Source: Marixanthomonas spongiae (GTDB taxonomy: Bacteria; Bacteroidota; Bacteroidia; Flavobacteriales; Flavobacteriaceae). From it: a stretch of 64,000 bases of DNA. The DNA lies in assembly GCF_003095375.1 (NCBI RefSeq), contig NZ_QEHR01000001.1:372001-436000 (forward strand), given 5' to 3'. Made by a program: the position numbers and the translations under genes. A model generated the notes under the pieces. It ran no database searches, was not told where the DNA came from, and saw only the letters and a program-made list of their open reading frames with translations. Shown here piece by piece: positions 1 to 64,000 of this stretch. Numbering within the stretch: the first letter of the stretch is position 1; every line of letters starts with the position of its first letter.

Positions 1-1592
1 ATTATTTTCTGGGCATCATACAGGGTAATGCCATTTCTGCGCCGTTTTTTCCAGTATTTTTCGGCATAGAAGTTTCGTTTTTCTTCCTGTTCATCAGTTT
101 TGGGATCAATGATTTCCAAGTCTGCCGAGTCAAATTCAATTTGCTCCATCAATTCCAGGATAATTTCCTTTCTTCCCAACAAAACAGGAACGCCAATGCC
201 TTCCTCATAGACAATCTGCGCGGCCTTTAGCACGTCGAGATGGTCTGCTTCGGCAAAAACTATGCGTTTGGGGTTGGTGCGGGCACGGTTCAATAAGAGG
301 CGGATAATCTTGCTATCGCTGCCCATACGTTCGTAGAGTTCATCTTCGTATTTCTGCCAATTGGTAATTTCTTCTTCGGCCACGCCGCTCTCCATTGCGG
401 CTTTTGCCACCGCCGGGGGAACAGCCGCAATTAAACGGGGGTCAAAAGGCTTTGGAATAATATACTCCCGGCCAAAGATAAGCTTGGTTTCACCATAAGC
501 AATGTTCACCTGTTCTGGCACGGCTTCTTTGGCAAGGTCTGCCAAGGCTTTTACCGCTGCCATTTTCATTTCTTCGTTGATTTTAGTGGCACGCACATCG
601 AGCGCACCCCTAAAAATAAACGGAAACCCAAGTACATTGTTCACTTGATTGGGATGATCGCTTCGGCCCGTGGCCATGATAAGATCTTCCCGGGTTTTAA
701 CCGCAAGATCGTAATCAATCTCGGGGTTGGGATTGGCCATGGCAAAAACAATAGGGTTGTTTGCCATGCTTTTGAGCATCTCTGGCGAAACGATATCGGC
801 AATGGAAAGGCCCACAAAAACATCGGCATCTTTCATGGCTTCTTCCAAGGTGTCTATTTTTCTTGCCGTGGCGAACTCTTTTTTCTCTTCGGAAAGCGAA
901 TCGCGATCTTTTCTAATAACGCCTTTGCTGTCGAGCATTACGATATTTTCAGCCTTGGCACCAAACGATTTATAAAGCTTGGTACAGGAAACTGCCGCCG
1001 CCCCGGCACCGCTGATGACGATGGAAACCTCTTCAATTTTTTTGTTGGCCAGCTCTAAGGCGTTCAACAGGGCAGCGGCCGAAATGATGGCCGTTCCATG
1101 TTGGTCGTCGTGCATGACGGGAATGTTCAGCTCTTCTTTTAAACGGCGTTCAATCTCAAAAGCCTCGGGAGCTTTGATGTCTTCGAGGTTGATACCGCCA
1201 AAAGTAGGAGCTATTTTTTTAACGGTTTCTATAAATTCATCTACATTTTCAGTATCCACTTCAATATCGAACACATCGATATCGGCAAAAATCTTAAAAA
1301 GCAGGCCTTTTCCTTCCATTACGGGCTTTGACGCTTCCGGGCCGATGTTCCCTAAACCCAGAACGGCTGTACCGTTGGATATCACTGCGACGAGGTTCCC
1401 TTTATTTGTATATTTATAAACGTTGTTGGTTTCTTTTTCAATTTCCAAACACGGCTCGGCAACGCCAGGGGAATAAGCCAACGAAAGGTCCCGCTGGGTG
1501 GCATATTTTTTTGAAGGGACCACTTGTATTTTTCCCGGTTTTGGTTTTGCGTGATATACCAAGGCCTCGCGGCGTCTGCTTTCTTTGCTCAT
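1..1592 (-). CDS. maeB: NADP-dependent malic enzyme with phosphotransacetylase-like tail (partial)
   Basis: This enzyme oxidatively decarboxylates malate to pyruvate, linking the TCA cycle to NADPH supply. The gene runs off the left edge of the window, so only about the first 530 residues are visible. The start is the ATG at 1592, giving MSKESRRREALVYH. The malic N-terminal domain carries YSPGVAEP at residues 40-47, followed by the conserved HDDQHGTA motif and a Rossmann-type GAGAAAVS motif. After about residue 425 the sequence changes to a phosphate acetyl/butyryl transferase-like domain (NPKRIVFAEADHLDV), as in the long MaeB form of about 760 residues, where this domain is usually regulatory. 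It appears to be a single gene. A TAACTTTG element at 1650-1643 could be its -7 box. Family assignment is secure; cofactor preference is inferred from the family. Confidence 0.93.
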   Translation of the reverse strand, partial: MSKESRRREALVYHAKPKPGKIQVVPSKKYATQRDLSLAYSPGVAEPCLEIEKETNNVYKYTNKGNLVAVISNGTAVLGLGNIGPEASKPVMEGKGLLFKIFADIDVFDIEVDTENVDEFIETVKKIAPTFGGINLEDIKAPEAFEIERRLKEELNIPVMHDDQHGTAIISAAALLNALELANKKIEEVSIVISGAGAAAVSCTKLYKSFGAKAENIVMLDSKGVIRKDRDSLSEEKKEFATARKIDTLEEAMKDADVFVGLSIADIVSPEMLKSMANNPIVFAMANPNPEIDYDLAVKTREDLIMATGRSDHPNQVNNVLGFPFIFRGALDVRATKINEEMKMAAVKALADLAKEAVPEQVNIAYGETKLIFGREYIIPKPFDPRLIAAVPPAVAKAAMESGVAEEEITNWQKYEDELYERMGSDSKIIRLLLNRARTNPKRIVFAEADHLDVLKAAQIVYEEGIGVPVLLGRKEIILELMEQIEFDSADLEIIDPKTDEQEEKRNFYAEKYWKKRRRNGITLYDAQKI

Positions 1593-1642
1593 ATTTTAGG
1601 TTTCTAAAGAGTTTATATAGTTGTCACGATACGGCGAACATA

Positions 1643-1650
1643 CAAAGTTA
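1643..1650 (-). promoter_or_regulatory. candidate -7 promoter element of maeB
   Basis: The minus strand reads TAACTTTG, matching the Bacteroidota -7 consensus TAnnTTTG, about 50 bases before the maeB start. No convincing TTG -33 element lies 17-23 bases upstream, so this is weak. Confidence 0.3.
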
Positions 1651-1755
1651 AAAGGTTACGGGAGATGACGAAATTTTTGGAAGGTAATCTTTTGTAGCCT
1701 CCAAAGTCCCTATAGATTGGTTTCTTTATCATTTTGAACATTCAACGGCTTTCGC

Positions 1756-1820
1756 AACCACCCCGCCCTGCGGGCACCTCCCGAAAGAACTGCGGAACAG
1801 GCTCTTATTACAAAGGAGGA
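1756..1820. repeat. dispersed GC-rich hairpin repeat (CCACCCCGCCC type)
   Basis: Between maeB and queG lies a GC-rich run, ACCACCCCGCCC, with a small GCCC/GGGC hairpin (1765-1768 with 1772-1775) and a more distant CCTCC/GGAGG pairing (1777-1781 with 1815-1819). The same opening (ACCACCCCGCCC plus GGGC) recurs at 42428-42470, which marks it as a dispersed repeat. This copy holds about 30 extra bases between the outer arms and looks decayed. The rest of the intergenic stretch shows nothing recognisable. Confidence 0.5.
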
Positions 1821-1826
1821 GATTGG

Positions 1827-2750
1827 CTAATTTTTTAAAAACTGGATGTTCCTTTTCAATCCTTCATATTTAGTGCGTTTTACGGCACTTTTCCTGAAGA
1901 TTTCGTTGAAAACTTCTTTGGTTATTTCTTCCCAATCTTGTTTTGAGTTTTCCAATAATGCTGGATGTGGGTTAAAAAGCGGTTCGTTATGCGGCTTGCT
2001 AAAACGGTTCCAGGGACAGACGTCTTGGCAAATATCGCAGCCGAACATCCAGTCTTCCATTTTGCCTGAAAATTCATTGGGGATTTCATTTTTCAGTTCT
2101 ATGGTCAAATACGAAATGCACTTGCTACCATCCACCACATACGGATCAACAATGGCTTGTGTGGGACAGGCATCGATACAGGCGGTGCAACTTCCGCAGT
2201 GATCGGTTACAGGGGTATCGTATTCCAAATCAAGATCGATTATCAATTCAGCAATAAAATAAAAGGAACCGGTTTGTTTGGTCAATAAGTTGCTGTGCTT
2301 GCCTATCCAGCCCAGACCACTTTTTGCTGCCCAAGCTTTGTCTAAAACGGGAGCAGAATCTACAAAAGCACGCCCATTTACCTCCCCAATCTCCTCCTGT
2401 ATCACATGCATCAATTGTTTCAGTTTGTCTTTTATAACAAAGTGGTAGTCCCTTCCGTAGGCGTATTTGGAAATTTTGTAGGTGTCGGATTTTTGTTTTT
2501 CGGAAGGATAATAATTCAGCAGCAGCGAAATGACACTTTTAGAGCCTGGAACCAGCTTGGTTGGGTCTAAGCGCTTATCAAAATAATTTTCCATATAGCC
2601 CATTTCGCCGTTCATGTTTTTGTTGAGCCATGTTTCCAAACGCGGTGCCTCGTCTTCTAAAAATTCGGCTTTGCTGATGCCACAGGACAGAAAACCGAGG
2701 CGTTTGGCTGCGGCTTTAATGAGTTTTGTATGTTCCTCCTTACTATTCAA
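1827..2750 (-). CDS. queG: epoxyqueuosine reductase QueG
   Basis: QueG performs the last step of queuosine formation, reducing epoxyqueuosine in tRNA to queuosine with cobalamin and two 4Fe-4S clusters. The 307-residue protein has the catalytic aspartate in [11 protein letters not shown] (D131), a first ferredoxin-type cluster motif C185, C188, C191, C195 and a second set C238, C241, C245 in the [10 protein letters not shown] segment. It is shorter at the C-terminus than the E. coli enzyme (about 379 residues), lacking the HEAT-repeat tail. The start is TTG at 2750, overlapping the ruvB stop as TTGA. A GGGAGG sequence sits about 8 bases upstream, unusual in this phylum, and the next in-frame ATG would delete about 45 conserved residues. 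It is likely translated by coupling from ruvB. Confidence 0.94.
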
Positions 2751-3769
2751 AACAACCCTCCCTGCGTTCCACTTTTATTTTTACCTAAGTGCTTGTAGGC
2801 TGCTGCTGTAACCTCCCGGCCCCGTGGCGTACGGACAATAAAACCTTGTTGTATTAAAAAAGGTTCATATACTTCTTCAATGGTTTCTGGACTTTCGGAA
2901 ACGGCAGTGGCAATGGTGGTAATGCCCACAGGCCCGCCTTTGAACTTATCGATTAACGTGGTGAGGATTTTGTTGTCCATTTCGTCCAAACCAAATGCAT
3001 CGACATTGAGTGCTTTTAAGGCGAACTTTGAAATTTCAATATCGATTTTCCCATTGCCCTTTATTTGTGCAAAATCGCGAACCCTTCGCAACAGGGCGTT
3101 GGCGATACGTGGTGTCCCCCTGCTTCTGCCGGCAATTTCAATGGCAGCTTCCATGGAAATAGGAATGTTCAATATCCCTGCGCTTCGCTGTACAATTGAA
3201 GTGAGTAACTCGGTGGTATAATATTGCAATCTGGACGAAATACCGAACCGGGCACGCATAGGCGCCGTGAGAAGCCCTGATCGTGTGGTGGCCCCGATTA
3301 AGGTAAATGGATTTAGGTTAATTTGAACCGTTCGGGCGTTGGGGCCCGTCTCGATCATGATATCGATTTTATAATCTTCCATGGCCGAATAGAGGTATTC
3401 TTCAACAATGGGACTCAAGCGGTGTATTTCATCAATAAACAACACGTCCCGGTCTTCGAGATTGGTTAACAAACCAGCAAGGTCGCCGGGTTTATCCAAT
3501 ACCGGACCCGAGGTTACCTTGATACCAACTTCCAATTCATTGGCCAAAATATGGGCCAAGGTGGTTTTTCCCAGACCCGGAGGGCCATGAAACAAGGTAT
3601 GGTCTAAAGCTTCTTCCCGGAGATTTGCTGCCTGCACAAATACTTGCAGGTTATCCAAAGCTTGGTCTTGGCCAGTAAAATCGTCGAAAGTAAGCGGTCT
3701 TAGTTTTTTTTCAACGTCAATTTCCTGGGGGGAAAGGTTATCGCCGGTTGGGTCTAAGTGTTCGTTCAT
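2747..3769 (-). CDS. ruvB: Holliday junction branch migration helicase RuvB
   Basis: RuvB is the hexameric AAA+ motor that drives branch migration of Holliday junctions with RuvA, in recombinational repair. The 340-residue protein has the full family length. Walker A is GPPGLGKT (62-69), Walker B is DEIH (113-116), sensor 1 is GATTRSGLL, the arginine-finger region is MRARFG, and a winged-helix DNA-binding domain ends the protein (the [10 protein letters not shown] region). The first gene of a two-gene unit, it overlaps queG by 4 bases. ruvA and ruvC are not adjacent. A TATATTTG element lies just 6 bases before the ATG. Confidence 0.97.
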
Positions 3770-3774
3770 ATAAA

Positions 3775-3811
3775 CAAATATACAAAGTGTATCATTAGAA
3801 AAATAGACAAA
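3775..3811 (-). promoter_or_regulatory. candidate ruvB-queG promoter
   Basis: On the minus strand TATATTTG (3782-3775) matches the -7 consensus TAnnTTTG. A TTTG lies 25 bases further upstream (3811-3808), longer than the usual 17-23 base gap. The -7 box is so close to the ATG that a transcript from it would be nearly leaderless. Confidence 0.3.
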
Positions 3812-3831
3812 GCAAGTTTAGAAACACTATT

Positions 3832-3867
3832 AATAAAAAAACCGCACTCCTCCTCAAAAGTGCGGTT
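3832..3867 (-). terminator. rho-independent terminator-like hairpin, third after ctaD
   Basis: A perfect 9-bp stem (AACCGCACT at 3840-3848 with AGTGCGGTT at 3859-3867) has a 10-base loop. It is followed on the minus strand by an uninterrupted T run (3841-3834). It is the most distal of three hairpins in the 387-base gap between ctaD and ruvB. That gap contains no gene. Confidence 0.65.
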
Positions 3868-3973
3868 GTTAAAAAATTAGTAAACTCCTCATTTCACTAA
3901 TTCCTTGAAAATCAAAAATAAGCATTTTGTTTCAGTATGACCAATACCCAATTTTGGGTATATTTTTTAATAT

Positions 3974-4004
3974 AAAAGCCGCACGTTTTTACAGTACGGC
4001 TTTT
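3974..4004 (-). terminator. second terminator-like hairpin after ctaD
   Basis: AAAAGCCG (3974-3981) pairs with CGGCTTTT (3997-4004) around a 15-base loop that can pair further with mismatches. The minus-strand exit is A/T-rich. It is weaker than its two neighbours and may be a back-up terminator. Confidence 0.45.
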
Positions 4005-4104
4005 ACAGTTACAAAGTCCCCACTCTTTGCTCCTTTAATCGTTGTACAAATATACGAACAGAACGGGGTTCACTCCATAAGTACTATTACGTAAATTCAA
4101 CTTA

Positions 4105-4135
4105 TAAAAAAACCCTTCAAAAAAGAAGGGCTTTT
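4105..4135 (-). terminator. rho-independent terminator of the act-cta operon
   Basis: Just past the ctaD stop, CCCTTC (4113-4118) pairs with GAAGGG (4125-4130) around a 6-base loop. The stem extends through A/T pairs after one mismatch. The minus strand then reads a T tract. This is the first stop signal for the respiratory operon. Confidence 0.65.
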
Positions 4136-4156
4136 GTGTATAGGTTGATAATATGT

Positions 4157-5983
4157 TTAATGGTTCAGTTCGTCCTCGTTTTCCTTTAGGGGAATGGTTT
4201 GAGGTACAAAATCCTGACCGGGTATCACATAATCTGTTTCATCTTTGTTCAACTTACTATAATCGTAAGGCCAACGGTACACGTGCGGTATTGGGCCGTC
4301 CCAGTTACCGTGAATGTGTTTCATTTCGGCTGTCCATTCCAGGGTTGTGGATTTCCAAGGGTTTTTTGGTCCGATCTTTCCGTAGAAAATAGAATGGAAG
4401 AAGTTGTATAAAAACACCACTTGTGCTGCCGCCGTGATGATCGCAAATACGGTAATGACTACGTTAATATCGGCAAGGTCGTCAAAATATGGGAAGTTGG
4501 TATTGGTATAGTACCTTCGGGGCAAGCCTGCCATACCCACAAAGTGCATGGGGAAGAAAATTCCATAAGCCCCTATTGCCGTTATCCAAAAATGGACGTA
4601 CCCTAAATTTTTGTTCATCAAGCGTCCTTCGAACATTTTTGGGAACCAATGATACACCCCGGCCAATAAGCCATATACTGCCGATATTCCCATTACCAAG
4701 TGGAAGTGGGCAATTACGAAATACGTATCGTGCACGTTGATATCCAGTGCACTGTCACCAAGAATTATCCCCGTTAACCCTCCTGTAATAAAGGTGGATA
4801 CAAAGGCGATACAAAACAACATAGCAGGGTTCATTTGCAAATTCCCTTTCCATATCGTGGTAATCCAGTTAAAGGCTTTTACAGCTGAAGGGATTGCGAT
4901 CAACAAGGTTGTAAAGGTAAAGACAGAACCTAAGAACGGGTTCATTCCCGAAACGAACATATGGTGCCCCCAAACAATCGTTGAAAGAAAGGCAATAGCC
5001 AAAATAGAGGCCACCATCGCACGATATCCAAAAATAGGCTTACGGGCGTTTGTTGACATGATTTCGGACACGATGCCCATGGCCGGCAATATCACGATAT
5101 ATACCTCTGGGTGGCCCAAAAACCAAAAAAGGTGTTCAAATAAAACAGGGGAACCGCCTTGGTTGTGCAATACCTCACCTGCTATGTAAATATCTGAAAG
5201 GAAAAAGGAAGTTCCGAAACTTCTGTCCATGATCAGCATCAAAGCAGCAGACAATAATACTGGGAATGATACAACCCCAATGATAGCGGTTACAAAAAAC
5301 GCCCAAATAGTCAATGGGAGACGTGTCATGGACATGCCCTTGGTACGTAAATTTAATGTTGTAACAATATAATTAAGCGACCCCATTAATGAAGAGGCAA
5401 TAAAGACAGCAATTGAAATCAACCATAAGGTCATCCCTACTCCTGAACCGGGTATAGATTGCGGCAACGCACTCAAAGGAGGGTAAATGGTCCATCCTGC
5501 AGATGCGGGGCCAGCTTCAACAAAAAGGGAACAGACCATAATCACACTAGAAATAAAGAAAAGCCAGTACGATAGCATGTTTAAAAAGCCAGAAGCCATA
5601 TCCCTCGCGCCAATTTGCAACGGGATTAAAAGGTTACTAAAGGTACCGCTCAACCCTGCCGTCAACACAAAGAATACCATTATAGTACCGTGGATGGTTA
5701 CCAATGCCAAATAAACACTGGGATCCATCACGCCACCTTCGGCCCATTTCCCTAAAAATATCTCATAAATAGTGAACGGTTCTTCCGGCCATGCTATTTG
5801 CATCCTGAAAAGAACAGACATTAAAATACCTATGATTCCCATAAAAATACCCGTTATAAGGTATTGTTTAGAGATCATTTTATGGTCTTGACTAAATATG
5901 TATTTAGTTATAAACGTTTCTTTATGATGATGCCCGTGATCGTCGTGGTGATCTACTGCTACATCTTGTGCGTGTGCTGACAT
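4157..5983 (-). CDS. ctaD: cytochrome c oxidase subunit I
   Basis: This is the catalytic heme-copper subunit of an aa3-type terminal oxidase in the inner membrane; it reduces oxygen and pumps protons. The 608-residue protein has all expected ligands: H98 (low-spin heme, TIHGTIM), H291 and Y295 in GHPEVY (CuB and the cross-linked tyrosine), the CuB pair H340-H341, and H426/H428 (high- and low-spin heme, AHFHLVMG). About twelve membrane segments can be traced. The N-terminus is unusually His/Asp-rich (residues 11-20). It is the last gene of the act-cta operon, 19 bases after ctaC, and three terminator-like hairpins follow it. Its position after the ACIII genes suggests an ACIII-aa3 supercomplex, as known in Flavobacterium johnsoniae. 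Confidence 0.97.
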   Translation of the reverse strand: MSAHAQDVAVDHHDDHGHHHKETFITKYIFSQDHKMISKQYLITGIFMGIIGILMSVLFRMQIAWPEEPFTIYEIFLGKWAEGGVMDPSVYLALVTIHGTIMVFFVLTAGLSGTFSNLLIPLQIGARDMASGFLNMLSYWLFFISSVIMVCSLFVEAGPASAGWTIYPPLSALPQSIPGSGVGMTLWLISIAVFIASSLMGSLNYIVTTLNLRTKGMSMTRLPLTIWAFFVTAIIGVVSFPVLLSAALMLIMDRSFGTSFFLSDIYIAGEVLHNQGGSPVLFEHLFWFLGHPEVYIVILPAMGIVSEIMSTNARKPIFGYRAMVASILAIAFLSTIVWGHHMFVSGMNPFLGSVFTFTTLLIAIPSAVKAFNWITTIWKGNLQMNPAMLFCIAFVSTFITGGLTGIILGDSALDINVHDTYFVIAHFHLVMGISAVYGLLAGVYHWFPKMFEGRLMNKNLGYVHFWITAIGAYGIFFPMHFVGMAGLPRRYYTNTNFPYFDDLADINVVITVFAIITAAAQVVFLYNFFHSIFYGKIGPKNPWKSTTLEWTAEMKHIHGNWDGPIPHVYRWPYDYSKLNKDETDYVIPGQDFVPQTIPLKENEDELNH

Positions 5984-6002
5984 ATCTTTCTAAGCTATTA
6001 TT

Positions 6003-7067
6003 TTATTGATCTTTTAAAACTTCGGCCATATCTGGTTGTTCTGCCAACCAGGCTTCATAGTCTTCTTGGGATTCTACAATAATCTTCATCTGCATATTGT
6101 AGTGGTTAATCCCACAAATTTTATTACAAAGCAATAAGTAATCAAATTCGTACGGATCTAAAGGGGATTCTCCCTTTGCGATTAATTCTTCGCTGTTTTC
6201 TTTCCGCAACTCGTTGATGTTACGTACTTTTTCGATAACATATTCTTCTTGCCTCATTTCTTCGGTTGTCACGGTAGGTGTAAAGGCAAATTGGGTTACC
6301 ATTCCCGGGACTACGTTCATCTGGGCCCTAAAGTGTGGCATATATGCTGAGTGCAACACATCTTGTGATCGCATTTTAAACAATACCTTTCTACCCACAG
6401 GAAGATGAAGCTCGTTTGTTATTTTATCATCTTGGGCATTAGGGTCTGAGGCATCGACACCTAATTGGTTCACACCTTCAATTAGACGTACATTGGCTTC
6501 TCCCAAGGTATTATCTTCTCCGGCATAGCGGGCACGCCAATCAAATTGATAGGCGTAAAGTTCGATAACCAAAGGATCGTCTTCTTCGCTAACGTTCATG
6601 ATATCGGTCCAGGTAAAAAGGCCGTAAATAATCAAGCCTGCCAAAACGATTACCGGGATGATGGTCCAAATGAATTCCAATTTGTCGTTATCTGCGTAAA
6701 AGATGGCCCGTTTCCCTTTTTCGCCTCTATATTTAAATGCGAAAGTTAGCAACAGCCAATGTGTTAAAATGCCCACAACGAAGAGCAGGATCATCGATAC
6801 AAGCATGAGGTTATCAATCTGCGATCCATGTTCAGAGCCGGCTTTTGGCAAGAGTACGTCGCCCCATTTCCAAAAACTAATAATAACCAAGAGGTATAGA
6901 AATACCAAAAACATGATCATTAAGTATCCGTTGACCTTATTGTCCTTGTCCGATGCGATGTCTCCTGTGTCTGTCTGTTTGGTTTTAGACAATTCAAATA
7001 TCTTGGACATTTGCCAAACAGCAACTCCGAAGAGAATAATTACTAATACAACTAAAAATGCGGTCAT
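6003..7067 (-). CDS. ctaC: cytochrome c oxidase subunit II
   Basis: Subunit II carries the CuA centre, which receives electrons from the cytochrome domains of ACIII or a soluble cytochrome and passes them to subunit I. The 354-residue protein starts with one hydrophobic segment (residues 2-18), then has two more (about 47-66 and 86-108) and a further one near 133-152. The cupredoxin domain holds CuA ligands H239, C314, C318, H322 and M325 (CNKICGINHYNM). About 40 charged residues (267-308) are inserted between the first histidine and the cysteine pair, making a loop longer than in proteobacterial homologues. No fused cytochrome c domain is present, so electrons must arrive from ActA/ActE or another carrier. 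Confidence 0.95.
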   Translation of the reverse strand: MTAFLVVLVIILFGVAVWQMSKIFELSKTKQTDTGDIASDKDNKVNGYLMIMFLVFLYLLVIISFWKWGDVLLPKAGSEHGSQIDNLMLVSMILLFVVGILTHWLLLTFAFKYRGEKGKRAIFYADNDKLEFIWTIIPVIVLAGLIIYGLFTWTDIMNVSEEDDPLVIELYAYQFDWRARYAGEDNTLGEANVRLIEGVNQLGVDASDPNAQDDKITNELHLPVGRKVLFKMRSQDVLHSAYMPHFRAQMNVVPGMVTQFAFTPTVTTEEMRQEEYVIEKVRNINELRKENSEELIAKGESPLDPYEFDYLLLCNKICGINHYNMQMKIIVESQEDYEAWLAEQPDMAEVLKDQ

Positions 7068-7088
7068 TTTATATTATCTTCTTATTTA

Positions 7089-8474
7089 TTAATAATGGTA
7101 ATTTTCGCTTTCCTTGATAAATGGATCTCCTTTTGGTTGTAACGGTGCTTTGGACAAGCCGGTACCGACTACAAAAATAAACAATCCAAAGAAAAAGAAT
7201 ATACTTGCAATTTCTGTAATCCCGAAACTCCAGTGTGCTCCTACGGTAGATGGCATCACCAAAAGGAAAATATCTATGTAATGTCCTACCAGTACCACAA
7301 TACCGGCCATTACCACAAACCAAGGAATACGTTTGTAATCACTGTTCATCAATATCAATATAGGGAATACAAAGTTAAGCACCAACATACCCCAGAACAA
7401 TAGATTGTACTCTTGAATCCTTATAATGAAATAAGTTACTTCTTCAGGAATGTTTGCATACCAAATAAGCATAAACTGTCCGAACCATAAATAGGTCCAG
7501 AAAATACTGAATGCAAAAATGTATTTTCCTAAATCGTGAAGGTGGCTGTCGTTAACAAAAGGCAGGTACCCTCTCCCTTTCAGGAAGATCACAACCAGTG
7601 CAATTGCAGTGATAGCCGACACAAAAATACTTGCAAACACATACCAAGGGAACAGCGTACTGTACCAGTGCGGTGTCATGGACATGAACCAATCCCACGC
7701 CATCATCATTTCTGTAAGGATGAAGAATATCAAGAAGTACACAGAAATTTTAAAGTTTTTCCTGTACGGGTCGTAATTGTCCACTTCTGCTTGTCGCAGG
7801 GAGTTTCGTCTAGAAAAATAACGGTACAAGTTCCACCCCAGAACGTATATAATTGCCCGTATTAAAAAGAACGGGAAGTTAAGGTAGGTAGATTTTACCT
7901 GCAATATCTTATCGTTAGCCACAAGTTCTTCGTTTTGCCAAGGGAAAAAATGGGTTCCGGCAAACACTACAATAAAAAACACAATAATAGAGCCGGGCAA
8001 GACATAGGCTGTGATCCCTTCCATAACGCGGTACAGAACTGGCGACCACCCAGCTTTTGCGGCATATTGTATGGCGTAAAAAACCAGTGTTCCCAACGCT
8101 AACATAAAGAAGAAAAATGCCGACACAAAGGTTGCAGACCAAGGTTTGCTTTGCATTTGGTGCAATACGTGTTCTAAATGCGCATCGCCATGACCGTCCA
8201 TGTGTACATCTTTCTCATGTTTCAGTGCATTTTCGGCATACCCTTCTTGGCCTCGGGCAACATCCACGAAGTTGGCATCGTGTTCTTGCTGGGCTGCATG
8301 TTCTTTTCCAGATGCTGAGCCGTGTCCATCGCCATGGGCGTTTTCTGCAGCCAATATTTCTTCTACATCATCAATAGTAGATGGAACCGTGAAAAAGCCA
8401 TAGGCTATTCCCACAAGGCCAAGTACCATAAGAATGATAGAAAACAGTTTTACTTTATTAGGTAGCGTGTACAT
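7089..8474 (-). CDS. actF: alternative complex III membrane subunit ActF
   Basis: ActF is one of the two large NrfD-like integral membrane subunits of alternative complex III, which oxidises menaquinol and passes electrons to cytochrome c or directly to the oxidase. The 461-residue protein begins with one membrane helix (about 10-27). It then has a strongly His/Asp/Glu-rich periplasmic-type stretch (about 43-105, many HGDGHG and EHD repeats), and then about nine helices. The His-rich loop is variable in the family. The gene follows actE by 24 bases and precedes ctaC by 21 bases. Assignment rests on order in the operon and on the helix pattern; the family is well established in Flavobacteriia. 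Confidence 0.9.
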   Translation of the reverse strand: MYTLPNKVKLFSIILMVLGLVGIAYGFFTVPSTIDDVEEILAAENAHGDGHGSASGKEHAAQQEHDANFVDVARGQEGYAENALKHEKDVHMDGHGDAHLEHVLHQMQSKPWSATFVSAFFFFMLALGTLVFYAIQYAAKAGWSPVLYRVMEGITAYVLPGSIIVFFIVVFAGTHFFPWQNEELVANDKILQVKSTYLNFPFFLIRAIIYVLGWNLYRYFSRRNSLRQAEVDNYDPYRKNFKISVYFLIFFILTEMMMAWDWFMSMTPHWYSTLFPWYVFASIFVSAITAIALVVIFLKGRGYLPFVNDSHLHDLGKYIFAFSIFWTYLWFGQFMLIWYANIPEEVTYFIIRIQEYNLLFWGMLVLNFVFPILILMNSDYKRIPWFVVMAGIVVLVGHYIDIFLLVMPSTVGAHWSFGITEIASIFFFFGLFIFVVGTGLSKAPLQPKGDPFIKESENYHY

Positions 8475-8498
8475 ATCTTTAGCTATTCTCTTTATTCT

Positions 8499-9182
8499 TT
8501 AGTTAGTTTCTTCTTCTGAAGTGTTTGAAGCTTCTGTGTCGTTTGTATTATCGTTGTCCTGCTCAGAAGTATCAACCTCTGTGGAGTCTGATGTGTTTTG
8601 CTTTTTGCTTTCCAGTAATCCAGGGTTACCGTTCAATGCGGCTTTTAAGTCCATCACGTGCATGGCTATTTGCCAACGCTCCTTATGATCTACTTGTGAT
8701 GCGTAAGAGCCCATTGCGTTAAGCCCGTGCACTTGAACAAAGTACGTATCTCCCATAGTAATGTCCCTCGCTGGGTCTGCATAGCTTGGAATCCCTAAAA
8801 ATTTCTCGCGTTCTGCCAAAATACCTTGGCCGTCTCCTTTATCCCCATGGCACACCGCACAATATATGGTGTAGAGGGCTTCTCCTTCATTTATATTTTC
8901 TTCGCTGATTTCAAAGGGGTTCTTCAACTCGGTTTTGGCCCTTGCCTTATCAGCGGTTGTATTTTCATAATCAAAGGGCACATATCCTCTTGGCACAGAG
9001 CCTTCAGCGGGCAATTTAGCTTCTTGTCCGTTTACAAAAATATCGCCTTCCCCATAAGCTTCGTAGCCAACCGGTTGATACATATTGGGAAAATATTGAT
9101 AGTTCCGTTCTTTTTCGTTAAAACAAGAAACCAACGTAGAGGCTACTAACAACGCAATTGTTATGTGTAAACTATTTTTCAT
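8499..9182 (-). CDS. actE: alternative complex III monoheme cytochrome c lipoprotein ActE
   Basis: ActE is the small membrane-anchored cytochrome c of alternative complex III. I place the start at the ATG at 9182, two bases beyond the actD stop; an in-frame ATG at 9200 would overlap actD. With this start the protein has 227 residues. It has a lipoprotein signal with the lipobox cysteine at residue 20 (VSTLVSC-like segment STLVSC), one heme-binding CAVCH at 108-112, and a distal methionine candidate in the MGDTYF or MGSYAS segments. The last 35 residues are a low-complexity acidic Ser/Thr/Asp/Glu tail. Position between actD and actF fits the conserved actABCDEF order. Confidence 0.9.
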   Translation of the reverse strand: MKNSLHITIALLVASTLVSCFNEKERNYQYFPNMYQPVGYEAYGEGDIFVNGQEAKLPAEGSVPRGYVPFDYENTTADKARAKTELKNPFEISEENINEGEALYTIYCAVCHGDKGDGQGILAEREKFLGIPSYADPARDITMGDTYFVQVHGLNAMGSYASQVDHKERWQIAMHVMDLKAALNGNPGLLESKKQNTSDSTEVDTSEQDNDNTNDTEASNTSEEETN

Positions 9183-9183
9183 A

Positions 9184-9720
9184 TTAATGGTCTTCTTCAT
9201 GTTCTATTAAACTGATCTCCTTTGCTCCGGTATCGTAGAGAAACTTAGTAAGCTTTTTAATATCGTGGGAACCGGCATCGACTTGCATTAAAAAATGATC
9301 GTCCGTTGTTCTCAGATCAGGGTTTTCTGCTTTTTTAAAGGGCCAAAGCTTACTTCGCATATAAAATGTGATGACCATCAAGTGGCCTGCAAAGAATACC
9401 GTAAGCTCAAACATAATAGGTATAAAAGCGGGCATATTTTGGTAAAAATGAAAGCTTGGCTTTCCACCTATATTCTGTGGCCAGTCTTCTATCATCATAT
9501 AATCCATCATTAAAACGGCTACTGCAAGGCCAACTAAACCATACAAAAACGAAGTAATCGCAAGGCGTGTGGGTTCCAGCCCTACGGCTTTGTCCAAGCC
9601 ATGTACCGGAAACGGGGTGAAAACCTCAGTTATACGGTAATTTGCAGTACGGGTTTGCTTAACGGCCTGCATTAGCAAATCGTCATCGGTATAAATAGCA
9701 TGTATTGTTTTTGCTGCCAT
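9184..9720 (-). CDS. actD: alternative complex III subunit ActD (DUF3341)
   Basis: ActD is a small subunit of alternative complex III with two membrane helices, thought to help assemble or stabilise the complex. The 178-residue protein (start ATG at 9720, MAAKTIHAIYTDDD, two bases after the actC stop) has the DUF3341 pattern: a cytoplasmic N-terminal alpha/beta part, two hydrophobic segments (about 55-80 and 95-118) and a C-terminal tail ending in EHEEDH. A longer reading frame starting at 9762 would overlap actC and adds no conserved residues, so it is rejected. Function is inferred from the family and operon position. Confidence 0.9.
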   Translation of the reverse strand: MAAKTIHAIYTDDDLLMQAVKQTRTANYRITEVFTPFPVHGLDKAVGLEPTRLAITSFLYGLVGLAVAVLMMDYMMIEDWPQNIGGKPSFHFYQNMPAFIPIMFELTVFFAGHLMVITFYMRSKLWPFKKAENPDLRTTDDHFLMQVDAGSHDIKKLTKFLYDTGAKEISLIEHEEDH

Positions 9721-9722
9721 AC

Positions 9723-11525
9723 TTATTGGTTGTTTTTTAAAGTTTTTGCCTGTCCTGCCCAATCGTCGCGTTTTGCCCTTCCGGGGAACTCACCAATTAT
9801 GCCATCCAGTATCTCATAATCTATATCGGTCATTTTGCTTACTTGATCGTAGGTATAAATGCCCAACTCGTGCAACTTCTCTTCCATTACGGGGCCTACA
9901 CCGGTTATCTTTTTCAAGTCACCGGCGGTTTCCGTATCGGGATCGTACCTTCCAATACGGTCCAGCATATCGTTTACTTGATCTCTTTTTGCTTTAGAAT
10001 CGATAAGCGCTGTATCGCCTACTTCAAGTTGGTTTTCTTTTGTTTCTTCCTCTGAAGTGAAATATTCTCCAGTAAGATTTGCAGACGGTCCTCCCGAAGC
10101 AGGATACTGCTCCACGTTATGATCTACATGATCGCCGTGTTCTGCGCGTAACCTTTTGAAATTCTCACCAGAAGATTTTAAAATGGTCTTCACTTCTGCC
10201 TGCGCAATAACCGGGAAGGTTCGCGCATATAGCAAAAACAAGACAAAGAAAAATCCTATGGTTCCAATAAAGGTTCCTATATCAACAAAGGTAGGTTGAA
10301 ACATCGCCCAAGATGAGGTAAGCCTGTCTTTACTTAAATCGATTACAATAATGTCGAAACGTTCAAACCACATTCCTACGTTGATGATAAACGCCACAAA
10401 GAAAGTCCACATAATGTTTCTTCTCAATTTTTTCACCCAAAGGGTAAGCGGCACGATAAGATTACAGATTATCAATGCCCAGAACGCCCACCAATACGGT
10501 CCTGTAGCGGCACCGAATGACAAGTAGGTGTAGTTCTCATACGGAACACCAGAATACCATCCAATGAAATATTCTGTAATATAGGCTACAGTTACAATAC
10601 CTCCGGTAAGCAAGATTACCTTGTTCATATACTCGATATGAAGGACGGTTATATAGTCTTCAAGATTGGACACTTTGCGCATAATTATCAATAACGTCTG
10701 CACCATCGCAAATCCAGAGAAGATTGCCCCTGCCACAAAATAAGGCGGGTAAATGGTACTGTGCCATCCCGGCACAACAGATGTAGCAAAGTCAAACGAT
10801 ACAATGGTGTGTACCGAAAGTACCAACGGTGTCGCCAATCCTGCCAAAACCAATGAAACTTCTTCAAACCGTTGCCAGTCTTTTACACGTCCTGTCCACC
10901 CAAAGGAAAGTATTCCGTATATTTTTTTCTGAAATGGGCTTTTTGTACGGTCGCGTATCATCGCAAAATCGGGCAACAAACCAGTGTACCAGAACACCAA
11001 TGAAATAGAAAGGTAGGTTGAAATGGCAAATACGTCCCAAAGTAAAGGCGAGTTAAAGTTAACCCAAAGCGATCCAAATTGGTTTGGTATGGGCAATACC
11101 CAATACGCTAACCAAGGACGCCCCATGTGAATGATAGGAAACAACCCTGCCTGCACAACGGCAAATATGGTCATGGCTTCGGCCGAACGGTTTACTGCCA
11201 TCCTCCACTTTTGACGGAACAACAATAATACTGCTGAAATCAACGTCCCTGCGTGACCAATACCTACCCACCATACAAAGTTGGTAATATCCCAAGCCCA
11301 ACCTATGGTCTTGTTCAATCCCCAAACCCCGATACCGGTGGAAACCGTGTAAATGATACATCCTAATCCCCATAAAAATGCTATTAGGGCAATAGTGAAA
11401 ACAATCCACCAAGATTTATTGGCCTTTCCCAAAACAGGAGCTGAAACATCTGCAGTGATGTCATGGTAGGATTTTTCTCCTAAAACCAAAGGCTCTCTTA
11501 TGGGTGCTTCGTAATGTGACGACAT
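9723..11525 (-). CDS. actC: alternative complex III quinol-oxidising membrane subunit ActC with C-terminal helix-hairpin-helix domain
   Basis: ActC is the NrfD-like membrane subunit that binds menaquinol in alternative complex III. The 600-residue protein has about ten membrane helices over residues 35-460, starting with the conserved SWWIVFTIALIAFLWGLG region. Unlike the usual family length of about 460-480 residues, it carries an extra C-terminal segment. A charged linker (about 470-530) leads to a small domain at about 535-597 containing the motifs ITGVGP, KLHELGI and FPGRAKRDDW. This matches the helix-hairpin-helix-like module found as a tail on some NuoE and ribosomal L21 proteins. Its role here is unknown. 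Position between actB and actD is canonical. Confidence 0.93.
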   Translation of the reverse strand: MSSHYEAPIREPLVLGEKSYHDITADVSAPVLGKANKSWWIVFTIALIAFLWGLGCIIYTVSTGIGVWGLNKTIGWAWDITNFVWWVGIGHAGTLISAVLLLFRQKWRMAVNRSAEAMTIFAVVQAGLFPIIHMGRPWLAYWVLPIPNQFGSLWVNFNSPLLWDVFAISTYLSISLVFWYTGLLPDFAMIRDRTKSPFQKKIYGILSFGWTGRVKDWQRFEEVSLVLAGLATPLVLSVHTIVSFDFATSVVPGWHSTIYPPYFVAGAIFSGFAMVQTLLIIMRKVSNLEDYITVLHIEYMNKVILLTGGIVTVAYITEYFIGWYSGVPYENYTYLSFGAATGPYWWAFWALIICNLIVPLTLWVKKLRRNIMWTFFVAFIINVGMWFERFDIIVIDLSKDRLTSSWAMFQPTFVDIGTFIGTIGFFFVLFLLYARTFPVIAQAEVKTILKSSGENFKRLRAEHGDHVDHNVEQYPASGGPSANLTGEYFTSEEETKENQLEVGDTALIDSKAKRDQVNDMLDRIGRYDPDTETAGDLKKITGVGPVMEEKLHELGIYTYDQVSKMTDIDYEILDGIIGEFPGRAKRDDWAGQAKTLKNNQ

Positions 11526-11562
11526 ATTTATTTCTTAATAATTGATTCGTATTGTATATTTT

Positions 11563-14500
11563 TTATGATTCTGAAGTGTTTTTCACTTTCATTTGGTACA
11601 ACACATTGGGTTTTGTGCCAACGGCTTCCAAGAGGTGGTACATCCGGTCATCATTTTTCTTCTTCACGATTTCAGCATCTTTATCGTTGATATCCCCAAA
11701 TACCATGGCACCGGTATCACAGGCTCTTGAACAAGCTGTATGGAATTCTCCGTCTTTGATTTTCCTGCCATCGCGTTTGGCGTCCAAGATAGTTTTTTGC
11801 GTTATCTGAATACACATAGAACATTTTTCCATAACCCCACGCGAACGTACTACCACGTCCGGGTTGAGCACCATGCGACCAAGATCGTTGTTCATATGAT
11901 AGTCAAACTCGTCGTTTTCATTGTACAAGAACCAGTTAAAGCGGCGTACTTTATAAGGACAGTTGTTGGCACAATAGCGTGTACCCACACAACGGTTGTA
12001 TGCCATTTGGTTTTGGCCTTGGCGGCCGTGCGACGTTGCGGCAACGGGACAAACCGTTTCACAAGGTGCATGATTACAATGCTGGCACATGACGGGCTGG
12101 AAAGCCACTTCTGGGTTCTCTTGACTTGGCAATTCTACTTTTTCATACGTTTCGAATGCTGGTAGGGTTTCCAAATCTTCTATCTCTTGTTCAAACGAAT
12201 CGGCTGAAGAATAGTAGCGGTCAATACGCAACCAGTGCATGTCCCTGAACTTTCGTACTTCTTCTTTCCCAACTACCGGCACATTGTTTTCGGCGTGACA
12301 GGCAATTACACAAGCCCCACAACCTGTACAGGCGTTCAAGTCTATGGAAAGATTAAAGTGCGGCCCAATCGAATCGTCGAAAGACTGCCATATATCGGCA
12401 TTCTCTTCACGTACCGAAATAGGGTTATGGTCGTAATCGGTTACCGGATCGGCATTGTAGTACCCCTTTTCCCGTGTGTTGAAAATTTCAAGGGTTGTTT
12501 CTTTTATAATGTCATTGCTGCGGCCTGCCATGGTATTCTGTAACTGAACACAGGCAAACTCGTGCATGCCACTCGCTTTCTCTAATTGTACGTTCTGTAT
12601 GGACTTAAAGTCTTGATACAGTGGGTAGGCGTTAACACCGGTTTGCATTTCTTCTTGAATGGCGGCCGTCTTGCCAAAGCCCAGTGCCAGCCCAACGGAG
12701 CCTTTTGCCTGTCCTGGCTGAATGATCACGGGTACTTTCTCAACGGTTACGTCGCCTAAAGTGACATTTACGTAACTACCGTTCAACGCACCATTGGAAA
12801 CGTGTTTGTTAACAAGGCCCATATCTTCTGCATCCGCAGCCGACATGGCAATGTAATTGTCCCAAGAAGTACGGGTAATGGGGTCGGGCATTTCTTGCAA
12901 CCAAGGGTTGTTGGCCTGTTGCCCATCACCCATCGAGGTTTTGGTATATAACGTTAGCTCGAAACCTCCGTTTTGCGCCGTAGTGGAAAGCGCTCCGTTA
13001 TTGGTGCTGCTTTCCATCGCCATTCCATCTTCAATAGCCGTGGCGTCTTCAGTAGGAACTTCGGCATCAGTTACGATAAAGCCATCGTGCAATGCTTGAT
13101 TCCAAGAGCTGCCACCCAAAATCGAAGTGTTCCAGGTCTCTTTTATGTAATCGTAGTAATTTTTTGAATTTCCGGTCCATTTCAACAAGCAATCTTGAAA
13201 TTGCCGGGTATTGAACAATGGCCTAATGGTGGGCTGCATTAAACTGAAGCTTCCCTTCTGCATTTGTATATCACCCCAAGACTCTAAATAATGCGGCGTA
13301 GCTGCCACCATTTGCGCGAGTGAGGCCGTAGCATCTTGCTTCATGGAGAACGCCAACGACATATCAAGGTTTTTGTACGCTTCGGCAAAAGCTTCGTTGT
13401 TTGGGAACGAATACACAGGATCAACACCTACAGTGATCAAGCCTTTGATGCTCCCTGAGATAACCCCGTCCATAACGCGTTTTACCTCAGCGGAATTTCC
13501 TTTTCGGGTCAGTTTAGGCTTTGTGGCGTCCATGACCACGCTAGATGCATTGGCATTGAGCGCCATGGCCTGTGCTTGTACGTCTGGCAGTCCAGTTATG
13601 ATGACGCCTTTATTTCCTGCTTTGCGTAGTTGCGCTTTGGCCTTTGCAACGGCATCTTGTAATTTTTCAGGCAAGCCAGAAGTACTTCCACCTCCGGTTA
13701 ACGCCTTCAACACCTGCATTTGTTGCGAAGGTGTTGCCAAGACGCGCTTATCGGCATTACCACCAGAAAGGGTCATGTTAGACTCAAACTGAATGTGACG
13801 CGACATTTTCCCATTCTTCGGAATCCTTCCTTTTCCATAGCTTGCACTATGACCGCCACCTTGCCAGTCGCCCAGCAAATCGGCACCTACAGAAACAATC
13901 ACTTCCGCTTTTGAAAAATCGTACTGCGGGAGTGCGCGGGTTCCATATTTGTTTTGAAAAGCATCCAAGGCTTCAGAAGAAGACACCGTATCATACACCA
14001 CGTGGCGTACATTTGGATACTTTGCAATAAAGTCTTTTATTAAATTTGAAGTAGATGGGCTGGCAAAGGTTTGGGTAAGCAACACGATGTCTTTCCCACC
14101 CATTTCGTTCATTTTTTGTGCCATCGCAGCATCAAAATCATCCCAAGACGTTTCGGCTCCATCAATTAATGGGGACATCAAACGGTTTTTATCGTATAGG
14201 GACAAAACCGAGGCTTGTACCCGAGCGTTTACACTGCCATTGTTCACCGAAAGCTCATTGCGTTCAATTTTAATAGGGCGTCCTTCGCGGGTTTTTACCA
14301 AGACATTCGCAAAGTCGAAACCATCTGCCATAGTCGAAGCATAGTAGTTTGCCACCCCAGGGACAATCTCTTCGGGCGCCACTACATATGGAATGGACTT
14401 TACCACCGGCCCTTCACAGGCAGCTAGTGATGCCGCCGCAGTGGTAAAACCAACGTATTTTAAGAAATCACGACGTGTGGTTGAAGATTTCTCCAGCGAT

Positions 14501-14628
14501 TCTTTATCTCCTAAAAATTCATCTATGGGGAGCTCTTCCACAAACTCATTATCCCGTAGCTTCTTAACAACAGAGCTGTTTTCGTCAAGCTCTTCAACAC
14601 TCTTCCAGTATTTCTTGTTTGATGCCAT
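11563..14628 (-). CDS. actB: alternative complex III iron-sulfur subunit ActB
   Basis: ActB is the periplasm-facing subunit that combines a molybdopterin-oxidoreductase-like part without cofactor and a ferredoxin-like part with four Fe-S clusters, moving electrons from the quinol site to the hemes of ActA. The start is the ATG at 14628 (MASNKKYW), which fits the family N-terminus as I remember it; another ATG lies three codons upstream. A Tat-type motif TTRRDFLKYVGF is followed by a hydrophobic stretch ending in LAAC, so it is exported folded. The C-terminal third holds the cluster motifs CTGCGACVIAC, CQHCNHAPCETVCP, CVGTRYCANNCP and CSMC plus CSRAC. Length of 1021 residues is normal for the family. 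Confidence 0.95.
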   Translation of the reverse strand: MASNKKYWKSVEELDENSSVVKKLRDNEFVEELPIDEFLGDKESLEKSSTTRRDFLKYVGFTTAAASLAACEGPVVKSIPYVVAPEEIVPGVANYYASTMADGFDFANVLVKTREGRPIKIERNELSVNNGSVNARVQASVLSLYDKNRLMSPLIDGAETSWDDFDAAMAQKMNEMGGKDIVLLTQTFASPSTSNLIKDFIAKYPNVRHVVYDTVSSSEALDAFQNKYGTRALPQYDFSKAEVIVSVGADLLGDWQGGGHSASYGKGRIPKNGKMSRHIQFESNMTLSGGNADKRVLATPSQQMQVLKALTGGGSTSGLPEKLQDAVAKAKAQLRKAGNKGVIITGLPDVQAQAMALNANASSVVMDATKPKLTRKGNSAEVKRVMDGVISGSIKGLITVGVDPVYSFPNNEAFAEAYKNLDMSLAFSMKQDATASLAQMVAATPHYLESWGDIQMQKGSFSLMQPTIRPLFNTRQFQDCLLKWTGNSKNYYDYIKETWNTSILGGSSWNQALHDGFIVTDAEVPTEDATAIEDGMAMESSTNNGALSTTAQNGGFELTLYTKTSMGDGQQANNPWLQEMPDPITRTSWDNYIAMSAADAEDMGLVNKHVSNGALNGSYVNVTLGDVTVEKVPVIIQPGQAKGSVGLALGFGKTAAIQEEMQTGVNAYPLYQDFKSIQNVQLEKASGMHEFACVQLQNTMAGRSNDIIKETTLEIFNTREKGYYNADPVTDYDHNPISVREENADIWQSFDDSIGPHFNLSIDLNACTGCGACVIACHAENNVPVVGKEEVRKFRDMHWLRIDRYYSSADSFEQEIEDLETLPAFETYEKVELPSQENPEVAFQPVMCQHCNHAPCETVCPVAATSHGRQGQNQMAYNRCVGTRYCANNCPYKVRRFNWFLYNENDEFDYHMNNDLGRMVLNPDVVVRSRGVMEKCSMCIQITQKTILDAKRDGRKIKDGEFHTACSRACDTGAMVFGDINDKDAEIVKKKNDDRMYHLLEAVGTKPNVLYQMKVKNTSES

Positions 14629-14649
14629 ATTATCCATTTAAGAAATTTT

Positions 14650-14707
14650 GACCCTTCGACTGGCCACCTTCGCTAAAACTGTAGCGGCCGCAAATGCTCA
14701 GGGCAAG
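14650..14707. repeat. interrupted copy of the ACCCTTCGACTGCGCTCAGGG repeat half-sites
   Basis: The two halves ACCCTTCGACTG (14651-14662) and CTCAGGG (14697-14703) of a repeat seen intact at 45531 are here separated by 34 bases that contain a CGCTA/TAGCG hairpin. It lies in the 224-base gap between actA and actB, which otherwise holds no recognisable feature. Confidence 0.45.
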
Positions 14708-14852
14708 TTTATAAGGTACGAACTACGTCATTAAGATTGTTTTTCAATCGGCGAATTCATCATTCGTCATTCGTACTATTATTGTTTTTAATTAGTATTT
14801 TATTTTTTCATTATTAACGTGCATATAATTTCCGAAGAAACCTCTGCTTTGA

Positions 14853-16175
14853 TTAATAATGGCATTTACCGCACTCGATTCCTCCCATTTGGGCCACGGT
14901 TACTTTTTCTACCCCATATTTTTGGGCGAGCTGCTCATGTATCTTGTCATAATATTCGTTGCTCTCCATTTTCACATTGGTTTCGCGGTGACATTCAATA
15001 CACCAGCCCATGGTAAGCGGCGCGTGTTGTTTCATAATCTCAAACTCTTCAACGGGACCGTGACATTCCTGACAGGCAATTCCGGCAACGGTAACGTGTT
15101 GCGAGTGGTTAAAATACGCTAAATCAGGCAAGTTATGGATGCGGACCCATTTTACCGGTTTCTCCTCGCCGGTGTAGGCCTGTTCTTCAACATCCCAACC
15201 CACTGCATCGTACAGTTTGGAAATTTCACCGTCGTAAAATTCTTTTGAATATTCTTCGGTAGCTGTTTCAGGAGCCACTTCAGCAATGTTTTTATGACAG
15301 TTCATACAAACGTTCAACGATGGAATGCCCGAATGCTTGCTCCTTCTTGCCGAAGAGTGGCAATAATTACAGTCTATACCGTTGTCGCCAGCGTGTATCT
15401 TGTGTGAATAGTGAATAGGCTGTACCGGGGCATACCCTTCGTCAACACCAATCTGCATCATATACCCAAAAGCAAAGTATCCTGCGCCAAGCAATAAAAC
15501 AATAGTCGTTACCAAAACCAAAAACTGGTTTTGAACAAAAGCTTTCCATATAGGGGTGCGTTTTTCTTTTTCTGGATATTCTACCCCTTGTGCCGTAGCA
15601 ATTCTTTTAAGGGTATTGGTCACCAAGAACAGCATAACCACCAACAACAAAAACACCAAGGCCAATGCCCCCAGAACAATGTCGTTTGTTACACCACCGC
15701 CACCGTCGCCAGTACCTTGAGCACCGCCCGCAGCAGTTTGGGCAACTTGAGGCTCGGTCTTAGGCTGGCTTGTATAAGCCAAGATATTGTCAATATCGAT
15801 ATCGCTCAACTGCGGAAATGACTGCATCACAGCCCCATTGTACTCTTCAAATATTTTTACCGCTTGCGGGTCACCAGCCTTAACCATAGCCTGGCTGTCC
15901 TTGATCCAGCTGTGCAGCCAGTCACGGTCATATTTGTCGGCCACGCCACGCAATGCGGGTCCGGTAGCCTTACGGTCCAGTTTATGACATGCGGCACAAT
16001 TTGCCTTAAACAGGTCTTCTCCGGCCGCTACATCACCTCCAGCACTTTCGGTTGCAGCAGCCTCATCGGGCGCCGCTTCATCTTGTGCCGAAACGCTGGT
16101 GGAAACTGTTAGCAATAGAGCCAACAAGAGAAATGACAAAAAAGAAGATAGATTTCGGTATTTTACCTTTTTCAT
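14853..16175 (-). CDS. actA: alternative complex III multiheme cytochrome c ActA
   Basis: ActA is the multiheme cytochrome c of alternative complex III. The 440-residue protein starts with a signal peptide (hydrophobic 10-29, SVSAQDE cleavage region). It then has a monoheme domain with CAACH and the distal TGPALRGV context, a low-complexity Gly/Ala linker, one membrane helix near 165-185 and another near 215-240. The C-terminal pentaheme domain has five motifs: CNYCH, CMNCH, CQECH, CIECH and CGKCH. That gives six hemes in total, the expected arrangement for the long flavobacterial form. It is the first gene of the act-cta operon. Confidence 0.94.
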   Translation of the reverse strand: MKKVKYRNLSSFLSFLLLALLLTVSTSVSAQDEAAPDEAAATESAGGDVAAGEDLFKANCAACHKLDRKATGPALRGVADKYDRDWLHSWIKDSQAMVKAGDPQAVKIFEEYNGAVMQSFPQLSDIDIDNILAYTSQPKTEPQVAQTAAGGAQGTGDGGGGVTNDIVLGALALVFLLLVVMLFLVTNTLKRIATAQGVEYPEKEKRTPIWKAFVQNQFLVLVTTIVLLLGAGYFAFGYMMQIGVDEGYAPVQPIHYSHKIHAGDNGIDCNYCHSSARRSKHSGIPSLNVCMNCHKNIAEVAPETATEEYSKEFYDGEISKLYDAVGWDVEEQAYTGEEKPVKWVRIHNLPDLAYFNHSQHVTVAGIACQECHGPVEEFEIMKQHAPLTMGWCIECHRETNVKMESNEYYDKIHEQLAQKYGVEKVTVAQMGGIECGKCHY

Positions 16176-16256
16176 ATTGACGGTTAATTATTGTCCATAA
16201 GTTTGGCACGTAATTAGTTACTGAAATTAGCGTTTAACGCACCACAAATAATGGCA

Positions 16257-16293
16257 CAAAAATACATTATAAAGTGGATTTTAGAAATCCAAA
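16257..16293 (-). promoter_or_regulatory. candidate promoter of the act-cta operon
   Basis: The minus strand has TATTTTTG (16264-16257), a match to the -7 consensus, with TTTG 25 bases upstream (16293-16290). The spacing is longer than the usual 17-23 bases, so only the -7 box is trusted. It would give a leader of about 75 bases before actA. Confidence 0.35.
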
Positions 16294-16387
16294 CAAAGTG
16301 TTAACAACTAATTTATACTTGTTCTAAATAATATTGAAGCCTGTTTTACGGTTATTATCAAGTACATTTGCAACATATCTATTTTTT

Positions 16388-16783
16388 ATGAAAACAGCTT
16401 ATATCTATAAAGTAGTACTAGCCAGCCTACTGTTCGTCTTTATATCGAAAACCACTTGGGCTCAACAGGGAACAGTGACCATTGAACAAGACCCAAAAAT
16501 CACGACCTTGCTGCAATTAAAGAAAGGCTTGGAAAAAGACAACAGGCTATCCAGTGGCTACACCATACAATTGTATTACGGCGAGCTCAATAAAGCCAAC
16601 AGCATTATAAGGCGGTACCGCGGTATCTACGGCACTTGGCCGGCCTCGATTGAATATGAAACCCCCAATTACAAAGTTTGGGTAGGAAGCTTTAGCGACC
16701 GCCTGGACGCAGATAGGGCGTTGATCGAAATTAAAAAGGCCTTCCCCTCGGCTTTTATACTAAAACCACAGAATAGAGGGTAA
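16388..16783 (+). CDS. exported SPOR-domain protein
   Basis: A 131-residue protein, start ATG at 16388 (MKTAYIYKVV), with a signal peptide of about 25 residues ending near TTWAQQ. The rest is mostly one SPOR-type fold (about residues 57-127): GYTIQLYYGE, then KVWVGSFSDRLDAD and FPSAFILKP. SPOR domains bind denuded peptidoglycan glycan strands, often at the division site, so a periplasmic cell-wall-related role is likely but not shown. It is transcribed divergently from actA, with a TACATTTG -7-like box at 16363-16370. An upstream in-frame ATG at 16334 precedes this box and is not used here. Confidence 0.8.
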   Translation: MKTAYIYKVVLASLLFVFISKTTWAQQGTVTIEQDPKITTLLQLKKGLEKDNRLSSGYTIQLYYGELNKANSIIRRYRGIYGTWPASIEYETPNYKVWVGSFSDRLDADRALIEIKKAFPSAFILKPQNRG

Positions 16784-16801
16784 TTGGGTTTGAAGTAAAC
16801 T

Positions 16802-16832
16802 AAAAAAGCGACCTGTATGTGGTCGCTTTTTT
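16802..16832. terminator. bidirectional terminator between the SPOR gene and infB
   Basis: A 12-bp perfect stem, AAAAAAGCGACC (16802-16813) with GGTCGCTTTTTT (16821-16832), has a 7-base loop and A and T runs at the two ends. It can stop transcription from both convergent genes. Confidence 0.85.
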
Positions 16833-16855
16833 AGTTTCTATATGCTTTAACACTA

Positions 16856-19588
16856 TTATTTAAGTTTCTTTTTAACGGCAACCTCTTGGAAGGCCTCAAT
16901 AACATCACCTTCTTTAATGTCGTTGTAGTTTTTAATCTGGATACCACAATCGTAGCCTTTTGAAACTTCTTTAACATCGTCCTTAAAGCGCTTCAAGGAA
17001 GCCAGTTCGCCCGTGTAAACCACTACTCCTTCCCGTATTAAACGAATACCGGAGTTGCGGTAGATCTTTCCGCTGGTAACCATACATCCTGCAATGGTAC
17101 CCACTTTTGAAATTTTAAAGGTTTCCCTAATTTCGGCGTTTCCTGTGATTTCTTCCTTGATTTCGGGAGAAAGCATGCCTTCCATCGCATCTTTAAGGTC
17201 ATTGATGGCCGCATAGATAATGGAATACATCCTGATATCGATTTCTTCTTTATCTGCTATCTGGCGCGCATTGCCCATTGGCCGAACGTTAAACCCGATG
17301 ATGATCGCATCGGAAGCCGAAGCCAAAAGCACATCGCTTTCAGTAATGGCACCAACACCTTTGTGAATGATATTCACTTGTATTTCTTCGGTTGAAAGTT
17401 TCTGGAACGAATCGGTCAAGGCTTCTACCGAACCGTCCACATCTCCTTTAAGGATAATGTTCAGTTCTTTAAAGTCGCCCAGGGCAATTCGCCTTCCAAT
17501 TTCATCCAAGGTAATGTGGCGCTGTGTCCTTACAGATTGTTCGCGCTGCAATTGCATGCGTTTGTTGGCTATTTCCTTTGCTTCCCGTTCATCGTCAAAC
17601 ACGTTGAACTTATCACCTGCTTGCGGTGCCCCGTCCAAACCAAGAATGGAAACCGGTGTAGACGGTCCCGCTGTTTTTACGTTGTTGCCGCGTTCGTCCT
17701 GCATGGCCTTTATTTTTCCGCTATGCTGGCCGGCCAAAACGTAATCCCCTATTTTTAAGGTACCGCTTTGTACCAATATGGTAGAAACGTATCCGCGACC
17801 TTTGTCCAAATAAGCTTCTACAACAGTACCGTTGGCTTTTTTGTCGGGATTTGCTTTCAGCTCTAAAATTTCGGCTTCGAGCAATACTTTTTCCAGTAAT
17901 TCTGAAACGCCTTCCCCGGTTTTTGCCGAAATATCCTGCGATTGAATTTTACCGCCCCAATCTTCGACCAACAGGTTCATATTTGCCAACCCTTCTTTTA
18001 TCTTATCTGGGTTTGCTGTAGGCCGGTCTATTTTATTGATGGCAAAAACGATAGGAACGCCTGCTGCCTGCGCGTGGCTAATGGCCTCTTTGGTCTGCGG
18101 CATAATGTCATCATCTGCAGCGATTACAATGATGGCAAGGTCGGTTACTTGGGCACCCCTTGCACGCATAGCGGTAAACGCTTCGTGACCGGGTGTATCC
18201 AAGAATGCTATTTTCTGTCCATCTTCCAACTGAACCCCGTATGCACCAATGTGCTGGGTGATCCCACCGGATTCACCGGCAATTACATTTTCTTTACGAA
18301 TATAATCCAACAACGAGGTTTTACCGTGGTCCACATGACCCATTACGGTAATGATAGGTGCTCTTGGTTCTAAATCTTCTGGTGCGTCCTCTTGTTCTTC
18401 AATATTTTCTTCAATATCGGCCGTCACAAATTCCACGTCGTAGTCAAATTCTTCGGCGACAATGGTAAGGGTTTCTGCATCGAGGCGCTGGTTCATGGTC
18501 ACCATCATCCCCAACGACATACAGGCCGAGATGATTTTGGTTACCGGAACGTTCATCATGGTCGCCACTTCGCTTACGGTTACAAACTCGGTAACTTTAA
18601 GCAGCTTGCTTTCTGCTTCTTGTTGCGCCAAGTCTTCTTCGGTTTTTTGACGGTGGCTGTCCCGTTTGTCCCTTCGGTATTTGGCCCCTTTCCCTTTTGA
18701 GGATTTCCCTTGCAGTTTCTCGAGGGTTTCCCGTACTTGTTTTTGGATTTCTTCTTCGGTAGGCTCTTCTTTAGGAGCGTTGGACCTTCCTTTTCCGCGG
18801 CCTCGGCTGTCTTTGTAATTGCCTTTGTTGGGCGCTTTTTTACTGATGCGCCGTCTGCGGCTTCGTTTGCCTTTTTTATCGTCGTCTTTTTTGTCCTTCT
18901 TCTTCTTTTCGGGTTTTTTAAACTTAGACAAGTCTATTTTCTCACCCGTGAAGTTAGGGCCTTCCAGTTTTTTATAATTGGTTTGTACCGCTTCGGAATC
19001 TTTCTTCCCTTCGGTTTCATCGGTTTTTTCTGAAACAGCTTCCTTTTTGGGTGCTTCGACAGCTTTTTCGGCTTTTGGCTTTTCGGCTTCTGCCTTTGGC
19101 GTTGCTTTTTCGGCTTCCGGAGGAGCAGGTTTGGCTTCCTTTTCGGCTTTTGGAGTGGCTGCTTTGGCTGGTTCGGGCTTTTTGGCTTCGGCTTTCTCGG
19201 CAGGTTTTTCCGCTTCTTTCTTACGCGCCGGTTTGCCACCATCCAAATCGATTTTGCCCACTTGTTTTGGGCCGTCCAGTTTGGCTTCGGCTTTGACTAC
19301 CTTTTTGGCTTCCTTTTTCTGTTTTTCTTCCAGTTCGCGCTCGCGCTCTAACCGGAGCTCTTCTTTCTCTTTGCGTTTTTCTTCACCAACTTCCTTAGAC
19401 TCCATCTTCTTGCTCTTGTCGGTTTCAAATTCGTCAAAAAGCACTTGGTATTCCTCATTCGTGATTTTCGTGGTAGGACGTGCGTCCACCTCGTAGCCTT
19501 TGGAACCTAAAAATTCCACGGCACGATCCAGCGAAATGTTGAATTCGCGTAATACTTTGTTGAGCCTTTTCGATTTTGCTTCAGCCAT
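16856..19588 (-). CDS. infB: translation initiation factor IF-2
   Basis: IF-2 is the GTPase that places initiator fMet-tRNA on the 30S subunit and promotes 50S joining. The 910-residue protein has an N-terminal IF2_N helix region, a very long low-complexity Lys/Glu/Ala/Pro linker (about 60-290), a second IF2_N module, and the G domain. The G domain has GHVDHGKT (G1), DTPGHEAF (G3) and NKID (G4), and is followed by domains II, III and the C-terminal fMet-tRNA-binding beta barrel. The Ala/Pro/Lys-rich linker makes several long but false reading frames on the other strand. It is the last gene of rimP-nusA-infB. Confidence 0.97.
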
Positions 19589-19646
19589 ATAAATGCGTTC
19601 TCCTTTTGTGTCTTATAAATATGTGTAAAAGTAGTGAAACTTACAA

Positions 19647-20879
19647 CTACTCTTCAAATTCTTCTTTTAAAATGTTAATGACGTGCTTAACGGTTTCCTC
19701 TTCCAGGTCGGTTCTTTTAATCAAATCGGCCATATCGTACTCCAATACGCTCTTGGCAGTATCGAGACCTATTTTCTGGAATTCTGCGATGATCCAATCT
19801 TCTATTTCATCGGAAAATTCGCGCAGCTCCACATCTTCTTCTGCTCCTTCGCGCAACACATCGATCTCATAACCCGTTAATTGCCCAGCCAACCTGATAT
19901 TGTGACCGCCGCGGCCAATGGCTTTTGAAACCTCTTCGGGCTTCAACAGCACCTCTGCACGTTTGTTCTCTTCATCAATCTTGATGGAGGTTACTTTTGC
20001 AGGGCTCAGCGCGCGGGTGATGAACAAATTGAGGTTATTGGTGTAATTTATCACGTCTATGTTTTCGTTGCCCAGTTCGCGCACGATGCCGTGGATTCGG
20101 GAACCTTTCATCCCTACACAGGCGCCAACAGGGTCAATGCGGTCGTCATACGAATCTACGGCTACTTTTGCTTTTTCGCCCGGGATGCGCACTACTTTTT
20201 GAACGTTTATCAAACCGTCGAACACTTCAGGGATTTCCTGCTCAAACAGTTTTTCCAGGAATATGGGGCTCGCGCGCGACATGATTATGGTGGGTTTGTT
20301 CCCTTTAAGCTCTACGCTTTCAATAATACCGCGCACGTTGTCTCCTTTCCTGAAAAAATCGGAAGGGATCTGCCTGTCCTTGGGCATGATTATTTCGTTG
20401 CCTTCATCATCGAGCAAAATAACGGCGCGGTGGCGAATGTGGTGCACTTCGGCCGTGTAAATATCGCCTTCCAGTTCTTTAAATTGCTTGTATATGTTGG
20501 TGTTGTCGTGTTCGTGTATTTTTGAAATCAAGTTCTGACGCAGTGCCAAAATAGAGCGGCGTCCAAGATCGATCAATTTCACTTCTTCTGAAACATCTTC
20601 GCCAATTTCAAAATCGGGCTCGATTTTTTGTGCTTCGGAAAGGGATATTTCTTCATTTTCGTCTTCAACTTCGCCATCTGCAACCACTACCCGGTTGCGC
20701 CAAATCTCCAAATCTCCTTTATCGGGGTTGATGATAATATCGAAATTATCGTCGCTTCCGTATTTCTTCTTTAAAGCGTTTCTAAAAACGTCTTCCAGTA
20801 TCGCCATAAGCGTTACCCGGTCTATGAGTTTATCGTCTTTAAATTCTGAAAAAGAATCGATTAACGCTAAATTTTCCAT
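19647..20879 (-). CDS. nusA: transcription termination/antitermination factor NusA
   Basis: NusA binds RNA polymerase and nascent RNA and tunes pausing, termination and antitermination. The 410-residue protein contains the N-terminal polymerase-binding domain (1-125), an S1 domain (about 130-200, with GIIESVELKGN), and KH1 and KH2 domains (about 200-345, with CVGMKGSRI and AIGRGGHNIRLA). A short C-terminal acidic region follows. It lacks the two acidic repeat domains of the E. coli protein (495 residues), as is normal in this phylum. It lies 6 bases downstream of rimP and 58 upstream of infB in the classical operon. Confidence 0.96.
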   Translation of the reverse strand: MENLALIDSFSEFKDDKLIDRVTLMAILEDVFRNALKKKYGSDDNFDIIINPDKGDLEIWRNRVVVADGEVEDENEEISLSEAQKIEPDFEIGEDVSEEVKLIDLGRRSILALRQNLISKIHEHDNTNIYKQFKELEGDIYTAEVHHIRHRAVILLDDEGNEIIMPKDRQIPSDFFRKGDNVRGIIESVELKGNKPTIIMSRASPIFLEKLFEQEIPEVFDGLINVQKVVRIPGEKAKVAVDSYDDRIDPVGACVGMKGSRIHGIVRELGNENIDVINYTNNLNLFITRALSPAKVTSIKIDEENKRAEVLLKPEEVSKAIGRGGHNIRLAGQLTGYEIDVLREGAEEDVELREFSDEIEDWIIAEFQKIGLDTAKSVLEYDMADLIKRTDLEEETVKHVINILKEEFEE

Positions 20880-20885
20880 GTCATT

Positions 20886-21350
20886 TTAATTAAATGTTAT
20901 CATCACTTTTGCTTCAACAATATCGTTGTAAGGCACGACTGCTTCTTTTTTCACAGTGTGCTTGCCCTTGCCTACCGGTTTGGGCTCTCGGGTTTTCCAT
21001 TTTAGGGTGACGTCATTCTCTGTTGCATCGGTCAATTCACCTTCAATGGATTCTCCGGCTTCGGTCTGTACTTTCAGTTTTCTGCCAATATTTTTTTTGT
21101 ATTGACGGGCAGCCGTTAAGGGTTGCGAAACTCCTGCCGACATAACTTCCAAAGAAAAATCTTCTTCTTCCCGGTCCAAATTATGCTCTATGGCACGGCT
21201 TATTTTTATACAATCTTCTACCGTTACGCCATTATCGCCATCGATGGTGATGCGTATCTGGTTGGTTTCGGTAACGGTAAAATCGATCAAAAACAACGAC
21301 GGGTCGTCTTTGAGGGCTTTTTCCAATAATTGCAATACTTTCTCGCGCAT
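20886..21350 (-). CDS. rimP: ribosome maturation factor RimP
   Basis: RimP assists assembly of the 30S subunit. The 154-residue protein has the N-terminal alpha/beta domain with the conserved DGDNGVTVEDC and LEVMSAGVSQPL (family SSPGxxRPL motif, here with SAGVSQPL) and a C-terminal SH3-like barrel. It is the first gene of the rimP-nusA-infB operon. The leader carries a terminator-like hairpin, see 21361-21390. Confidence 0.94.
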   Translation of the reverse strand: MREKVLQLLEKALKDDPSLFLIDFTVTETNQIRITIDGDNGVTVEDCIKISRAIEHNLDREEEDFSLEVMSAGVSQPLTAARQYKKNIGRKLKVQTEAGESIEGELTDATENDVTLKWKTREPKPVGKGKHTVKKEAVVPYNDIVEAKVMITFN

Positions 21351-21360
21351 AAATTAAAGC

Positions 21361-21390
21361 TATAAAAAGAGGGGACTTTCGTGTCCCCTC
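21361..21390 (-). promoter_or_regulatory. terminator-like hairpin in the rimP-nusA-infB leader (possible attenuator)
   Basis: A perfect 8-bp stem, GAGGGGAC (21369-21376) with GTCCCCTC (21383-21390) and a 6-base loop, is followed on the minus strand by TCTTTTTATA, then the rimP ATG at 21350. A TATATTTG -7 box lies upstream at 21423-21416, so the hairpin would sit inside the 5' leader. Stem plus T run is the form of an intrinsic terminator, suggesting attenuation. NusA-dependent control of this operon is known in E. coli; here it is inference. Confidence 0.55.
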
Positions 21391-21415
21391 GGCTAGTTGC
21401 TTATTAAATTCGGTG

Positions 21416-21423
21416 CAAATATA
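21416..21423 (-). promoter_or_regulatory. candidate -7 element of rimP-nusA-infB
   Basis: The minus strand reads TATATTTG, a perfect TAnnTTTG match 66 bases before rimP. No clear TTG -33 box is found at the expected distance. Confidence 0.4.
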
Positions 21424-21513
21424 CTACAAATTTTAATATTATAAAAATGAGCGGCTACCAATTTATTTTTGTAATTTAATGGTGGAAAAACAACGTAAAA
21501 AACACACGAGCCT

Positions 21514-22335
21514 ATGAACCGGATTTTAGTACCCACCGATTTCTCCGCACAAGCCGAAAACGCCTTAAAAGTAGCCGTACAGTTGGCAGAAAAACACAAT
21601 AGCGAAATCTACTTGTTCCACACCGTGGAATTGCCAAGCCACCTCGCCACAACGGGTGAAACCAGCGCCCTGCCAGAATCCATCTATTTTATAAAACTGA
21701 CCGAAAAACGGTTTTCGGACCTTATGGAACGCCCCTACCTTGACGATGTGGCCATTAGCCAGACCATAGGCCACGGCGAAATTTACGAGGACATCCTCAA
21801 CACGGTAACAGACAACAACATAGATTTGATCGTCATGGGCTCGCACGGGGCCAGCGGGTTTAAGGAAATGTTTATTGGCAGCAATACCGAAAAAGTGGTA
21901 CGGACTTCAAAAATACCGGTCTTGGTCATTAAAAACGAACACGAAAATTTTGAAGTGACCGATTTTGTCTTCGCCACCGATTTTTCTGAAGAATGCCGCA
22001 CGCCCTTTAGCAAAGCGCAACAATTTGCAAAAAACTTAGGGGCCAAAATACATTTATTGTACGTAAATACCCCAAGTGGTTTTAAAACCTCGACCGAAGC
22101 TTATAAAATGATGAACGATTTTATAAAAGGAATGGGCGTTGAAAATTACACCTTGAACATTTACAACGAAACCGCCGTGGAAAAAGGCATCTTGAATTTT
22201 ACCAAAGAGAACAACTACCAATTAATAGGGATGGGTACTCACGGCCGGAAAGGGCTGGCACACTTTTTTAACGGCAGCATTAGCGAAGATTTGGTAAACC
22301 ACGCCAAAATGCCAGTGATAACATTTAAAATTTAA
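21514..22335 (+). CDS. tandem universal stress protein (UspA family)
   Basis: A 273-residue cytoplasmic protein made of two Usp alpha/beta domains (about 1-140 and 147-273). The first begins MNRILVPTDFS and has the nucleotide-binding signature GSHGASGFKEMFIGSNTEKV. The second has FATDFSEE and GTHGRKGLAHFFNGSISE. Both glycine-rich loops (GxxG-9x-GS-like) are kept, so ATP binding is plausible. Such proteins respond to stress or redox state. It is divergent from rimP, with a TATTTTTG box at 21464-21471. Its TAA stop overlaps the ATG of the next gene by one base, so the two are co-translated. Confidence 0.92.
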   Translation: MNRILVPTDFSAQAENALKVAVQLAEKHNSEIYLFHTVELPSHLATTGETSALPESIYFIKLTEKRFSDLMERPYLDDVAISQTIGHGEIYEDILNTVTDNNIDLIVMGSHGASGFKEMFIGSNTEKVVRTSKIPVLVIKNEHENFEVTDFVFATDFSEECRTPFSKAQQFAKNLGAKIHLLYVNTPSGFKTSTEAYKMMNDFIKGMGVENYTLNIYNETAVEKGILNFTKENNYQLIGMGTHGRKGLAHFFNGSISEDLVNHAKMPVITFKI

Positions 22336-22919
22336 TGAAACCGCTTTGTGCATTGCTATTTTTACTAATCATTTCAAGCTGCGGCAGTCCTGCAAAAAAA
22401 CAGAACAAGATCATTGGCGATGGGGTTCCTGCTGATAATGAAGTTGTAATCAAAAAGCCCCCTAGGCCTGAGGGCGCTATTGTCGCCAATTTTAACGGCG
22501 ATAGCGTGCCATTTTACAGCTATGTAAAAAACGTGGATACCGTTAAAGCAATTACTACCATTGCTTTTGAAGGCAACCAATTTCCGGAAATAAACATCCC
22601 GAAAAGTTATGGTGCTGTATTGGACACCCTACAATTTAAAGGCATTGATAGGGATTTACTGCTGGCCACCGCAAAACTGAAAGATACCAGCTTCAACAAA
22701 TATTTTCTCTATAAACTGCACAACAACCAATGGAAACCCGTGGTAAACGGCTTTGCCATCCATAAAAGCAATCGGCCCGACACATTGCGGCCCATTCGCA
22801 TCGCCCCAAAAGATTCCACCAAGGTGATTCGCTATTATTCGGTTTTTGATTTGGATAAAAATTCGGAAACAGGATATCGGTGGAAATTGTTGCGGGAAAC
22901 GATTCCTATGGAAAATTAA
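22335..22919 (+). CDS. hypothetical lipoprotein
   Basis: A 194-residue protein with a lipoprotein signal (MKPLCALLFLLIISSC, lipobox cysteine at residue 16), so it is anchored in an outer or inner membrane leaflet. The mature part has no motif I recognise; it contains beta-strand-like segments and ends in RWKLLRETIPMEN. The start codon overlaps the stop of the Usp gene, indicating co-expression. No specific function can be assigned. Confidence 0.8.
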   Translation: MKPLCALLFLLIISSCGSPAKKQNKIIGDGVPADNEVVIKKPPRPEGAIVANFNGDSVPFYSYVKNVDTVKAITTIAFEGNQFPEINIPKSYGAVLDTLQFKGIDRDLLLATAKLKDTSFNKYFLYKLHNNQWKPVVNGFAIHKSNRPDTLRPIRIAPKDSTKVIRYYSVFDLDKNSETGYRWKLLRETIPMEN

Positions 22920-22928
22920 AGCGCGTGC

Positions 22929-24221
22929 CTATACTTTTCTTTTATCAACAATAACCTGCGGCTTCCTATCGGTTTTACCCTTTCTTAAATTTTGGATCGT
23001 TTCAAGCTTCTCAAAAAGAATGCTTGGCGTTACCCGAAGTTTGGCCCTAAAATGGTCTTTGATATCCTGGATCAGTTTTTCAGAAGGCGTTCCCGAAGCT
23101 ATTTTCAACACAATTTCATCGGTACCCAACTCATTGGTCGAAATTTCAATAATAAATGTTTCCACAGCCTCAAAGTGTTGCAGCACGTTCAACATAGCTG
23201 GTGGGTACAAAGTGGTGCCTTTATATTTTATCATTTGTTTTTTTCTTCCAACAACCGGACCTAATCGCGCTGTGTTTCTTCCGCAAGAACATGGTTTGAA
23301 ATGTGCTTTGAGCATATCGCCTGTTTTAAAACGCAATAACGGCATGCCTTTCACGCCCAAGGTGGTAATGGTCAACTCGCCTACTTCACCTTCTGGAACC
23401 TGAACATCATTTTCGTCTAAAATTTCAGTAATTATTAATTCAGGGTGATGATGCCCGCCAAGATGGGCTTCGCATTCGTTGAAAGCCGTGCTCATTTCGG
23501 TGGAAGCGTAGGTGGAAAACAGCTCGATATCCCATATAGATTTTATTTTTTCAGAAAGAGTATTCAACGTAAAATCTTGGTTTCGTATAGGTTCGCCAAT
23601 ACAGATCGCTGCCTTCACGCTCGTATTAGCCAAATTTATGGCATGTGTTTCGGCATAGGTTATCAATTTCAGTAAAAAAGAGGGTACCGTAATTAAATAC
23701 GTAGGCTGGAACTTTAAAATGGAATCCCACTGCAATTCGGGCACGCCACTACCCACGCGGATTATTCCCGAGCCCAGTTTTCGTGCCCCCAGAAAATAGG
23801 CCATCCCGGCCATAAACCGGCGATCCATCGTGGTCATTAACTGTATGGTATCGTTTTTTGTAACACCCGAACACGCCAACGAAATGGCTTCGTTATACGC
23901 CAACCGATCCAAATCGGCGTCGGTTAAACCCATTACCACCGGATCGCCCAAGGTGCCGGAAGTGGTAACATAATCTATTATTTGTTGCTTAGGTACACAT
24001 AAAAAATCATCGTTATGTTTTTGCAAATCATCTTTGGTGGTCACCGGAATCTGCTGTAAATCCTCTATAGTTTGTATATGCTCTGGCAAGATTTTATGCG
24101 TTTCAAAAAGCTTTTTGTAAAATGGCGAATTAGTATTCACATAGCCCACAGTTTCTTTGAGCTTTGCTTCCTGAAAGTGTTTAATTTCTTCGTTCGATGC
24201 TCTTTCTATGTCAGGGATCAT
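22929..24221 (-). CDS. PaaK-like adenylate-forming enzyme (acyl/aryl-CoA ligase type)
   Basis: A 430-residue ANL-superfamily enzyme of the phenylacetate-CoA ligase/coenzyme F390 synthetase branch. It has the phosphate-loop motif TTSGTLGDP in place of TSGTTGKP, the STEMSTAF segment (A5-like), and RFKTGDM and GRKKQMIKYKG (A7/A8-like). An AMP-binding C2 domain follows. It also has the CSCG pair typical of the PaaK branch. It is the last gene of a unit whose genes overlap by 1 and 8 bases (C45 hydrolase, cupin-8), far from the paa cluster. I therefore do not call it the pathway PaaK, though it could activate an aromatic or fatty acid. The substrate is unknown. Confidence 0.8.
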   Translation of the reverse strand: MIPDIERASNEEIKHFQEAKLKETVGYVNTNSPFYKKLFETHKILPEHIQTIEDLQQIPVTTKDDLQKHNDDFLCVPKQQIIDYVTTSGTLGDPVVMGLTDADLDRLAYNEAISLACSGVTKNDTIQLMTTMDRRFMAGMAYFLGARKLGSGIIRVGSGVPELQWDSILKFQPTYLITVPSFLLKLITYAETHAINLANTSVKAAICIGEPIRNQDFTLNTLSEKIKSIWDIELFSTYASTEMSTAFNECEAHLGGHHHPELIITEILDENDVQVPEGEVGELTITTLGVKGMPLLRFKTGDMLKAHFKPCSCGRNTARLGPVVGRKKQMIKYKGTTLYPPAMLNVLQHFEAVETFIIEISTNELGTDEIVLKIASGTPSEKLIQDIKDHFRAKLRVTPSILFEKLETIQNLRKGKTDRKPQVIVDKRKV

Positions 24222-25897
24222 TAGCGTAATTTTCGTTTTGTTTTCCTAAGGTATTTATCCACTTTTTCTTTGTCTGGCACTGTTGTTATTTCTTTACGTT
24301 TTGCCAAAATAAAGGCTTTTAAGGCTTTTTCGTACTGTTTATGTTCGTAATAATAGTTTCCTGCCAAAAAATGGGCTTTCCAATAGTCAGGGTTTAACGT
24401 TTGCAACTTTGAAAGTTGAACAGCATCTATGACGGTTTTTTCTTCTAAAACCGATTCTACTTTCCGCTCTAATATACGATAGGCTTCATAATCTTTAAAC
24501 GCTTGGGTATGTACAAAAGGGTCTTCTGGGATGGTCAATTGTTTTTCTGAAATATTCTCAAATGGAATATCGTTTCCCTTGTTTTCAAAAATGTCACGTA
24601 AATTATATGCTACAAACTCGCCTAATTGATACGGGTTGGAAGACACCCAAACCATCAAATCTTCTGGCTGAAATACAATGCCGTGGTGTGCCAATAGTTG
24701 ATTCAATGCTTTTTCATTGCCGTAACCCAAAGATATGTCATCCAGTCCCTTTTTGTTCCGAAGGATGGCCACTGCTTCTGTGGGATTTATTTTAGGCTCT
24801 TCATCCAATAATTCTTCCATCCGGTCAAAACGGTATTGTGAATGGCTTTCTTCAATCCATTTCACGTTTTTTCGGTCGTTTGCAAATGGTTCACTTTGAA
24901 AATGGTTGGAACAGATCAATTCACTGGTATTTTTTACATTATACACTCCTAAATCGTTGGGCGAAACTTCAATAATAGCTGCTTTTCCATCTTTGGCACT
25001 CCCCACAAAAATAGCTTCGGAAACAAATACTTCCCTTCTTTTTGCAATTTCAATTGCCTCATCGATTGTAGATGCGTATTGTAAAATTTCCCGCGTAACA
25101 AGCGAAATCGGGGTTTTCGCCACCAACGGAATATCAGACTTTCCCGCATTGATGGTTACGGTCAATCCTTGATTGTTCATCCCGGAAACCACGCCCATCA
25201 TCCCGCCCCAAGTGACCGACATAAACGGATATCCAGCGTCAGGCTTTACAAAGGCGATTATTTTATCTTCGGCAAAGGCGTCGCCGGCGTAAAAATCAAA
25301 ATTACGGCCAATGAGCAAGTTACCGTCTTCCGATTTTTCGCCCCAAACTGCAAACGAGCTGCAGCCCACCAGCATCAAGTCTTTCAACGCGTGCCCAATA
25401 TCGTGTGCGCCGTGCAAATACAACGCCCGTAAATACGGCGGCGCGATGTTGTTAAATTCATTTGAAGCATAGCGGGAAACGCCGTAGATTTCGGTTTTGT
25501 ATTCTTCGGTCACATGTTTGTATAGCTTGCGGTTGTACCACGATAGAAATTTCCGAAGGAATTTTTGTTTCCCTTTTGAAGGCACCAACGCTTCCACTTT
25601 GTTTAAAAACACCTGCTCTTGTTTTTGAAGCAATTCCCGTGTTAAACTTCCGGTTAACAAACCAATTTCCAGCGGGTCGCCTTCTACATACAATTCCCAT
25701 TGGCCGTGTTTGTTTTTAGTAAGAAAATTGTTTCCGGCAACGTATGTTGAATCGTTTAGCTGCTTCCGTTCAGGAATATCAGAATTATACTGACTGATAT
25801 CCGGCCGATCTTCCAACGATTTTTTAACGCCACAGGAAGTCAACACCAGCAAAAGTGATAGCCAAATAAAATAGTTTATTGCAGGTTGATTACGCAT
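24221..25897 (-). CDS. C45-family Ntn-hydrolase/acyltransferase lipoprotein
   Basis: A 558-residue lipoprotein (lipobox cysteine 22 in LTSC) of the acyl-CoA:6-aminopenicillanate acyltransferase (peptidase C45) fold. The expected autocatalytic nucleophile is C179 in LVGCSSFAVW, followed by the conserved GRNFDF (NLLIGRNFDFY) and TINAGKSD-type segments. Family members self-cleave before the cysteine and then make or break amide bonds. Beyond about residue 430 there is an extra C-terminal part with TPR-like helices (NPDYWKAHFLAGNYYYEH). The gene shares one base with the adenylating enzyme and overlaps the cupin gene by 8 bases, indicating one coupled unit. The acyl substrate is unknown. Confidence 0.8.
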   Translation of the reverse strand: MRNQPAINYFIWLSLLLVLTSCGVKKSLEDRPDISQYNSDIPERKQLNDSTYVAGNNFLTKNKHGQWELYVEGDPLEIGLLTGSLTRELLQKQEQVFLNKVEALVPSKGKQKFLRKFLSWYNRKLYKHVTEEYKTEIYGVSRYASNEFNNIAPPYLRALYLHGAHDIGHALKDLMLVGCSSFAVWGEKSEDGNLLIGRNFDFYAGDAFAEDKIIAFVKPDAGYPFMSVTWGGMMGVVSGMNNQGLTVTINAGKSDIPLVAKTPISLVTREILQYASTIDEAIEIAKRREVFVSEAIFVGSAKDGKAAIIEVSPNDLGVYNVKNTSELICSNHFQSEPFANDRKNVKWIEESHSQYRFDRMEELLDEEPKINPTEAVAILRNKKGLDDISLGYGNEKALNQLLAHHGIVFQPEDLMVWVSSNPYQLGEFVAYNLRDIFENKGNDIPFENISEKQLTIPEDPFVHTQAFKDYEAYRILERKVESVLEEKTVIDAVQLSKLQTLNPDYWKAHFLAGNYYYEHKQYEKALKAFILAKRKEITTVPDKEKVDKYLRKTKRKLR

Positions 25898-26774
25898 TTT
25901 TATTGCGTTTTTTAAACTTTTTGTTCACTCGCTTTATCATACTGCTTTCCTTGTAATCCACCCACTTGCTTCCAGCCACGTACCGCATGATGTTTTCGAA
26001 ATTGCGCATAAAAAGTAGATTTGAGAGTAGTTTTCCCAGTTTTTTAGGTTTTCGTGGAAAGGCTCGAAGCGTGATGGAAAAACCCGCATCTTCATACGTA
26101 ATATAATGCCAATAGCCACTGGGCATGTACAACGCATCGCCGTGTTTCATTTCTACGGAAATCCCTTCCGCCTGTTGTAAAGCAGGATAGGTTGTAAAAT
26201 CTGGATTATCCATATCGATGGCTTCGATATTGTGAACGGTAAAGGGCACTCTATAAAGATTCTTTGCTTGTTTAGGTTCAAACAACATTGCTTTTTTGGT
26301 ACCGTGGAAATGTACGTGCAACAAATCGGCCAAATCCATATCGTAATGTGCCAGTACTTTCGAACCTTTTCCGCCAAAGAACATCACGGGTAGTTTTTTA
26401 AAAAATGGCAATCCAATATCAGGATAGTCAAAATCCTTGGTCAACTCCGGCATTTTCTGAAGCACATTGTAGAAAAACATCCGTAAATCGGTTGGCCCCG
26501 CTTTTAACAGCTTGATATAATCGTACAACTTCATTTTTTTTGCTGGCACGACCGACTTTTTGTGTCCTTTGGTGGGTTTATTATTGTACAGCGGCACAAT
26601 TTGATCGCCCGCCAATTGCTGAATGTATTCCAAGTTCCATTTTTCGTAGGCTGGCCATTGTTTTGCAAACCCTTCGATTAACACAGGATGTTGCGGTTTG
26701 TAATGGTTTTTTACAAATTCCGCTTTCGTGATGGACAGCACACGTTTTATTGGTGTCGTTTTAAGGGTTCCCAT
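25890..26774 (-). CDS. cupin-8 / JmjC-like 2-oxoglutarate-dependent oxygenase
   Basis: A 294-residue member of the cupin_8 family, related to Fe(II)/2-oxoglutarate hydroxylases. The metal triad is visible as HYD (in VLAHYDMDLAD, about residues 138-140) with a distal histidine in GYWHYITYED. The lysine/threonine region GTKKAMLFEPKQ is also as in the family, and PVLIEGFAKQWPA opens the fold. The C-terminus is very basic (NKKFKKRNKN). It is the first gene of the three-gene overlapping unit, suggesting hydroxylation of a product made or released by the other two enzymes; that is inference. Confidence 0.8.
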   Translation of the reverse strand: MGTLKTTPIKRVLSITKAEFVKNHYKPQHPVLIEGFAKQWPAYEKWNLEYIQQLAGDQIVPLYNNKPTKGHKKSVVPAKKMKLYDYIKLLKAGPTDLRMFFYNVLQKMPELTKDFDYPDIGLPFFKKLPVMFFGGKGSKVLAHYDMDLADLLHVHFHGTKKAMLFEPKQAKNLYRVPFTVHNIEAIDMDNPDFTTYPALQQAEGISVEMKHGDALYMPSGYWHYITYEDAGFSITLRAFPRKPKKLGKLLSNLLFMRNFENIMRYVAGSKWVDYKESSMIKRVNKKFKKRNKNA

Positions 26775-26916
26775 GATAGTACTTCATTTCGATTCAAAAC
26801 TTTATTGTGTTACTCCAGAAAGTTTCCTAAGCTCAAGTAATAAGTGCAAAATTGTTTTTTAAAACTTTAAGGTTAGTCCCAAAGAGTTTTTTATCCACAC
26901 GCTATATTAATCTGGC

Positions 26917-27132
26917 ATGAAAAAACACAAACAATTGACTATTCATCAAAGGTATCAAATTGAAGCCTTAATGGAAACTGAAATCAGCAAAAGTGAAATC
27001 GCTAAAATCAAAGGGATAGACCCCAGTATCATTTACAGAGAATTGGCCAGAAACGCAGCAAACCGTGGAAAGACCACTGGCAGTTATATAGCAAGAAACG
27101 CACATAGGCTGGCAACGCCATTCAATCGGTAA
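26917..27132 (+). pseudogene. IS30-family transposase, N-terminal fragment
   Basis: The first 65 or so residues match the helix-turn-helix start of IS30-family transposases: LTIHQRYQIEALMETEISK, then SEIAKIKGIDPSIIYRELARN and GSYIARNAHRLA. The frame ends after 71 residues, while intact members have about 300-390. No remaining DDE domain, second frame or obvious inverted repeat is visible downstream, so this is a truncated relic. It sits between the cupin unit and the T9SS protein gene and marks past transposition here. Confidence 0.8.
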
Positions 27133-27215
27133 AGCTAATAAAAATCTAAAAAGTTGTTTTTTGTTTAGTATCTTAAAAGGGAGAAGTGTGTGGCACTTTT
27201 CCCTTTTATTATTTG

Positions 27216-27250
27216 GGAAAACAAAAGGCCATCCCAAACAGGACAGCCTT
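27216..27250 (-). terminator. terminator of the T9SS protein gene
   Basis: On the minus strand AAGGCTGTCC pairs with GGATGGCCTT over 10 positions with two wobble pairs and a 6-base loop (27225-27250), followed by TTGTTTTCC. It lies 24 bases after the stop of the gene at 27275. Confidence 0.65.
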
Positions 27251-27274
27251 ACTAAATAAAAACTGAGAAGCAAC

Positions 27275-28894
27275 TTAGTTTTTTATCAGCTTTATGCTTT
27301 TTAAAAGACTGTCAGCGGCATTCAATTTCATGATATAGATACCAGGCGCCCATCCCTGCACATCAATGTTCATTTGAGTGGCTCCGCTGTAGGTTTTGGT
27401 AAAAATTTGTTGGCCCAACACATTGTATATGGCAACAGCATCAATCCCTACAGTACTTGTAAGCACTATTTCATTTTGAACAGGATTGGTGTACGACACT
27501 GATGCGTTTGAAAATTCTTCTGTCCCTAAGTCTTCATTAACCACATTTTGCGCATAGATTTTAGTGCCATCGCCTTTATCTTCCACAAATACGGCCACGC
27601 TTTGGTTGTTCACGGGCATAGTATATTGAACCCTGCCTTTGCTTGCTGCAAAAGTTGCAACGGGTTTTGTTTCTTCAGTCCAAGCAAAATCACCGTTTTC
27701 ATCAAGATACACCGAATTTAAGGTTGTTGGGGTAGCGCCATTATCTACTCCTTCTTTCATAATGAACAGCGGACTGTCGTTTTTTAGCTGAAGGCTTCCA
27801 GCATGTACCTTTTCAGAACCAATTGCAAAAACTTCTTTTGCATTATCGGTAAACTGTCTTGCACCGGTATCTTTATCAAATTTTTGAACAAATTCACCAT
27901 GTTGATCTTGCAGGCTATTCGTAAATGTTGAAACGGCCCAGACATATTGTGAGCCAGGTTGAAATGCAACCTCCGTACTCATTTCATAGTCCGTTTGTTC
28001 AACATCAAAATCTACCCCATTAATTCCCCATGGAAGCGTCCCATCTGGATTTATGCGCTGTAAAAATGAATCAAAACGGTTGTTTGCTGCAGAAAAATAC
28101 CCCATATACACCACATCGCCGTCTTGAACGCCAGGATACAGTCTGTTATAAGCAGTTAGCCCGTTTGCAAGCTGGGTGGCATCTGTCCAAACTGGGTTGC
28201 CATCGCTATCATAGCGCTGTGCATATAAATTTGAATTGATCCCGCTCAACAACGAATGGAAAACGGCGATATAATCACCTCCCGAAATTTCAAAAAAGTT
28301 TGCAGGGGCCGTAAATCCAGATTCTAATTCTATTGGCATGGTAGTTGGCCAAACCGCGGTACCGTTATTGTCATATTTTTGCATCACCGCCCCGTTTGAA
28401 TCTAACCAGCTTATCAATACTTCACCCGTAGAAAGTGGTAAAAGGGTTACCACAAAACCGTTGCCTATATTAACACCATTGGTATCCCATAAATGATTTC
28501 CGTCGCTGTCCAGTTTAAAAACGTAAGCAGGGTTGTCACTTTCGGTTCCAGTTACACCAATATACAAATTATCGTCAGCGTCAACTTCCATATCGAAGGT
28601 GACGGTAAAACCACCCATAGGTATTTGATCGCTCACCAACATACCATCAGGCCCCAGCATTTGGTTGCCATCGACATCGAGTACTTGCATGCGCAGTTCT
28701 ATGTTCACTGGAGCGCCAACGTCTTTCCAGAAAACCACATAGGTCATTCCGTCGGATGTTCCTTTTGCTTGCATGGCCAATGCCTCAGAGTCTGCGACCA
28801 AGGTGTTCACATGGGTATCGGTGGTCCATTGTGCCTGCGCTACAAACACTGTTAAAAAGATAATACTTGTAATAATTGTTTTCATTCGTTTCAT
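27275..28894 (-). CDS. secreted protein with type IX secretion sorting domain
   Basis: A 539-residue secreted or surface protein. I start it at the ATG at 28894 (MKRMKTIITS), which leaves a good Sec signal peptide ending FVAQAQ; a longer frame from 28924 adds only residues that overlap the small upstream frame. The body (about 20-460) has repeated beta-propeller-like units with YVFKLDSDGNHLW, QKYDNNGTAVW and QRYDSDGNPVW, typical of delta-60/WD-like repeats. The last 75 residues are a type A sorting domain (SNASVSYTNPVQNEIVL, IYNVLGQQI, PGIYIMKL, SIKLIK), which directs export through the type IX system. The ligand is unknown. A terminator follows. Confidence 0.88.
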   Translation of the reverse strand: MKRMKTIITSIIFLTVFVAQAQWTTDTHVNTLVADSEALAMQAKGTSDGMTYVVFWKDVGAPVNIELRMQVLDVDGNQMLGPDGMLVSDQIPMGGFTVTFDMEVDADDNLYIGVTGTESDNPAYVFKLDSDGNHLWDTNGVNIGNGFVVTLLPLSTGEVLISWLDSNGAVMQKYDNNGTAVWPTTMPIELESGFTAPANFFEISGGDYIAVFHSLLSGINSNLYAQRYDSDGNPVWTDATQLANGLTAYNRLYPGVQDGDVVYMGYFSAANNRFDSFLQRINPDGTLPWGINGVDFDVEQTDYEMSTEVAFQPGSQYVWAVSTFTNSLQDQHGEFVQKFDKDTGARQFTDNAKEVFAIGSEKVHAGSLQLKNDSPLFIMKEGVDNGATPTTLNSVYLDENGDFAWTEETKPVATFAASKGRVQYTMPVNNQSVAVFVEDKGDGTKIYAQNVVNEDLGTEEFSNASVSYTNPVQNEIVLTSTVGIDAVAIYNVLGQQIFTKTYSGATQMNIDVQGWAPGIYIMKLNAADSLLKSIKLIKN

Positions 28895-28895
28895 T

Positions 28896-29024
28896 TTAAT
28901 TGGATTTTGGTTTAGAATTTTCATTTTTGTTCAACTCTTCGATAAGCTTTTTTAAAGCATTTTTTTTGTCTTTGCTGTTTTGCAATAGCTCATCGAGATT
29001 GTCTTCTTTGTTTTTCTTTTTCAT
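28896..29024 (-). CDS. small charged protein, 42 residues, upstream of the T9SS protein gene
   Basis: A short frame from ATG 29024 to TAA 28896 encodes 42 residues rich in Lys, Asn, Glu and Leu (MKKKNKEDNLDELLQNSKD start), probably one amphipathic helix. Its stop lies one base before the downstream ATG at 28894, which suggests translational coupling. A TATATTTG -7-like box is found 31 bases upstream (29062-29055). No homologue is recognised, so this is a candidate only; it could also be a leader peptide. Confidence 0.45.
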   Translation of the reverse strand: MKKKNKEDNLDELLQNSKDKKNALKKLIEELNKNENSKPKSN

Positions 29025-29209
29025 CCACTTTTGTTTTGCACTTCAAAACGTTGCCAAATATATTGCACGGCTAACACCTTCTCTAATTTTAAGCCCTGCC
29101 AAAATCACTCATTAACAAAAAACAACCCTGTTTTTATCACTCAATGCGCTTTAATAGCTTGTTTTTAAGCTAATTGATGTTTTACTGAAACTTTAAGGAT
29201 TATCTTTAT

Positions 29210-30829
29210 TTATTTTCCGAAACTAGATAAGTAAGCTGATAGTTCCACATCGGAATGGGTGATATCCAGTTTTTTCCGAAGTCTTGTTCGGGCATTTTCG
29301 ATGGATTTTGAAGACTGTCCCGTAATTTGCGCAATCTCTTTTGACGTAAGGTTTAATTTCAGCAAAGCGCACAACCGTTTGTCTTTTGAAGTTAAATCCG
29401 GGTGCTTCTCAGAAAGGTTTTTATAAAACGATTCGTGCACTTGCTCAAAGCGCATTTCAAACTCTTTCCAAATATTGCTGTTAGTATCACGCTTTAGCCG
29501 CTTGGCGATATAATCGATGGCCTTTTGGGTTTCTTTTTTGGCGGCTTTTCGCTTTACTTCTTTTAAATCTTGCAATATTTCTTCAATGATTTCGGTACGG
29601 TGTATTTCCACCATGGCCTTGCCAATAAGTTCTTTGTTTTTTAACTGAAGATTAGAATCGAGTTCTTTTTGTTTTGCTTCAACCAACTGTTTTTCGAGTT
29701 TCGTATTTCGTAACTTATTTCTGAACCTAACCAATAAAATCCCCAGCAACAATAAAACCGCTAATAGAACAAGAAAGATTATATAATTCCTGAAACGTTG
29801 CTTACTTTCCCTTAAATCGCGTATTTCTTCCTTGTTTTTATACTCCTGCTCTACTTTTATCTTTTCTACATTGGCAGCTTTATCTTCCAGGTTTAAACTA
29901 TCCCGTACGGCGTCATACTTCTGAAAGTATTCGGCAGCGTTCTTGAAATCATCTTTTTTTAAATAGGTCTTATAGAGTGTTTGCAAGGCCGCTTGGTTTT
30001 CGAAACTGAATTGGCTCTCGGACAATGCTTCATTTGCTTTTGTAGCGTACACAATGGTAGAATCCAATTGATTGATTCTCTCGTAATACGTTGAAACCGT
30101 ATTGTAAACCCATCCTTTTGATTGTGGCCTTTCAATAGTGTCCTTTTCTATATAATTTACCGCTAAGTCAAAGTATTTCTGTGCTTTATCTAAACTGTCC
30201 CTTAAAAAGTATGTCCTCCCTAAATTACCATATAAATAGGCCTTTAACTGCATTTCATTAGGAATGGTTTTCAACAAATTTTCAGAACGTTTATAATAGT
30301 AGGTGGCCGAGTCTATATTGGAATTTAAATAACTGGTGCCCAGATTGTTCAGTATTTTCGCCAACAAAACGGAATCACGCTCTTTTTTGGCATAACTAAG
30401 CAGTTTTCTGAAATACGTGCGGGCTTTTGTTGGTTCTTTTATACGGCCATACACAACCGCCAAATTTTGCTCAAGCGCAATCGATGTATCGGCAAGAGGC
30501 TGATTTTGATAATAATCATAAGCTTTCAAATAATGATTCAATGCAATATCTAGGGCATCCTTACTGAAAAAAAGATCACCGGCAGCCTTGTAATAATCAG
30601 CAAGGGTTTTCTCTGAAGCAGAATTGAGCGCATTTCTCTTGGCAATTTCCAAATAATACAAAGCCCGGTCCCAGTCATCGTTTTTTAAATGAGAGGCAAT
30701 AGATAGACTTATCCTCGATTTTTCCTTTTCAGAAGAAGTATTGGCGAGACTATCCATCAACACGGAAACAGGCTCTTGGGCTATTCCTGAAACCGAAAGG
30801 ACACATATAAAAACTATTCGAAGCAGCAT
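29210..30829 (-). CDS. membrane-bound TPR sensor with LuxR-type DNA-binding domain
   Basis: A 539-residue regulator. It has a signal peptide (MLLRIVFICVLSVSGIAQ), about six tetratricopeptide repeats facing the periplasm (about 30-330), and a single membrane helix (YIIFLVLLAVLLLLGILLV, about 352-370). A cytoplasmic coiled coil and a C-terminal LuxR/GerE helix-turn-helix follow (LTSKEIAQITGQSSKSIENARTR region, about 470-535). This layout is common in Flavobacteriia, where the TPR part senses an unknown signal and the tethered LuxR domain controls transcription. No paired kinase is adjacent. The target may be the neighbouring T9SS protein gene but nothing in the sequence proves it. Confidence 0.85.
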   Translation of the reverse strand: MLLRIVFICVLSVSGIAQEPVSVLMDSLANTSSEKEKSRISLSIASHLKNDDWDRALYYLEIAKRNALNSASEKTLADYYKAAGDLFFSKDALDIALNHYLKAYDYYQNQPLADTSIALEQNLAVVYGRIKEPTKARTYFRKLLSYAKKERDSVLLAKILNNLGTSYLNSNIDSATYYYKRSENLLKTIPNEMQLKAYLYGNLGRTYFLRDSLDKAQKYFDLAVNYIEKDTIERPQSKGWVYNTVSTYYERINQLDSTIVYATKANEALSESQFSFENQAALQTLYKTYLKKDDFKNAAEYFQKYDAVRDSLNLEDKAANVEKIKVEQEYKNKEEIRDLRESKQRFRNYIIFLVLLAVLLLLGILLVRFRNKLRNTKLEKQLVEAKQKELDSNLQLKNKELIGKAMVEIHRTEIIEEILQDLKEVKRKAAKKETQKAIDYIAKRLKRDTNSNIWKEFEMRFEQVHESFYKNLSEKHPDLTSKDKRLCALLKLNLTSKEIAQITGQSSKSIENARTRLRKKLDITHSDVELSAYLSSFGK

Positions 30830-30860
30830 AAGTGTTAATTACTCCGAAAGATACAGAAAT

Positions 30861-30958
30861 CTAATAATTTAAAAGTTCCTTTATTTTAACTTTTACCTTT
30901 TCAGTGGAAGGAATCATGGTTTCTTCAAAGGTTGAATTCAATGGGATTATGTTTGCCG
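30861..30958 (-). pseudogene. duplicated 3' end of the 2-oxoacid dehydrogenase E1 gene
   Basis: The minus strand encodes, in one open frame ending at TAG (30861-30863), a tail IIPLNSTFEETMIPSTEK that continues to ELLNY. It matches 21 of 29 residues of the true E1 C-terminus at 31630-31720 (AIPLNSTLEETMIPSTEK to EILEY). The nucleotide match spans about 95 bases and stops at about 30958. The fragment has no start codon and is a relic. A RelBE-like module lies exactly between the two copies. The rest of this 150-base gap shows nothing else. Confidence 0.8.
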
Positions 30959-30982
30959 AAACACAACACTAATGCTAGGTTC

Positions 30983-31249
30983 TTAGGGAAAAACCTTATA
31001 AATATCGTTTCTTTTTAAAAACCTCGCCAATATTACTGTATCGTCTTCAAAGTACAGACCCATCCTGTAAATGCCAATCCTAATTCGATATGCTGAAGGG
31101 TGACCACTCATTTTTTTTAATGAAGGGACTTCTTTAAGAGTCGATGCTTTTTTAATGTTCTGGATAATTTCTAAAACAGCATTTTTTGTTTTTTGGTCTT
31201 TTATCTTCCTAACATCTTTTGTGATAGCCTTTGTATAAACTAAATTCAT
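30983..31249 (-). CDS. type II toxin, RelE/ParE family
   Basis: An 88-residue protein with the RelE/ParE fold pattern: N-terminal helices (KDVRKIKDQKTKNAVLEIIQNI), then LKKMSGHPSAYRIRIGIYRMGLYFEDDTVILARFLKRNDIYKVFP, in which the conserved RIRxGxYR core and the basic C-terminal strand are kept. Such toxins are usually ribosome-dependent mRNA nucleases or gyrase inhibitors; which one applies cannot be read from the sequence. It follows the antitoxin gene after 76 bases. Confidence 0.88.
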   Translation of the reverse strand: MNLVYTKAITKDVRKIKDQKTKNAVLEIIQNIKKASTLKEVPSLKKMSGHPSAYRIRIGIYRMGLYFEDDTVILARFLKRNDIYKVFP

Positions 31250-31325
31250 TTTTGTAAAAAAAGTGTTGGATTATTAATCCTATTTCAATTTTTTGAAAAT
31301 CAAAATATAAGCTAAATCCGAAGTA

Positions 31326-31577
31326 TTATTCTTCCAAAGCTTTCATAAACTCTTCTTCTGAAACAGTATCTGCTTTATCCACTTGTTGCATAAGTAACAA
31401 TAGTCCCAAATCTTCCTGCTCTTCTTTTGAAAGCTTATCAAATTGCTTTTGCTCGGCAGCTTTCACAAATAAGCGAACAGCTTCTTCCATAAGCGCTTTT
31501 ACACTCATGTCTTCAAAAGCAGAAATAACTTTCAATTTTGTAAGGGTAATCTCGTCTATGTCAATGTTCTTTCTCAT
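31326..31577 (-). CDS. antitoxin partner of the RelE/ParE-like toxin
   Basis: An 83-residue acidic protein (start ATG 31577, MRKNIDIDEITLTKLK) with a ribbon-helix-helix-like N-terminus (DIDEITLTKLKVISAFEDMS, then VKALMEEAVRLFVKAA). An acidic C-terminal tail (LEEFMKALEE-like, VSEEEFMKALEE) is suited to wrap the toxin. An upstream ATG at 31586 is so close to the promoter that I prefer the second. Antitoxin first, toxin second is the usual order. The dimer probably represses the promoter at 31595-31626. Confidence 0.8.
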   Translation of the reverse strand: MRKNIDIDEITLTKLKVISAFEDMSVKALMEEAVRLFVKAAEQKQFDKLSKEEQEDLGLLLLMQQVDKADTVSEEEFMKALEE

Positions 31578-31594
31578 TTTAAACATACTTTATT

Positions 31595-31626
31595 CAAATA
31601 TACATTATATATATGGCACATACCAA
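31595..31626 (-). promoter_or_regulatory. promoter of the RelBE-like module
   Basis: TATATTTG (31602-31595) is preceded on the minus strand by TTG (31626-31624) with a 21-base gap, matching the flavobacterial TTG-N17-23-TAnnTTTG pattern. It lies between the E1 stop and the antitoxin start. Confidence 0.55.
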
Positions 31627-31629
31627 GCG

Positions 31630-33777
31630 TCAGTACTCCAAAATTTCCAAAACTTTTTGTTTTATCTTTTCAGTAGAAGGAATCATGGTTTCTTCTAACG
31701 TTGAATTTAATGGAATTGCGGGCATATTTTCACTACCAATTATCATAACAGGTGCGTCCAACTGCTGGAAACATGCTTCTTGAATTTTTCCCTGTAAGGC
31801 TCGAGCAAACGTGTTTTCCGAAGGTTCTTCTGTCACGACCAAACATTTTCCGCATTTCTTGACCGATTTAAACACTGTTTCATAATCTAAAGGATGCAAG
31901 GTTCTTAAATCCACAATCTCGATTCTATCTTGCATTTGTAGTTCCATAGCCGCGTTCATGGCCCAGTGTACGCCCATTCCGTAAGTAATGATGGAAAGCG
32001 TTTCTACATCCTCTTGCTTCCAAATTTCTTGAAGTAACCACGCTTTTCCAAACGGAAGCACATAATCTTCGGCAGGTTCTAAAGAAGTAGCGCCCTTGGT
32101 GCCTTTTACCTTGCTCCAGTACAGCCCTTTGTGTTCAAAGATAACCACCGGGTTGGGGTCGTAATATGCCGCTTTCATCAAGCCTTTTAAATCGGCGCCG
32201 TTACTTGGGTAGGCAATTTTGAGTCCACGAATATTTGTCACCACACTTTCTACCGAAGACGAGTGATACGGACCACCGCTACCATACGCTCCAATGGGCA
32301 CACGAAGGATCATCGATACCGGCCATTTTCCGTTTGACAGGTAATTACTTCTGCTTACCTCGGTAAAGAGTTGATTCAGTCCCGGCCAAATATAATCGGC
32401 AAACTGAACCTCAACAATGGGTTTTAAACCAACAGCACTCATCCCAACTGTTGAACCCACAATGAACGCTTCTTGAATTGGTGTATTAAATACACGGTTA
32501 TCGCCAAATTTTTGCGCCAACGTAGCTGCTTCTCTAAAGACACCGCCTAAACGACCTCCTACATCTTGCCCATATAACAAACATTCTTTGTGTTTACCCA
32601 TCAACTCTTCAATGGCAAATAAAGCACAATCTACCATCACTACTTTTTCACCACCTTCAGGGGATCGTTCTCCTTTTTCTTCGGTAATTTCGGTCGGGGC
32701 AAAATCGTGGGTGAATAAATCTTCAGGTTTAGGGTCTTCAGCTTTCAACGCTTTTTCATAATCTTTTTGAACCGATTTCTGAATGTCAGCTTCTATTTTT
32801 GAAAGTTCTTTTTCAGAAAAACCATTGTCTAATAATAGCTTTTTAAGTTTCGGATACGGATCTCGAGATCTAGCTTCTTCCAAATCATCTCTGTAAAACT
32901 CCATCCGAACACCCGATGTATGGTGATTTAATAACGGAACTTTGGCGTGTACCAAAAACGGGCGACGTTCAGTTCTAATTTTTGAAATCACATCTTGAAG
33001 GGTGTTATAACTTTCTTCAAAATCGGTTCCGTCTATTGAAACTGCTTCCAGTCCATTGAACCCTCTTGCATATTCACAAGCATTTTGAGCACGGGTTTCG
33101 GCTTCGTTTGCTGAAATATCCCAACCATTATCTTGTACTAGATATAAAATTGGCAACTGCTTTAAAGCTGCCATTTGAAAGGCTTCGGCGACTTCGCCTT
33201 CAGTCACAGAGGCATCACCTAAGGAACAAACTACGATTGGGGCATTCCCGCGCAGGCGGGAATCTTTTGAATGAACCTCTTGGTCATACCATCCATTAAC
33301 AGCATTTTGTTTACTTTTTTCTCGATCATTACTCTCTTTTCCATTTTCGAAAAAATTACCGCTTTCGCGGTAATGAAACCCCATCGCTACCCCCGTTGCC
33401 GGAATAGCCTGCATACCGGTTGCACTACTTTGATGCGGGATTTTTGGTTTATCATCATCACGTAAACTTGGGTGTGAATAATAGGTGCGACCTCCTGAAA
33501 AAGGATCGTCTTTCTTTGCCAATACTTGTAGCATTAACTCGTACGGCTTCATTCCTATTGACAATAAAATAGAATCATCGCGATAATAAGGGAAGGCGTA
33601 ATCCTGAGGCTTTAACTGCATCCCAATAGCAATCTGAATTACCTCATGCCCTCTCGATGTTGCGTGCACATATTTTGAAACTGTTTTAAAATTCTCTTCG
33701 TACAGCTCGGTCAAAGACTTGGCAGTGACCAAGTTTTTGAAGGCTTTTTTTAATATATCTTTTGAAATCTTCTTCAT
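31630..33777 (-). CDS. 2-oxoacid dehydrogenase E1 component (alpha and beta fused)
   Basis: This thiamine-diphosphate enzyme decarboxylates a 2-oxoacid, most likely branched-chain, and passes the acyl group to E2. The 715-residue protein (start ATG 33777, two bases after the E2 stop) joins an alpha part (1-370) and a beta part (about 385-715). ThDP-binding motif: GDASVTEGEV with LVQDNGWDIS. The beta part has LLYGQDVGGRLGG and FNTPIQEAFIVG. Residues 136-178 are an extra 43-residue stretch between FHY and APIVVCSLG, encoded by a 131-base segment bounded by two palindromes (33244-33374). The C-terminus is duplicated as a relic at 30861. Substrate specificity is inferred from family. Confidence 0.92.
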   Translation of the reverse strand: MKKISKDILKKAFKNLVTAKSLTELYEENFKTVSKYVHATSRGHEVIQIAIGMQLKPQDYAFPYYRDDSILLSIGMKPYELMLQVLAKKDDPFSGGRTYYSHPSLRDDDKPKIPHQSSATGMQAIPATGVAMGFHYRESGNFFENGKESNDREKSKQNAVNGWYDQEVHSKDSRLRGNAPIVVCSLGDASVTEGEVAEAFQMAALKQLPILYLVQDNGWDISANEAETRAQNACEYARGFNGLEAVSIDGTDFEESYNTLQDVISKIRTERRPFLVHAKVPLLNHHTSGVRMEFYRDDLEEARSRDPYPKLKKLLLDNGFSEKELSKIEADIQKSVQKDYEKALKAEDPKPEDLFTHDFAPTEITEEKGERSPEGGEKVVMVDCALFAIEELMGKHKECLLYGQDVGGRLGGVFREAATLAQKFGDNRVFNTPIQEAFIVGSTVGMSAVGLKPIVEVQFADYIWPGLNQLFTEVSRSNYLSNGKWPVSMILRVPIGAYGSGGPYHSSSVESVVTNIRGLKIAYPSNGADLKGLMKAAYYDPNPVVIFEHKGLYWSKVKGTKGATSLEPAEDYVLPFGKAWLLQEIWKQEDVETLSIITYGMGVHWAMNAAMELQMQDRIEIVDLRTLHPLDYETVFKSVKKCGKCLVVTEEPSENTFARALQGKIQEACFQQLDAPVMIIGSENMPAIPLNSTLEETMIPSTEKIKQKVLEILEY
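33244..33374. repeat. palindrome-bounded insertion inside the E1 gene
   Basis: Two 20-base palindromes lie in the coding region: ATTCCCGC-GCAG-GCGGGAAT (33244-33263) and ATTACCGC-TTTC-GCGGTAAT (33355-33374). They enclose 91 bases, and the whole 131-base stretch is translated into residues 136-178 of E1 (peptides DSRLRGN and RESGN come from the palindromes). The first belongs to the family seen at gene junctions between 35.7 and 46.4 kb, including the following CTTTTG. The second is a variant. Confidence 0.85.
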
Positions 33778-33778
33778 C

Positions 33779-35104
33779 TTAAAATTTTCTTTTAGTATCA
33801 AACTGCTCCATATTATCGGCTACTCTTTTTAAAAAAGAGCCTGCCAGATAGCCATCTACAATGCGGTGGTCAAAGGACAATGATAAATACATCATATGTC
33901 GAACTTCGATACTGTCACCGTCTTCGCGTTCCATGACTTCGGCACGTTTTTTTATAATTCCAGTTGCTAATATGGCGGCTTCGGGCTGATTGATAATTGG
34001 GGTTCCCATTAAACTTCCAAAAGTTCCCACATTACTAATTGTAAACGTGCTTCCTTTGGTGTCATCGCCTTTCAATTTGTTATCTCTGGCTTTCCCCACT
34101 AACTCATTTGTGTTTTCTGCAAGGGCTTTTAAATCTTTTTTATCGGCATTTTTTACCACGGGAACGATTAAATTTCCTGAAGGCAAAGCTGTAGCCATAC
34201 CAATATTTATTTCTTCTTTTACAATGATGTTTTCCCCATCCAAACTGGAGTTGATCATCGGGAAGTCCTGAATGGCCCTGGCCACTGCCTCGACAAAAAG
34301 CGGTGTAAACGTGAGTTTTTCATTATATTTTTCTTTGAAAGCTACCTTGTTCGCATTGCGCCATTGTACCATCTCGGTCAAATCTGCTTCAACATAAGCG
34401 GTAACGTGCGGTGCCGTACTGGCGCTAAACACCATATGGTCGGCTATCATTTGCCGCATACGATCCATTTTCACGATTTTTCCCGTGCCTTTGTCAAATG
34501 TAAGATCAGGAACTTGAAAGCCAGAAACTTCAGGGACAGGTTGCGCAAACTTAAAAGGACGCCCTTCTTCAATATACGTAATCACATCACTTTTACGAAG
34601 CCGACCTTCCTTTCCGGTTCCCGGAATTCGTGACAACTCTTCATAGCTTATATGGTGCGCTTTGGCCATACTTTCAACCAAAGGACTTATGAATATGTTT
34701 TTGTTAACAGTAAATGACGAAGCCTGTTTTGGCTTTTTTTTAATAGTGTTTTTTGGAGCTGAAGGGTGAACTATATTTTCTTCATTTTTAGATGGTTTCT
34801 GCTTTGTCCCCCTCTGCCCTTTGGGCATCTCCCCCGAGGGTGGAGAAGATTTGTTTTTTTTATTTGATAATTCTAAAATAGCAATTACATCGCCTATCGG
34901 AACTACTTCTTGTGCGCTTTTTACATGCTCGAGCATCCTACCGGAAGCGGGTGCTGGAACTTCATTATCTACTTTATCGGTTGCTACTTCGCAAAGGATA
35001 TCGCCTTCATCAAACGAATCGCCTTCGTTTACCAGCCAATTGATGATGGTTCCTTCGGTTATGCTCTCACCCATTTTGGGCATCTTAAATTCAGTTTCCT
35101 TCAT
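33779..35104 (-). CDS. 2-oxoacid dehydrogenase E2, dihydrolipoyl acyltransferase
   Basis: E2 forms the core of the dehydrogenase complex, moving the acyl group from E1 to CoA on its lipoyl arm. The 441-residue protein has one lipoyl domain (residues 1-80, lipoyl lysine in the ATDKVDNE motif), a flexible linker, and the E1/E3-binding domain (FISPLVESMAKAH, IPGTGKEGR). The C-terminal acyltransferase domain has the catalytic HRIVDG (SFDHRIVDGYLAG) near residue 415. The linker contains SSPPSGEMPKGQRG, which is encoded by a copy of a dispersed GC-rich repeat (34808-34847). It sits directly upstream of E1; E3 is not in the window. Confidence 0.93.
   Translation of the reverse strand: MKETEFKMPKMGESITEGTIINWLVNEGDSFDEGDILCEVATDKVDNEVPAPASGRMLEHVKSAQEVVPIGDVIAILELSNKKNKSSPPSGEMPKGQRGTKQKPSKNEENIVHPSAPKNTIKKKPKQASSFTVNKNIFISPLVESMAKAHHISYEELSRIPGTGKEGRLRKSDVITYIEEGRPFKFAQPVPEVSGFQVPDLTFDKGTGKIVKMDRMRQMIADHMVFSASTAPHVTAYVEADLTEMVQWRNANKVAFKEKYNEKLTFTPLFVEAVARAIQDFPMINSSLDGENIIVKEEINIGMATALPSGNLIVPVVKNADKKDLKALAENTNELVGKARDNKLKGDDTKGSTFTISNVGTFGSLMGTPIINQPEAAILATGIIKKRAEVMEREDGDSIEVRHMMYLSLSFDHRIVDGYLAGSFLKRVADNMEQFDTKRKF
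34808..34847. repeat. dispersed repeat translated within the E2 linker
   Basis: CCCCCTCTGCCCTTTGGGCA followed by TCTCCCCCGAGGGTGGAGA is a known-looking flavobacterial repeat with nested hairpins (GCCC/GGGC at 34816-34819 and 34823-34826). It resembles the repeat at 42304-42371. It is read in frame as part of the linker between the lipoyl and E3-binding domains, where extra residues are tolerated. Confidence 0.65.
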
Positions 35105-35105
35105 T

Positions 35106-35705
35106 TTATTCGTTTCTCTTAATCTCTTGTAGTGTTTTATAAAAATCTTCCTGAACAGGCCTATCCTTCGGAATTTCCCGTAATGGCTCTACTTCCTTTA
35201 AGCTCTCGTGACAGTCGGAAGGTAATTGTTGATATAAACGCGTTCCAGCTGTTTTCCACTCGATCATTTCATCTGAAATATCCTTAATGGCTTTTGCGGG
35301 GTTACCAACTATCAATTTCCGCTTCGGGAAAATAGTCTCAGCTTTTACAAACGCCATTGCACCAACTATACATTCGTCGCCTATTTCAGCATCGTCCATA
35401 ATCACGCTGTTCATACCTATTAGGCAGTTGCGACCTAAATTAGCACCGTGAATAATGGCCCCATGACCTACGTGCGCACTTTCTTTAAGCACAATACTTT
35501 TCCCGGGAAACATATGTACCGTACAGTTTTCCTGAACGTTTACACCATCTTCCAAAATAATTTCGCCCCAATCGCCACGAATAGCCGCTCCCGGACCTAT
35601 GTAACAGTTTCTACCAATAATTACATTTCCAGTGACTGCTGCCAACGGATGTACAAAACTGCTTTCGTGAATAACGGGTATGTGACCTTTGAAACTGTAT
35701 ATCAT
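35106..35705 (-). CDS. paaY: hexapeptide-repeat protein PaaY (gamma-carbonic-anhydrase fold thioesterase)
   Basis: PaaY is a trimeric left-handed beta-helix protein that hydrolyses dead-end CoA esters arising in phenylacetate breakdown, freeing CoA. The 199-residue protein shows successive hexapeptide turns (VTGNVIIGRNCYIGPGAAIRG, shortened here, then HVGHGAIIHGANLGRNCLIG) with metal-binding histidine candidates in TVHMF, HVGHGAIIHG. The C-terminal helices (LYQQLPSDCHES) are characteristic of PaaY rather than generic carbonic anhydrases. The ATG at 35705 lies 5 bases from a palindrome bounding a GIY-YIG cassette. It overlaps nothing and precedes E2 by one base. Confidence 0.88.
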   Translation of the reverse strand: MIYSFKGHIPVIHESSFVHPLAAVTGNVIIGRNCYIGPGAAIRGDWGEIILEDGVNVQENCTVHMFPGKSIVLKESAHVGHGAIIHGANLGRNCLIGMNSVIMDDAEIGDECIVGAMAFVKAETIFPKRKLIVGNPAKAIKDISDEMIEWKTAGTRLYQQLPSDCHESLKEVEPLREIPKDRPVQEDFYKTLQEIKRNE

Positions 35706-35708
35706 AAC

Positions 35709-36050
35709 CTATTCCTGCGTAGGCAGGAATCTTTTTGTTTTATAGACTGAATTTACACTGTTTTTCCAATTCAAGGAAATATCCATCCAATCTGGATTCA
35801 TATCATTTATTAAATTTAATTTCCAATCTCGTTTCCACTTTTTTAGCTGTTTTTCACGAATTGCTGCTTTATTACCGTCTTTAAATTCTTCAAAATAAAT
35901 CAGTTTATCACAGTTGTATTTTGCAGTAAATGACTTTTTATAGACTTTGTCTTTATGCTCTAACACACGTGCCTCTAAATCATCCGTAACACCAATGCAA
36001 ATAACTTCGTTGGGTTTGTTTGACATTATTTAGACGAACCATTTTTTCAT
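35709..36050 (-). pseudogene. GIY-YIG nuclease, disrupted by a nonsense codon
   Basis: Reading from ATG 36050 the frame is MKKWFV, then TAA, then IMSNKPNEVICIGVTDDLE and onward to a TAG at 35709. Intact relatives have a tyrosine where the TAA is (the tyrosine of the GIY motif) and YIG where this copy has CIG. So one catalytic tyrosine codon became a stop and the other became cysteine. The remainder (TAKYNCDKLIYFEEF, REKQLKKWKRDWK) matches the intact copy at 36882. The last codons (RFLPTQE and stop) are encoded by the bounding palindrome. An ATG after the stop could only give an inactive 105-residue protein. Confidence 0.88.
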
Positions 36051-36086
36051 GTGTGCTTGATATGAGATTCCTGCCTACGCAGGAAT
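35711..36086. mobile_element. GIY-YIG cassette 1, bounded by inverted 20-bp palindromes
   Basis: The 376-base unit starts with ATTCCTGCGTAGGCAGGAAT followed by CTTTTTG (35711-35730). It ends with GAG followed by ATTCCTGCCTACGCAGGAAT (36067-36086). The two palindromes are in opposite orientation as judged by the loops GTAG and CTAC, so they form terminal inverted repeats. The unit fills the space between the stop codon of the enoyl-CoA hydratase gene (its TAA shares a base with the palindrome) and the paaY start 5 bases away. It encloses the disrupted GIY-YIG gene. Confidence 0.7.
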
Positions 36087-36838
36087 TATTTAAACCGTTT
36101 CAACTTCTCTTTTGTAAAAGAAGAAAGTACCAAACGTCCGCTTATTTTGGCGCGTTCTTGTAATAGTTCATCCCAATTTTCGGTTCCTCGCCAGAACATT
36201 TGTTTCATTTCTTTTACCGCTTCGGGGTTGTAGCCGCACAATTGTTCGGCCAAGGCTTGTACTTCTTCGTCTAGCTCTTCGGTCGTTTCAAAAACTTTGG
36301 TAAATAAACCTTTGTCTCTCGCCCACTCCGGAGAATAAAAAGAATTGGCATCAATCGCAATTTGCGACATGCCGCTCACTCCGATTTTTCGTTGTACTGC
36401 CGGACCTACAACAAAAGGACCTATTCCCAAGTTTAGTTCACTTAATTTTATAGCTGAAAACTTAGTTGCCATCGTGTAATCCATGGCTGCTGCCAGTCCG
36501 ACACCGCCACCAACAGTTTTTCCTTGCACACGACCGATAATAAACTTAGGGCATTTGCGCATCGCGTTAATTACATTGGCAAAACCACTGAAGAATTTTT
36601 CGCCTTCTTGTTCATTTTCAATTGAAATTAATTCTTTAAAACTTGCTCCGGCACAGAAGGTTCTATCGCCGCCGCTTTTTACAACAAGTACCAAAACCTC
36701 ATCATTTTGACCGGTTTCGGTGATAGTATTTGCGAGTTTTGCTAGAATATCCCCCGGCAAACTGTTGTGCGCCGGATGGAAAAATTCTATGGTTGCTATT
36801 CCTTTTTCTATGGTATGTTTTACGTATGGTTGTGTCAT
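36086..36838 (-). CDS. enoyl-CoA hydratase/isomerase family protein
   Basis: A 250-residue crotonase-fold enzyme, acting on a CoA thioester within the catabolic cluster. The oxyanion-hole segments are seen in CAGASFKEL and GKTVGGGVGLAAAMDY. The glutamate usually acting with water is in KLSELNLGIGP, near residue 140. This is a second crotonase in the cluster besides the PaaG-like one at 44139, and it may serve branched-chain acid or ring-cleavage intermediates. It lies between two GIY-YIG cassettes; its ATG is 6 bases from one palindrome and its stop codon merges with another. Confidence 0.87.
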   Translation of the reverse strand: MTQPYVKHTIEKGIATIEFFHPAHNSLPGDILAKLANTITETGQNDEVLVLVVKSGGDRTFCAGASFKELISIENEQEGEKFFSGFANVINAMRKCPKFIIGRVQGKTVGGGVGLAAAMDYTMATKFSAIKLSELNLGIGPFVVGPAVQRKIGVSGMSQIAIDANSFYSPEWARDKGLFTKVFETTEELDEEVQALAEQLCGYNPEAVKEMKQMFWRGTENWDELLQERAKISGRLVLSSFTKEKLKRFK

Positions 36839-36844
36839 GTTTAC

Positions 36845-37218
36845 TTCCCGCGTAGGCGGGAATCTTTTTAGGGTTATACTTCTATTTTAAATCTTTAAAT
36901 AAATCGTTCCAATTCGGGTTATTTTTTTCTATCAATCTGATTTTCCATTCACGATTCCACTTTTTTAATTGTCTTTCACGAAGCAAAGACTTATTCTTTA
37001 ATTCAAAATCCTCAAAATATATCAACTTATTCAAATTGTACCTTGCGGAAAAAATTGTTGGATGAACTTTTCTTTTATGTTGACTTATTCTTCGTTTTAA
37101 ATCTCCAGTTTGACCAATATATAAAACTCCATTTTTTATATTTGTTATTATATATACACTATAAATTTTCACTTTCTTTCTATCAATAGATTCCCGAGAT
37201 TCCCGCCTGTGCGGGAAT
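36845..37218. mobile_element. GIY-YIG cassette 2, bounded by inverted palindromes
   Basis: A 374-base unit with the same layout and almost the same length as cassette 1. The left palindrome is TTCCCGCGTAGGCGGGAA (36845-36862) followed by TCTTTTTAG. The right end is GAG followed by ATTCCCGCCTGTGCGGGAAT (37199-37218), preceded by a partial duplicate ATTCCCGAG. It carries the intact GIY-YIG gene and lies between paaZ (stop 10 bases away) and the enoyl-CoA hydratase gene (start 6 bases away). Confidence 0.7.
36882..37172 (-). CDS. single-domain GIY-YIG nuclease
   Basis: A 96-residue protein that is just one GIY-YIG domain. It begins MKIYSVYIITNIKNG with the VYI motif, followed by VLYIGQTGDLKRRISQHK, which has the YIG motif and the catalytic arginine. 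The acid residue lies in LLRERQLKKWNREWK and the asparagine in NNPNWNDL. All expected catalytic residues are present, unlike the copy at 35709. GIY-YIG enzymes cut DNA and occur in homing endonucleases, UvrC and some transposons. No DNA-binding or other domain is attached, so target choice must come from the domain itself or from a partner. It lies inside the palindrome-bounded unit 36845-37218. Confidence 0.88.
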   Translation of the reverse strand: MKIYSVYIITNIKNGVLYIGQTGDLKRRISQHKRKVHPTIFSARYNLNKLIYFEDFELKNKSLLRERQLKKWNREWKIRLIEKNNPNWNDLFKDLK

Positions 37219-37228
37219 TTTGAACAGT

Positions 37229-39742
37229 TTAATCTAAAAGATTAAACTGTTCAAAATGATGATTAAGGTGTTTCCGCTCCAATAAATATGATTCAAACTT
37301 ATTAAGTTCGCCGAAAACCAAATTTTTAAGTTTGGCATCTGGGTTTTCTTTAAAAAACTCGATATACTTTTCGCGTTGCTCTTTAAATTTCTTGATGGCC
37401 GTTTCTAAATCGGGGTGTTTTAAATCATCCAATTTATCCTTTTCAAGCATTGGGAATTGCGAGTTTTGCGGAAATTTCTCATAGTTGTATAAACTCGCAT
37501 GTACCTTCTCTAATATCTTTTCTGGAGTGGCAATATCAAAATCCTGAATTTCACCGGAAGCAATCTTATAGGTGTATTCTAAATGCTCTACCATATGCTG
37601 TGGGGTCATAATGCCCCATTTTGGTTTAGCATCTGCAGTTAATTTTGACAGACATTCATCGATTTTTTCATCGGTAATTTCAACAAAGGTTTCTTGCTTT
37701 TTCTGCACCATCGTTAAAATGGTCGCTATCGCAACCAACGGTTCTTGGTCCTCATCCGGTTCGGCATCGAACACTTCTACGAACCACTTTACAATTCCGG
37801 AAGGAAGTTCGGTTCCTTTTTGCTCACGATCCACTTTTTGCTTGCACGTTAAACGCACATAAATTGTATCGTTGTGATACAACGGCCGTAAAAAACGAAT
37901 GTCTTCCAGACCATAATTTGCCGCTACCGGACCTTTGTTTGGATACACAAATAATCCCGCTGCTGCCGAAATAATAAAATACCCATGTGCCGTTCGTTTT
38001 TCAAAAATGCTTCCTTCAAGGGATGTAATATCGGTATGTGCATAGAAATGATCCCAAGTTAAGTTTCCGAAGTTAATAATATCGGTATCGGTTAGGGTTC
38101 GTTTGTGTGTTTCCAATGACATTCCGGGTTTGATGTCTTCCCAATGATAAGCAAAAGGGTGTTTTTCAGATTTTTTATAAACTGATTTTGGTTGATAAAT
38201 ACCTGTAACTTCAGTTAACGATGTTGGTGAACCTTGAATGGCACAACGCTGTAAATAGTGTTTTACACCGCGAACACCCCCCATTTCTTCTCCGCCACCG
38301 GCCCGTCCTGGACCACCGTGAATTAAGTTAGGCAATGGCGAACCGTGACCGGTGCTTTGCTTCGCACTTTCTCGGTTCAAAATTAAAATACGCCCGTGAT
38401 GCGTAGCTGCGGAAACGGTATATTCCTTGGCAATTTTATCGTCATTGGTGACAATGGAACTTACCAAAGAACCTTTCCCCATTTTGGAAAGCTTAATTGC
38501 ATCGTCCAATGTTTTATAAGGCATTATGGTACTTACTGGGCCAAACGCTTCAGTGATATGGGCGGCTTCGTTGGCAAAAGGATTGTCTTCGCGAAGTAAA
38601 ATTGGTTTTACGAACGAACCTTTTTTAGCATCGGCCCCTACTGTTTTGGCTTCATCAAAGTCACCATAGACTATTTGTGCCGTTTTGGTGATTTTTTCAA
38701 TTTGTTCTTTTACTGAATTCCGTTGTGCATCGCTCACTAAAGCGCCCATTCGCACTTCTTTTAAACGAGGATCGCCAATGGTAACTTTATCCAGTTGTTT
38801 TCCAAGCGATATCTGTACATCTTCAATTAAGTTTTCTGGAACAATAACTCGTCTAATCGCCGTACATTTTTGACCGCATTTTACGGTCATTTCATTTCGG
38901 ACTTCCTTGATGAAAAGATCAAATTCTGGTGTTCCAGGAACGGCATCTTCCCCTAAAATTGCAGCGTTTAACGAATCGGCTTCCATCGTAAACGGAACCG
39001 ACTCTTCAATTAACCGTGGATGTTTCTTCAGTATTTTCCCGGTACTTGCCGAACCGGTAAACGTCACCACATCTTGTGATTCTACCGTGTCCAAAATGTT
39101 TTTGGCAGTTCCGCTAATCAATTGCAATGACCCTTCTGGCAATATTCCAGAAGCGATGATTTCTTTTACAACAGCTTCGGTTAAATATGCCGTTTGTGGT
39201 GCCGGTAATACAACCGCAGGCATCCCTGCCATCCAGTTTACCGCACACTTTTCAAGCATTCCCCAAACTGGGAAGTTAAAGGCGTTAATGTGAACCGCCA
39301 CTCCTTCGCGAGGCACCATAATGTGATGTGCCATAAACCGCCCGCCACGTGATAAATCGACCGGATCGCCTTCTACGTGAAACGGCTGATTTGGGAATAA
39401 TTTCCGAAGCGAAGCATTGGCAAACAAGTTTCCGAAGCCTCCTTCAATATCAATCCAACTATCCACTTTGGTTGCGCCAGTTCGGTAACTTACTTCGTAA
39501 AAGTCTCTTTTTTTCTTCTGAAGATAGAATGCTAATTTCTTCAGCATTAATCCGCGTTCTTGGAAGGTCATTTTGCGAAGGGTATCGCCTTTTTGTCTTC
39601 CGTAGTTTAATATTTCAGGAATATCTAACCCTTCCGTAGTGACACTTGTAAAATGCTCGCCAGTAACTGAATCGAGAATTGGGCTTCCTTCGCCTTTTCC
39701 ATCAGTCCAACTTCCTTGTATGTAATGTTGTGTTTTTGTCAT
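37229..39742 (-). CDS. paaZ: PaaZ, oxepin-CoA hydrolase/aldehyde dehydrogenase, with extra C-terminal domain
   Basis: PaaZ opens the oxepin-CoA ring and oxidises the resulting semialdehyde to 3-oxo-5,6-dehydrosuberyl-CoA. The 837-residue protein has an aldehyde dehydrogenase domain (1-520, catalytic C293 in VKCGQKCTAIRR and E254 in FTMEADSLNA) and a MaoC-like hydratase domain (about 530-685, TDTDIINFGNLTWDHFYAH). E. coli PaaZ ends at about 681 residues; here about 150 more follow, with PKWGIMTPQHMVEHLEYTY and LNHHFEQFNLLD. This resembles a DinB-like/DUF1569 helical bundle. The function of this tail is unknown. Downstream of mazF by two bases. Confidence 0.93.
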   Translation of the reverse strand: MTKTQHYIQGSWTDGKGEGSPILDSVTGEHFTSVTTEGLDIPEILNYGRQKGDTLRKMTFQERGLMLKKLAFYLQKKKRDFYEVSYRTGATKVDSWIDIEGGFGNLFANASLRKLFPNQPFHVEGDPVDLSRGGRFMAHHIMVPREGVAVHINAFNFPVWGMLEKCAVNWMAGMPAVVLPAPQTAYLTEAVVKEIIASGILPEGSLQLISGTAKNILDTVESQDVVTFTGSASTGKILKKHPRLIEESVPFTMEADSLNAAILGEDAVPGTPEFDLFIKEVRNEMTVKCGQKCTAIRRVIVPENLIEDVQISLGKQLDKVTIGDPRLKEVRMGALVSDAQRNSVKEQIEKITKTAQIVYGDFDEAKTVGADAKKGSFVKPILLREDNPFANEAAHITEAFGPVSTIMPYKTLDDAIKLSKMGKGSLVSSIVTNDDKIAKEYTVSAATHHGRILILNRESAKQSTGHGSPLPNLIHGGPGRAGGGEEMGGVRGVKHYLQRCAIQGSPTSLTEVTGIYQPKSVYKKSEKHPFAYHWEDIKPGMSLETHKRTLTDTDIINFGNLTWDHFYAHTDITSLEGSIFEKRTAHGYFIISAAAGLFVYPNKGPVAANYGLEDIRFLRPLYHNDTIYVRLTCKQKVDREQKGTELPSGIVKWFVEVFDAEPDEDQEPLVAIATILTMVQKKQETFVEITDEKIDECLSKLTADAKPKWGIMTPQHMVEHLEYTYKIASGEIQDFDIATPEKILEKVHASLYNYEKFPQNSQFPMLEKDKLDDLKHPDLETAIKKFKEQREKYIEFFKENPDAKLKNLVFGELNKFESYLLERKHLNHHFEQFNLLD

Positions 39743-39744
39743 TC

Positions 39745-40077
39745 TTAAAACTTTATAATCTTATATAGGCTTTCAACAATTTGCTCAAATTCTGCTTCCG
39801 TTAATTTTCCATACTTTTTTAGAATCCTTTCTTTTGAAATGGAACGGATATGAATCGTCATAACTTCGGAAGTTTTTGACAATCCATTTTCCTTTGTCGG
39901 TTCTACAATCAAATTACCTTTATACCGCTTTAGCTTACTGGTCAATGGACAAACTATGACAGTGTTAACGAGTTCGTTGACCAAATTTCCCGAAAATATA
40001 ACCGCAGGCCTACGTCCACTTTGTTCGCTACCGAGAGTTGGATCTAAATAAACCTCATAGATATCACCCTGTTTCAT
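39745..40077 (-). CDS. type II toxin, MazF/PemK family
   Basis: A 110-residue protein with the family hallmarks: MKQGDIYEVYLDPTLGSEQS start, GRRPAVIFSG, VIVCPLTSK, and TIHIRSISKERI. MazF toxins are mRNA endonucleases acting at short sequences; the site cannot be read here. The start overlaps the antitoxin stop by 4 bases (coupled). Its position between an SDR gene and paaZ, all on one strand, means the addiction module lies inside the catabolic operon. Confidence 0.93.
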   Translation of the reverse strand: MKQGDIYEVYLDPTLGSEQSGRRPAVIFSGNLVNELVNTVIVCPLTSKLKRYKGNLIVEPTKENGLSKTSEVMTIHIRSISKERILKKYGKLTEAEFEQIVESLYKIIKF

Positions 40078-40319
40078 TGATTTTCGAAATCTTCAAGCGT
40101 TTTAAGGTAATCTGCCATACCCTCTTCTGCCATAAGCAGCATATCCTTATCTTTTGCCATACGCTTATAGGATTTTACGTACTCGGCACGCTCTAATTGC
40201 TCCAAATAAATTTTCAATGCCCGCTCAATAATCTTGTTTTTTGGAAGCTTTAAATCTGAAGCTGCCTTGCCCAATTCGTCCAGCAGCTTATCCGGTAGCG
40301 ATGATGTGAATGTTGCCAT
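40074..40319 (-). CDS. antitoxin of the MazF-like toxin (ribbon-helix-helix)
   Basis: An 81-residue protein with the ribbon-helix-helix pattern at its start (ATFTSSLPDKLLDELGKAA, then LPKNKIIERALKIYLEQLE) and an acidic tail (EEGMADYLKTLEDFENQ). It overlaps mazF by 4 bases. Such antitoxins neutralise the toxin and repress their own promoter. The A/T-rich 51-base gap before it carries no clear TAnnTTTG box, so transcription may come from the paa operon. Confidence 0.85.
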   Translation of the reverse strand: MATFTSSLPDKLLDELGKAASDLKLPKNKIIERALKIYLEQLERAEYVKSYKRMAKDKDMLLMAEEGMADYLKTLEDFENQ

Positions 40320-40370
40320 AATATATTTATTTATTATAAATATAATTTATATTTATTATCTACCCATAAA

Positions 40371-40976
40371 TTATGCTCTTATTTTAATTATTTCACCGTT
40401 AATTTTCCCTTTTACACTTTTAAAATAGCCGTCGGTTATTTTACGCATCGGGACAGGTGTGTTACCAGGAAAATAATCTTTGTATTTTTCATATGCATCT
40501 TCAACCATATCGGCAGAGACGACATTTATTCGCAATCCGTTGGTTAATTCTAAAGCTGCTGCTTTAGTAAAACTCTCTACGGCGCCGTTAACCATTGCGG
40601 CACTTGTTGTCTTATCAACAGGCTCATCGGCCAAAATCCCCGTGGTTAACGTGAAGCTTCCTCCTTCATTTAGGTATTTTCTTCCTAATCGAACCAAATT
40701 AACTTGCCCCATCATTTTACTTTTAATACCGATGTAAAAATCTTCTTCGGAAAGGTTATCAAATGAATCCCATTTCGCATCACCCGCGATGTTTACAATA
40801 GCATCTACGTTTCCAGTTTTCTTAAACATTTCTTCAATAGAATCTGGATTTGCAATATCTACCGTCACATCTCCTGAAGATCTTCCAGCGATTATAACCT
40901 CATCATTTTCTTCAGAAAAACGTTTCGTTACCGTTTTTCCTATCGTTCCGTTTCCTCCTATTATTAGTATTTTCAT
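40371..40976 (-). CDS. short-chain dehydrogenase family protein lacking the YxxxK pair
   Basis: A 201-residue protein with an SDR nucleotide-binding start (ILIIGGNGTIGKTV) and NIAGDAKW. In the place of the catalytic YxxxK it reads AAMVN in SAAMVNGAVESF, so both tyrosine and lysine are absent; the rest (LELTNGLRINVVSADMV) is well kept. A small subfamily of such short SDRs is known, with unproven activity. It lies next to a palindrome pair (40981-41078) between the thiolase and MazEF, within the catabolic operon. Whether it acts in phenylacetate breakdown is unknown. Confidence 0.85.
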   Translation of the reverse strand: MKILIIGGNGTIGKTVTKRFSEENDEVIIAGRSSGDVTVDIANPDSIEEMFKKTGNVDAIVNIAGDAKWDSFDNLSEEDFYIGIKSKMMGQVNLVRLGRKYLNEGGSFTLTTGILADEPVDKTTSAAMVNGAVESFTKAAALELTNGLRINVVSADMVEDAYEKYKDYFPGNTPVPMRKITDGYFKSVKGKINGEIIKIRA

Positions 40977-40980
40977 ATCT

Positions 40981-41078
40981 ATGCCCGCGAAGGCGGGTAT
41001 CTTTTTGTTTCTAAATAAATTAAGCTCTAATCAAATGTCTTTTTCTTCCGACTGTGAGATTTCTGCCTACGCAGAAAT
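40981..41078. repeat. GIY-YIG-less palindrome pair between the SDR and thiolase genes
   Basis: A 98-base unit with the cassette ends but no gene: ATGCCCGCGAAGGCGGGTAT (40981-41000, one wobble) followed by CTTTTTG, and GAG followed by ATTTCTGCCTACGCAGAAAT (41059-41078). The SDR ATG is 4 bases to the left. The thiolase stop codon TAG lies inside the right palindrome. It looks like a deletion derivative of the GIY-YIG cassettes. Confidence 0.75.
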
Positions 41079-42278
41079 GTTTTCAATTACCGCTGCATAT
41101 CCTTGTCCAACGCCCACACACATCGTTACCAGTGCATATTTTTTTCCCGTTTCCTGAAGCTCTAAAGCTGCAGAATAGGTTAATCGTGCTCCTGTAACGC
41201 CTAGCGGATGACCAATTGCGATTGATCCTCCATTTGGATTAATACGTGGATCATCATCTTTTAATCCCCATTCTCGGATACATGCTAAAGCTTGCGATGC
41301 AAAAGCTTCATTAAGCTCAATAACATCCATATCTTCCATAGTCAAACCTGCTTTTTTCAACGCTTTATTAGAAGCTTCCACTGGGCCAATCCCCATAATA
41401 CGAGGCTCCACGCCTACAACGGCTGAACTTAAGATTTTAGCCATTGGTTTTAAGTTGTATTTTTTTACGGCATCTTCTGAAGCAATAATAGTCGCAGCAG
41501 CACCATCATTTAACCCAGAACTGTTTCCGGCTGTAACACTTCCCCCTTCTTTTTTGAAGGCTGGACGAAGTTTCGCCAAAATCTCTTTCGTTGTTCCCGG
41601 TTTGATAAACTCGTCATCTTTAAAAATAATTGGGTCTTTTTTCCGCTGTGGAATTTCCACCGGTACGATTTCCTTGGCAAAACGGCCGCTTCTTTGTGCT
41701 TCAGCAGCTTTCATCTGACTGTTATACGCAAAAGCATCTTGGTCTTCACGAGTGATTTTGTGCTTTTCAACTAAATTTTCAGCAGTATTTCCCATTCCGT
41801 CGGTGCCGTACATATCGTGCATTTTCTTGTTGACGAACCGCCATCCAAAACTGCTGTCGTACATTTTGGCATCATTACCAAAAGCGCTGGAAGGTTTTGC
41901 TATTACGTATGGGCCTCTCGTCATATTCTCCACCCCACCTGAAATGAACAAATCACCATCGCCGGCTTTAATTGCTCTGTTGGCGTGAATTATGGCAGAT
42001 AAACCACTACTACACAGTCGGTTTACAGTTTCACCAGGTACCGTAAAAGGCAATCCTGCTAACAGAAGAGCCATTCTCGCTACGTTTCGGTTATCTTCAC
42101 CGGCTTGGTTGGCACAACCCATGATTACATCGTCGAATGCTTCCTTTGGGATGTTTGGGTTTCTTTTAACCACTTCTGCAATGACCAATGCGGCCAAATC
42201 GTCCGTACGGATTGTGCTTAGTGTTCCTTTGTAACTTCCTATTGGCGTTCTAATGCCGTCTATTATATATGCTTCCAT
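41067..42278 (-). CDS. paaJ: acetyl-CoA C-acyltransferase (3-oxoadipyl-CoA thiolase, PaaJ type)
   Basis: This thiolase cleaves 3-oxoadipyl-CoA, and the dehydrosuberyl-CoA intermediate, to succinyl-CoA or the shortened CoA ester plus acetyl-CoA at the end of phenylacetate breakdown. The 403-residue protein has the nucleophile cysteine in NRLCSSGLSAI (about residue 89), GHPLGVTGAR with the catalytic histidine, and the second cysteine in VTMCVGVGQG. The last codons (NISA and stop) are formed by the palindrome at 41059, indicating that the element inserted at the gene end. The paaJ name rests on context. Confidence 0.9.
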   Translation of the reverse strand: MEAYIIDGIRTPIGSYKGTLSTIRTDDLAALVIAEVVKRNPNIPKEAFDDVIMGCANQAGEDNRNVARMALLLAGLPFTVPGETVNRLCSSGLSAIIHANRAIKAGDGDLFISGGVENMTRGPYVIAKPSSAFGNDAKMYDSSFGWRFVNKKMHDMYGTDGMGNTAENLVEKHKITREDQDAFAYNSQMKAAEAQRSGRFAKEIVPVEIPQRKKDPIIFKDDEFIKPGTTKEILAKLRPAFKKEGGSVTAGNSSGLNDGAAATIIASEDAVKKYNLKPMAKILSSAVVGVEPRIMGIGPVEASNKALKKAGLTMEDMDVIELNEAFASQALACIREWGLKDDDPRINPNGGSIAIGHPLGVTGARLTYSAALELQETGKKYALVTMCVGVGQGYAAVIENISA

Positions 42279-42303
42279 GTTTTTTATTTATTATATTGAC
42301 CGG

Positions 42304-42371
42304 ATTCCCTCTCTGTCCTTCGGGCATCCCTGCCTTGCCGTCAGGCAGGTCTCCCAAAAAGAGAGAGGAAT
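42304..42371. repeat. dispersed hairpin repeat between paaJ and paaI
   Basis: The ends ATTCCCTCTCT (42304-42314) and GAGAGAGGAAT (42361-42371) pair with one bulge. Inside are CCTTCGGGCA and a CCTGCC/GGCAGG hairpin. It resembles the repeat in the E2 gene. It could act as an mRNA structural element in the operon. Confidence 0.55.
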
Positions 42372-42427
42372 GGTCTTTTTATTTCATTTCTAAAAATATT
42401 TCAAGTTTGGGAGGTTTTCAAAAAGAA

Positions 42428-42470
42428 ACCACCCCGCCCGTTGGGCGCCCCTCCTTAAAAAGGAGGGAAT
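42428..42470. repeat. dispersed hairpin repeat after paaI
   Basis: ACCACCCCGCCCGTTGGGC opens the copy, with a GCCC/GGGC stem. An 8-bp hairpin CCCTCCTT/AAGGAGGG with a 3-base loop follows (42449-42467). It shares its start with the repeat at 1756. It lies 8 bases from the paaI stop. Confidence 0.6.
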
Positions 42471-42477
42471 AGTTTTA

Positions 42478-42885
42478 TTATTTCCAATCTTTACTTGTTC
42501 TATATACCACTCCCTTAAATAATGCAACCAACTCGTCGCCTCGTTTAACTTCTACAATATTAAACCCTAATTTATTAGTTGCTTTTTCAATGACCGACTC
42601 TGCCGTAATGTAATCACCTTCGTTTAATGCCTCTATATGGTTTATAGACGTTTCAATGGAAACTGCATACTTTCCGTGCGTATTTGCAGCAAAACCAAAA
42701 GCAGTGTCAGCTAAGCTATAGCTAATGCCGCCGTGGGCTTTTCCCATACTATTGAGCATTTCCTTTCTAACGGTCATACCTACTTTACAGCGGCCAAGCT
42801 CAACTTCCAATATTTCAATGCCTAGCCATTGGCTGAAAGCATCGAGCGAAAGCATTTTATGTGGGATTTTTTCGCCTTGCATCAA
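42478..42885 (-). CDS. paaI: hotdog-fold thioesterase PaaI
   Basis: PaaI hydrolyses hydroxyphenylacetyl-CoA and related esters, preventing the trapping of CoA. The 135-residue protein has the hotdog core: MLNSMGKAHGGISYSLADTAFG with the catalytic HGG...D arrangement, then GKYAVSIETSINHIEA. The start ATG overlaps the paaH stop by 4 bases (ATGA). No signal or extra domain is seen. Fits the cluster context. Confidence 0.92.
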   Translation of the reverse strand: MMQGEKIPHKMLSLDAFSQWLGIEILEVELGRCKVGMTVRKEMLNSMGKAHGGISYSLADTAFGFAANTHGKYAVSIETSINHIEALNEGDYITAESVIEKATNKLGFNIVEVKRGDELVALFKGVVYRTSKDWK

Positions 42886-44054
42886 AAGAATGTTTTATTG
42901 TCTTTTTTCAATTTTCGTAATAACGGACTACAACGGTATCTATCTTCACGATATTCATCGTAAAGCGTATCCATTTGTTCCACACACCAACTAATTCCTT
43001 TTTCATCTGCCCAAGCCAATAATCCTTTTGGGTAATTAACTCCTTTTGTCATGGCGTTATCGATATCTTCCGCGGAAGCGATATTCCAAAATAACGCATC
43101 GGCGGCTTCGTTGATCAGCATAACCAAAACACGGTTGAAAATCTTTTGAGCCAAATCTGAGTTAAAAGACCCCTCGACTGCGTTCGGGGTGATAACTTTG
43201 CCGTCTTTGTATTCATAGTATCCTTTTCCAGATTTTCTACCAAGATACCCTGCTTCGGCAAAACGTTTTTGAGTGAAGGATGGTTTATACCGTGGATCGT
43301 AATAAAAGGCTTTAAAAACGGTTTCGGTTACAACATAATTTACATCGTTTCCTATAAAATCCATCAACTCGAAAGGACCCATCCTGAAACCGCCAATTTC
43401 TTTCATTGCGGCGTCTATTTCGTGAAATGAGGCAATCCCTTCTTCATAAATCCGTAAGGCTTCGCCATAAAAAGGACGTGCCACCCTGTTGACAATAAAC
43501 CCAGGGGTGTCTTTTGCTATGGCAACTGTTTTGCCCCAGTTTGCAATGTTCATTTTAATTTTACGCAATACTTCGCCGGAAGTTTGAACGGCCGGGATAA
43601 CCTCGACCAATTTCATTAACGGCGCTGGGTTAAAAAAGTGAATCCCGATACATCGTTCCGGTTTTTTTAAGGCTGAAGCAATGGAAGCGATTGATAAAGA
43701 AGAGGTGTTTGAAGCAATGATGGTTTCTTCGGAAACATAGCTTTCCAACTCTTGAAATACTTTCTTTTTAATTTCCAAATTTTCAACTATGGCCTCGATG
43801 GTCAGTTCAGAATCGCTCAATTCCTTTAAGGAATCCACATACGTAATATTATCTTGAATGCGGGACTTTTCAGCTTTATCGATTCGTCCTTTTTCAACCA
43901 AGCGAGCCATTATTTTCTCTAAAGCTGCTTTCGACTTGTCTAACGCTTCTGTATTTGTATCGTAAAGTTTTACCAAGCAACCGGCCGTTGCAGCAACTTG
44001 CGCAATTCCGCTTCCCATCGTTCCGCCTCCTATTATTCCAACTTTTTTAATCAT
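42882..44054 (-). CDS. paaH: 3-hydroxyacyl-CoA dehydrogenase (PaaH type)
   Basis: This NAD-dependent enzyme oxidises 3-hydroxyadipyl-CoA to 3-oxoadipyl-CoA. The 390-residue protein has the dinucleotide motif GIIGGGTMGSGIAQ (7-20), the SNTSSL and IGIHFFNPAP segments with the catalytic histidine, and then a six-helix C-terminal domain. Residues 287-297 (VITPNAVEGSF), in the loop between YYEYKDG and FNSDLAQ, are encoded by a copy of a dispersed repeat (43170-43193). This explains the atypical linker. It precedes paaI with a 4-base overlap. Confidence 0.9.
   Translation of the reverse strand: MIKKVGIIGGGTMGSGIAQVAATAGCLVKLYDTNTEALDKSKAALEKIMARLVEKGRIDKAEKSRIQDNITYVDSLKELSDSELTIEAIVENLEIKKKVFQELESYVSEETIIASNTSSLSIASIASALKKPERCIGIHFFNPAPLMKLVEVIPAVQTSGEVLRKIKMNIANWGKTVAIAKDTPGFIVNRVARPFYGEALRIYEEGIASFHEIDAAMKEIGGFRMGPFELMDFIGNDVNYVVTETVFKAFYYDPRYKPSFTQKRFAEAGYLGRKSGKGYYEYKDGKVITPNAVEGSFNSDLAQKIFNRVLVMLINEAADALFWNIASAEDIDNAMTKGVNYPKGLLAWADEKGISWCVEQMDTLYDEYREDRYRCSPLLRKLKKDNKTFF
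43170..43193. repeat. ACCCCTCGACTGCG-type repeat translated within paaH
   Basis: CCCCTCGACTGCGTTCGGGG (43170-43189), followed by TGATAA, is a variant of CCCTTCGACTGCGCTCAGGG at 45531. The paired ends CCCC/GGGG and the CGACTGCG core are shared. It is read in frame as ITPNAVEG in the PaaH linker. Confidence 0.65.
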
Positions 44055-44138
44055 ATATTTTAGCTAGAAAATTTAAAAAGGTTCAAGTTCAATTCACTTT
44101 TACATTTTAAATTTTTCGGTTTATTATTTTGTATTTTT

Positions 44139-44921
44139 TTACTTTCCTTTAAAATTTGGTTTCCGCTTGTTTACAAATGCATCAACACCTTCGGCATAAT
44201 CCTCACTTTGAGCGGATTCAATTTGCAGCTTAGATTCCATTTCTAACTGACTTTCTAAATCGTTAGACATCGATTCATTCAACAAGCGTTTAGTGAGTCC
44301 TAATGCTTTTGTGGGCATATTCGCCAAGTTATTTGCAATGTTGTTTACTTCTTCCATAAATGTTTCCGCAGCAACTACTTTGTATACCATTCCTAATTTT
44401 TCAGCATCGGTTGCTGAAACTTTATCGCCCAGTAGCATTAATGCGGAAGCTTTCTGAAATCCAATCAACCGCGGCAAAAAGAACGTTCCAGCACTGTCTG
44501 GGATCAACCCGATTTTACTGAATGCCTGAATAAAACTCGCCGTTTCTGAAGCTACCACGATATCGCAAGCCAAGGCAATATTAGCACCCGCTCCAGCCGC
44601 TACGCCATTTACGGCAGCTATGATAGGCTTTTCAATACTTCGGATTCTTTTGATGATTGGGTTATAATGCTCTTCCAATATTTTCTTGAAACCAGGATTC
44701 AGTTCTGGCGAAGTGACTTCTTTTAAATCTTGACCCGCACAGAATGCTTTCCCGTTTCCGACTAAAATAATGGCTCTAACTTCTGTATTCTTCTCGCAAG
44801 CATCTAATTCGTCTTGTAATAAAAACGCCATCTCACGATTGAAGCTGTTAAACTTTTCGAGACGGTTTAAGGTGATAGTCGCTACTTTGTTTTCTATGTG
44901 GGTGGTTATGGTCTTGCTCAT
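44139..44921 (-). CDS. paaG: enoyl-CoA hydratase/isomerase PaaG
   Basis: PaaG isomerises ring-1,2-epoxyphenylacetyl-CoA to the oxepin form, the step after the epoxidase. The 260-residue crotonase-fold protein starts MSKTITTHIENKVATITLNR. It has CAGQDLKEV and AAGAGANIALACDIV for the oxyanion hole, and DSAGTFFLPRLIG with the aspartate typical of PaaG-like isomerases. It lies between paaD and paaH on the same strand. Another crotonase at 36086 could share function, but this one's position and DSAGTFF motif fit PaaG best. Confidence 0.9.
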   Translation of the reverse strand: MSKTITTHIENKVATITLNRLEKFNSFNREMAFLLQDELDACEKNTEVRAIILVGNGKAFCAGQDLKEVTSPELNPGFKKILEEHYNPIIKRIRSIEKPIIAAVNGVAAGAGANIALACDIVVASETASFIQAFSKIGLIPDSAGTFFLPRLIGFQKASALMLLGDKVSATDAEKLGMVYKVVAAETFMEEVNNIANNLANMPTKALGLTKRLLNESMSNDLESQLEMESKLQIESAQSEDYAEGVDAFVNKRKPNFKGK

Positions 44922-44971
44922 TATAACTCCTTTGTTTTAATCTTCTTTAATTTAAATTTTTAATAGGAAAA

Positions 44972-45000
44972 CATCCCCCTAACCCCTTCAAAGGGGGAAT
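44972..45000. repeat. CCCCCT hairpin repeat between paaD and paaG
   Basis: TCCCCCT (44974-44980) pairs with AGGGGGA (44991-44998) around AACCCCTTCAA. It is located 6 bases past the paaD stop. It is one of several different palindromic repeats at junctions in this operon. Confidence 0.5.
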
Positions 45001-45005
45001 TCAGC

Positions 45006-45506
45006 TTACTTTAAACACTTGAAATAATCAAATGGTTCTTGGCAGTCGTCGCATTTAAATAAGGCTTTGCAAGCCGTAGAACCAAACTGACTGACTAAAT
45101 GCGTGTTTGTGCTACCGCAATTGGTACATTTTACCAGTTTCTTATCTCCCAAAAGCACATCTTTATCTGCTGTTTCGGTCAACGGTCGTGCAATGCCGTA
45201 TGCTTCCATTTTTTTAAGGCCTTCTTCGGAAATCCAATCGGTACTCCAGGCTGGGGAAAGGATCAATTCTATTTTGGCCTCTTTCCCTACTTCAGAAAAA
45301 GCAGCTTTGAGATCATCGCCAATCACATCCATCGCGGGACACCCGGAATAGGTAGGCGTTAATTTGATATGAACAACGCCATCTTTTTCAATCGCTTCGC
45401 GAATAACACCTAAGTCTAATACTGTAAGCACAGGTATCTCGGGATCTGAAACGGTTTTCAGAACCGGAATTAAATGTGTGTCGATATTAGTGATATCAGT
45501 CAACAA
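45006..45506 (-). CDS. paaD: PaaD, phenylacetyl-CoA epoxidase maturation protein
   Basis: PaaD is a DUF59/MIP18-type protein needed to mature or activate the phenylacetyl-CoA 1,2-epoxidase. The 166-residue protein has the MIP18 core (TVSDPEIPVLTVLDLG, TYSGCPAMDVI) and a C-terminal zinc-ribbon (CTNCGSTN and CKALFKCDDC). Both match PaaD length and layout. It follows paaC and precedes paaG. Confidence 0.93.
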   Translation of the reverse strand: MLTDITNIDTHLIPVLKTVSDPEIPVLTVLDLGVIREAIEKDGVVHIKLTPTYSGCPAMDVIGDDLKAAFSEVGKEAKIELILSPAWSTDWISEEGLKKMEAYGIARPLTETADKDVLLGDKKLVKCTNCGSTNTHLVSQFGSTACKALFKCDDCQEPFDYFKCLK

Positions 45507-45530
45507 AATTGTTTTTTTAAAATTTAAAAA

Positions 45531-45554
45531 CCCTTCGACTGCGCTCAGGGTGAC
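45531..45554. repeat. CCCTTCGACTGCGCTCAGGG repeat after paaC
   Basis: The 20-base core CCCTTCGACTGCGCTCAGGG is followed by TGACAT. Imperfect pairing CCCT(T)/(C)AGGG is possible. It lies in the 54-base gap between paaC and paaD. A translated variant is in paaH and an interrupted one is between actA and actB. Confidence 0.65.
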
Positions 45555-45560
45555 ATGGTT

Positions 45561-46340
45561 CTACCAAGTCATGTTTGGATAGGTTCGTTGCATATATTGC
45601 AAATCGGCCAATATATAGCCCATATGCTCGGTGTGCACACCTTTTTTTCCTCCTCGAGTAAAATACTTTCGCTCTGGGATTTCCAATGTTGCTTCTTCTA
45701 AAATTTCTGAAACTTTTTCATAATACGTTTCTTTCATTTCTGAAACAGCGATACCAATACCTTCATCTATCATTGCCTTATCGGCTTCGGTTTCATCGAA
45801 CAATTCGTCAGTATAGCGCCATAAATCATTAATGGCCTCCTGCATTTTTTGGTTGCTTTCATCGGTACCGTCACCAAGACGCTTTACCCAATCTGAAGAA
45901 AAACGCTTGTGATAGCTTACTTCTTTAATTCCTTTTTTTGCAATAGCTACTAACGTTTCATCTTGACTGTTTTGAAGCCGCTCCATCAGCATTAAATGAT
46001 ACACATCGAATAAAAATTGACGCGCCATTACGTGCCCAAAATGTGTGTTGGGTTGCTCCACTAGCAAGACGTTTTTATACTCTCGTTCTATCCGCAAAAA
46101 AGCAATATCGTCTTCGGTTTTATCTTCTCCGGCAAGCTTTGCTGCATATTGATAATAACTACGTGTTTGCCCTAATAAATCTAAAGAGATATTTGTTATA
46201 GCAATATCGGTTTCTAAACTCGGGCCGTGACCACACAATTCCCCTAATCGCTGTGCGAGGATAAGCGAGTTGTCGGCGATGCCGAGAATGTAATTATATA
46301 AATTCCCGTGAAAGCGGGAATCTTTTTCTTGAGATTTCAT
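45561..46340 (-). CDS. paaC: PaaC, structural subunit of phenylacetyl-CoA 1,2-epoxidase
   Basis: PaaC pairs with PaaA in the multicomponent epoxidase core; it has a ferritin-like helix bundle without a working di-iron site. The 259-residue protein carries LYNYILGIADNSLILAQRLGELCGHGP near the start (shortened: NYILGIADNSLIL, GELCGHGP) and WVKRLGDGTDESNQKMQ. The N-terminus (MKSQEKDSRFHGN) does not resemble the family; KDSRFHGN is encoded by the palindrome at 46302-46321. The native start was probably an ATG at the present GGGAATTTA, replaced by insertion, so the used ATG is supplied by the element. The protein is otherwise normal. Confidence 0.92.
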   Translation of the reverse strand: MKSQEKDSRFHGNLYNYILGIADNSLILAQRLGELCGHGPSLETDIAITNISLDLLGQTRSYYQYAAKLAGEDKTEDDIAFLRIEREYKNVLLVEQPNTHFGHVMARQFLFDVYHLMLMERLQNSQDETLVAIAKKGIKEVSYHKRFSSDWVKRLGDGTDESNQKMQEAINDLWRYTDELFDETEADKAMIDEGIGIAVSEMKETYYEKVSEILEEATLEIPERKYFTRGGKKGVHTEHMGYILADLQYMQRTYPNMTW

Positions 46341-46439
46341 GTTTCTTTAATCTTTCATTATCAAATCAATAATATGCTTTTAAATATTTTTACCTTAAAA
46401 ACGTATAGCAAGGTTAGAGATTCCCGCCTATGCGGGAAT
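46302..46439. repeat. GIY-YIG-less palindrome pair between paaB and paaC
   Basis: A 138-base unit with left palindrome ATTCCCGTGAAAGCGGGAAT (46302-46321, one wobble), then CTTTTTC, and right end GAG, then ATTCCCGCCTATGCGGGAAT (46420-46439). One base separates it from the paaB stop, while the left part runs into the paaC coding region and contains the present paaC ATG (46340). No nuclease gene remains. Non-autonomous derivative by structure. Confidence 0.78.
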
Positions 46440-46440
46440 G

Positions 46441-46734
46441 CTACATATGCTTTACATCATCCGGTAAATCATAAAACGTGGGATGGCGGTATATTTTATC
46501 TTGGGCGGGCTCAAACATTTCGCCATTATCTTTTGGGTTTGAAGCAGTGATATTCTTGCTCTCTACGACCCAAATACTAACACCTTCGTTACGTCTTGTA
46601 TAAACGTCACGGGCATTTTCCATTGCCATTTCAGCGTCTGCTGCGTGTAAACTCCCGAAGTGACGGTGCTCTAAACCATTTTTACTTCGAACGAATATTT
46701 CCCAAAGGGGCCAGTTTTTTTTATTGTTTTCCAT
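46441..46734 (-). CDS. paaB: PaaB subunit of phenylacetyl-CoA 1,2-epoxidase
   Basis: PaaB is a small subunit bridging PaaA-PaaC heterodimers in the epoxidase. The true start is the ATG at 46734 (MENNKKNWPLWEIFVRS), just past the paaA stop, giving 97 residues; a longer frame upstream overlaps paaA. It has the expected GLEHRHFGSLHAADAEMA and VYTRRNEGVSIWVV segments. It follows paaA with one base between. The stop is directly followed by a palindrome. Confidence 0.94.
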   Translation of the reverse strand: MENNKKNWPLWEIFVRSKNGLEHRHFGSLHAADAEMAMENARDVYTRRNEGVSIWVVESKNITASNPKDNGEMFEPAQDKIYRHPTFYDLPDDVKHM

Positions 46735-46735
46735 A

Positions 46736-47692
46736 TTAACTTGCTTTTGCAACTTTTCTTTTTGCTTTCTTTTCAGCGTGTGCCATGGCTGCGTCGCGAA
46801 CCCACTCGCCTTCTTCCCAGGCATCTACCCTGGCTTTCATACGTTCTTTATTACAAGGGCCATGACCTTTTACAACTTGCCAAAATTCATCCCAATCAAT
46901 CTCACCAAAATCATAATGACCGGTTTCTTCATTAAATTTCATATCTGGATCTGGTATTGTCAATCCTAAAATATCGGCTTGCGGCACGGTTTGATCTATA
47001 AATTGTTGACGCAATTCATCATTTGTTTTACGCTTCAGTTTCCATTTCATGGATTGCTCGGTGTGCGTTGACTCATCATCCGTTGGGCCAAACATCATTA
47101 AACTTGGCCACCACCAACGGTTTAAGGCGTCTTGCGCCATTTCTTTTTGTTCATCTGTTCCATTACAGAGCGTAAGCATAATTTCGTATCCTTGACGCTG
47201 GTGAAAGCTTTCTTCCTTACACACGCGCACCATCGCACGTGCGTATGGCCCAAAAGAGGTGTTACATAACGGCACCTGATTAATAATTGCTGCACCATCT
47301 ACCAACCAGCCTATGGCCCCCATATCGGCCCAGGTTACTGATGGATAATTAAAGATTGATGAGTATTTTGCTTTCCCGGAATGTAATTGCTCGTACATTT
47401 CTTCTCGAGAAATACCTAAGGTTTCACAAGCTGAATATAAATATAATCCGTGTCCAGCTTCATCTTGAACTTTCGCTAATAAAGCCGCTTTTCTACGCAG
47501 GGAAGGCGCCCTAGTAATCCAGTTTCCTTCAGGCAGCATCCCAACAATTTCGGAATGTGCGTGCTGCGAAATTTGGCGAATGTGTGTTTTCCTATATTTC
47601 TCCGGCATCCAATCTTTCGGCTCTATTTTCTCGTCACGCGCAATGCGTGCTTCAAATATTTCTTCTAAATTTTTTATTTCTTTATTACTCAT
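46736..47692 (-). CDS. paaA: PaaA, catalytic subunit of phenylacetyl-CoA 1,2-epoxidase
   Basis: PaaA is the di-iron subunit that epoxidises the aromatic ring of phenylacetyl-CoA. The 318-residue protein has the ferritin-like bundle with iron-ligand motifs, for example [17 protein letters not shown] (ExxH) and [14 protein letters not shown] (ExxH). It also has [21 protein letters not shown] (family-conserved). Length is right for PaaA. It lies downstream of paaE with a 57-base gap containing a decayed palindrome. Confidence 0.95.
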
Positions 47693-47727
47693 AATCAGTT
47701 TATTTAAAATCTCAGCCAGTGTTAGAT

Positions 47728-47750
47728 GAGACCCCCGTCTAAACGAGAAT
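47728..47750. repeat. decayed palindrome at the paaE stop
   Basis: GAG then ACCCCCGTCTAAACGAGAAT (47731-47750) resembles the right end of the palindrome family (GAG plus ATTCCCGC-nnnn-GCGGGAAT) with several mismatches. As with the enoyl-CoA hydratase gene, its last base is part of the TAA stop of paaE. Confidence 0.4.
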
Positions 47751-48823
47751 TAAACATCAAAATCTACTTTTATTTTTGAAGATGTTGGCACTGCTTGACA
47801 ACTTAACACAAAGTCTTGAGCGACCTCATGATCTTCTAAAGCATAATTTATTTTCATCTCTACATCGCCTTCCAACAATTTACATTTACATGTACTGCAA
47901 ACACCACCTTTACAGGCAAATGGCAAATCGGCTCCATTGTTCAAGGCTGCATCGAGAATGTTATCGAAGTCTTTGGTCATTACGAATTCAAACTCCTTTC
48001 CGCCATCTACAATGGTAACTTCAACACCTTCCACATTTTGTTTTGCCAGTCGTTCTGCCCGTTTTTTATCTTCTTCTGAAAGACCGGTTACGAACAGTTC
48101 AAAATGAATTAAGTTTTTCGGTAATCCAGCTTCAACTAAATAGTTGCTTACGTATTGAACCATTTGTTCTGGGCCGCACAAAAACACTTCGCTGGTATCG
48201 GGAATGTCGATGAACGTATTGATTAACACCTTCATTTTATCGTCGTCAAACCGCCCATTGAACAATTCGATATCGCGTTTTTCGCGGGTTAGGAAATAAT
48301 AGATTTCCAACCGCCCAAAGTACTCATTGCGAAGCTGTTCCAATTCCTCCTTAAAGATAATGGATTTAGCGGTTTTATTCACATAAAACAACTTACAAGT
48401 GGCGTTGGGCTCTAAGGCCAAATGTGTTTTAATCATAGACAAAACAGGGGTAATGCCACTTCCCGCGGCGAAAAAAAGATAATTTTTAGCTTTTTCCGGC
48501 TCCGCATTGACCCCGAACATGCCACTGGGCTCCATTACTTCCAAGGTGTCGCCTGCAGTTAGCTGTTCGTTTACGTAGGTGGAAAATTTGCCCCCGTAAA
48601 TCTGTTTTACAGCCACCTTCCACTCTTTATCTGCCGGACTGGAGCACAAACTGTACGACCGGCGAATGTCCTCGCCATCAATATCGGCTTTAAGGGTAAG
48701 GTGCTGCCCTTGGCGGAAGTTAAAATCTTCTGACAGCTCTTCTGGAACATTAAAGGTGATTACCGAACAATCGTCTGTCTCTTTATAAATGTCCTTTACT
48801 TGTAATGTATGGAATTTAGCCAC
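47750..48823 (-). CDS. paaE: PaaE, reductase subunit of phenylacetyl-CoA 1,2-epoxidase
   Basis: PaaE brings electrons from NADPH to PaaA. The 357-residue protein has an FAD-binding barrel (RRSYSLCSS), an NAD(P) domain (FAAGSGITPVLSMI, FLCGPEQM) and a C-terminal plant-type 2Fe-2S domain (CKGGVCSTCKCKL, then LSCQAVP). This is the usual order for PaaE. It is the first gene of the cluster, and the promoter with inverted repeat lies 25 bases upstream. Confidence 0.95.
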   Translation of the reverse strand: MAKFHTLQVKDIYKETDDCSVITFNVPEELSEDFNFRQGQHLTLKADIDGEDIRRSYSLCSSPADKEWKVAVKQIYGGKFSTYVNEQLTAGDTLEVMEPSGMFGVNAEPEKAKNYLFFAAGSGITPVLSMIKTHLALEPNATCKLFYVNKTAKSIIFKEELEQLRNEYFGRLEIYYFLTREKRDIELFNGRFDDDKMKVLINTFIDIPDTSEVFLCGPEQMVQYVSNYLVEAGLPKNLIHFELFVTGLSEEDKKRAERLAKQNVEGVEVTIVDGGKEFEFVMTKDFDNILDAALNNGADLPFACKGGVCSTCKCKLLEGDVEMKINYALEDHEVAQDFVLSCQAVPTSSKIKVDFDV

Positions 48824-48847
48824 GGTTTCTTTGTCGAATTAATTACA

Positions 48848-48877
48848 CAAAACTAACGATTGTTAGTTAAAACGGCA
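48848..48877 (-). promoter_or_regulatory. promoter of the paa operon
   Basis: On the minus strand TTG (48877-48875) is followed after 19 bases by TAGTTTTG (48855-48848), an exact fit to the TTG-N17-23-TAnnTTTG pattern. It is the best promoter found in the window. The paaE ATG is 25 bases from the -7 box. Confidence 0.7.
48851..48868. promoter_or_regulatory. operator-like inverted repeat over the paa promoter
   Basis: AACTAAC-GATT-GTTAGTT is a perfect inverted repeat with 7-bp arms. Five bases overlap the -7 box and the rest fill the spacer, so a bound repressor would block RNA polymerase. The size fits TetR-type regulators such as PaaR, which control paa genes and respond to phenylacetyl-CoA. 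The regulator gene is not in the window. Confidence 0.65.
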
Positions 48878-49019
48878 AGTACCGTCATGTTAAGTGTTTT
48901 TTAAAGTACGCATTAACAATCAACTTATTGCGATTATTTGTTAAAATCATTTTTGTGCACTATCTTACACTTAATTAAATCTCCCCAGTATTTAGTGCCG
49001 TGTATTTATACTATCGCAC

Positions 49020-51056
49020 ATGAGATTTATCAATTTTGCCGTCGTCAAGTTTTCTGTGTTCCTGACCTTAGGAATCCTTTCGGCGTATTTTTTCCCTACA
49101 GCTACCTCTACGCTCCCTTTCGTTCTTTTTGGTTTCGGACTGCTAATTGTGCTTTGGTTTATTGAAAGAAAACACCTCCAAAAATCGATTTTTTTCGGAA
49201 TCTTAACCTACCTTATATTCTTCGGAATTGGCTCCGCCAGCTATCAATTGCAGCTTCCCAAGTTTCAAGATAGGCATTACTCGAAGGTTATTTCAGAAAT
49301 AAATAATTCTGAAACACCTTTACTATCCTTAAAAATCACCGAGGTTTTAAAACCAGACCGCTACAATTATAAATACATAGCCGAATGCAATGCCGTCAAC
49401 ACTTTTGAAACAACCGGCAACGTGTTGTTGAACATTAGAAAAGATTCAATTTTAAAAGAATATACTATTGACGACGTTTTATTGATATCCGAACGCGTGG
49501 TTTCTATCCCGAAACCCTTGAACCCGCATCAATTTGATTATTCAGCATACATGAAAAAGCTCGGGGTATATTACCAATTAAGGACCAAGCCCCGGGATAT
49601 TTTAGCCTATGAAAAAGGGCGCACCACCATTTGGGGCAACGCTGCAAGTTTTCGAAACCACTTGATTGCCAAACTTAAAAAAAGCAAGATCACCAAAGAT
49701 GAACGTTCCATTATCCAAGCCTTGGTCTTGGGAGAGCGCAGGGATATCGACAAACAGTTGTATGCAGATTATGCCGCAGCTGGAGCAGTACATATTTTAG
49801 CCGTTTCGGGATTGCACGTGGGTATTTTATTCTTTATTTTAAAATGGCTGTTCCTGCCTTTGGGAAATCTGCGTTATGGCGAACAACTCAAAGCCATTGC
49901 AGTTATTGGCTGTTTGTTCGGTTTTGCCCTGTTGGCTGGGCTTTCGCCTTCGGTGGTACGGGCCGCTACTATGTTTTCGCTGTTTTTGTTTGCCGAGCAG
50001 TTAAAACGCCCTACCAACAGTATAAACACCTTGTTTTTATCGTATTTGCTATTGTTGCTCATAAACCCGTTGTGGTTGTTTCATGTAGGGTTTCAACTAA
50101 GCTATTTGGCCGTGTTCTTTATTTTATTGATACAGCCCAAGCTGTATGCATATTGGCATCCCAAAAACGTGGTGTTACGAAAAATCTGGGCCATCGTGAC
50201 GGTGACCGTTGCGGCACAAATAGGGGTCGTGCCATTAAGTTTGTTTTATTTTCATCAGTTCCCCGGTTTGTTTTTAATAACTAATATTGTGGTGCTTCCG
50301 TTTCTGGGGATTTTGCTGGGGATTGGATTGGTGATCGTGCTATTGGTATTTTTAAACACCTTGCCATCGTGGCTTGCAGAAGCCTATAATTATGTGGTAT
50401 CCTGGCTAAACAGTTTTATACGCTGGGTGGCCAATCAGGATGGTTTTCTGTTTCAGGACATTCACTTTTCCGAAGGAAAAACAATGGCCTCTTACTTGGT
50501 GATCATTTCAATTATTTTACTCTGGAAACGGTATTCCTATCGCCGCTTAACGGTTTGCTTAGCGAGCGTCTGTGTGTTGCTTGGCGTTTTTATATGGGAC
50601 AAGCAGAAGGTTTCAGGGAATGAGTTAATCGTGTTTCAGAAAAACAGGAATACGTTGATGGCGGTTAAACAAGGTGCTAACTTGACGCTTTTCCGAAGTG
50701 ACACCCTTTCAGAAACGTTAAAAAACACGTTCCCTATTAAGGCATATCGGACTGCACATAAAATTGACCATTTTTCAGAACAGCTGTTTCCGAAGGTATT
50801 TTCGTACGGCAACAAAACCATATTGGTAGTGGACAGTTCAGCCATAGTCCCGAAACGTGCTAAAATCGATTTGGTAGTGCTCACACAAAGCCCGAAAATA
50901 AACCTGGAACGATTGATAGACAGCCTGAAACCAATGAAAATAATAGCCGACGGGAACAATTACAAAAGCTACGTGAACCGCTGGCGCAGCACCTGTGCAA
51001 CAAAAAAGCTCCCCTTTTACCACACGGGTACCAAGGGAGCCTTCATTTTAGAGTAG
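49020..51056 (+). CDS. comEC: ComEC/Rec2-family DNA-uptake channel protein
   Basis: ComEC forms the inner-membrane channel for single-stranded DNA in natural transformation. The 678-residue protein has two or three N-terminal helices, an OB-fold/DUF4131 segment (about 100-215), and the Competence domain (about 235-500). The Competence domain includes GERRDIDKQLYADYAAAGAVHILAVSGLHVGIL (shortened: AVHILAVSGLHVG) and GLSPSVVRA. The C-terminal part (about 530-678) resembles a shrunken metallo-beta-lactamase domain but lacks the HxHxDH metal motif, as in other Bacteroidota. It is divergent from paaE. Confidence 0.9.
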   Translation: MRFINFAVVKFSVFLTLGILSAYFFPTATSTLPFVLFGFGLLIVLWFIERKHLQKSIFFGILTYLIFFGIGSASYQLQLPKFQDRHYSKVISEINNSETPLLSLKITEVLKPDRYNYKYIAECNAVNTFETTGNVLLNIRKDSILKEYTIDDVLLISERVVSIPKPLNPHQFDYSAYMKKLGVYYQLRTKPRDILAYEKGRTTIWGNAASFRNHLIAKLKKSKITKDERSIIQALVLGERRDIDKQLYADYAAAGAVHILAVSGLHVGILFFILKWLFLPLGNLRYGEQLKAIAVIGCLFGFALLAGLSPSVVRAATMFSLFLFAEQLKRPTNSINTLFLSYLLLLLINPLWLFHVGFQLSYLAVFFILLIQPKLYAYWHPKNVVLRKIWAIVTVTVAAQIGVVPLSLFYFHQFPGLFLITNIVVLPFLGILLGIGLVIVLLVFLNTLPSWLAEAYNYVVSWLNSFIRWVANQDGFLFQDIHFSEGKTMASYLVIISIILLWKRYSYRRLTVCLASVCVLLGVFIWDKQKVSGNELIVFQKNRNTLMAVKQGANLTLFRSDTLSETLKNTFPIKAYRTAHKIDHFSEQLFPKVFSYGNKTILVVDSSAIVPKRAKIDLVVLTQSPKINLERLIDSLKPMKIIADGNNYKSYVNRWRSTCATKKLPFYHTGTKGAFILE

Positions 51057-51083
51057 TGAAACACTTAACTAAAAACCCTACTC

Positions 51084-51617
51084 TTAAAAAGTGCTTTCAA
51101 AGTTCTTTTGATATTCCTGCCACGCTTTGGCAGTTGTTAATTTCTTATAATCATCATTGGCGATCATTTTTAAATAGATCTCCAGCTGTTTTGGGGTTTT
51201 GTAACCGGGGAGAGCCTGTATAAGCTCACCATCTTCTTCAAAAAACACCAAATTGGGATAAGCCCTTATTTTTAGCGCATGCGCAAACAAGTGCTGGGCA
51301 TTGCGCCCTTTTCGGCCCTCCTTGTAATTGGGGTTAGTATAGGTGAAGTCTTGGTAGGTAACTTCTTCGGTCCCTTCGGCATTGAACTTTACGGCATAAT
51401 AATGCTCGTTTACAAACGCAATGACATCTTTGTTGCTGAAGGTGTTCCTATCTAACATTTTACATGGTCCGCACCAGCTGGTGTAGACGTCCATGAAGAT
51501 TTTTTTCGGTTCTTTTTCTTGTGCTGCCAAGGCTTCGTTCATGGTCATCCAATTGATTTTTTGAGCGGAGACGGATGCTGTAGCCAGTAAAATAAGAAGC
51601 AGTAGTGTTTTTTTCAT
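51084..51617 (-). CDS. exported thioredoxin-fold protein
   Basis: A 177-residue protein, start ATG 51617 (MKKTLLLLILLATAS), with a signal peptide ending VSAQ. The thioredoxin fold has VYTSWCGPCKMLDRNTF with the CGPC redox pair and a cis-proline region in LKIRAYPNLVFFEEDGEL. The KIFMDVYT start fits the Thioredoxin_7/DUF255-like group. It probably acts in the periplasm in disulfide or redox maintenance. Lies beyond the terminator of the POT genes, so it has its own transcript. Confidence 0.87.
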   Translation of the reverse strand: MKKTLLLLILLATASVSAQKINWMTMNEALAAQEKEPKKIFMDVYTSWCGPCKMLDRNTFSNKDVIAFVNEHYYAVKFNAEGTEEVTYQDFTYTNPNYKEGRKGRNAQHLFAHALKIRAYPNLVFFEEDGELIQALPGYKTPKQLEIYLKMIANDDYKKLTTAKAWQEYQKNFESTF

Positions 51618-51651
51618 ATCGTTTATTCTTTTTGCTTGGGTTATTAATAGC

Positions 51652-51683
51652 AAAAAACGTTCCACACAATGGGAACGTTTTTT
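51652..51683 (-). terminator. terminator of the DPP-IV/POT operon
   Basis: A 12-bp perfect stem AAAAAACGTTCC (51652-51663) with GGAACGTTTTTT (51672-51683) and 8 loop bases. It has A and T tracts at each end and lies 20 bases after the stop of the POT gene. Confidence 0.82.
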
Positions 51684-51703
51684 ATCTCGATTTGTTGTGT
51701 TCG

Positions 51704-53794
51704 TTATCGTACGCCGTGCATTAATCGCTTCAACACTGGGTTAAGCGCTAAAATCAGTAAGCCGGCAACAGTTGGCACTATGGTAAATATCAAAAAGAAG
51801 GTGGAAAGTGAGTACTGCTCGGTAATGTTTTCTATCTGTCCACCTACCACAGCGGCTAATTTATTACCAATGGCAATGGCCAAGTACCACATACCGAACA
51901 TCAAAGCGATCATTCTCGCCGGAACAAGTTTCGATACGTAGGACAAACCTACCGGAGACAAGCACAGCTCGCCGAGGGTATGGAACAAGTAGGCGAAAAT
52001 CAACCAGATCATGCTCACTTTTACCCCTTCGGTTATTCCGTGCGAACCATACGCCAACAATCCGAAACCTATGGCCATAATAATAAGCCCCAAGGCATAT
52101 TTAACCGCCGCTGACGGATTGTACTTGCTGTCCCACCATTTTGAGAAGAACGATGCAAAAGCAATGATAAAGAAGGAGTTCAAGATACTGAACCACGACA
52201 CGGTAATTTCTATTTGGTTTTGTTTCACCTCGGTAACGGTGGCTTCAATGATGCCGTTATCCCTGTCTTGGGCAATGGCATTTTCTTTGGCAAAGGCCAC
52301 TTTTTCTTCGTTGAGATAGCCAAAAATGGTTCTTTCGTTGTCTTTATTGATGATTTTTATGGTAGAACCTACTTCAAAATCCTTAGGTTCGGCAATGGAG
52401 GTCACACGATCGACCACTGTAACGCCCGTTTCAATATTAGTATTTTCGGTAACGGGAATGTAATCTACGGTTTTGTTTCCTTCTTCATCTGTATTTTCAA
52501 CCTGAATGGCCTTATAGGTAACATCGTAAGCGGTAGTAGAAAGATCCCTGTTGAGCATCCAGCCCACCAAGCCCCACATGCTCAAAAAGCAAATGGCCAA
52601 AACAATGTTCGAGCCCGGAATGGTTTTGTACGTTTTTTTCCATAGTAAAAACAACACGTAGGTTATAATGCCCAACGGCACAACGGTCAACAAAATATTG
52701 ACAATATTATAAGCTATTGCAGCATTGCCGCTCAACACCCTATCCACATTATCCCTGGCAAATAATATTAATGAAGATGCGCCTTGCTCGAATGAAAGCC
52801 AAAAGAACACGGTAAAAAAGGCAAAAATGACAAAGGCGATCATCCGGTCGCGGACGATTTTACTGTACCTGGAAATACGTCGAATTACCAACACCAAGAA
52901 CAACAACAATCCAATTAGTACCGTGACTATTTGCCCGTCGAGCCCAAAAGCTTCGAACGGAAAGAGATTTACGTTGCCAATTTTTGAAAGTGGATCGTTT
53001 ATCAAGTATCCCAATCCAATAATGGAGGTTATAACGATCAAAACCTTGTCCAATATGGTAAACGGGTTTTGTTTTTCCACTTGTTCTTCCATGCGGTCTT
53101 CTTCGGGACTGCCTTCATTGATGTTCTGTGGTAGTTCTACCTCATGCACTTTAGAAGGTTTCCCCCCTATTTTACCGAACAACGGTTTTGCCAGCCAAAA
53201 CTGCAAAGTACCCAAAAGCATAAAAATCCCTGCCAGGCCAAAGCCCCAAGACCAGCCTACGCGTTCGGCTAAATAACCACACAGCATCATCCCAAAAAAG
53301 GCACCGGCATTTACGCCCATGTAGAATATGGTATAAGCACCATCTTTCTTTTCGGGGTTTTTCTTGTACATTTCAGATATAATGGAGGTAATATTCGGTT
53401 TAAAGAAACCGGTACCAATGACCAATAGCGCCAAACCTACATAAAGCGAGGCTTCGGTTTCAATGGCCATACTGGCGTGGCCCAAGGTCATGATCAATGC
53501 ACCAATGACCACTGCCCAGCGATAGCCGGTAAGTTTATCGGCAATGATACCACCAAGAATGGGCGTTAAATACAGCAACCCTGCATAGGTTCCGAAAAGT
53601 GCTCCTGCATTTGCCGCGGTCCATTCCCAACCGGGATTGTAGCCAATGGCGGCCATGGTTAAAAAATTCACCAATAGAACGCGCATTCCGTAGAATGAAA
53701 AACGCTCCCACATTTCGGTAAAGAAAAGGACGAACAAACCGGCCGGATGGCCCATTACTTTATCCTTAAACAGGTTTTCAATATCTGTGTTCAT
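51704..53794 (-). CDS. POT-family di/tripeptide transporter with an inserted domain
   Basis: A 696-residue proton-coupled oligopeptide transporter of the inner membrane. It has the family features GHPAGLFVLFFTEMWERFSFYGMR (ExxERFxYY-like motif, in TEMWERFSFYGM), FYMGVNAGAFFG and FKPNITSII. The usual family length is about 450-500 residues; here about 110 residues of soluble, beta-rich sequence (roughly 425-540, including GNKTVDYIPVTENTN and FEVGSTIKIINKD) are inserted between late helices. It follows another POT gene by 14 bases and the two follow DPP-IV, giving a peptide-degradation and uptake unit. Confidence 0.92.
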   Translation of the reverse strand: MNTDIENLFKDKVMGHPAGLFVLFFTEMWERFSFYGMRVLLVNFLTMAAIGYNPGWEWTAANAGALFGTYAGLLYLTPILGGIIADKLTGYRWAVVIGALIMTLGHASMAIETEASLYVGLALLVIGTGFFKPNITSIISEMYKKNPEKKDGAYTIFYMGVNAGAFFGMMLCGYLAERVGWSWGFGLAGIFMLLGTLQFWLAKPLFGKIGGKPSKVHEVELPQNINEGSPEEDRMEEQVEKQNPFTILDKVLIVITSIIGLGYLINDPLSKIGNVNLFPFEAFGLDGQIVTVLIGLLLFLVLVIRRISRYSKIVRDRMIAFVIFAFFTVFFWLSFEQGASSLILFARDNVDRVLSGNAAIAYNIVNILLTVVPLGIITYVLFLLWKKTYKTIPGSNIVLAICFLSMWGLVGWMLNRDLSTTAYDVTYKAIQVENTDEEGNKTVDYIPVTENTNIETGVTVVDRVTSIAEPKDFEVGSTIKIINKDNERTIFGYLNEEKVAFAKENAIAQDRDNGIIEATVTEVKQNQIEITVSWFSILNSFFIIAFASFFSKWWDSKYNPSAAVKYALGLIIMAIGFGLLAYGSHGITEGVKVSMIWLIFAYLFHTLGELCLSPVGLSYVSKLVPARMIALMFGMWYLAIAIGNKLAAVVGGQIENITEQYSLSTFFLIFTIVPTVAGLLILALNPVLKRLMHGVR

Positions 53795-53808
53795 ATAGTT
53801 ACGTTAAA

Positions 53809-55212
53809 TTATAGAGGTTTATTGATGTCTTCGTCTGCCAGTTCGTACTGCTCCTGTTCAAGCATCTCCCGCTCATTGTCTTCGGCACCGTGGGTGAGTT
53901 TTTCGAGTTTCTTTCTGAAAATCAGCACTAACAGTCCAAAAGCCACACAGAAAACAGCAATACCTGTAAATACAGTATATTCACCTAAATCTGAGGCAGA
54001 CTCGCCCAATAATCCGGCAACTTTATTTCCTAAGCCAGTCATCGCAAAATAAACCCCCATCATCAAAGAAGCGTATTTAAGCGGCGCCAATTTAGTTATA
54101 TAAGAAAGCGCCACTGGCGAAAGACACAATTCCCCAATGGTATGAAACAAATAGGCGGCTACCAACCAGTACATAGCCGATGCGCCTTCAATATTGTATT
54201 GCGCGGCGGCTCCTGTCATAAAAAAGAAGCCAGCGCCCATAATTATAAGGCCGACACACATTTTAAAGAGAGAGGTTGAAACCTTCCCTTTTAACTTCCG
54301 CTTTGCCCAATATCCCGCTACGATGGTACCGAAAATAATAATGAACATCGCATTTAGCGATTGAAACCAAGAGGCAGGTACTTGCCAACCAAAAAGCATT
54401 CTATCGGTTTTTTCGGCAGCATAAATATTCATCAACCCACCGGCTTGTTCAAATGCACCCCAGAACACGATTACCATAATAAAGGAAATGAAAAGTACTA
54501 CGATACGATCTTTTTCTTTTTTATTCAGCGGACGGTTCATTGCGGCTTTTTCTTCTTCGTTTTCTGAAGTATTGGTATTATTGCCCACATATTTTAGGTG
54601 TTTTTGCCCTAACACGTATTGCAATAAGCCCAATGCCATTCCAATAGCGGCCAAACCAAATCCATAGTGCCAACCATATTTTTCGCCAACATAACCAACG
54701 ATGATACTGGATAAAAACGCTCCTACGTTAATACCAATATAAAAAATGGTGAACCCTTTGTCTCTTCTTATATCTCCTTTTTTATATAACCCACCTACCA
54801 TGGTCGAAATATTGGGCTTAAGCATCCCTACACCGGCTACGATGAGCCCCAAACCTGTGTAGAACGCCCACATTTCTTCAATGGACAAGATACCGTGACC
54901 TGCCACCAGTAAAATACCGCCCCATAAAACGGATTTTTTCTGTCCCAGAAATTTATCGGCTATCCACCCTCCAGGTATAGAAGCGACATATACAAACATG
55001 GTGTACCATCCATAAAGCTCTAAAGCCTCATCGTTGCTCCAGCCCAATCCAGCATTATCGCTTACGGTTTCGGCCACTAAATAAAGCACCAATATCGCCC
55101 GCATTCCGTAGTAGGAGAAACGCTCCCACATTTCGGTAAAAAACAGGATATACAGGCCTACGGGATGGCCAAATAATTCTTTCTGATTTTTATACTGTAC
55201 TGTATCTGCCAT
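53809..55212 (-). CDS. POT-family di/tripeptide transporter
   Basis: A 467-residue proton-coupled peptide transporter with the normal family length. Motifs are FFTEMWERFSYYGMRAI, FYIGINVGAFLSSI and LKPNISTMVGGLY, plus about twelve to fourteen helices. It has no inserted domain, in contrast to its neighbour. It lies 26 bases downstream of the DPP-IV gene, which produces its likely dipeptide substrates in the periplasm. Confidence 0.94.
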   Translation of the reverse strand: MADTVQYKNQKELFGHPVGLYILFFTEMWERFSYYGMRAILVLYLVAETVSDNAGLGWSNDEALELYGWYTMFVYVASIPGGWIADKFLGQKKSVLWGGILLVAGHGILSIEEMWAFYTGLGLIVAGVGMLKPNISTMVGGLYKKGDIRRDKGFTIFYIGINVGAFLSSIIVGYVGEKYGWHYGFGLAAIGMALGLLQYVLGQKHLKYVGNNTNTSENEEEKAAMNRPLNKKEKDRIVVLFISFIMVIVFWGAFEQAGGLMNIYAAEKTDRMLFGWQVPASWFQSLNAMFIIIFGTIVAGYWAKRKLKGKVSTSLFKMCVGLIIMGAGFFFMTGAAAQYNIEGASAMYWLVAAYLFHTIGELCLSPVALSYITKLAPLKYASLMMGVYFAMTGLGNKVAGLLGESASDLGEYTVFTGIAVFCVAFGLLVLIFRKKLEKLTHGAEDNEREMLEQEQYELADEDINKPL

Positions 55213-55238
55213 GATCTTAAAAGATTAGAATAGTTGAT

Positions 55239-57413
55239 TTATAAATTTTCTTTAATGAAGTTGGTCATTTTGGTATAGAGGTGCAAACGGGTGTTTCCTC
55301 CGTAAATGCCGTGGTTTTTATCGGGATAAATGGCCCAGTCAAATTGTTTGTTGGCCTGTACCAAGGCTTCAATAAGCCGCATAGTGTTTTGAACGTGCAC
55401 ATTGTCGTCTGCACTTCCGTGTACCAACAAATAATCGCCTTTCAGTTTGTTTACGTGCGAAATAGGCGAATTTTCGTCATAACCGCTTGGGTTTTCCTGT
55501 GGCGTGGTCATATAACGCTCGGTATAGATACTGTCGTAAAAGCGCCAGCTTGTTACTGGAGCGACGGCAATGGCCATTTCAAAAGTATCGGCACCTTGAA
55601 ACAAGCAATTGGAACTCATAAAACCACCATAGCTCCAGCCCCAGATACCGGTTTTAGACGCATCGATGTACGGACGTTCACTTAATTTTTGTGCAGCGGC
55701 AATTTGATCTTCCACTTCGTATTTGCCCAATTCTTTTTGGGTCATTTTTTTAAAATCGCGCCCTTTGAACCCTGTCCCACGGCCATCTACACAAGCAATA
55801 ATGATGTCTTGCGTATTTGCCAGCATCTCGTGCCAGTAATCGTTAGAACCGTACCAACTGTTAGACACGTTTTGAGAACCAGGCCCCGAATATTGATACA
55901 TAAACAAGGGATATTCTTTGTTAGGGTCAAAGTCCCTGGGTTTGATCAGGTACATATTCAAATCGTAGCCATTTACCGAAATGGTAGAAAATTCTTTAGG
56001 CGACATCACATAAGTATCCACTTTATTTTTAAGCTCCTCGTTGTCTTCTATCACACGGATCAATTTCCCGTCTTTCGCCCTGTTCAACGTAAACAGATAA
56101 GGAGTTTCGGTATTGTGAAAGGTATTGATGTAGTATGTGAAATCGGCACTGAAATCGGCACTGTTGGTTCCAGTCCTGTCGCTTAACCGCACTTTGTTTT
56201 TTCCAGAGCGCAAAATGGAGTACACATCGCGGTTAATACTTCCATTTTCGGTACTTTGGTAATAAATACGGCCTGTGTTTTGGTCAAATCCGTAGTAATT
56301 GGTCACTTCCCAGTCGCCCTTAGTGATCTGGTTGATCAACTTTCCGGTTTTGTCGTAATGATAAATGTGGTTCCAGCCGTCTTTTTCGCTGGTCCAGATA
56401 AAGCTGTTATCGTTTAAAAAGGTCAGGTTATCGGTAATATCAACATAAGCGTCGTCCTTTTCCTGAAGAATCAATTGTGCAGTATTGTCTTGTGCATTAA
56501 CAAAAACCAGGTCCACAGTATTCTGGTGGCGGTTGGTCAATTGGGCACTGAGCACATCTTGGTCTTCGGTCCATTTAATGCGCGGTATGTAGTAGCTGTT
56601 GTACGCATCCAGGTCTATTTTTTGGGTTTCGCCCGAATCTACATTATAAATGTGCAGTGACACTTTTGAATTTGGCTCCCCGGCTTTTGGGTATTTAAAT
56701 ACGTCTTGCGTTGGGTACAGTTCTTGTCCGTAGAGGTCCATAGCAAAGCGGGGCACTTCGGTTTCATCAAATTTAATGTATGCCAGTTTGTTTCCGGCTT
56801 TGTTCCAGTCAAAAGCGCGCACAAAGGCAAATTCTTCTTCATATACCCAATCGGTAATCCCATTGATAATGCTGTTCTTTTTTCCGTCGGAAGTGATTTG
56901 AAAGGTTTCACCCGTTTTCAAATCTTTAATGAACAAGTTATTGTCCTTCCCGTAAGCAATCTTGTTGCCGTCTTTACTGAAATAAGGCTCCTGTATCTGT
57001 TCTTCTGAAACCTTTGTCAATTTTTTCGAAGCAACATTGTACACATAATACGTGCCCAAGCTGGAACGCCTATAGATTTGTTTCAGTCTTGTTGCCAACA
57101 ACATTTTGTTTTCATCCGCACTGAATTCACAAGAAAGCAGTTGATCTACTTCTGGTAAATTGTTAGAGTTTACCAGGGTACGTACTTTCTTTCCGCTTTT
57201 GTAGTCGTAAACATCGATGGTGGCACCATTACGGCCTCGGTTCAATACCGAATATTCTTTCCCGTTATTCAAGGAATGGAGCGCGTCTAGGCGTTGCGCC
57301 CTAAATTCACCGCCCCAAATAGCCTCTAAAGTTATGTCTTTCTGTTGTGCTGTAAGTGTAGAAACTGCTGTGAGAAAAAGCAGTAATAAAGTAGTAGATG
57401 CTTGTATTTTCAA
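55239..57413 (-). CDS. dipeptidyl peptidase IV (S9 family)
   Basis: This periplasmic serine peptidase releases X-Pro or X-Ala dipeptides from peptide N-termini. The 724-residue protein starts with a signal peptide (TTLLLLFLTAVSTLTAQQ), has a beta-propeller DPPIV_N domain (about 90-450), and the Glu pair for N-terminus binding in VYEEEFAFVRAF. In the hydrolase domain the catalytic residues appear in GWSYGGFMSS (serine), GSADDNVHVQN (aspartate) and DKNHGIYGG (histidine). It is the first gene of a unit with two POT transporters. Confidence 0.94.
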   Translation of the reverse strand: MKIQASTTLLLLFLTAVSTLTAQQKDITLEAIWGGEFRAQRLDALHSLNNGKEYSVLNRGRNGATIDVYDYKSGKKVRTLVNSNNLPEVDQLLSCEFSADENKMLLATRLKQIYRRSSLGTYYVYNVASKKLTKVSEEQIQEPYFSKDGNKIAYGKDNNLFIKDLKTGETFQITSDGKKNSIINGITDWVYEEEFAFVRAFDWNKAGNKLAYIKFDETEVPRFAMDLYGQELYPTQDVFKYPKAGEPNSKVSLHIYNVDSGETQKIDLDAYNSYYIPRIKWTEDQDVLSAQLTNRHQNTVDLVFVNAQDNTAQLILQEKDDAYVDITDNLTFLNDNSFIWTSEKDGWNHIYHYDKTGKLINQITKGDWEVTNYYGFDQNTGRIYYQSTENGSINRDVYSILRSGKNKVRLSDRTGTNSADFSADFTYYINTFHNTETPYLFTLNRAKDGKLIRVIEDNEELKNKVDTYVMSPKEFSTISVNGYDLNMYLIKPRDFDPNKEYPLFMYQYSGPGSQNVSNSWYGSNDYWHEMLANTQDIIIACVDGRGTGFKGRDFKKMTQKELGKYEVEDQIAAAQKLSERPYIDASKTGIWGWSYGGFMSSNCLFQGADTFEMAIAVAPVTSWRFYDSIYTERYMTTPQENPSGYDENSPISHVNKLKGDYLLVHGSADDNVHVQNTMRLIEALVQANKQFDWAIYPDKNHGIYGGNTRLHLYTKMTNFIKENL

Positions 57414-57501
57414 ACTGTTAAAATTTTAATACGCCAATGTTACTAATTTTTACTGAAAATTGAATGGTTTTTTGTGTTAAATACGGTCTGTTGTCGGCAA
57501 T

Positions 57502-57538
57502 TTTGCCCTTTTCAACAATGTTAGAAATAGTATCTTTG
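57502..57538 (+). promoter_or_regulatory. candidate promoter of the HMG-CoA reductase gene
   Basis: TATCTTTG (57531-57538) matches the -7 consensus, 18 bases before the ATG. TTTG (57502-57505) lies 25 bases upstream, longer than usual. Confidence 0.4.
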
Positions 57539-57556
57539 TAATTCAATTTCACAAAT

Positions 57557-58870
57557 ATGGCGGAGCCCGTTACCGGATTTTCAAAAAAAACCAAAGCAGA
57601 GAAAATAGATTGGTTGGCAAAAACCTATCTAAACAACAACCCTGAAGCCCTTCGTACGCTTCAAAAATACTGGAACGAAGACCTCAAACTGCAAAAACTC
57701 CACGACGATTTTATTGAAAACACCGTAAGCAATTACTATTTGCCTTTTGGCGTTGCGCCCAACTTTTTAATAAACGGCAAGCTGTTTGCCTTGCCTATGG
57801 TAATCGAAGAAAGCTCCGTGGTGGCAGCGGCCAGCAATGCGGCCAAGTTTTGGTTGCAGCGCGGCGGGTTTAAAGCCCAAGTGCTTTCCACCCAAAAAAA
57901 CGGGCAGGTGCACGTGGATTACTTCGGAAAGGAGCAGGATATCGTTTCGTTTTTTGCTGAAGTGAAACCGAAATTAATCGCAGGTATTTCCACCATTCAA
58001 AAGAATATGAAAAAACGGGGCGGCGGTCTTGTCGATATTGAATTGATTTCTAAAACCGAAGCCCTAAACGGTTATTACCAGCTGCACTGCACTTTTGAAA
58101 CGCTGGATGCGATGGGCGCCAATTTCATTAACAGTTGCTTGGAACAGATTGCCAAAGACTTTGAGGCCGAAGCCGACTCGTACGCTCCCTTTATGGCACA
58201 AAACGCTTTTCCTGAAATTGTAATGAGCATCCTGTCCAATTACGTGCCAGAATGTTTAGTAAAAGCGGAAGTGAGCTGTCCCGTAGAAAAATTAGCACAA
58301 AAAGATATCTCTGGAGCAACTTTTGCCCAAAAATTCGTCCGCGCCATACACATTGCCAAAACCGAACCCCGCCGGGCCGTGACCCACAATAAAGGCATCA
58401 TGAACGGTATCGACGCACTTATTTTGGCCACCGGAAACGACTTTAGAGCCGTTGAAGCAGGTATTCATGCCTATGCGTCTAAAGATGGGAAATACACTAG
58501 CTTAACCAATGCTAAAATTGAAGAAGGCATCTTTACTTTTTCCATAGAAATACCCTTGGCGCTAGGCACCGTTGGCGGACTTACCAACTTGCACCCACTT
58601 GTAAAATTCGCTTTCGATTTATTGCAAAACCCCAATGCCAAACAGCTTATGGAAATCGTTGCCGTGGCCGGACTGGCCCAGAATTTTGCCGCCATCCGCT
58701 CTTTGGTGACCACCGGCATTCAAAAAGGGCACATGAAAATGCACCTCATGAATATTTTAAATCAATTGGAAGCTTCAGAAACCGAAAAAAAGAAAGCCGT
58801 TGCCCATTTTAACGACAACACGGTTTCACATAGTGCGGTGATTTCTTTTCTAGACAAAACACGAGCTTAA
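57557..58870 (+). CDS. mvaA: hydroxymethylglutaryl-CoA reductase, class II
   Basis: HMG-CoA reductase makes or consumes mevalonate; in flavobacteria the class II enzyme supplies the mevalonate route to isoprenoids. The 437-residue protein has ENTVSNYYLPFGVAPNFLING-type N-terminal signature (NYYLPFGVAPNFLI), LPMVIEESSVVAAASNAAKFW (catalytic glutamate), THNKGIMNGIDAL (lysine), ATGNDFRAVEAG (aspartate) and GTVGGLTNLHP. A histidine in the C-terminal flap (VSHSAV) may be the proton donor. The GHMP kinase at 59532 and this gene probably serve the same pathway. Confidence 0.93.
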   Translation: MAEPVTGFSKKTKAEKIDWLAKTYLNNNPEALRTLQKYWNEDLKLQKLHDDFIENTVSNYYLPFGVAPNFLINGKLFALPMVIEESSVVAAASNAAKFWLQRGGFKAQVLSTQKNGQVHVDYFGKEQDIVSFFAEVKPKLIAGISTIQKNMKKRGGGLVDIELISKTEALNGYYQLHCTFETLDAMGANFINSCLEQIAKDFEAEADSYAPFMAQNAFPEIVMSILSNYVPECLVKAEVSCPVEKLAQKDISGATFAQKFVRAIHIAKTEPRRAVTHNKGIMNGIDALILATGNDFRAVEAGIHAYASKDGKYTSLTNAKIEEGIFTFSIEIPLALGTVGGLTNLHPLVKFAFDLLQNPNAKQLMEIVAVAGLAQNFAAIRSLVTTGIQKGHMKMHLMNILNQLEASETEKKKAVAHFNDNTVSHSAVISFLDKTRA

Positions 58871-58896
58871 AAAAATGAGTCTGTATTAATACTATC

Positions 58897-59177
58897 ATGG
58901 AAATAATTTGGACAAATAGAGCACATTATACTTACGACAGCGATATTGCCTACCTTATTGACGAATGGTCTATAGAAGTTGCCAAAAGTTTTATCGATAA
59001 AGTTGAACAAACGGAAAAGCTGCTTTTGGAAAATCCCGAATAGGGAGATTCGATGATGAATTAAAGTTAAATAAACTACTGGTTGTTAGCCAAATTTATT
59101 TGTTTTATGAAATACACGGCGATGAAATTGTATTGATGGATTTTTGGAACAATCACAAACACCCTTATTGGTTATAG
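58897..59177 (+). pseudogene. RelE/ParE-family toxin, frameshifted
   Basis: The frame starts MEIIWTNRAHYTYDSDIAYL and continues to LLLENPE, where a TAG appears at 59041. Shifting by one base at CCCGAATAGGG (59036-59045) restores IGRFDDELKLNKLLVVSQ and a normal end, DFWNNHKHPYWL with TAG at 59175-59177. Thus one base (likely an A) was lost and the toxin is inactive. RelE/ParE members of about 94 residues match in length. It lies tail to tail with an HTH gene, overlapping by 6 bases. Confidence 0.85.
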
Positions 59178-59483
59178 CCCATATTTTTTTTTGATGTTTT
59201 CCCTAACATCGTTACTCGTCTTTATCCTCCCCTCCTTATAATCGCGCCTACCTTGTTCAATTCCTTCAAGCATTTCGTGACGCAATGCCTCTTTTGGAAA
59301 TAATAGTCTGGTAAGGACTTCAACTTCCTTTGCGGTAAAAGCCTGTTCCCTTAGTTTTCTGTATAACGTTGGTTTGCTTATGTCCAGTTTTTTCATAAAA
59401 AATTCCAGTTTATAGTCCGATTTTTCTATTAACTTTGGCAAGCTTTCAACATAAGAATTATATTTTTTTACTAACGCTATCAT
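59172..59483 (-). CDS. small helix-turn-helix protein, possible antitoxin relic partner
   Basis: A 103-residue protein with a predicted helix-turn-helix (FFMKKLDISKPTLYRKLREQAF). A charged C-terminal part follows (YKEGRIKTSNDVRENIKKKYGL) that resembles the toxin-binding end of antitoxins. It lies opposite to the broken ParE toxin and overlaps its end by 6 bases. That convergent orientation is unusual for a TA pair, so the functional link is uncertain. A TAAATTTG -7-like box lies at 59522-59515. Confidence 0.6.
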   Translation of the reverse strand: MIALVKKYNSYVESLPKLIEKSDYKLEFFMKKLDISKPTLYRKLREQAFTAKEVEVLTRLLFPKEALRHEMLEGIEQGRRDYKEGRIKTSNDVRENIKKKYGL

Positions 59484-59531
59484 ATTTTAATACTATTGCA
59501 GTTAAATGATTAATCAAATTTAATTAAATTT

Positions 59532-60437
59532 TTGAACAACACCTTTTACAGCCACGGAAAATTATTGCTTACTGGCGAATATGTCGTACTCGACGGCGCC
59601 AAGGCGTTGGCCATTCCCACCAAATACGGACAGCGATTAACCATATTGCCTACTACAAAAGGTGATTTGTTATGGAATAGTTTTGATGTACACGAGCATT
59701 GTTGGTTTGGTGCCGGGTTTTATCGTGACAATTTTGAAATAGAGGGCAATAACAATCCACGTGTAGCCCATACACTGCAACAGATTTTATGTGAAGCAAA
59801 ACGCTTGAACCCCAATTTTTTTACACAAACTGATGGGATACACGCTATCACCGAACTCGAATTCCCGCAAGACTGGGGTTTGGGTTCTTCATCAACGCTC
59901 ATTAACAATATTGCCCAATGGGCAAACGTGGATGCCTATGCGCTTTTAAAGAATAGTTTTGGCGGTAGCGGCTACGACATTGCGGCAGCGCAACAGGACG
60001 GTCCCTTTCTATACCAATTGAAAGATGGGCAACCAAAGGTTCAACAAGCGCATCTACAATGGGATTTTAAAGACGCGCTGTTTTTTGTCCATCTCAACAA
60101 AAAACAAGACAGTAAAGACGGGATTGCACACTATAGAACCGCTTCCGTTTCTGAGAAAGACATTCAGGAAATTTCAGATATAAGCAACGAGTTAGTGTTT
60201 TGCCCATCCCTTTCAGATTTTGAAGCTATTTTGCAACGTCATGAACAGCTCATTTCAGACCTAATCAACTTTCCCACCGTTAAAGAGAAACGATTCAAAG
60301 ATTTTAAGGGCGTCGTGAAAAGCTTAGGGGCTTGGGGCGGCGATTTTGTATTGGCAACGGGCGATAAAACAAATCAAGACTATTTCCGAAGAAAAGGGTA
60401 CTCCACCATCATTCCTTTTAACGATATGATCCTATAA
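59532..60437 (+). CDS. GYDIA-family GHMP kinase (mevalonate pathway candidate)
   Basis: A 301-residue small-molecule kinase of the GHMP fold. The start is TTG at 59532 (then NNTFYSHGKLLLTGEYVVL), chosen because the family begins at this point and no ATG lies in frame upstream. The ATP-binding motif is QDWGLGSSSTL; the family signature GGSGYDIAAAQ follows, and GAWGGDFVLATG is near the C-terminus. Members of this subfamily are found in flavobacterial mevalonate loci. The exact substrate (mevalonate or a phosphorylated form) is not fixed. A terminator follows. Confidence 0.88.
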   Translation: MNNTFYSHGKLLLTGEYVVLDGAKALAIPTKYGQRLTILPTTKGDLLWNSFDVHEHCWFGAGFYRDNFEIEGNNNPRVAHTLQQILCEAKRLNPNFFTQTDGIHAITELEFPQDWGLGSSSTLINNIAQWANVDAYALLKNSFGGSGYDIAAAQQDGPFLYQLKDGQPKVQQAHLQWDFKDALFFVHLNKKQDSKDGIAHYRTASVSEKDIQEISDISNELVFCPSLSDFEAILQRHEQLISDLINFPTVKEKRFKDFKGVVKSLGAWGGDFVLATGDKTNQDYFRRKGYSTIIPFNDMIL

Positions 60438-60471
60438 AAAAACCTCCCCAGCAAACGGGAAGGTTTTTTTT
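60436..60471. terminator. bidirectional terminator between the GHMP kinase and ppiD
   Basis: AAAAAAACCTCCC and GGGAAGGTTTTTTT pair with one mismatch around an AGCAAAC-containing loop, with A and T runs at the two ends. Confidence 0.75.
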
Positions 60472-60495
60472 GATACTTTAAAAAGCTGCTTTTAA

Positions 60496-62592
60496 TTAAT
60501 AAAAGTTGGCCCTGTTATCTTCAATATCGGCTTTTTTCTTCAACGCTTGGTACACTTGGTTGTTAACCGCTCCATTTTTAGCGTTCAGCTGATTTACGTA
60601 ACTGGCATAATTATCCAGCTCTGGTGCTTTGTTAACAGCCAAGACACGTACTTTGAACACACCGGTCTCCCCTGCGATCAAGCCAGTGGTTTCGCCGGCT
60701 TCTTTGCCAAACGCAGCACCAACTACTTTAGGCTCGCTACCAGCACCCGGAATTGTTGGGTTTGCCATGGTTACGGCCGTGGCTGTCTGTACTTGTACGT
60801 TTTGGCTATTGGCCATATCCTGAACGGTCGTTCCGGAGATACCGGCCTTGATTTTTTCTGCTTTCTTCTGTTTGCGAATGATGGGCGTGACCGTTGCCGA
60901 AGCTTCCGAAACGCTCATCAGGCCTTTTGGGCTTTTACGCGTTAATTGTGCGATGACATATCCGCCGGGAACGTTAAAACGCTTTACATCGCCTACTTCG
61001 GTTTCTTCTTCAAAGCCCCAGGTGATGAGGCTACGGTTGTTGCCAACTCCTGGAATATTGGCGTCCAGTTCGCCTATTTTATTTACGGGACGCACGGTCA
61101 ACCCTTGTTCTTTGGCCACTTCGGAAAAATCGCCCTCCTTCGCCGCCACTTCAAAATTGGTGGCCTTGCTAAAGGTATCGTTTATAGTATTTTCTGAAGG
61201 CTCAATAGTTTTAATGACCGTTGCAATCTTCACGGCACGTTGTTTGTTTTTCTGCTCCAATACTTGAGCTACGTGATAGCCAAAGTTGGTCTCTACCACA
61301 CCAACAGTTCCTTCATTATTATCGAAAATAAAATCGTTGAATTCCGGCACCATACGGCCAGGGCCTACATAGCCTAAGTCGCCACCATCGTCTTTGTTTG
61401 AGTTGTCTTCCGAAAATTCGGCTGCCAAGGCTTCAAACTTGCTTTTATCTTTATTGATGGCTTTTGAAAGGCTGTCCGCCAATTTTTTGGCTTCCTCCTT
61501 GGTACGGGTTACGTCTTGCGGTGCGGTTTGCAAACCAGCATATCGAATTAAAATATGACGTGATTTAACCGAATCTGGCAATTGCTCTACGGCGATCACC
61601 TTACTTAAATTCAAGGTAGCCCCTACTTGGTATGGCCCGTAAATATCACCTTCGTTCATAGATGGAATGGTATCTGCCAAGGGCTCTGGTAGGTCATTTT
61701 TAAAATACCAACGGTCTGTATAGCCTTGATCTGAATATTCATTCACAAATGCCTCATTGTCATCTGTGTTCTTGAAGCCTTTCACGGTTTCGCCGTATTC
61801 TTCACGGTCGTTCAATAAGGCTGCAACATTGGCATTGGCCTCTTCTATGTCTTCTTTTGAAGCTTCTTCGGAAATAGACACATATTGAATGTCTATTTGC
61901 TTATCCACTTCGTATTCGCTTTTGTGTTCCTTGATGTACTGTTTTATCTCTTCGTCGGAAACGGGAACTTCTTCATCAGGTATTTTGGTGTAAGGCACCC
62001 GAGCAAACTGAATGTTTATCTTATCGTTCTCGAAGTGGTACTGTTGTTCTGCTTCGGCCAACGTAGTGGTCAACCCTCCTTTTACAAGATTAATGTACAT
62101 ATCCTGAAGGGCAGCTTCTTTTATGTTTTTAATATAATCTTGCCATTGCCCGTACAATTGAGGATTGTTTTTAATGCTGGCAACGTATTGCTGCACCAAA
62201 CCTTCATCGTATTCGCCCAACTCGTTCTGGAAGGTTGGGTTGTTGGCCAATGAGGTGCGCATGGCGTTGTTCAACTGTTCTTTTTCAACGGTAAGGCCTA
62301 ATTCCTCGTACTGCTCGCTAAGCAAGGTGTTTCGCAATTCGCGCTCCCAAACCATGTTCATGGCCTGTGCGGTGGTTGCGTTTGGCCCCAAGTTACGCTG
62401 TGCGGTCTCTACCTGCTGCATAAAATCTTGTCGGGAGATTTCGTTTCCATTAACTATTGCTACGGTATCTTGGTCTTTGCCAATGCCGGAACCCTTTGTA
62501 AGGACGTCACTTAAAATAAAGGCGAAAAGCGCCAATGCGATGATTAAAATAAGGAAAATACCTCTTTTTCTAATGCTGTTTAATATTGCCAT
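60496..62592 (-). CDS. membrane-anchored peptidyl-prolyl isomerase (PpiD/SurA type)
   Basis: A 698-residue periplasmic folding factor. It has one N-terminal membrane helix (residues 10-32, GIFLILIIALALFAFILSDV), a SurA_N-like chaperone domain (about 45-230), and a parvulin-type domain (about 340-450; RHILIRYAG, FSEDNSNKDDGGDLGYVGPGRM in part, and FGYHVAQVLE). A second, diverged parvulin-like part follows. PpiD-type proteins help outer-membrane and secreted proteins fold as they leave the Sec pore. No signal cleavage site is seen; it is anchored. Confidence 0.92.
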   Translation of the reverse strand: MAILNSIRKRGIFLILIIALALFAFILSDVLTKGSGIGKDQDTVAIVNGNEISRQDFMQQVETAQRNLGPNATTAQAMNMVWERELRNTLLSEQYEELGLTVEKEQLNNAMRTSLANNPTFQNELGEYDEGLVQQYVASIKNNPQLYGQWQDYIKNIKEAALQDMYINLVKGGLTTTLAEAEQQYHFENDKINIQFARVPYTKIPDEEVPVSDEEIKQYIKEHKSEYEVDKQIDIQYVSISEEASKEDIEEANANVAALLNDREEYGETVKGFKNTDDNEAFVNEYSDQGYTDRWYFKNDLPEPLADTIPSMNEGDIYGPYQVGATLNLSKVIAVEQLPDSVKSRHILIRYAGLQTAPQDVTRTKEEAKKLADSLSKAINKDKSKFEALAAEFSEDNSNKDDGGDLGYVGPGRMVPEFNDFIFDNNEGTVGVVETNFGYHVAQVLEQKNKQRAVKIATVIKTIEPSENTINDTFSKATNFEVAAKEGDFSEVAKEQGLTVRPVNKIGELDANIPGVGNNRSLITWGFEEETEVGDVKRFNVPGGYVIAQLTRKSPKGLMSVSEASATVTPIIRKQKKAEKIKAGISGTTVQDMANSQNVQVQTATAVTMANPTIPGAGSEPKVVGAAFGKEAGETTGLIAGETGVFKVRVLAVNKAPELDNYASYVNQLNAKNGAVNNQVYQALKKKADIEDNRANFY

Positions 62593-62600
62593 CTGTCAGT

Positions 62601-62633
62601 CAAATTTATAGAGGGCGAAAATACCATTTTCAA
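62601..62633 (-). promoter_or_regulatory. promoter of the ppiD-like gene
   Basis: On the minus strand TTG (62633-62631) and TAAATTTG (62608-62601) are separated by 22 bases, matching the flavobacterial consensus. The -7 box is only 8 bases from the ATG at 62592, suggesting a nearly leaderless mRNA. Confidence 0.5.
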
Positions 62634-62768
62634 CGCATTAATAAAAAACTTTGTTAAAAAAAATTGCCCTTGGGTTTTTTAGCTGCTTTTTTATGATTTT
62701 CTTCCTATGAAAAATAGCTGAAGGAACAGTTGCTTTTTGATTTCTTCCATTATTTGAAAAAGAACAGG

Positions 62769-64000
62769 CTAATCTTCTTCTTTTACAAAAAGTTCAACCA
62801 TTTCAATTTTAGTGCTGGACACTTCGAGAATTTTAAAGAGGAAACCTTCAATCTCCACGATTTCGCCTTGGTTGGGGATACCTTCGGTAAAATAGACGAT
62901 AAGGCCACCCAGGGTTTCATAATTTTCGTTTTCGGGCAGGTTGAACTTATAAGCTTCATTCAGGTAATCTACTTCATGGCGGGCCGAAAATTTGTAGTGA
63001 TCATCGGCTTGTACTTCTTCGATCAATTGAATGCTGTCGTGTTCGTCTTCAATCTCGCCAAAAAGTTCTTCTATAATATCTTCAACCGTCATGATACCCG
63101 AGGTGCCTCCATATTCGTCAATGACCACTGCAATGCTTTTGTGTTTACGGGCCAATATATTAAGAACGTCTTTTGCGAGCATAGTTTCCGGGACAAAGAC
63201 AACGGGCATCAACACTTTTTTTATGGTCGTTGGTTTTTTAAACAGCTCAAAAGAGTGTACATACCCAACAATATCGTCTATATTTTCTTTGTAAACAATA
63301 ATTTTAGAGAGCCCGGTTTCGGTAAAAAGCTTGCTCAGTTCTTTTGGTGTTGTTTGTATATCGACCGCCACCACTTCGGTTCGGGGTACCATCACTTCGC
63401 GCGATTTCACTTCGGAAAAATCCAGGGCATTCTGAAATATCTGTATCTCGCTGTCCACTTCATCATGGGTCTGGACGGTTTCCATCTGTTCGCTGATGTA
63501 ATTCCCCAGTTCCATTTTACTGAAGGTAAGCTGTATGGTATCGCCTTTGGACTTGAAAAAGAGTTTCAGCACCAAATCTGAAATCCAGATGACAAATTCT
63601 GAAACAATAGAAAACAAGATATAAAAAAAGTAAGCCGGGATGGCAAACACCTTAATGAGCTTGTTGGCATAGATCTGAAAAAACACTTTTGGCAGAAACT
63701 CTGCTGTGAGCAAAATCACCAAGGTTGAGATGACGGTTTGCACCAACAGGCCGGTCATTCCTGTGAGCGGGATAAACTCCATGAGCAAATCGCCCATAAA
63801 CAGACCATAGACCACCAATGCAATGTTGTTGCCCACTAACATGGTGGTGATGAACTTTGACGGCCGGCGGGTTATCTTCTGAAGTATTTTTGCCAGCAAG
63901 TCGTTCTGCTTCTTCTCAATCTCGATGTGGACCTTGTTTGAAGACACGTAAGCGATCTCCATACCGGAAAAAAAAGCCGACAGGATAAGCATGCTGACTA
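62769..64000 (-). CDS. CorC/HlyC-type transporter-associated protein (partial)
   Basis: A membrane protein of the CNNM/CorC family, cut by the right end of the window: the frame stays open to 64000 and the ATG at 63992 lies inside a conserved membrane helix, so the real start is beyond the window. The visible part (about 410 residues) has the DUF21/CNNM helices (SAFFSGMEIAYVSSNK region and further helices), two CBS domains (about 205-320, MVPRTEVVAVDI and VVIDEYGGTSGIMTVEDI), and a C-terminal CorC_HlyC domain (FSARHEVDYLNEAY, ETLGGLIVY). Such proteins are linked to magnesium/cobalt homeostasis. The 176-base gap to ppiD holds nothing recognisable. Confidence 0.9.
   Translation of the reverse strand, partial: VSMLILSAFFSGMEIAYVSSNKVHIEIEKKQNDLLAKILQKITRRPSKFITTMLVGNNIALVVYGLFMGDLLMEFIPLTGMTGLLVQTVISTLVILLTAEFLPKVFFQIYANKLIKVFAIPAYFFYILFSIVSEFVIWISDLVLKLFFKSKGDTIQLTFSKMELGNYISEQMETVQTHDEVDSEIQIFQNALDFSEVKSREVMVPRTEVVAVDIQTTPKELSKLFTETGLSKIIVYKENIDDIVGYVHSFELFKKPTTIKKVLMPVVFVPETMLAKDVLNILARKHKSIAVVIDEYGGTSGIMTVEDIIEELFGEIEDEHDSIQLIEEVQADDHYKFSARHEVDYLNEAYKFNLPENENYETLGGLIVYFTEGIPNQGEIVEIEGFLFKILEVSSTKIEMVELFVKEED

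Follow-up and report, generated by a model that had tools for sequence, protein, structure and literature searches.

Palindrome-bounded GIY-YIG nuclease cassettes with a REPIN-like organization in Marixanthomonas spongiae and other bacteria

Results

Two cassettes flanking an enoyl-CoA hydratase gene

The 64,000-nucleotide stretch of the Marixanthomonas spongiae genome analyzed here (hereafter the window; NCBI RefSeq assembly GCF_003095375.1, contig NZ_QEHR01000001.1, positions 372,001 to 436,000) contains, at 35711-37218, one enoyl-CoA hydratase (ECH) gene with a palindrome-bounded GIY-YIG cassette on either side (Table 1). The two units measure 376 and 374-375 bp, in agreement with the original prediction. 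The ends of cassette 1 form a perfect (100%) 22-nt inverted pair, 332 nt apart, and those of cassette 2 a 21-nt inverted pair, 90% complementary and 331 nt apart. As had been proposed, the palindromes lie in opposite orientation, with CTTTTT inside the left end and GAG inside the right end. The predicted layout of 8-bp arms and a 4-nt loop holds for three of the ends but not for the left end of cassette 2, and the assumption that each unit carries one GIY-YIG gene is borne out by the intact gene of cassette 2 but not by cassette 1, whose gene is dead.

Table 1. Features of the window, in window coordinates
Feature	Position	Strand	Remarks
Palindrome-bearing block inside E1 (2-oxoacid dehydrogenase) CDS	33234..33379	.	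In-frame, reads ...SKDSRLRGNA...; present in G000 and G005 only, missing in G001-G004
Cassette 1 GIY-YIG pseudogene	35709..36050	-	Open part matches Pfam PF01541 at E=1.4e-11
Cassette 1 (palindrome / GIY-YIG pseudogene / palindrome)	35711..36086	-	Missing from the orthologous site in 5 genus relatives
Cassette 1 left-end palindrome, ATTCCTGC-GTAG-GCAGGAAT	35711..35730	+	
Cassette 1 right-end palindrome, ATTCCTGC-CTAC-GCAGGAAT	36067..36086	-	Opposite orientation
Enoyl-CoA hydratase, host gene between the cassettes	36086..36838	-	ECH_1, E=4.7e-31
Cassette 2 (palindrome / intact GIY-YIG gene / palindrome)	36844..37218	-	Missing from the orthologous site in 5 genus relatives
Cassette 2 left-end palindrome, cTTCCCGC-GTAG-GCGGGAAt	36844..36863	+	7-bp arms
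Cassette 2 GIY-YIG nuclease gene, intact	36882..37172	-	96 aa, GTG start; PF01541, E=1.3e-15
Cassette 2 right-end palindrome, ATTCCCGC-CTGT-GCGGGAAT	37199..37218	-	
19-bp inverted repeat, cassette 2 end to last codons of aldehyde dehydrogenase/MaoC gene	37217..37257	.	Kept in same-clade cassettes at the same site in other genera
Palindrome dimer without gene, REPIN-like	40977..41082	.	Ends oriented as in cassettes; in 4/6 compared genomes, missing in 2/6
Palindrome dimer without gene, REPIN-like	46303..46438	.	Ends oriented as in cassettes; missing in 5 relatives

A TAA (36032-36030) interrupts the cassette 1 reading frame precisely where the first catalytic motif should have its tyrosine (FV*IMSN), and the second motif reads CIG instead of YIG, so that the description as a single-domain GIY-YIG nuclease with its catalytic residues is true of cassette 2 and not of cassette 1. 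The cassette 2 protein was modelled by AlphaFold2 with a pLDDT of 92.5, and the nearest solved folds are those of UPF0213 (1ZG2), Slx1 and the UvrC N-domain. Fold and active-site layout are shared with these proteins, whereas sequence similarity to UPF0213/COG2827 is weak (E=0.15), and we know of no repeat pairing for any of the three structures. Searches of NCBIfam and PADLOC returned no specific family and no defence-system assignment. Close same-site nuclease pairs display pN/pS values of 0.06-0.10, and the protein is therefore under purifying selection. Of 80 genes located within co-directional gene pairs, 73 are read in the sense direction and 7 in antisense; counted by distinct site, the proportion is 37 of 44 (p=5e-6).

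Distribution of the palindrome in the window and genome

Exact TTCCYGCNNNNGCRGGAA sites number 6 in the window and 13 in the whole genome. Allowing for up to 3 mismatches, 17 sites are found in the window against 6.8 expected, a count reached in 0 of 100 shuffles, and at up to 2 mismatches the whole genome yields 74 sites versus 26 for the reversed control pattern. The original prediction had overlooked two palindrome dimers that enclose no gene, as well as a copy located inside a coding sequence (Table 1). The same kind of dimer is encountered on the G214 chromosome, which holds 55 palindromes and where all six close pairs (47-105 bp apart) are oriented like cassette ends. Both in the window and in G214, two inverted REPs hence occur as a dispersed unit, which is the arrangement that characterizes REPINs.

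In the clade of cassette 2, inverted repeats of 19-25 bp link the 5' end of the cassette with the final codons of the aldehyde dehydrogenase gene lying upstream, both at 37217-37257 and at loci L094, L098, L099, L100, L103, L106 and L107; they are conserved across genera and absent in cassette-less relatives. Interpretation of the 37217-37257 repeat as a fresh insertion scar was ruled out by its conservation in same-clade cassettes of several genera. At 39745-40077 (-), the window also contains a 110-aa ORF, a putative PemK/MazF-type endoribonuclease.

Empty sites and recurrent insertion sites

Empty and filled sites were compared, as suggested with the original prediction: G001 to G005, five relatives from the same genus, are cleanly empty at both cassette sites and have no palindrome there. 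One of these, G005, carries a cassette at a third site, some 0.6 kb away, between the E2 gene and a hexapeptide-repeat (gamma-carbonic-anhydrase-like) gene, and this cassette is bounded by a 26-bp direct repeat of the target sequence. The E2 site is also occupied in a sixth relative (G006) and is empty in G000-G004, G000 being the window's genome. In G006, this site (L069, ~5300-7200) additionally holds a phenylacetate-CoA-ligase-like gene and a nested insertion of the palindrome, which has a short direct repeat.

Long direct repeats were detected at 2 of the 40 cassettes examined, one of 26 bp and one of 36 bp in a tandem duplication, and none of at least 12 bp at the other 38. Therefore, there is no fixed target duplication, and the fixed-length target site duplication of classical insertion sequences and MITEs is not seen in these 40 cassettes. 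Target site duplication was accordingly rejected as a general hallmark, given that one of the only two instances is a tandem duplication. At locus L088 (G162), two cassettes lie in tandem, with a 36-nt duplicate of the beginning of the E2 gene in between.

Several insertion sites recur among the 102 genes for which both neighbours are known. The cassette 2 site, with an aldehyde dehydrogenase/MaoC (paaZ-like) gene on one side and ECH on the other, accounts for 16 of them, and trpB-trpA and dut for 8 each; we assigned the names paaZ-like, trpB, trpA and dut by reading the neighbours' sequences. The cassette 2 site is occupied by at least two distinct nuclease clades, whose palindromes differ. 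Nuclease distances at trpB-trpA and dut parallel those of the adjacent genes, a pattern expected under vertical descent; many of these copies thus look vertically inherited, and movement is therefore rare. Recent homing was disfavoured on the same grounds as a general cause of shared sites. The paaZ-like/ECH intergenic region constitutes a hot spot, with its 16 GIY-YIG genes spread over different genera (loci L087, L091, L094-L107, L126, L128, L149 and L150).

Association of nuclease and palindrome across genomes

Framing of the nuclease gene, defined as an inverted repeat score of at least 13 between the 300-bp flanks, was observed for 48% of 94 host-family GIY-YIG genes, while the other ORFs of these loci (n=472) gave 1.7% (p=6e-32); about half of the 94 genes have no detectable inverted pair. 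In a second set of 79 named loci, representing at least 12 phyla, the same threshold gives 76% framed loci as compared to 1.3% for the 298 control ORFs (p=1e-47). The query for this set derived from lineages whose framing had already been observed; 76% cannot therefore serve as an unbiased estimate for GIY-YIG genes at large, and the in-locus control is the comparison that counts. Within non-coding DNA, hairpin density beside the GIY-YIG gene is 7.6 times that of the remainder of these loci (p=4e-21).

The 20-bp palindrome form is present in 120 of 249 host-family genomes, in up to 55 copies, while its reversed control is found in 0 of 249. Palindrome number tracks presence of the gene, as had been anticipated: 45 of the 129 genomes with a GIY-YIG match have five or more copies, as opposed to 7 of the 120 that lack one (p=7e-9), and the Spearman coefficient over the 249 genomes is 0.53. 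The sample holds mostly one genome per genus, and these statistics carry no phylogenetic correction. The gene predicts palindromes in genomes lacking a Y1 transposase (p=2e-6) and in those encoding one (p=0.008), whereas Y1 presence has no effect on palindrome count, whether the GIY-YIG gene is there (p=1.0) or not (p=0.65). A close member of the subfamily is present in 13 genomes, and all 13 bear the palindrome. Four genomes with a good GIY-YIG match have zero palindromes of the window's class. G101, with 40 exact palindromes and no nuclease match at E<=1e-8, may have lost the gene, may harbour a divergent one or may be an exception to the pairing.

Palindrome sequence was also expected to co-vary with the nuclease subfamily, and it does. 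On a tree of 102 nuclease sequences, which are short and leave many forks unresolved, the palindrome stem class changes 16 times, as opposed to a shuffled mean of 35 and a minimum of 31. The signal persists when a single row is kept per insertion site, which removes copies that merely share a locus by descent: 10-11 changes are then required versus about 17 after shuffling, and none of 20 sets of 100 shuffles reached the observed value. Other nuclease clades have palindromes such as ATTTCCGC or those of the CTGAA class. The palindrome comes in a distinct form on each branch of the nuclease tree, and the two therefore look like partners spreading in concert.

Discussion

The pairing of a GIY-YIG nuclease with a REPIN-like organization, which was the core of the original prediction, is well supported by copy-number tracking, empty sites, co-variation and same-orientation dimers. 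None of the three outcomes named beforehand as refuting it was obtained. We consider it likely that the cassette is a REPIN-like unit, in which inverted REPs surround a GIY-YIG gene whose cognate recognition element is that same palindrome. The accompanying statement that no such pairing had been described is, on the other hand, probably wrong. A study in Nat Commun (2025) reportedly describes GIY-YIG site-specific single-strand nucleases (Ssn), the Neisseria meningitidis member of which is said to recognize a repeat, NTS, present in hundreds of copies, and to affect natural transformation. Compared by description, both cases involve a small GIY-YIG nuclease and a repeated sequence, found here in the genome at large and next to the gene, together with homologues of differing specificities and a wide distribution. 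The Ssn work reportedly deals with cleavage and natural transformation, in contrast with the framing in at least 12 phyla, insertion polymorphism, dimers and tree co-variation reported here. The pairing is hence probably not unprecedented and close to Ssn/NTS; what is new is the insertion polymorphism, the gene-free dimers, the co-variation and the link to CGTC REPs. Our literature search for a link between GIY-YIG and REP, whose coverage did not extend to the Ssn study, gave no match.

The latter link stems from the architecture of the palindromes. CGTC-tagged REPs have an 8-bp stem beginning with AT, a 4-nt loop, a CGTC or TGTC tag and a CCA-like tail (PMC3733652). They were reported in 2013 without a dedicated transposase and with no mention of a GIY-YIG gene, in species that include Gramella forsetii and Caulobacter crescentus, and the Neisseria dRS3 element was equated with CGTC-1 (PMC3733652). 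The palindromes of relatives commonly follow the pattern (C/T)GTC-ATTCCYGC-NNNN-GCRGGAAT-CCA, and the ends of framed relatives in at least 12 phyla are mostly of this architecture, with the CGTC/TGTC tag outside in most cassettes and a CCA-type tail inside in many. The window copies share the inverted dimers, the 4-nt loop and the 8-bp stem starting with AT (one of the four has a 7-bp stem), but they have no such tag beside them and have CTTTTT (left end) or GAG (right end) in place of CCA. Because both tag and tail are absent, we regard them as CGTC-like and do not file them as CGTC-1.

The most obvious parallel is with REP/RAYT (TnpA-REP) systems and their REPINs, in which an enzyme gene is likewise framed by its own palindromes, gene-free inverted dimers occur and the palindrome family is lineage-specific (PMC3116915, PMC8266576). 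The framed gene encodes here a hydrolytic GIY-YIG nuclease with no rejoining chemistry, instead of the HUH (Y1) tyrosine transposase that is the cognate enzyme in those systems. That ordinary REPs have been moved by a Y1/RAYT transposase, with the GIY-YIG gene as a passenger, seems extremely improbable. Inverted REP pairs are a hallmark of RAYT systems (PMC3116915, PMC8266576) and the window's genome does contain one Y1 match, with a stop inside it, but Y1 presence is unrelated to palindrome count, the GIY-YIG gene is predictive in both Y1 classes, the GTAG tag is missing beside the palindromes and no tyrosine transposase gene flanked by CGTC REPs was found in the earlier survey (PMC3733652). 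The lack of association with palindrome count largely refutes the Y1/RAYT transposase as mobilizer. A disfavoured and very unlikely alternative is that of a small UvrC-like repair endonuclease of the COG2827 type and an unrelated hairpin or terminator repeat collecting in the same intergenic niches. C. crescentus has three small COG2827 endonuclease genes that have been discussed as repair enzymes (PMC1839093), and the predominance of sense orientation inside operons (73 to 7) would suit such a role; both the 7.6-fold hairpin enrichment over other non-coding DNA of the same loci and the co-variation of palindrome class with nuclease clade speak against it.

Two further explanations were considered. 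One is a free-standing homing endonuclease, which would repeatedly enter a given intergenic site in cassette-less alleles, the palindromes being simply the insertion ends. Recurrence of sites across genera and the occupation of the paaZ-ECH site by different clades and palindromes are points in its favour. Nuclease distances at trpB-trpA and dut, on the other hand, largely follow the pattern expected of vertical descent, and the presence of gene-free dimers at many other loci is not something that simple homing would lead one to expect, which makes this reading rather unlikely. Somewhat less unlikely, though still improbable in our view, is an Ssn-like nuclease that acts on the repeats to modulate DNA uptake or recombination, with cassettes and repeats spreading by ordinary homologous recombination only, as a system of recombination control and not a mobile element. 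Purifying selection, long residence at some sites and the rarity of target duplications are in line with this notion, as is the work reported on Ssn/NTS in Neisseria natural transformation. Against it stand palindrome-free empty alleles and palindrome-bearing insertions in coding sequence, which imply that non-homologous insertion is needed at least sometimes.

Returning to the nuclease as cognate enzyme of the palindrome, we infer that the 96-aa protein binds and cuts the palindrome and brings about its movement. By analogy with TnpA-REP, which acts on single-stranded hairpins (PMC8266576), the enzyme would most likely recognize the palindrome as a hairpin in single-stranded DNA, along with flanking single-stranded bases, and nick beside it. 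Such DNA might be supplied by the lagging-strand template, by repair tracts or by incoming DNA. Host repair or template switching could then copy REPs, gene-free dimers and, rarely, a whole cassette to other places. GIY-YIG enzymes hydrolyse DNA and do not rejoin ends; it would therefore fall to host repair to complete an insertion, in agreement with target duplications that vary in length or are absent. Recognition and cleavage of the palindrome, a preference for its single-stranded form and a causal role of the nuclease in its spread are thus the presumed components of this scheme.

More generally, and as a tentative suggestion, the GIY-YIG nuclease might be the dedicated mobility enzyme of CGTC-type REPs, making up a second REP-enzyme system that would run parallel to REP/RAYT in at least 12 phyla through hairpin-directed nicking and host repair. 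CGTC REPs, including the abundant dRS3 of Neisseria, had no enzyme assigned to them in 2013 (PMC3733652), and the GIY-YIG gene provides a concrete and testable candidate, because it is framed by the palindromes in many phyla, its lineage predicts their sequence and its presence predicts their copy number. If this were true, the selfish REP-enzyme arrangement would have arisen with two unrelated enzyme chemistries. The GIY-YIG/palindrome pairs also amount to a natural catalogue of small nucleases and their probable targets.

Additional GIY-YIG paralogues exist in the window's genome and genus. One in the window's genome (L002/L064, G000:C2 ~351744) is framed by TGTC-tagged repeats of the CTGAA type and has a poly-C run of about 20 nt close by. 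In the genus genomes, more small paralogues (L005, L006, L032, L039 and L051) are located between long repeats with TGTC-like or GGTG-like ends; these are not simple 8-bp hairpins, and the cognate repeats look different in kind.
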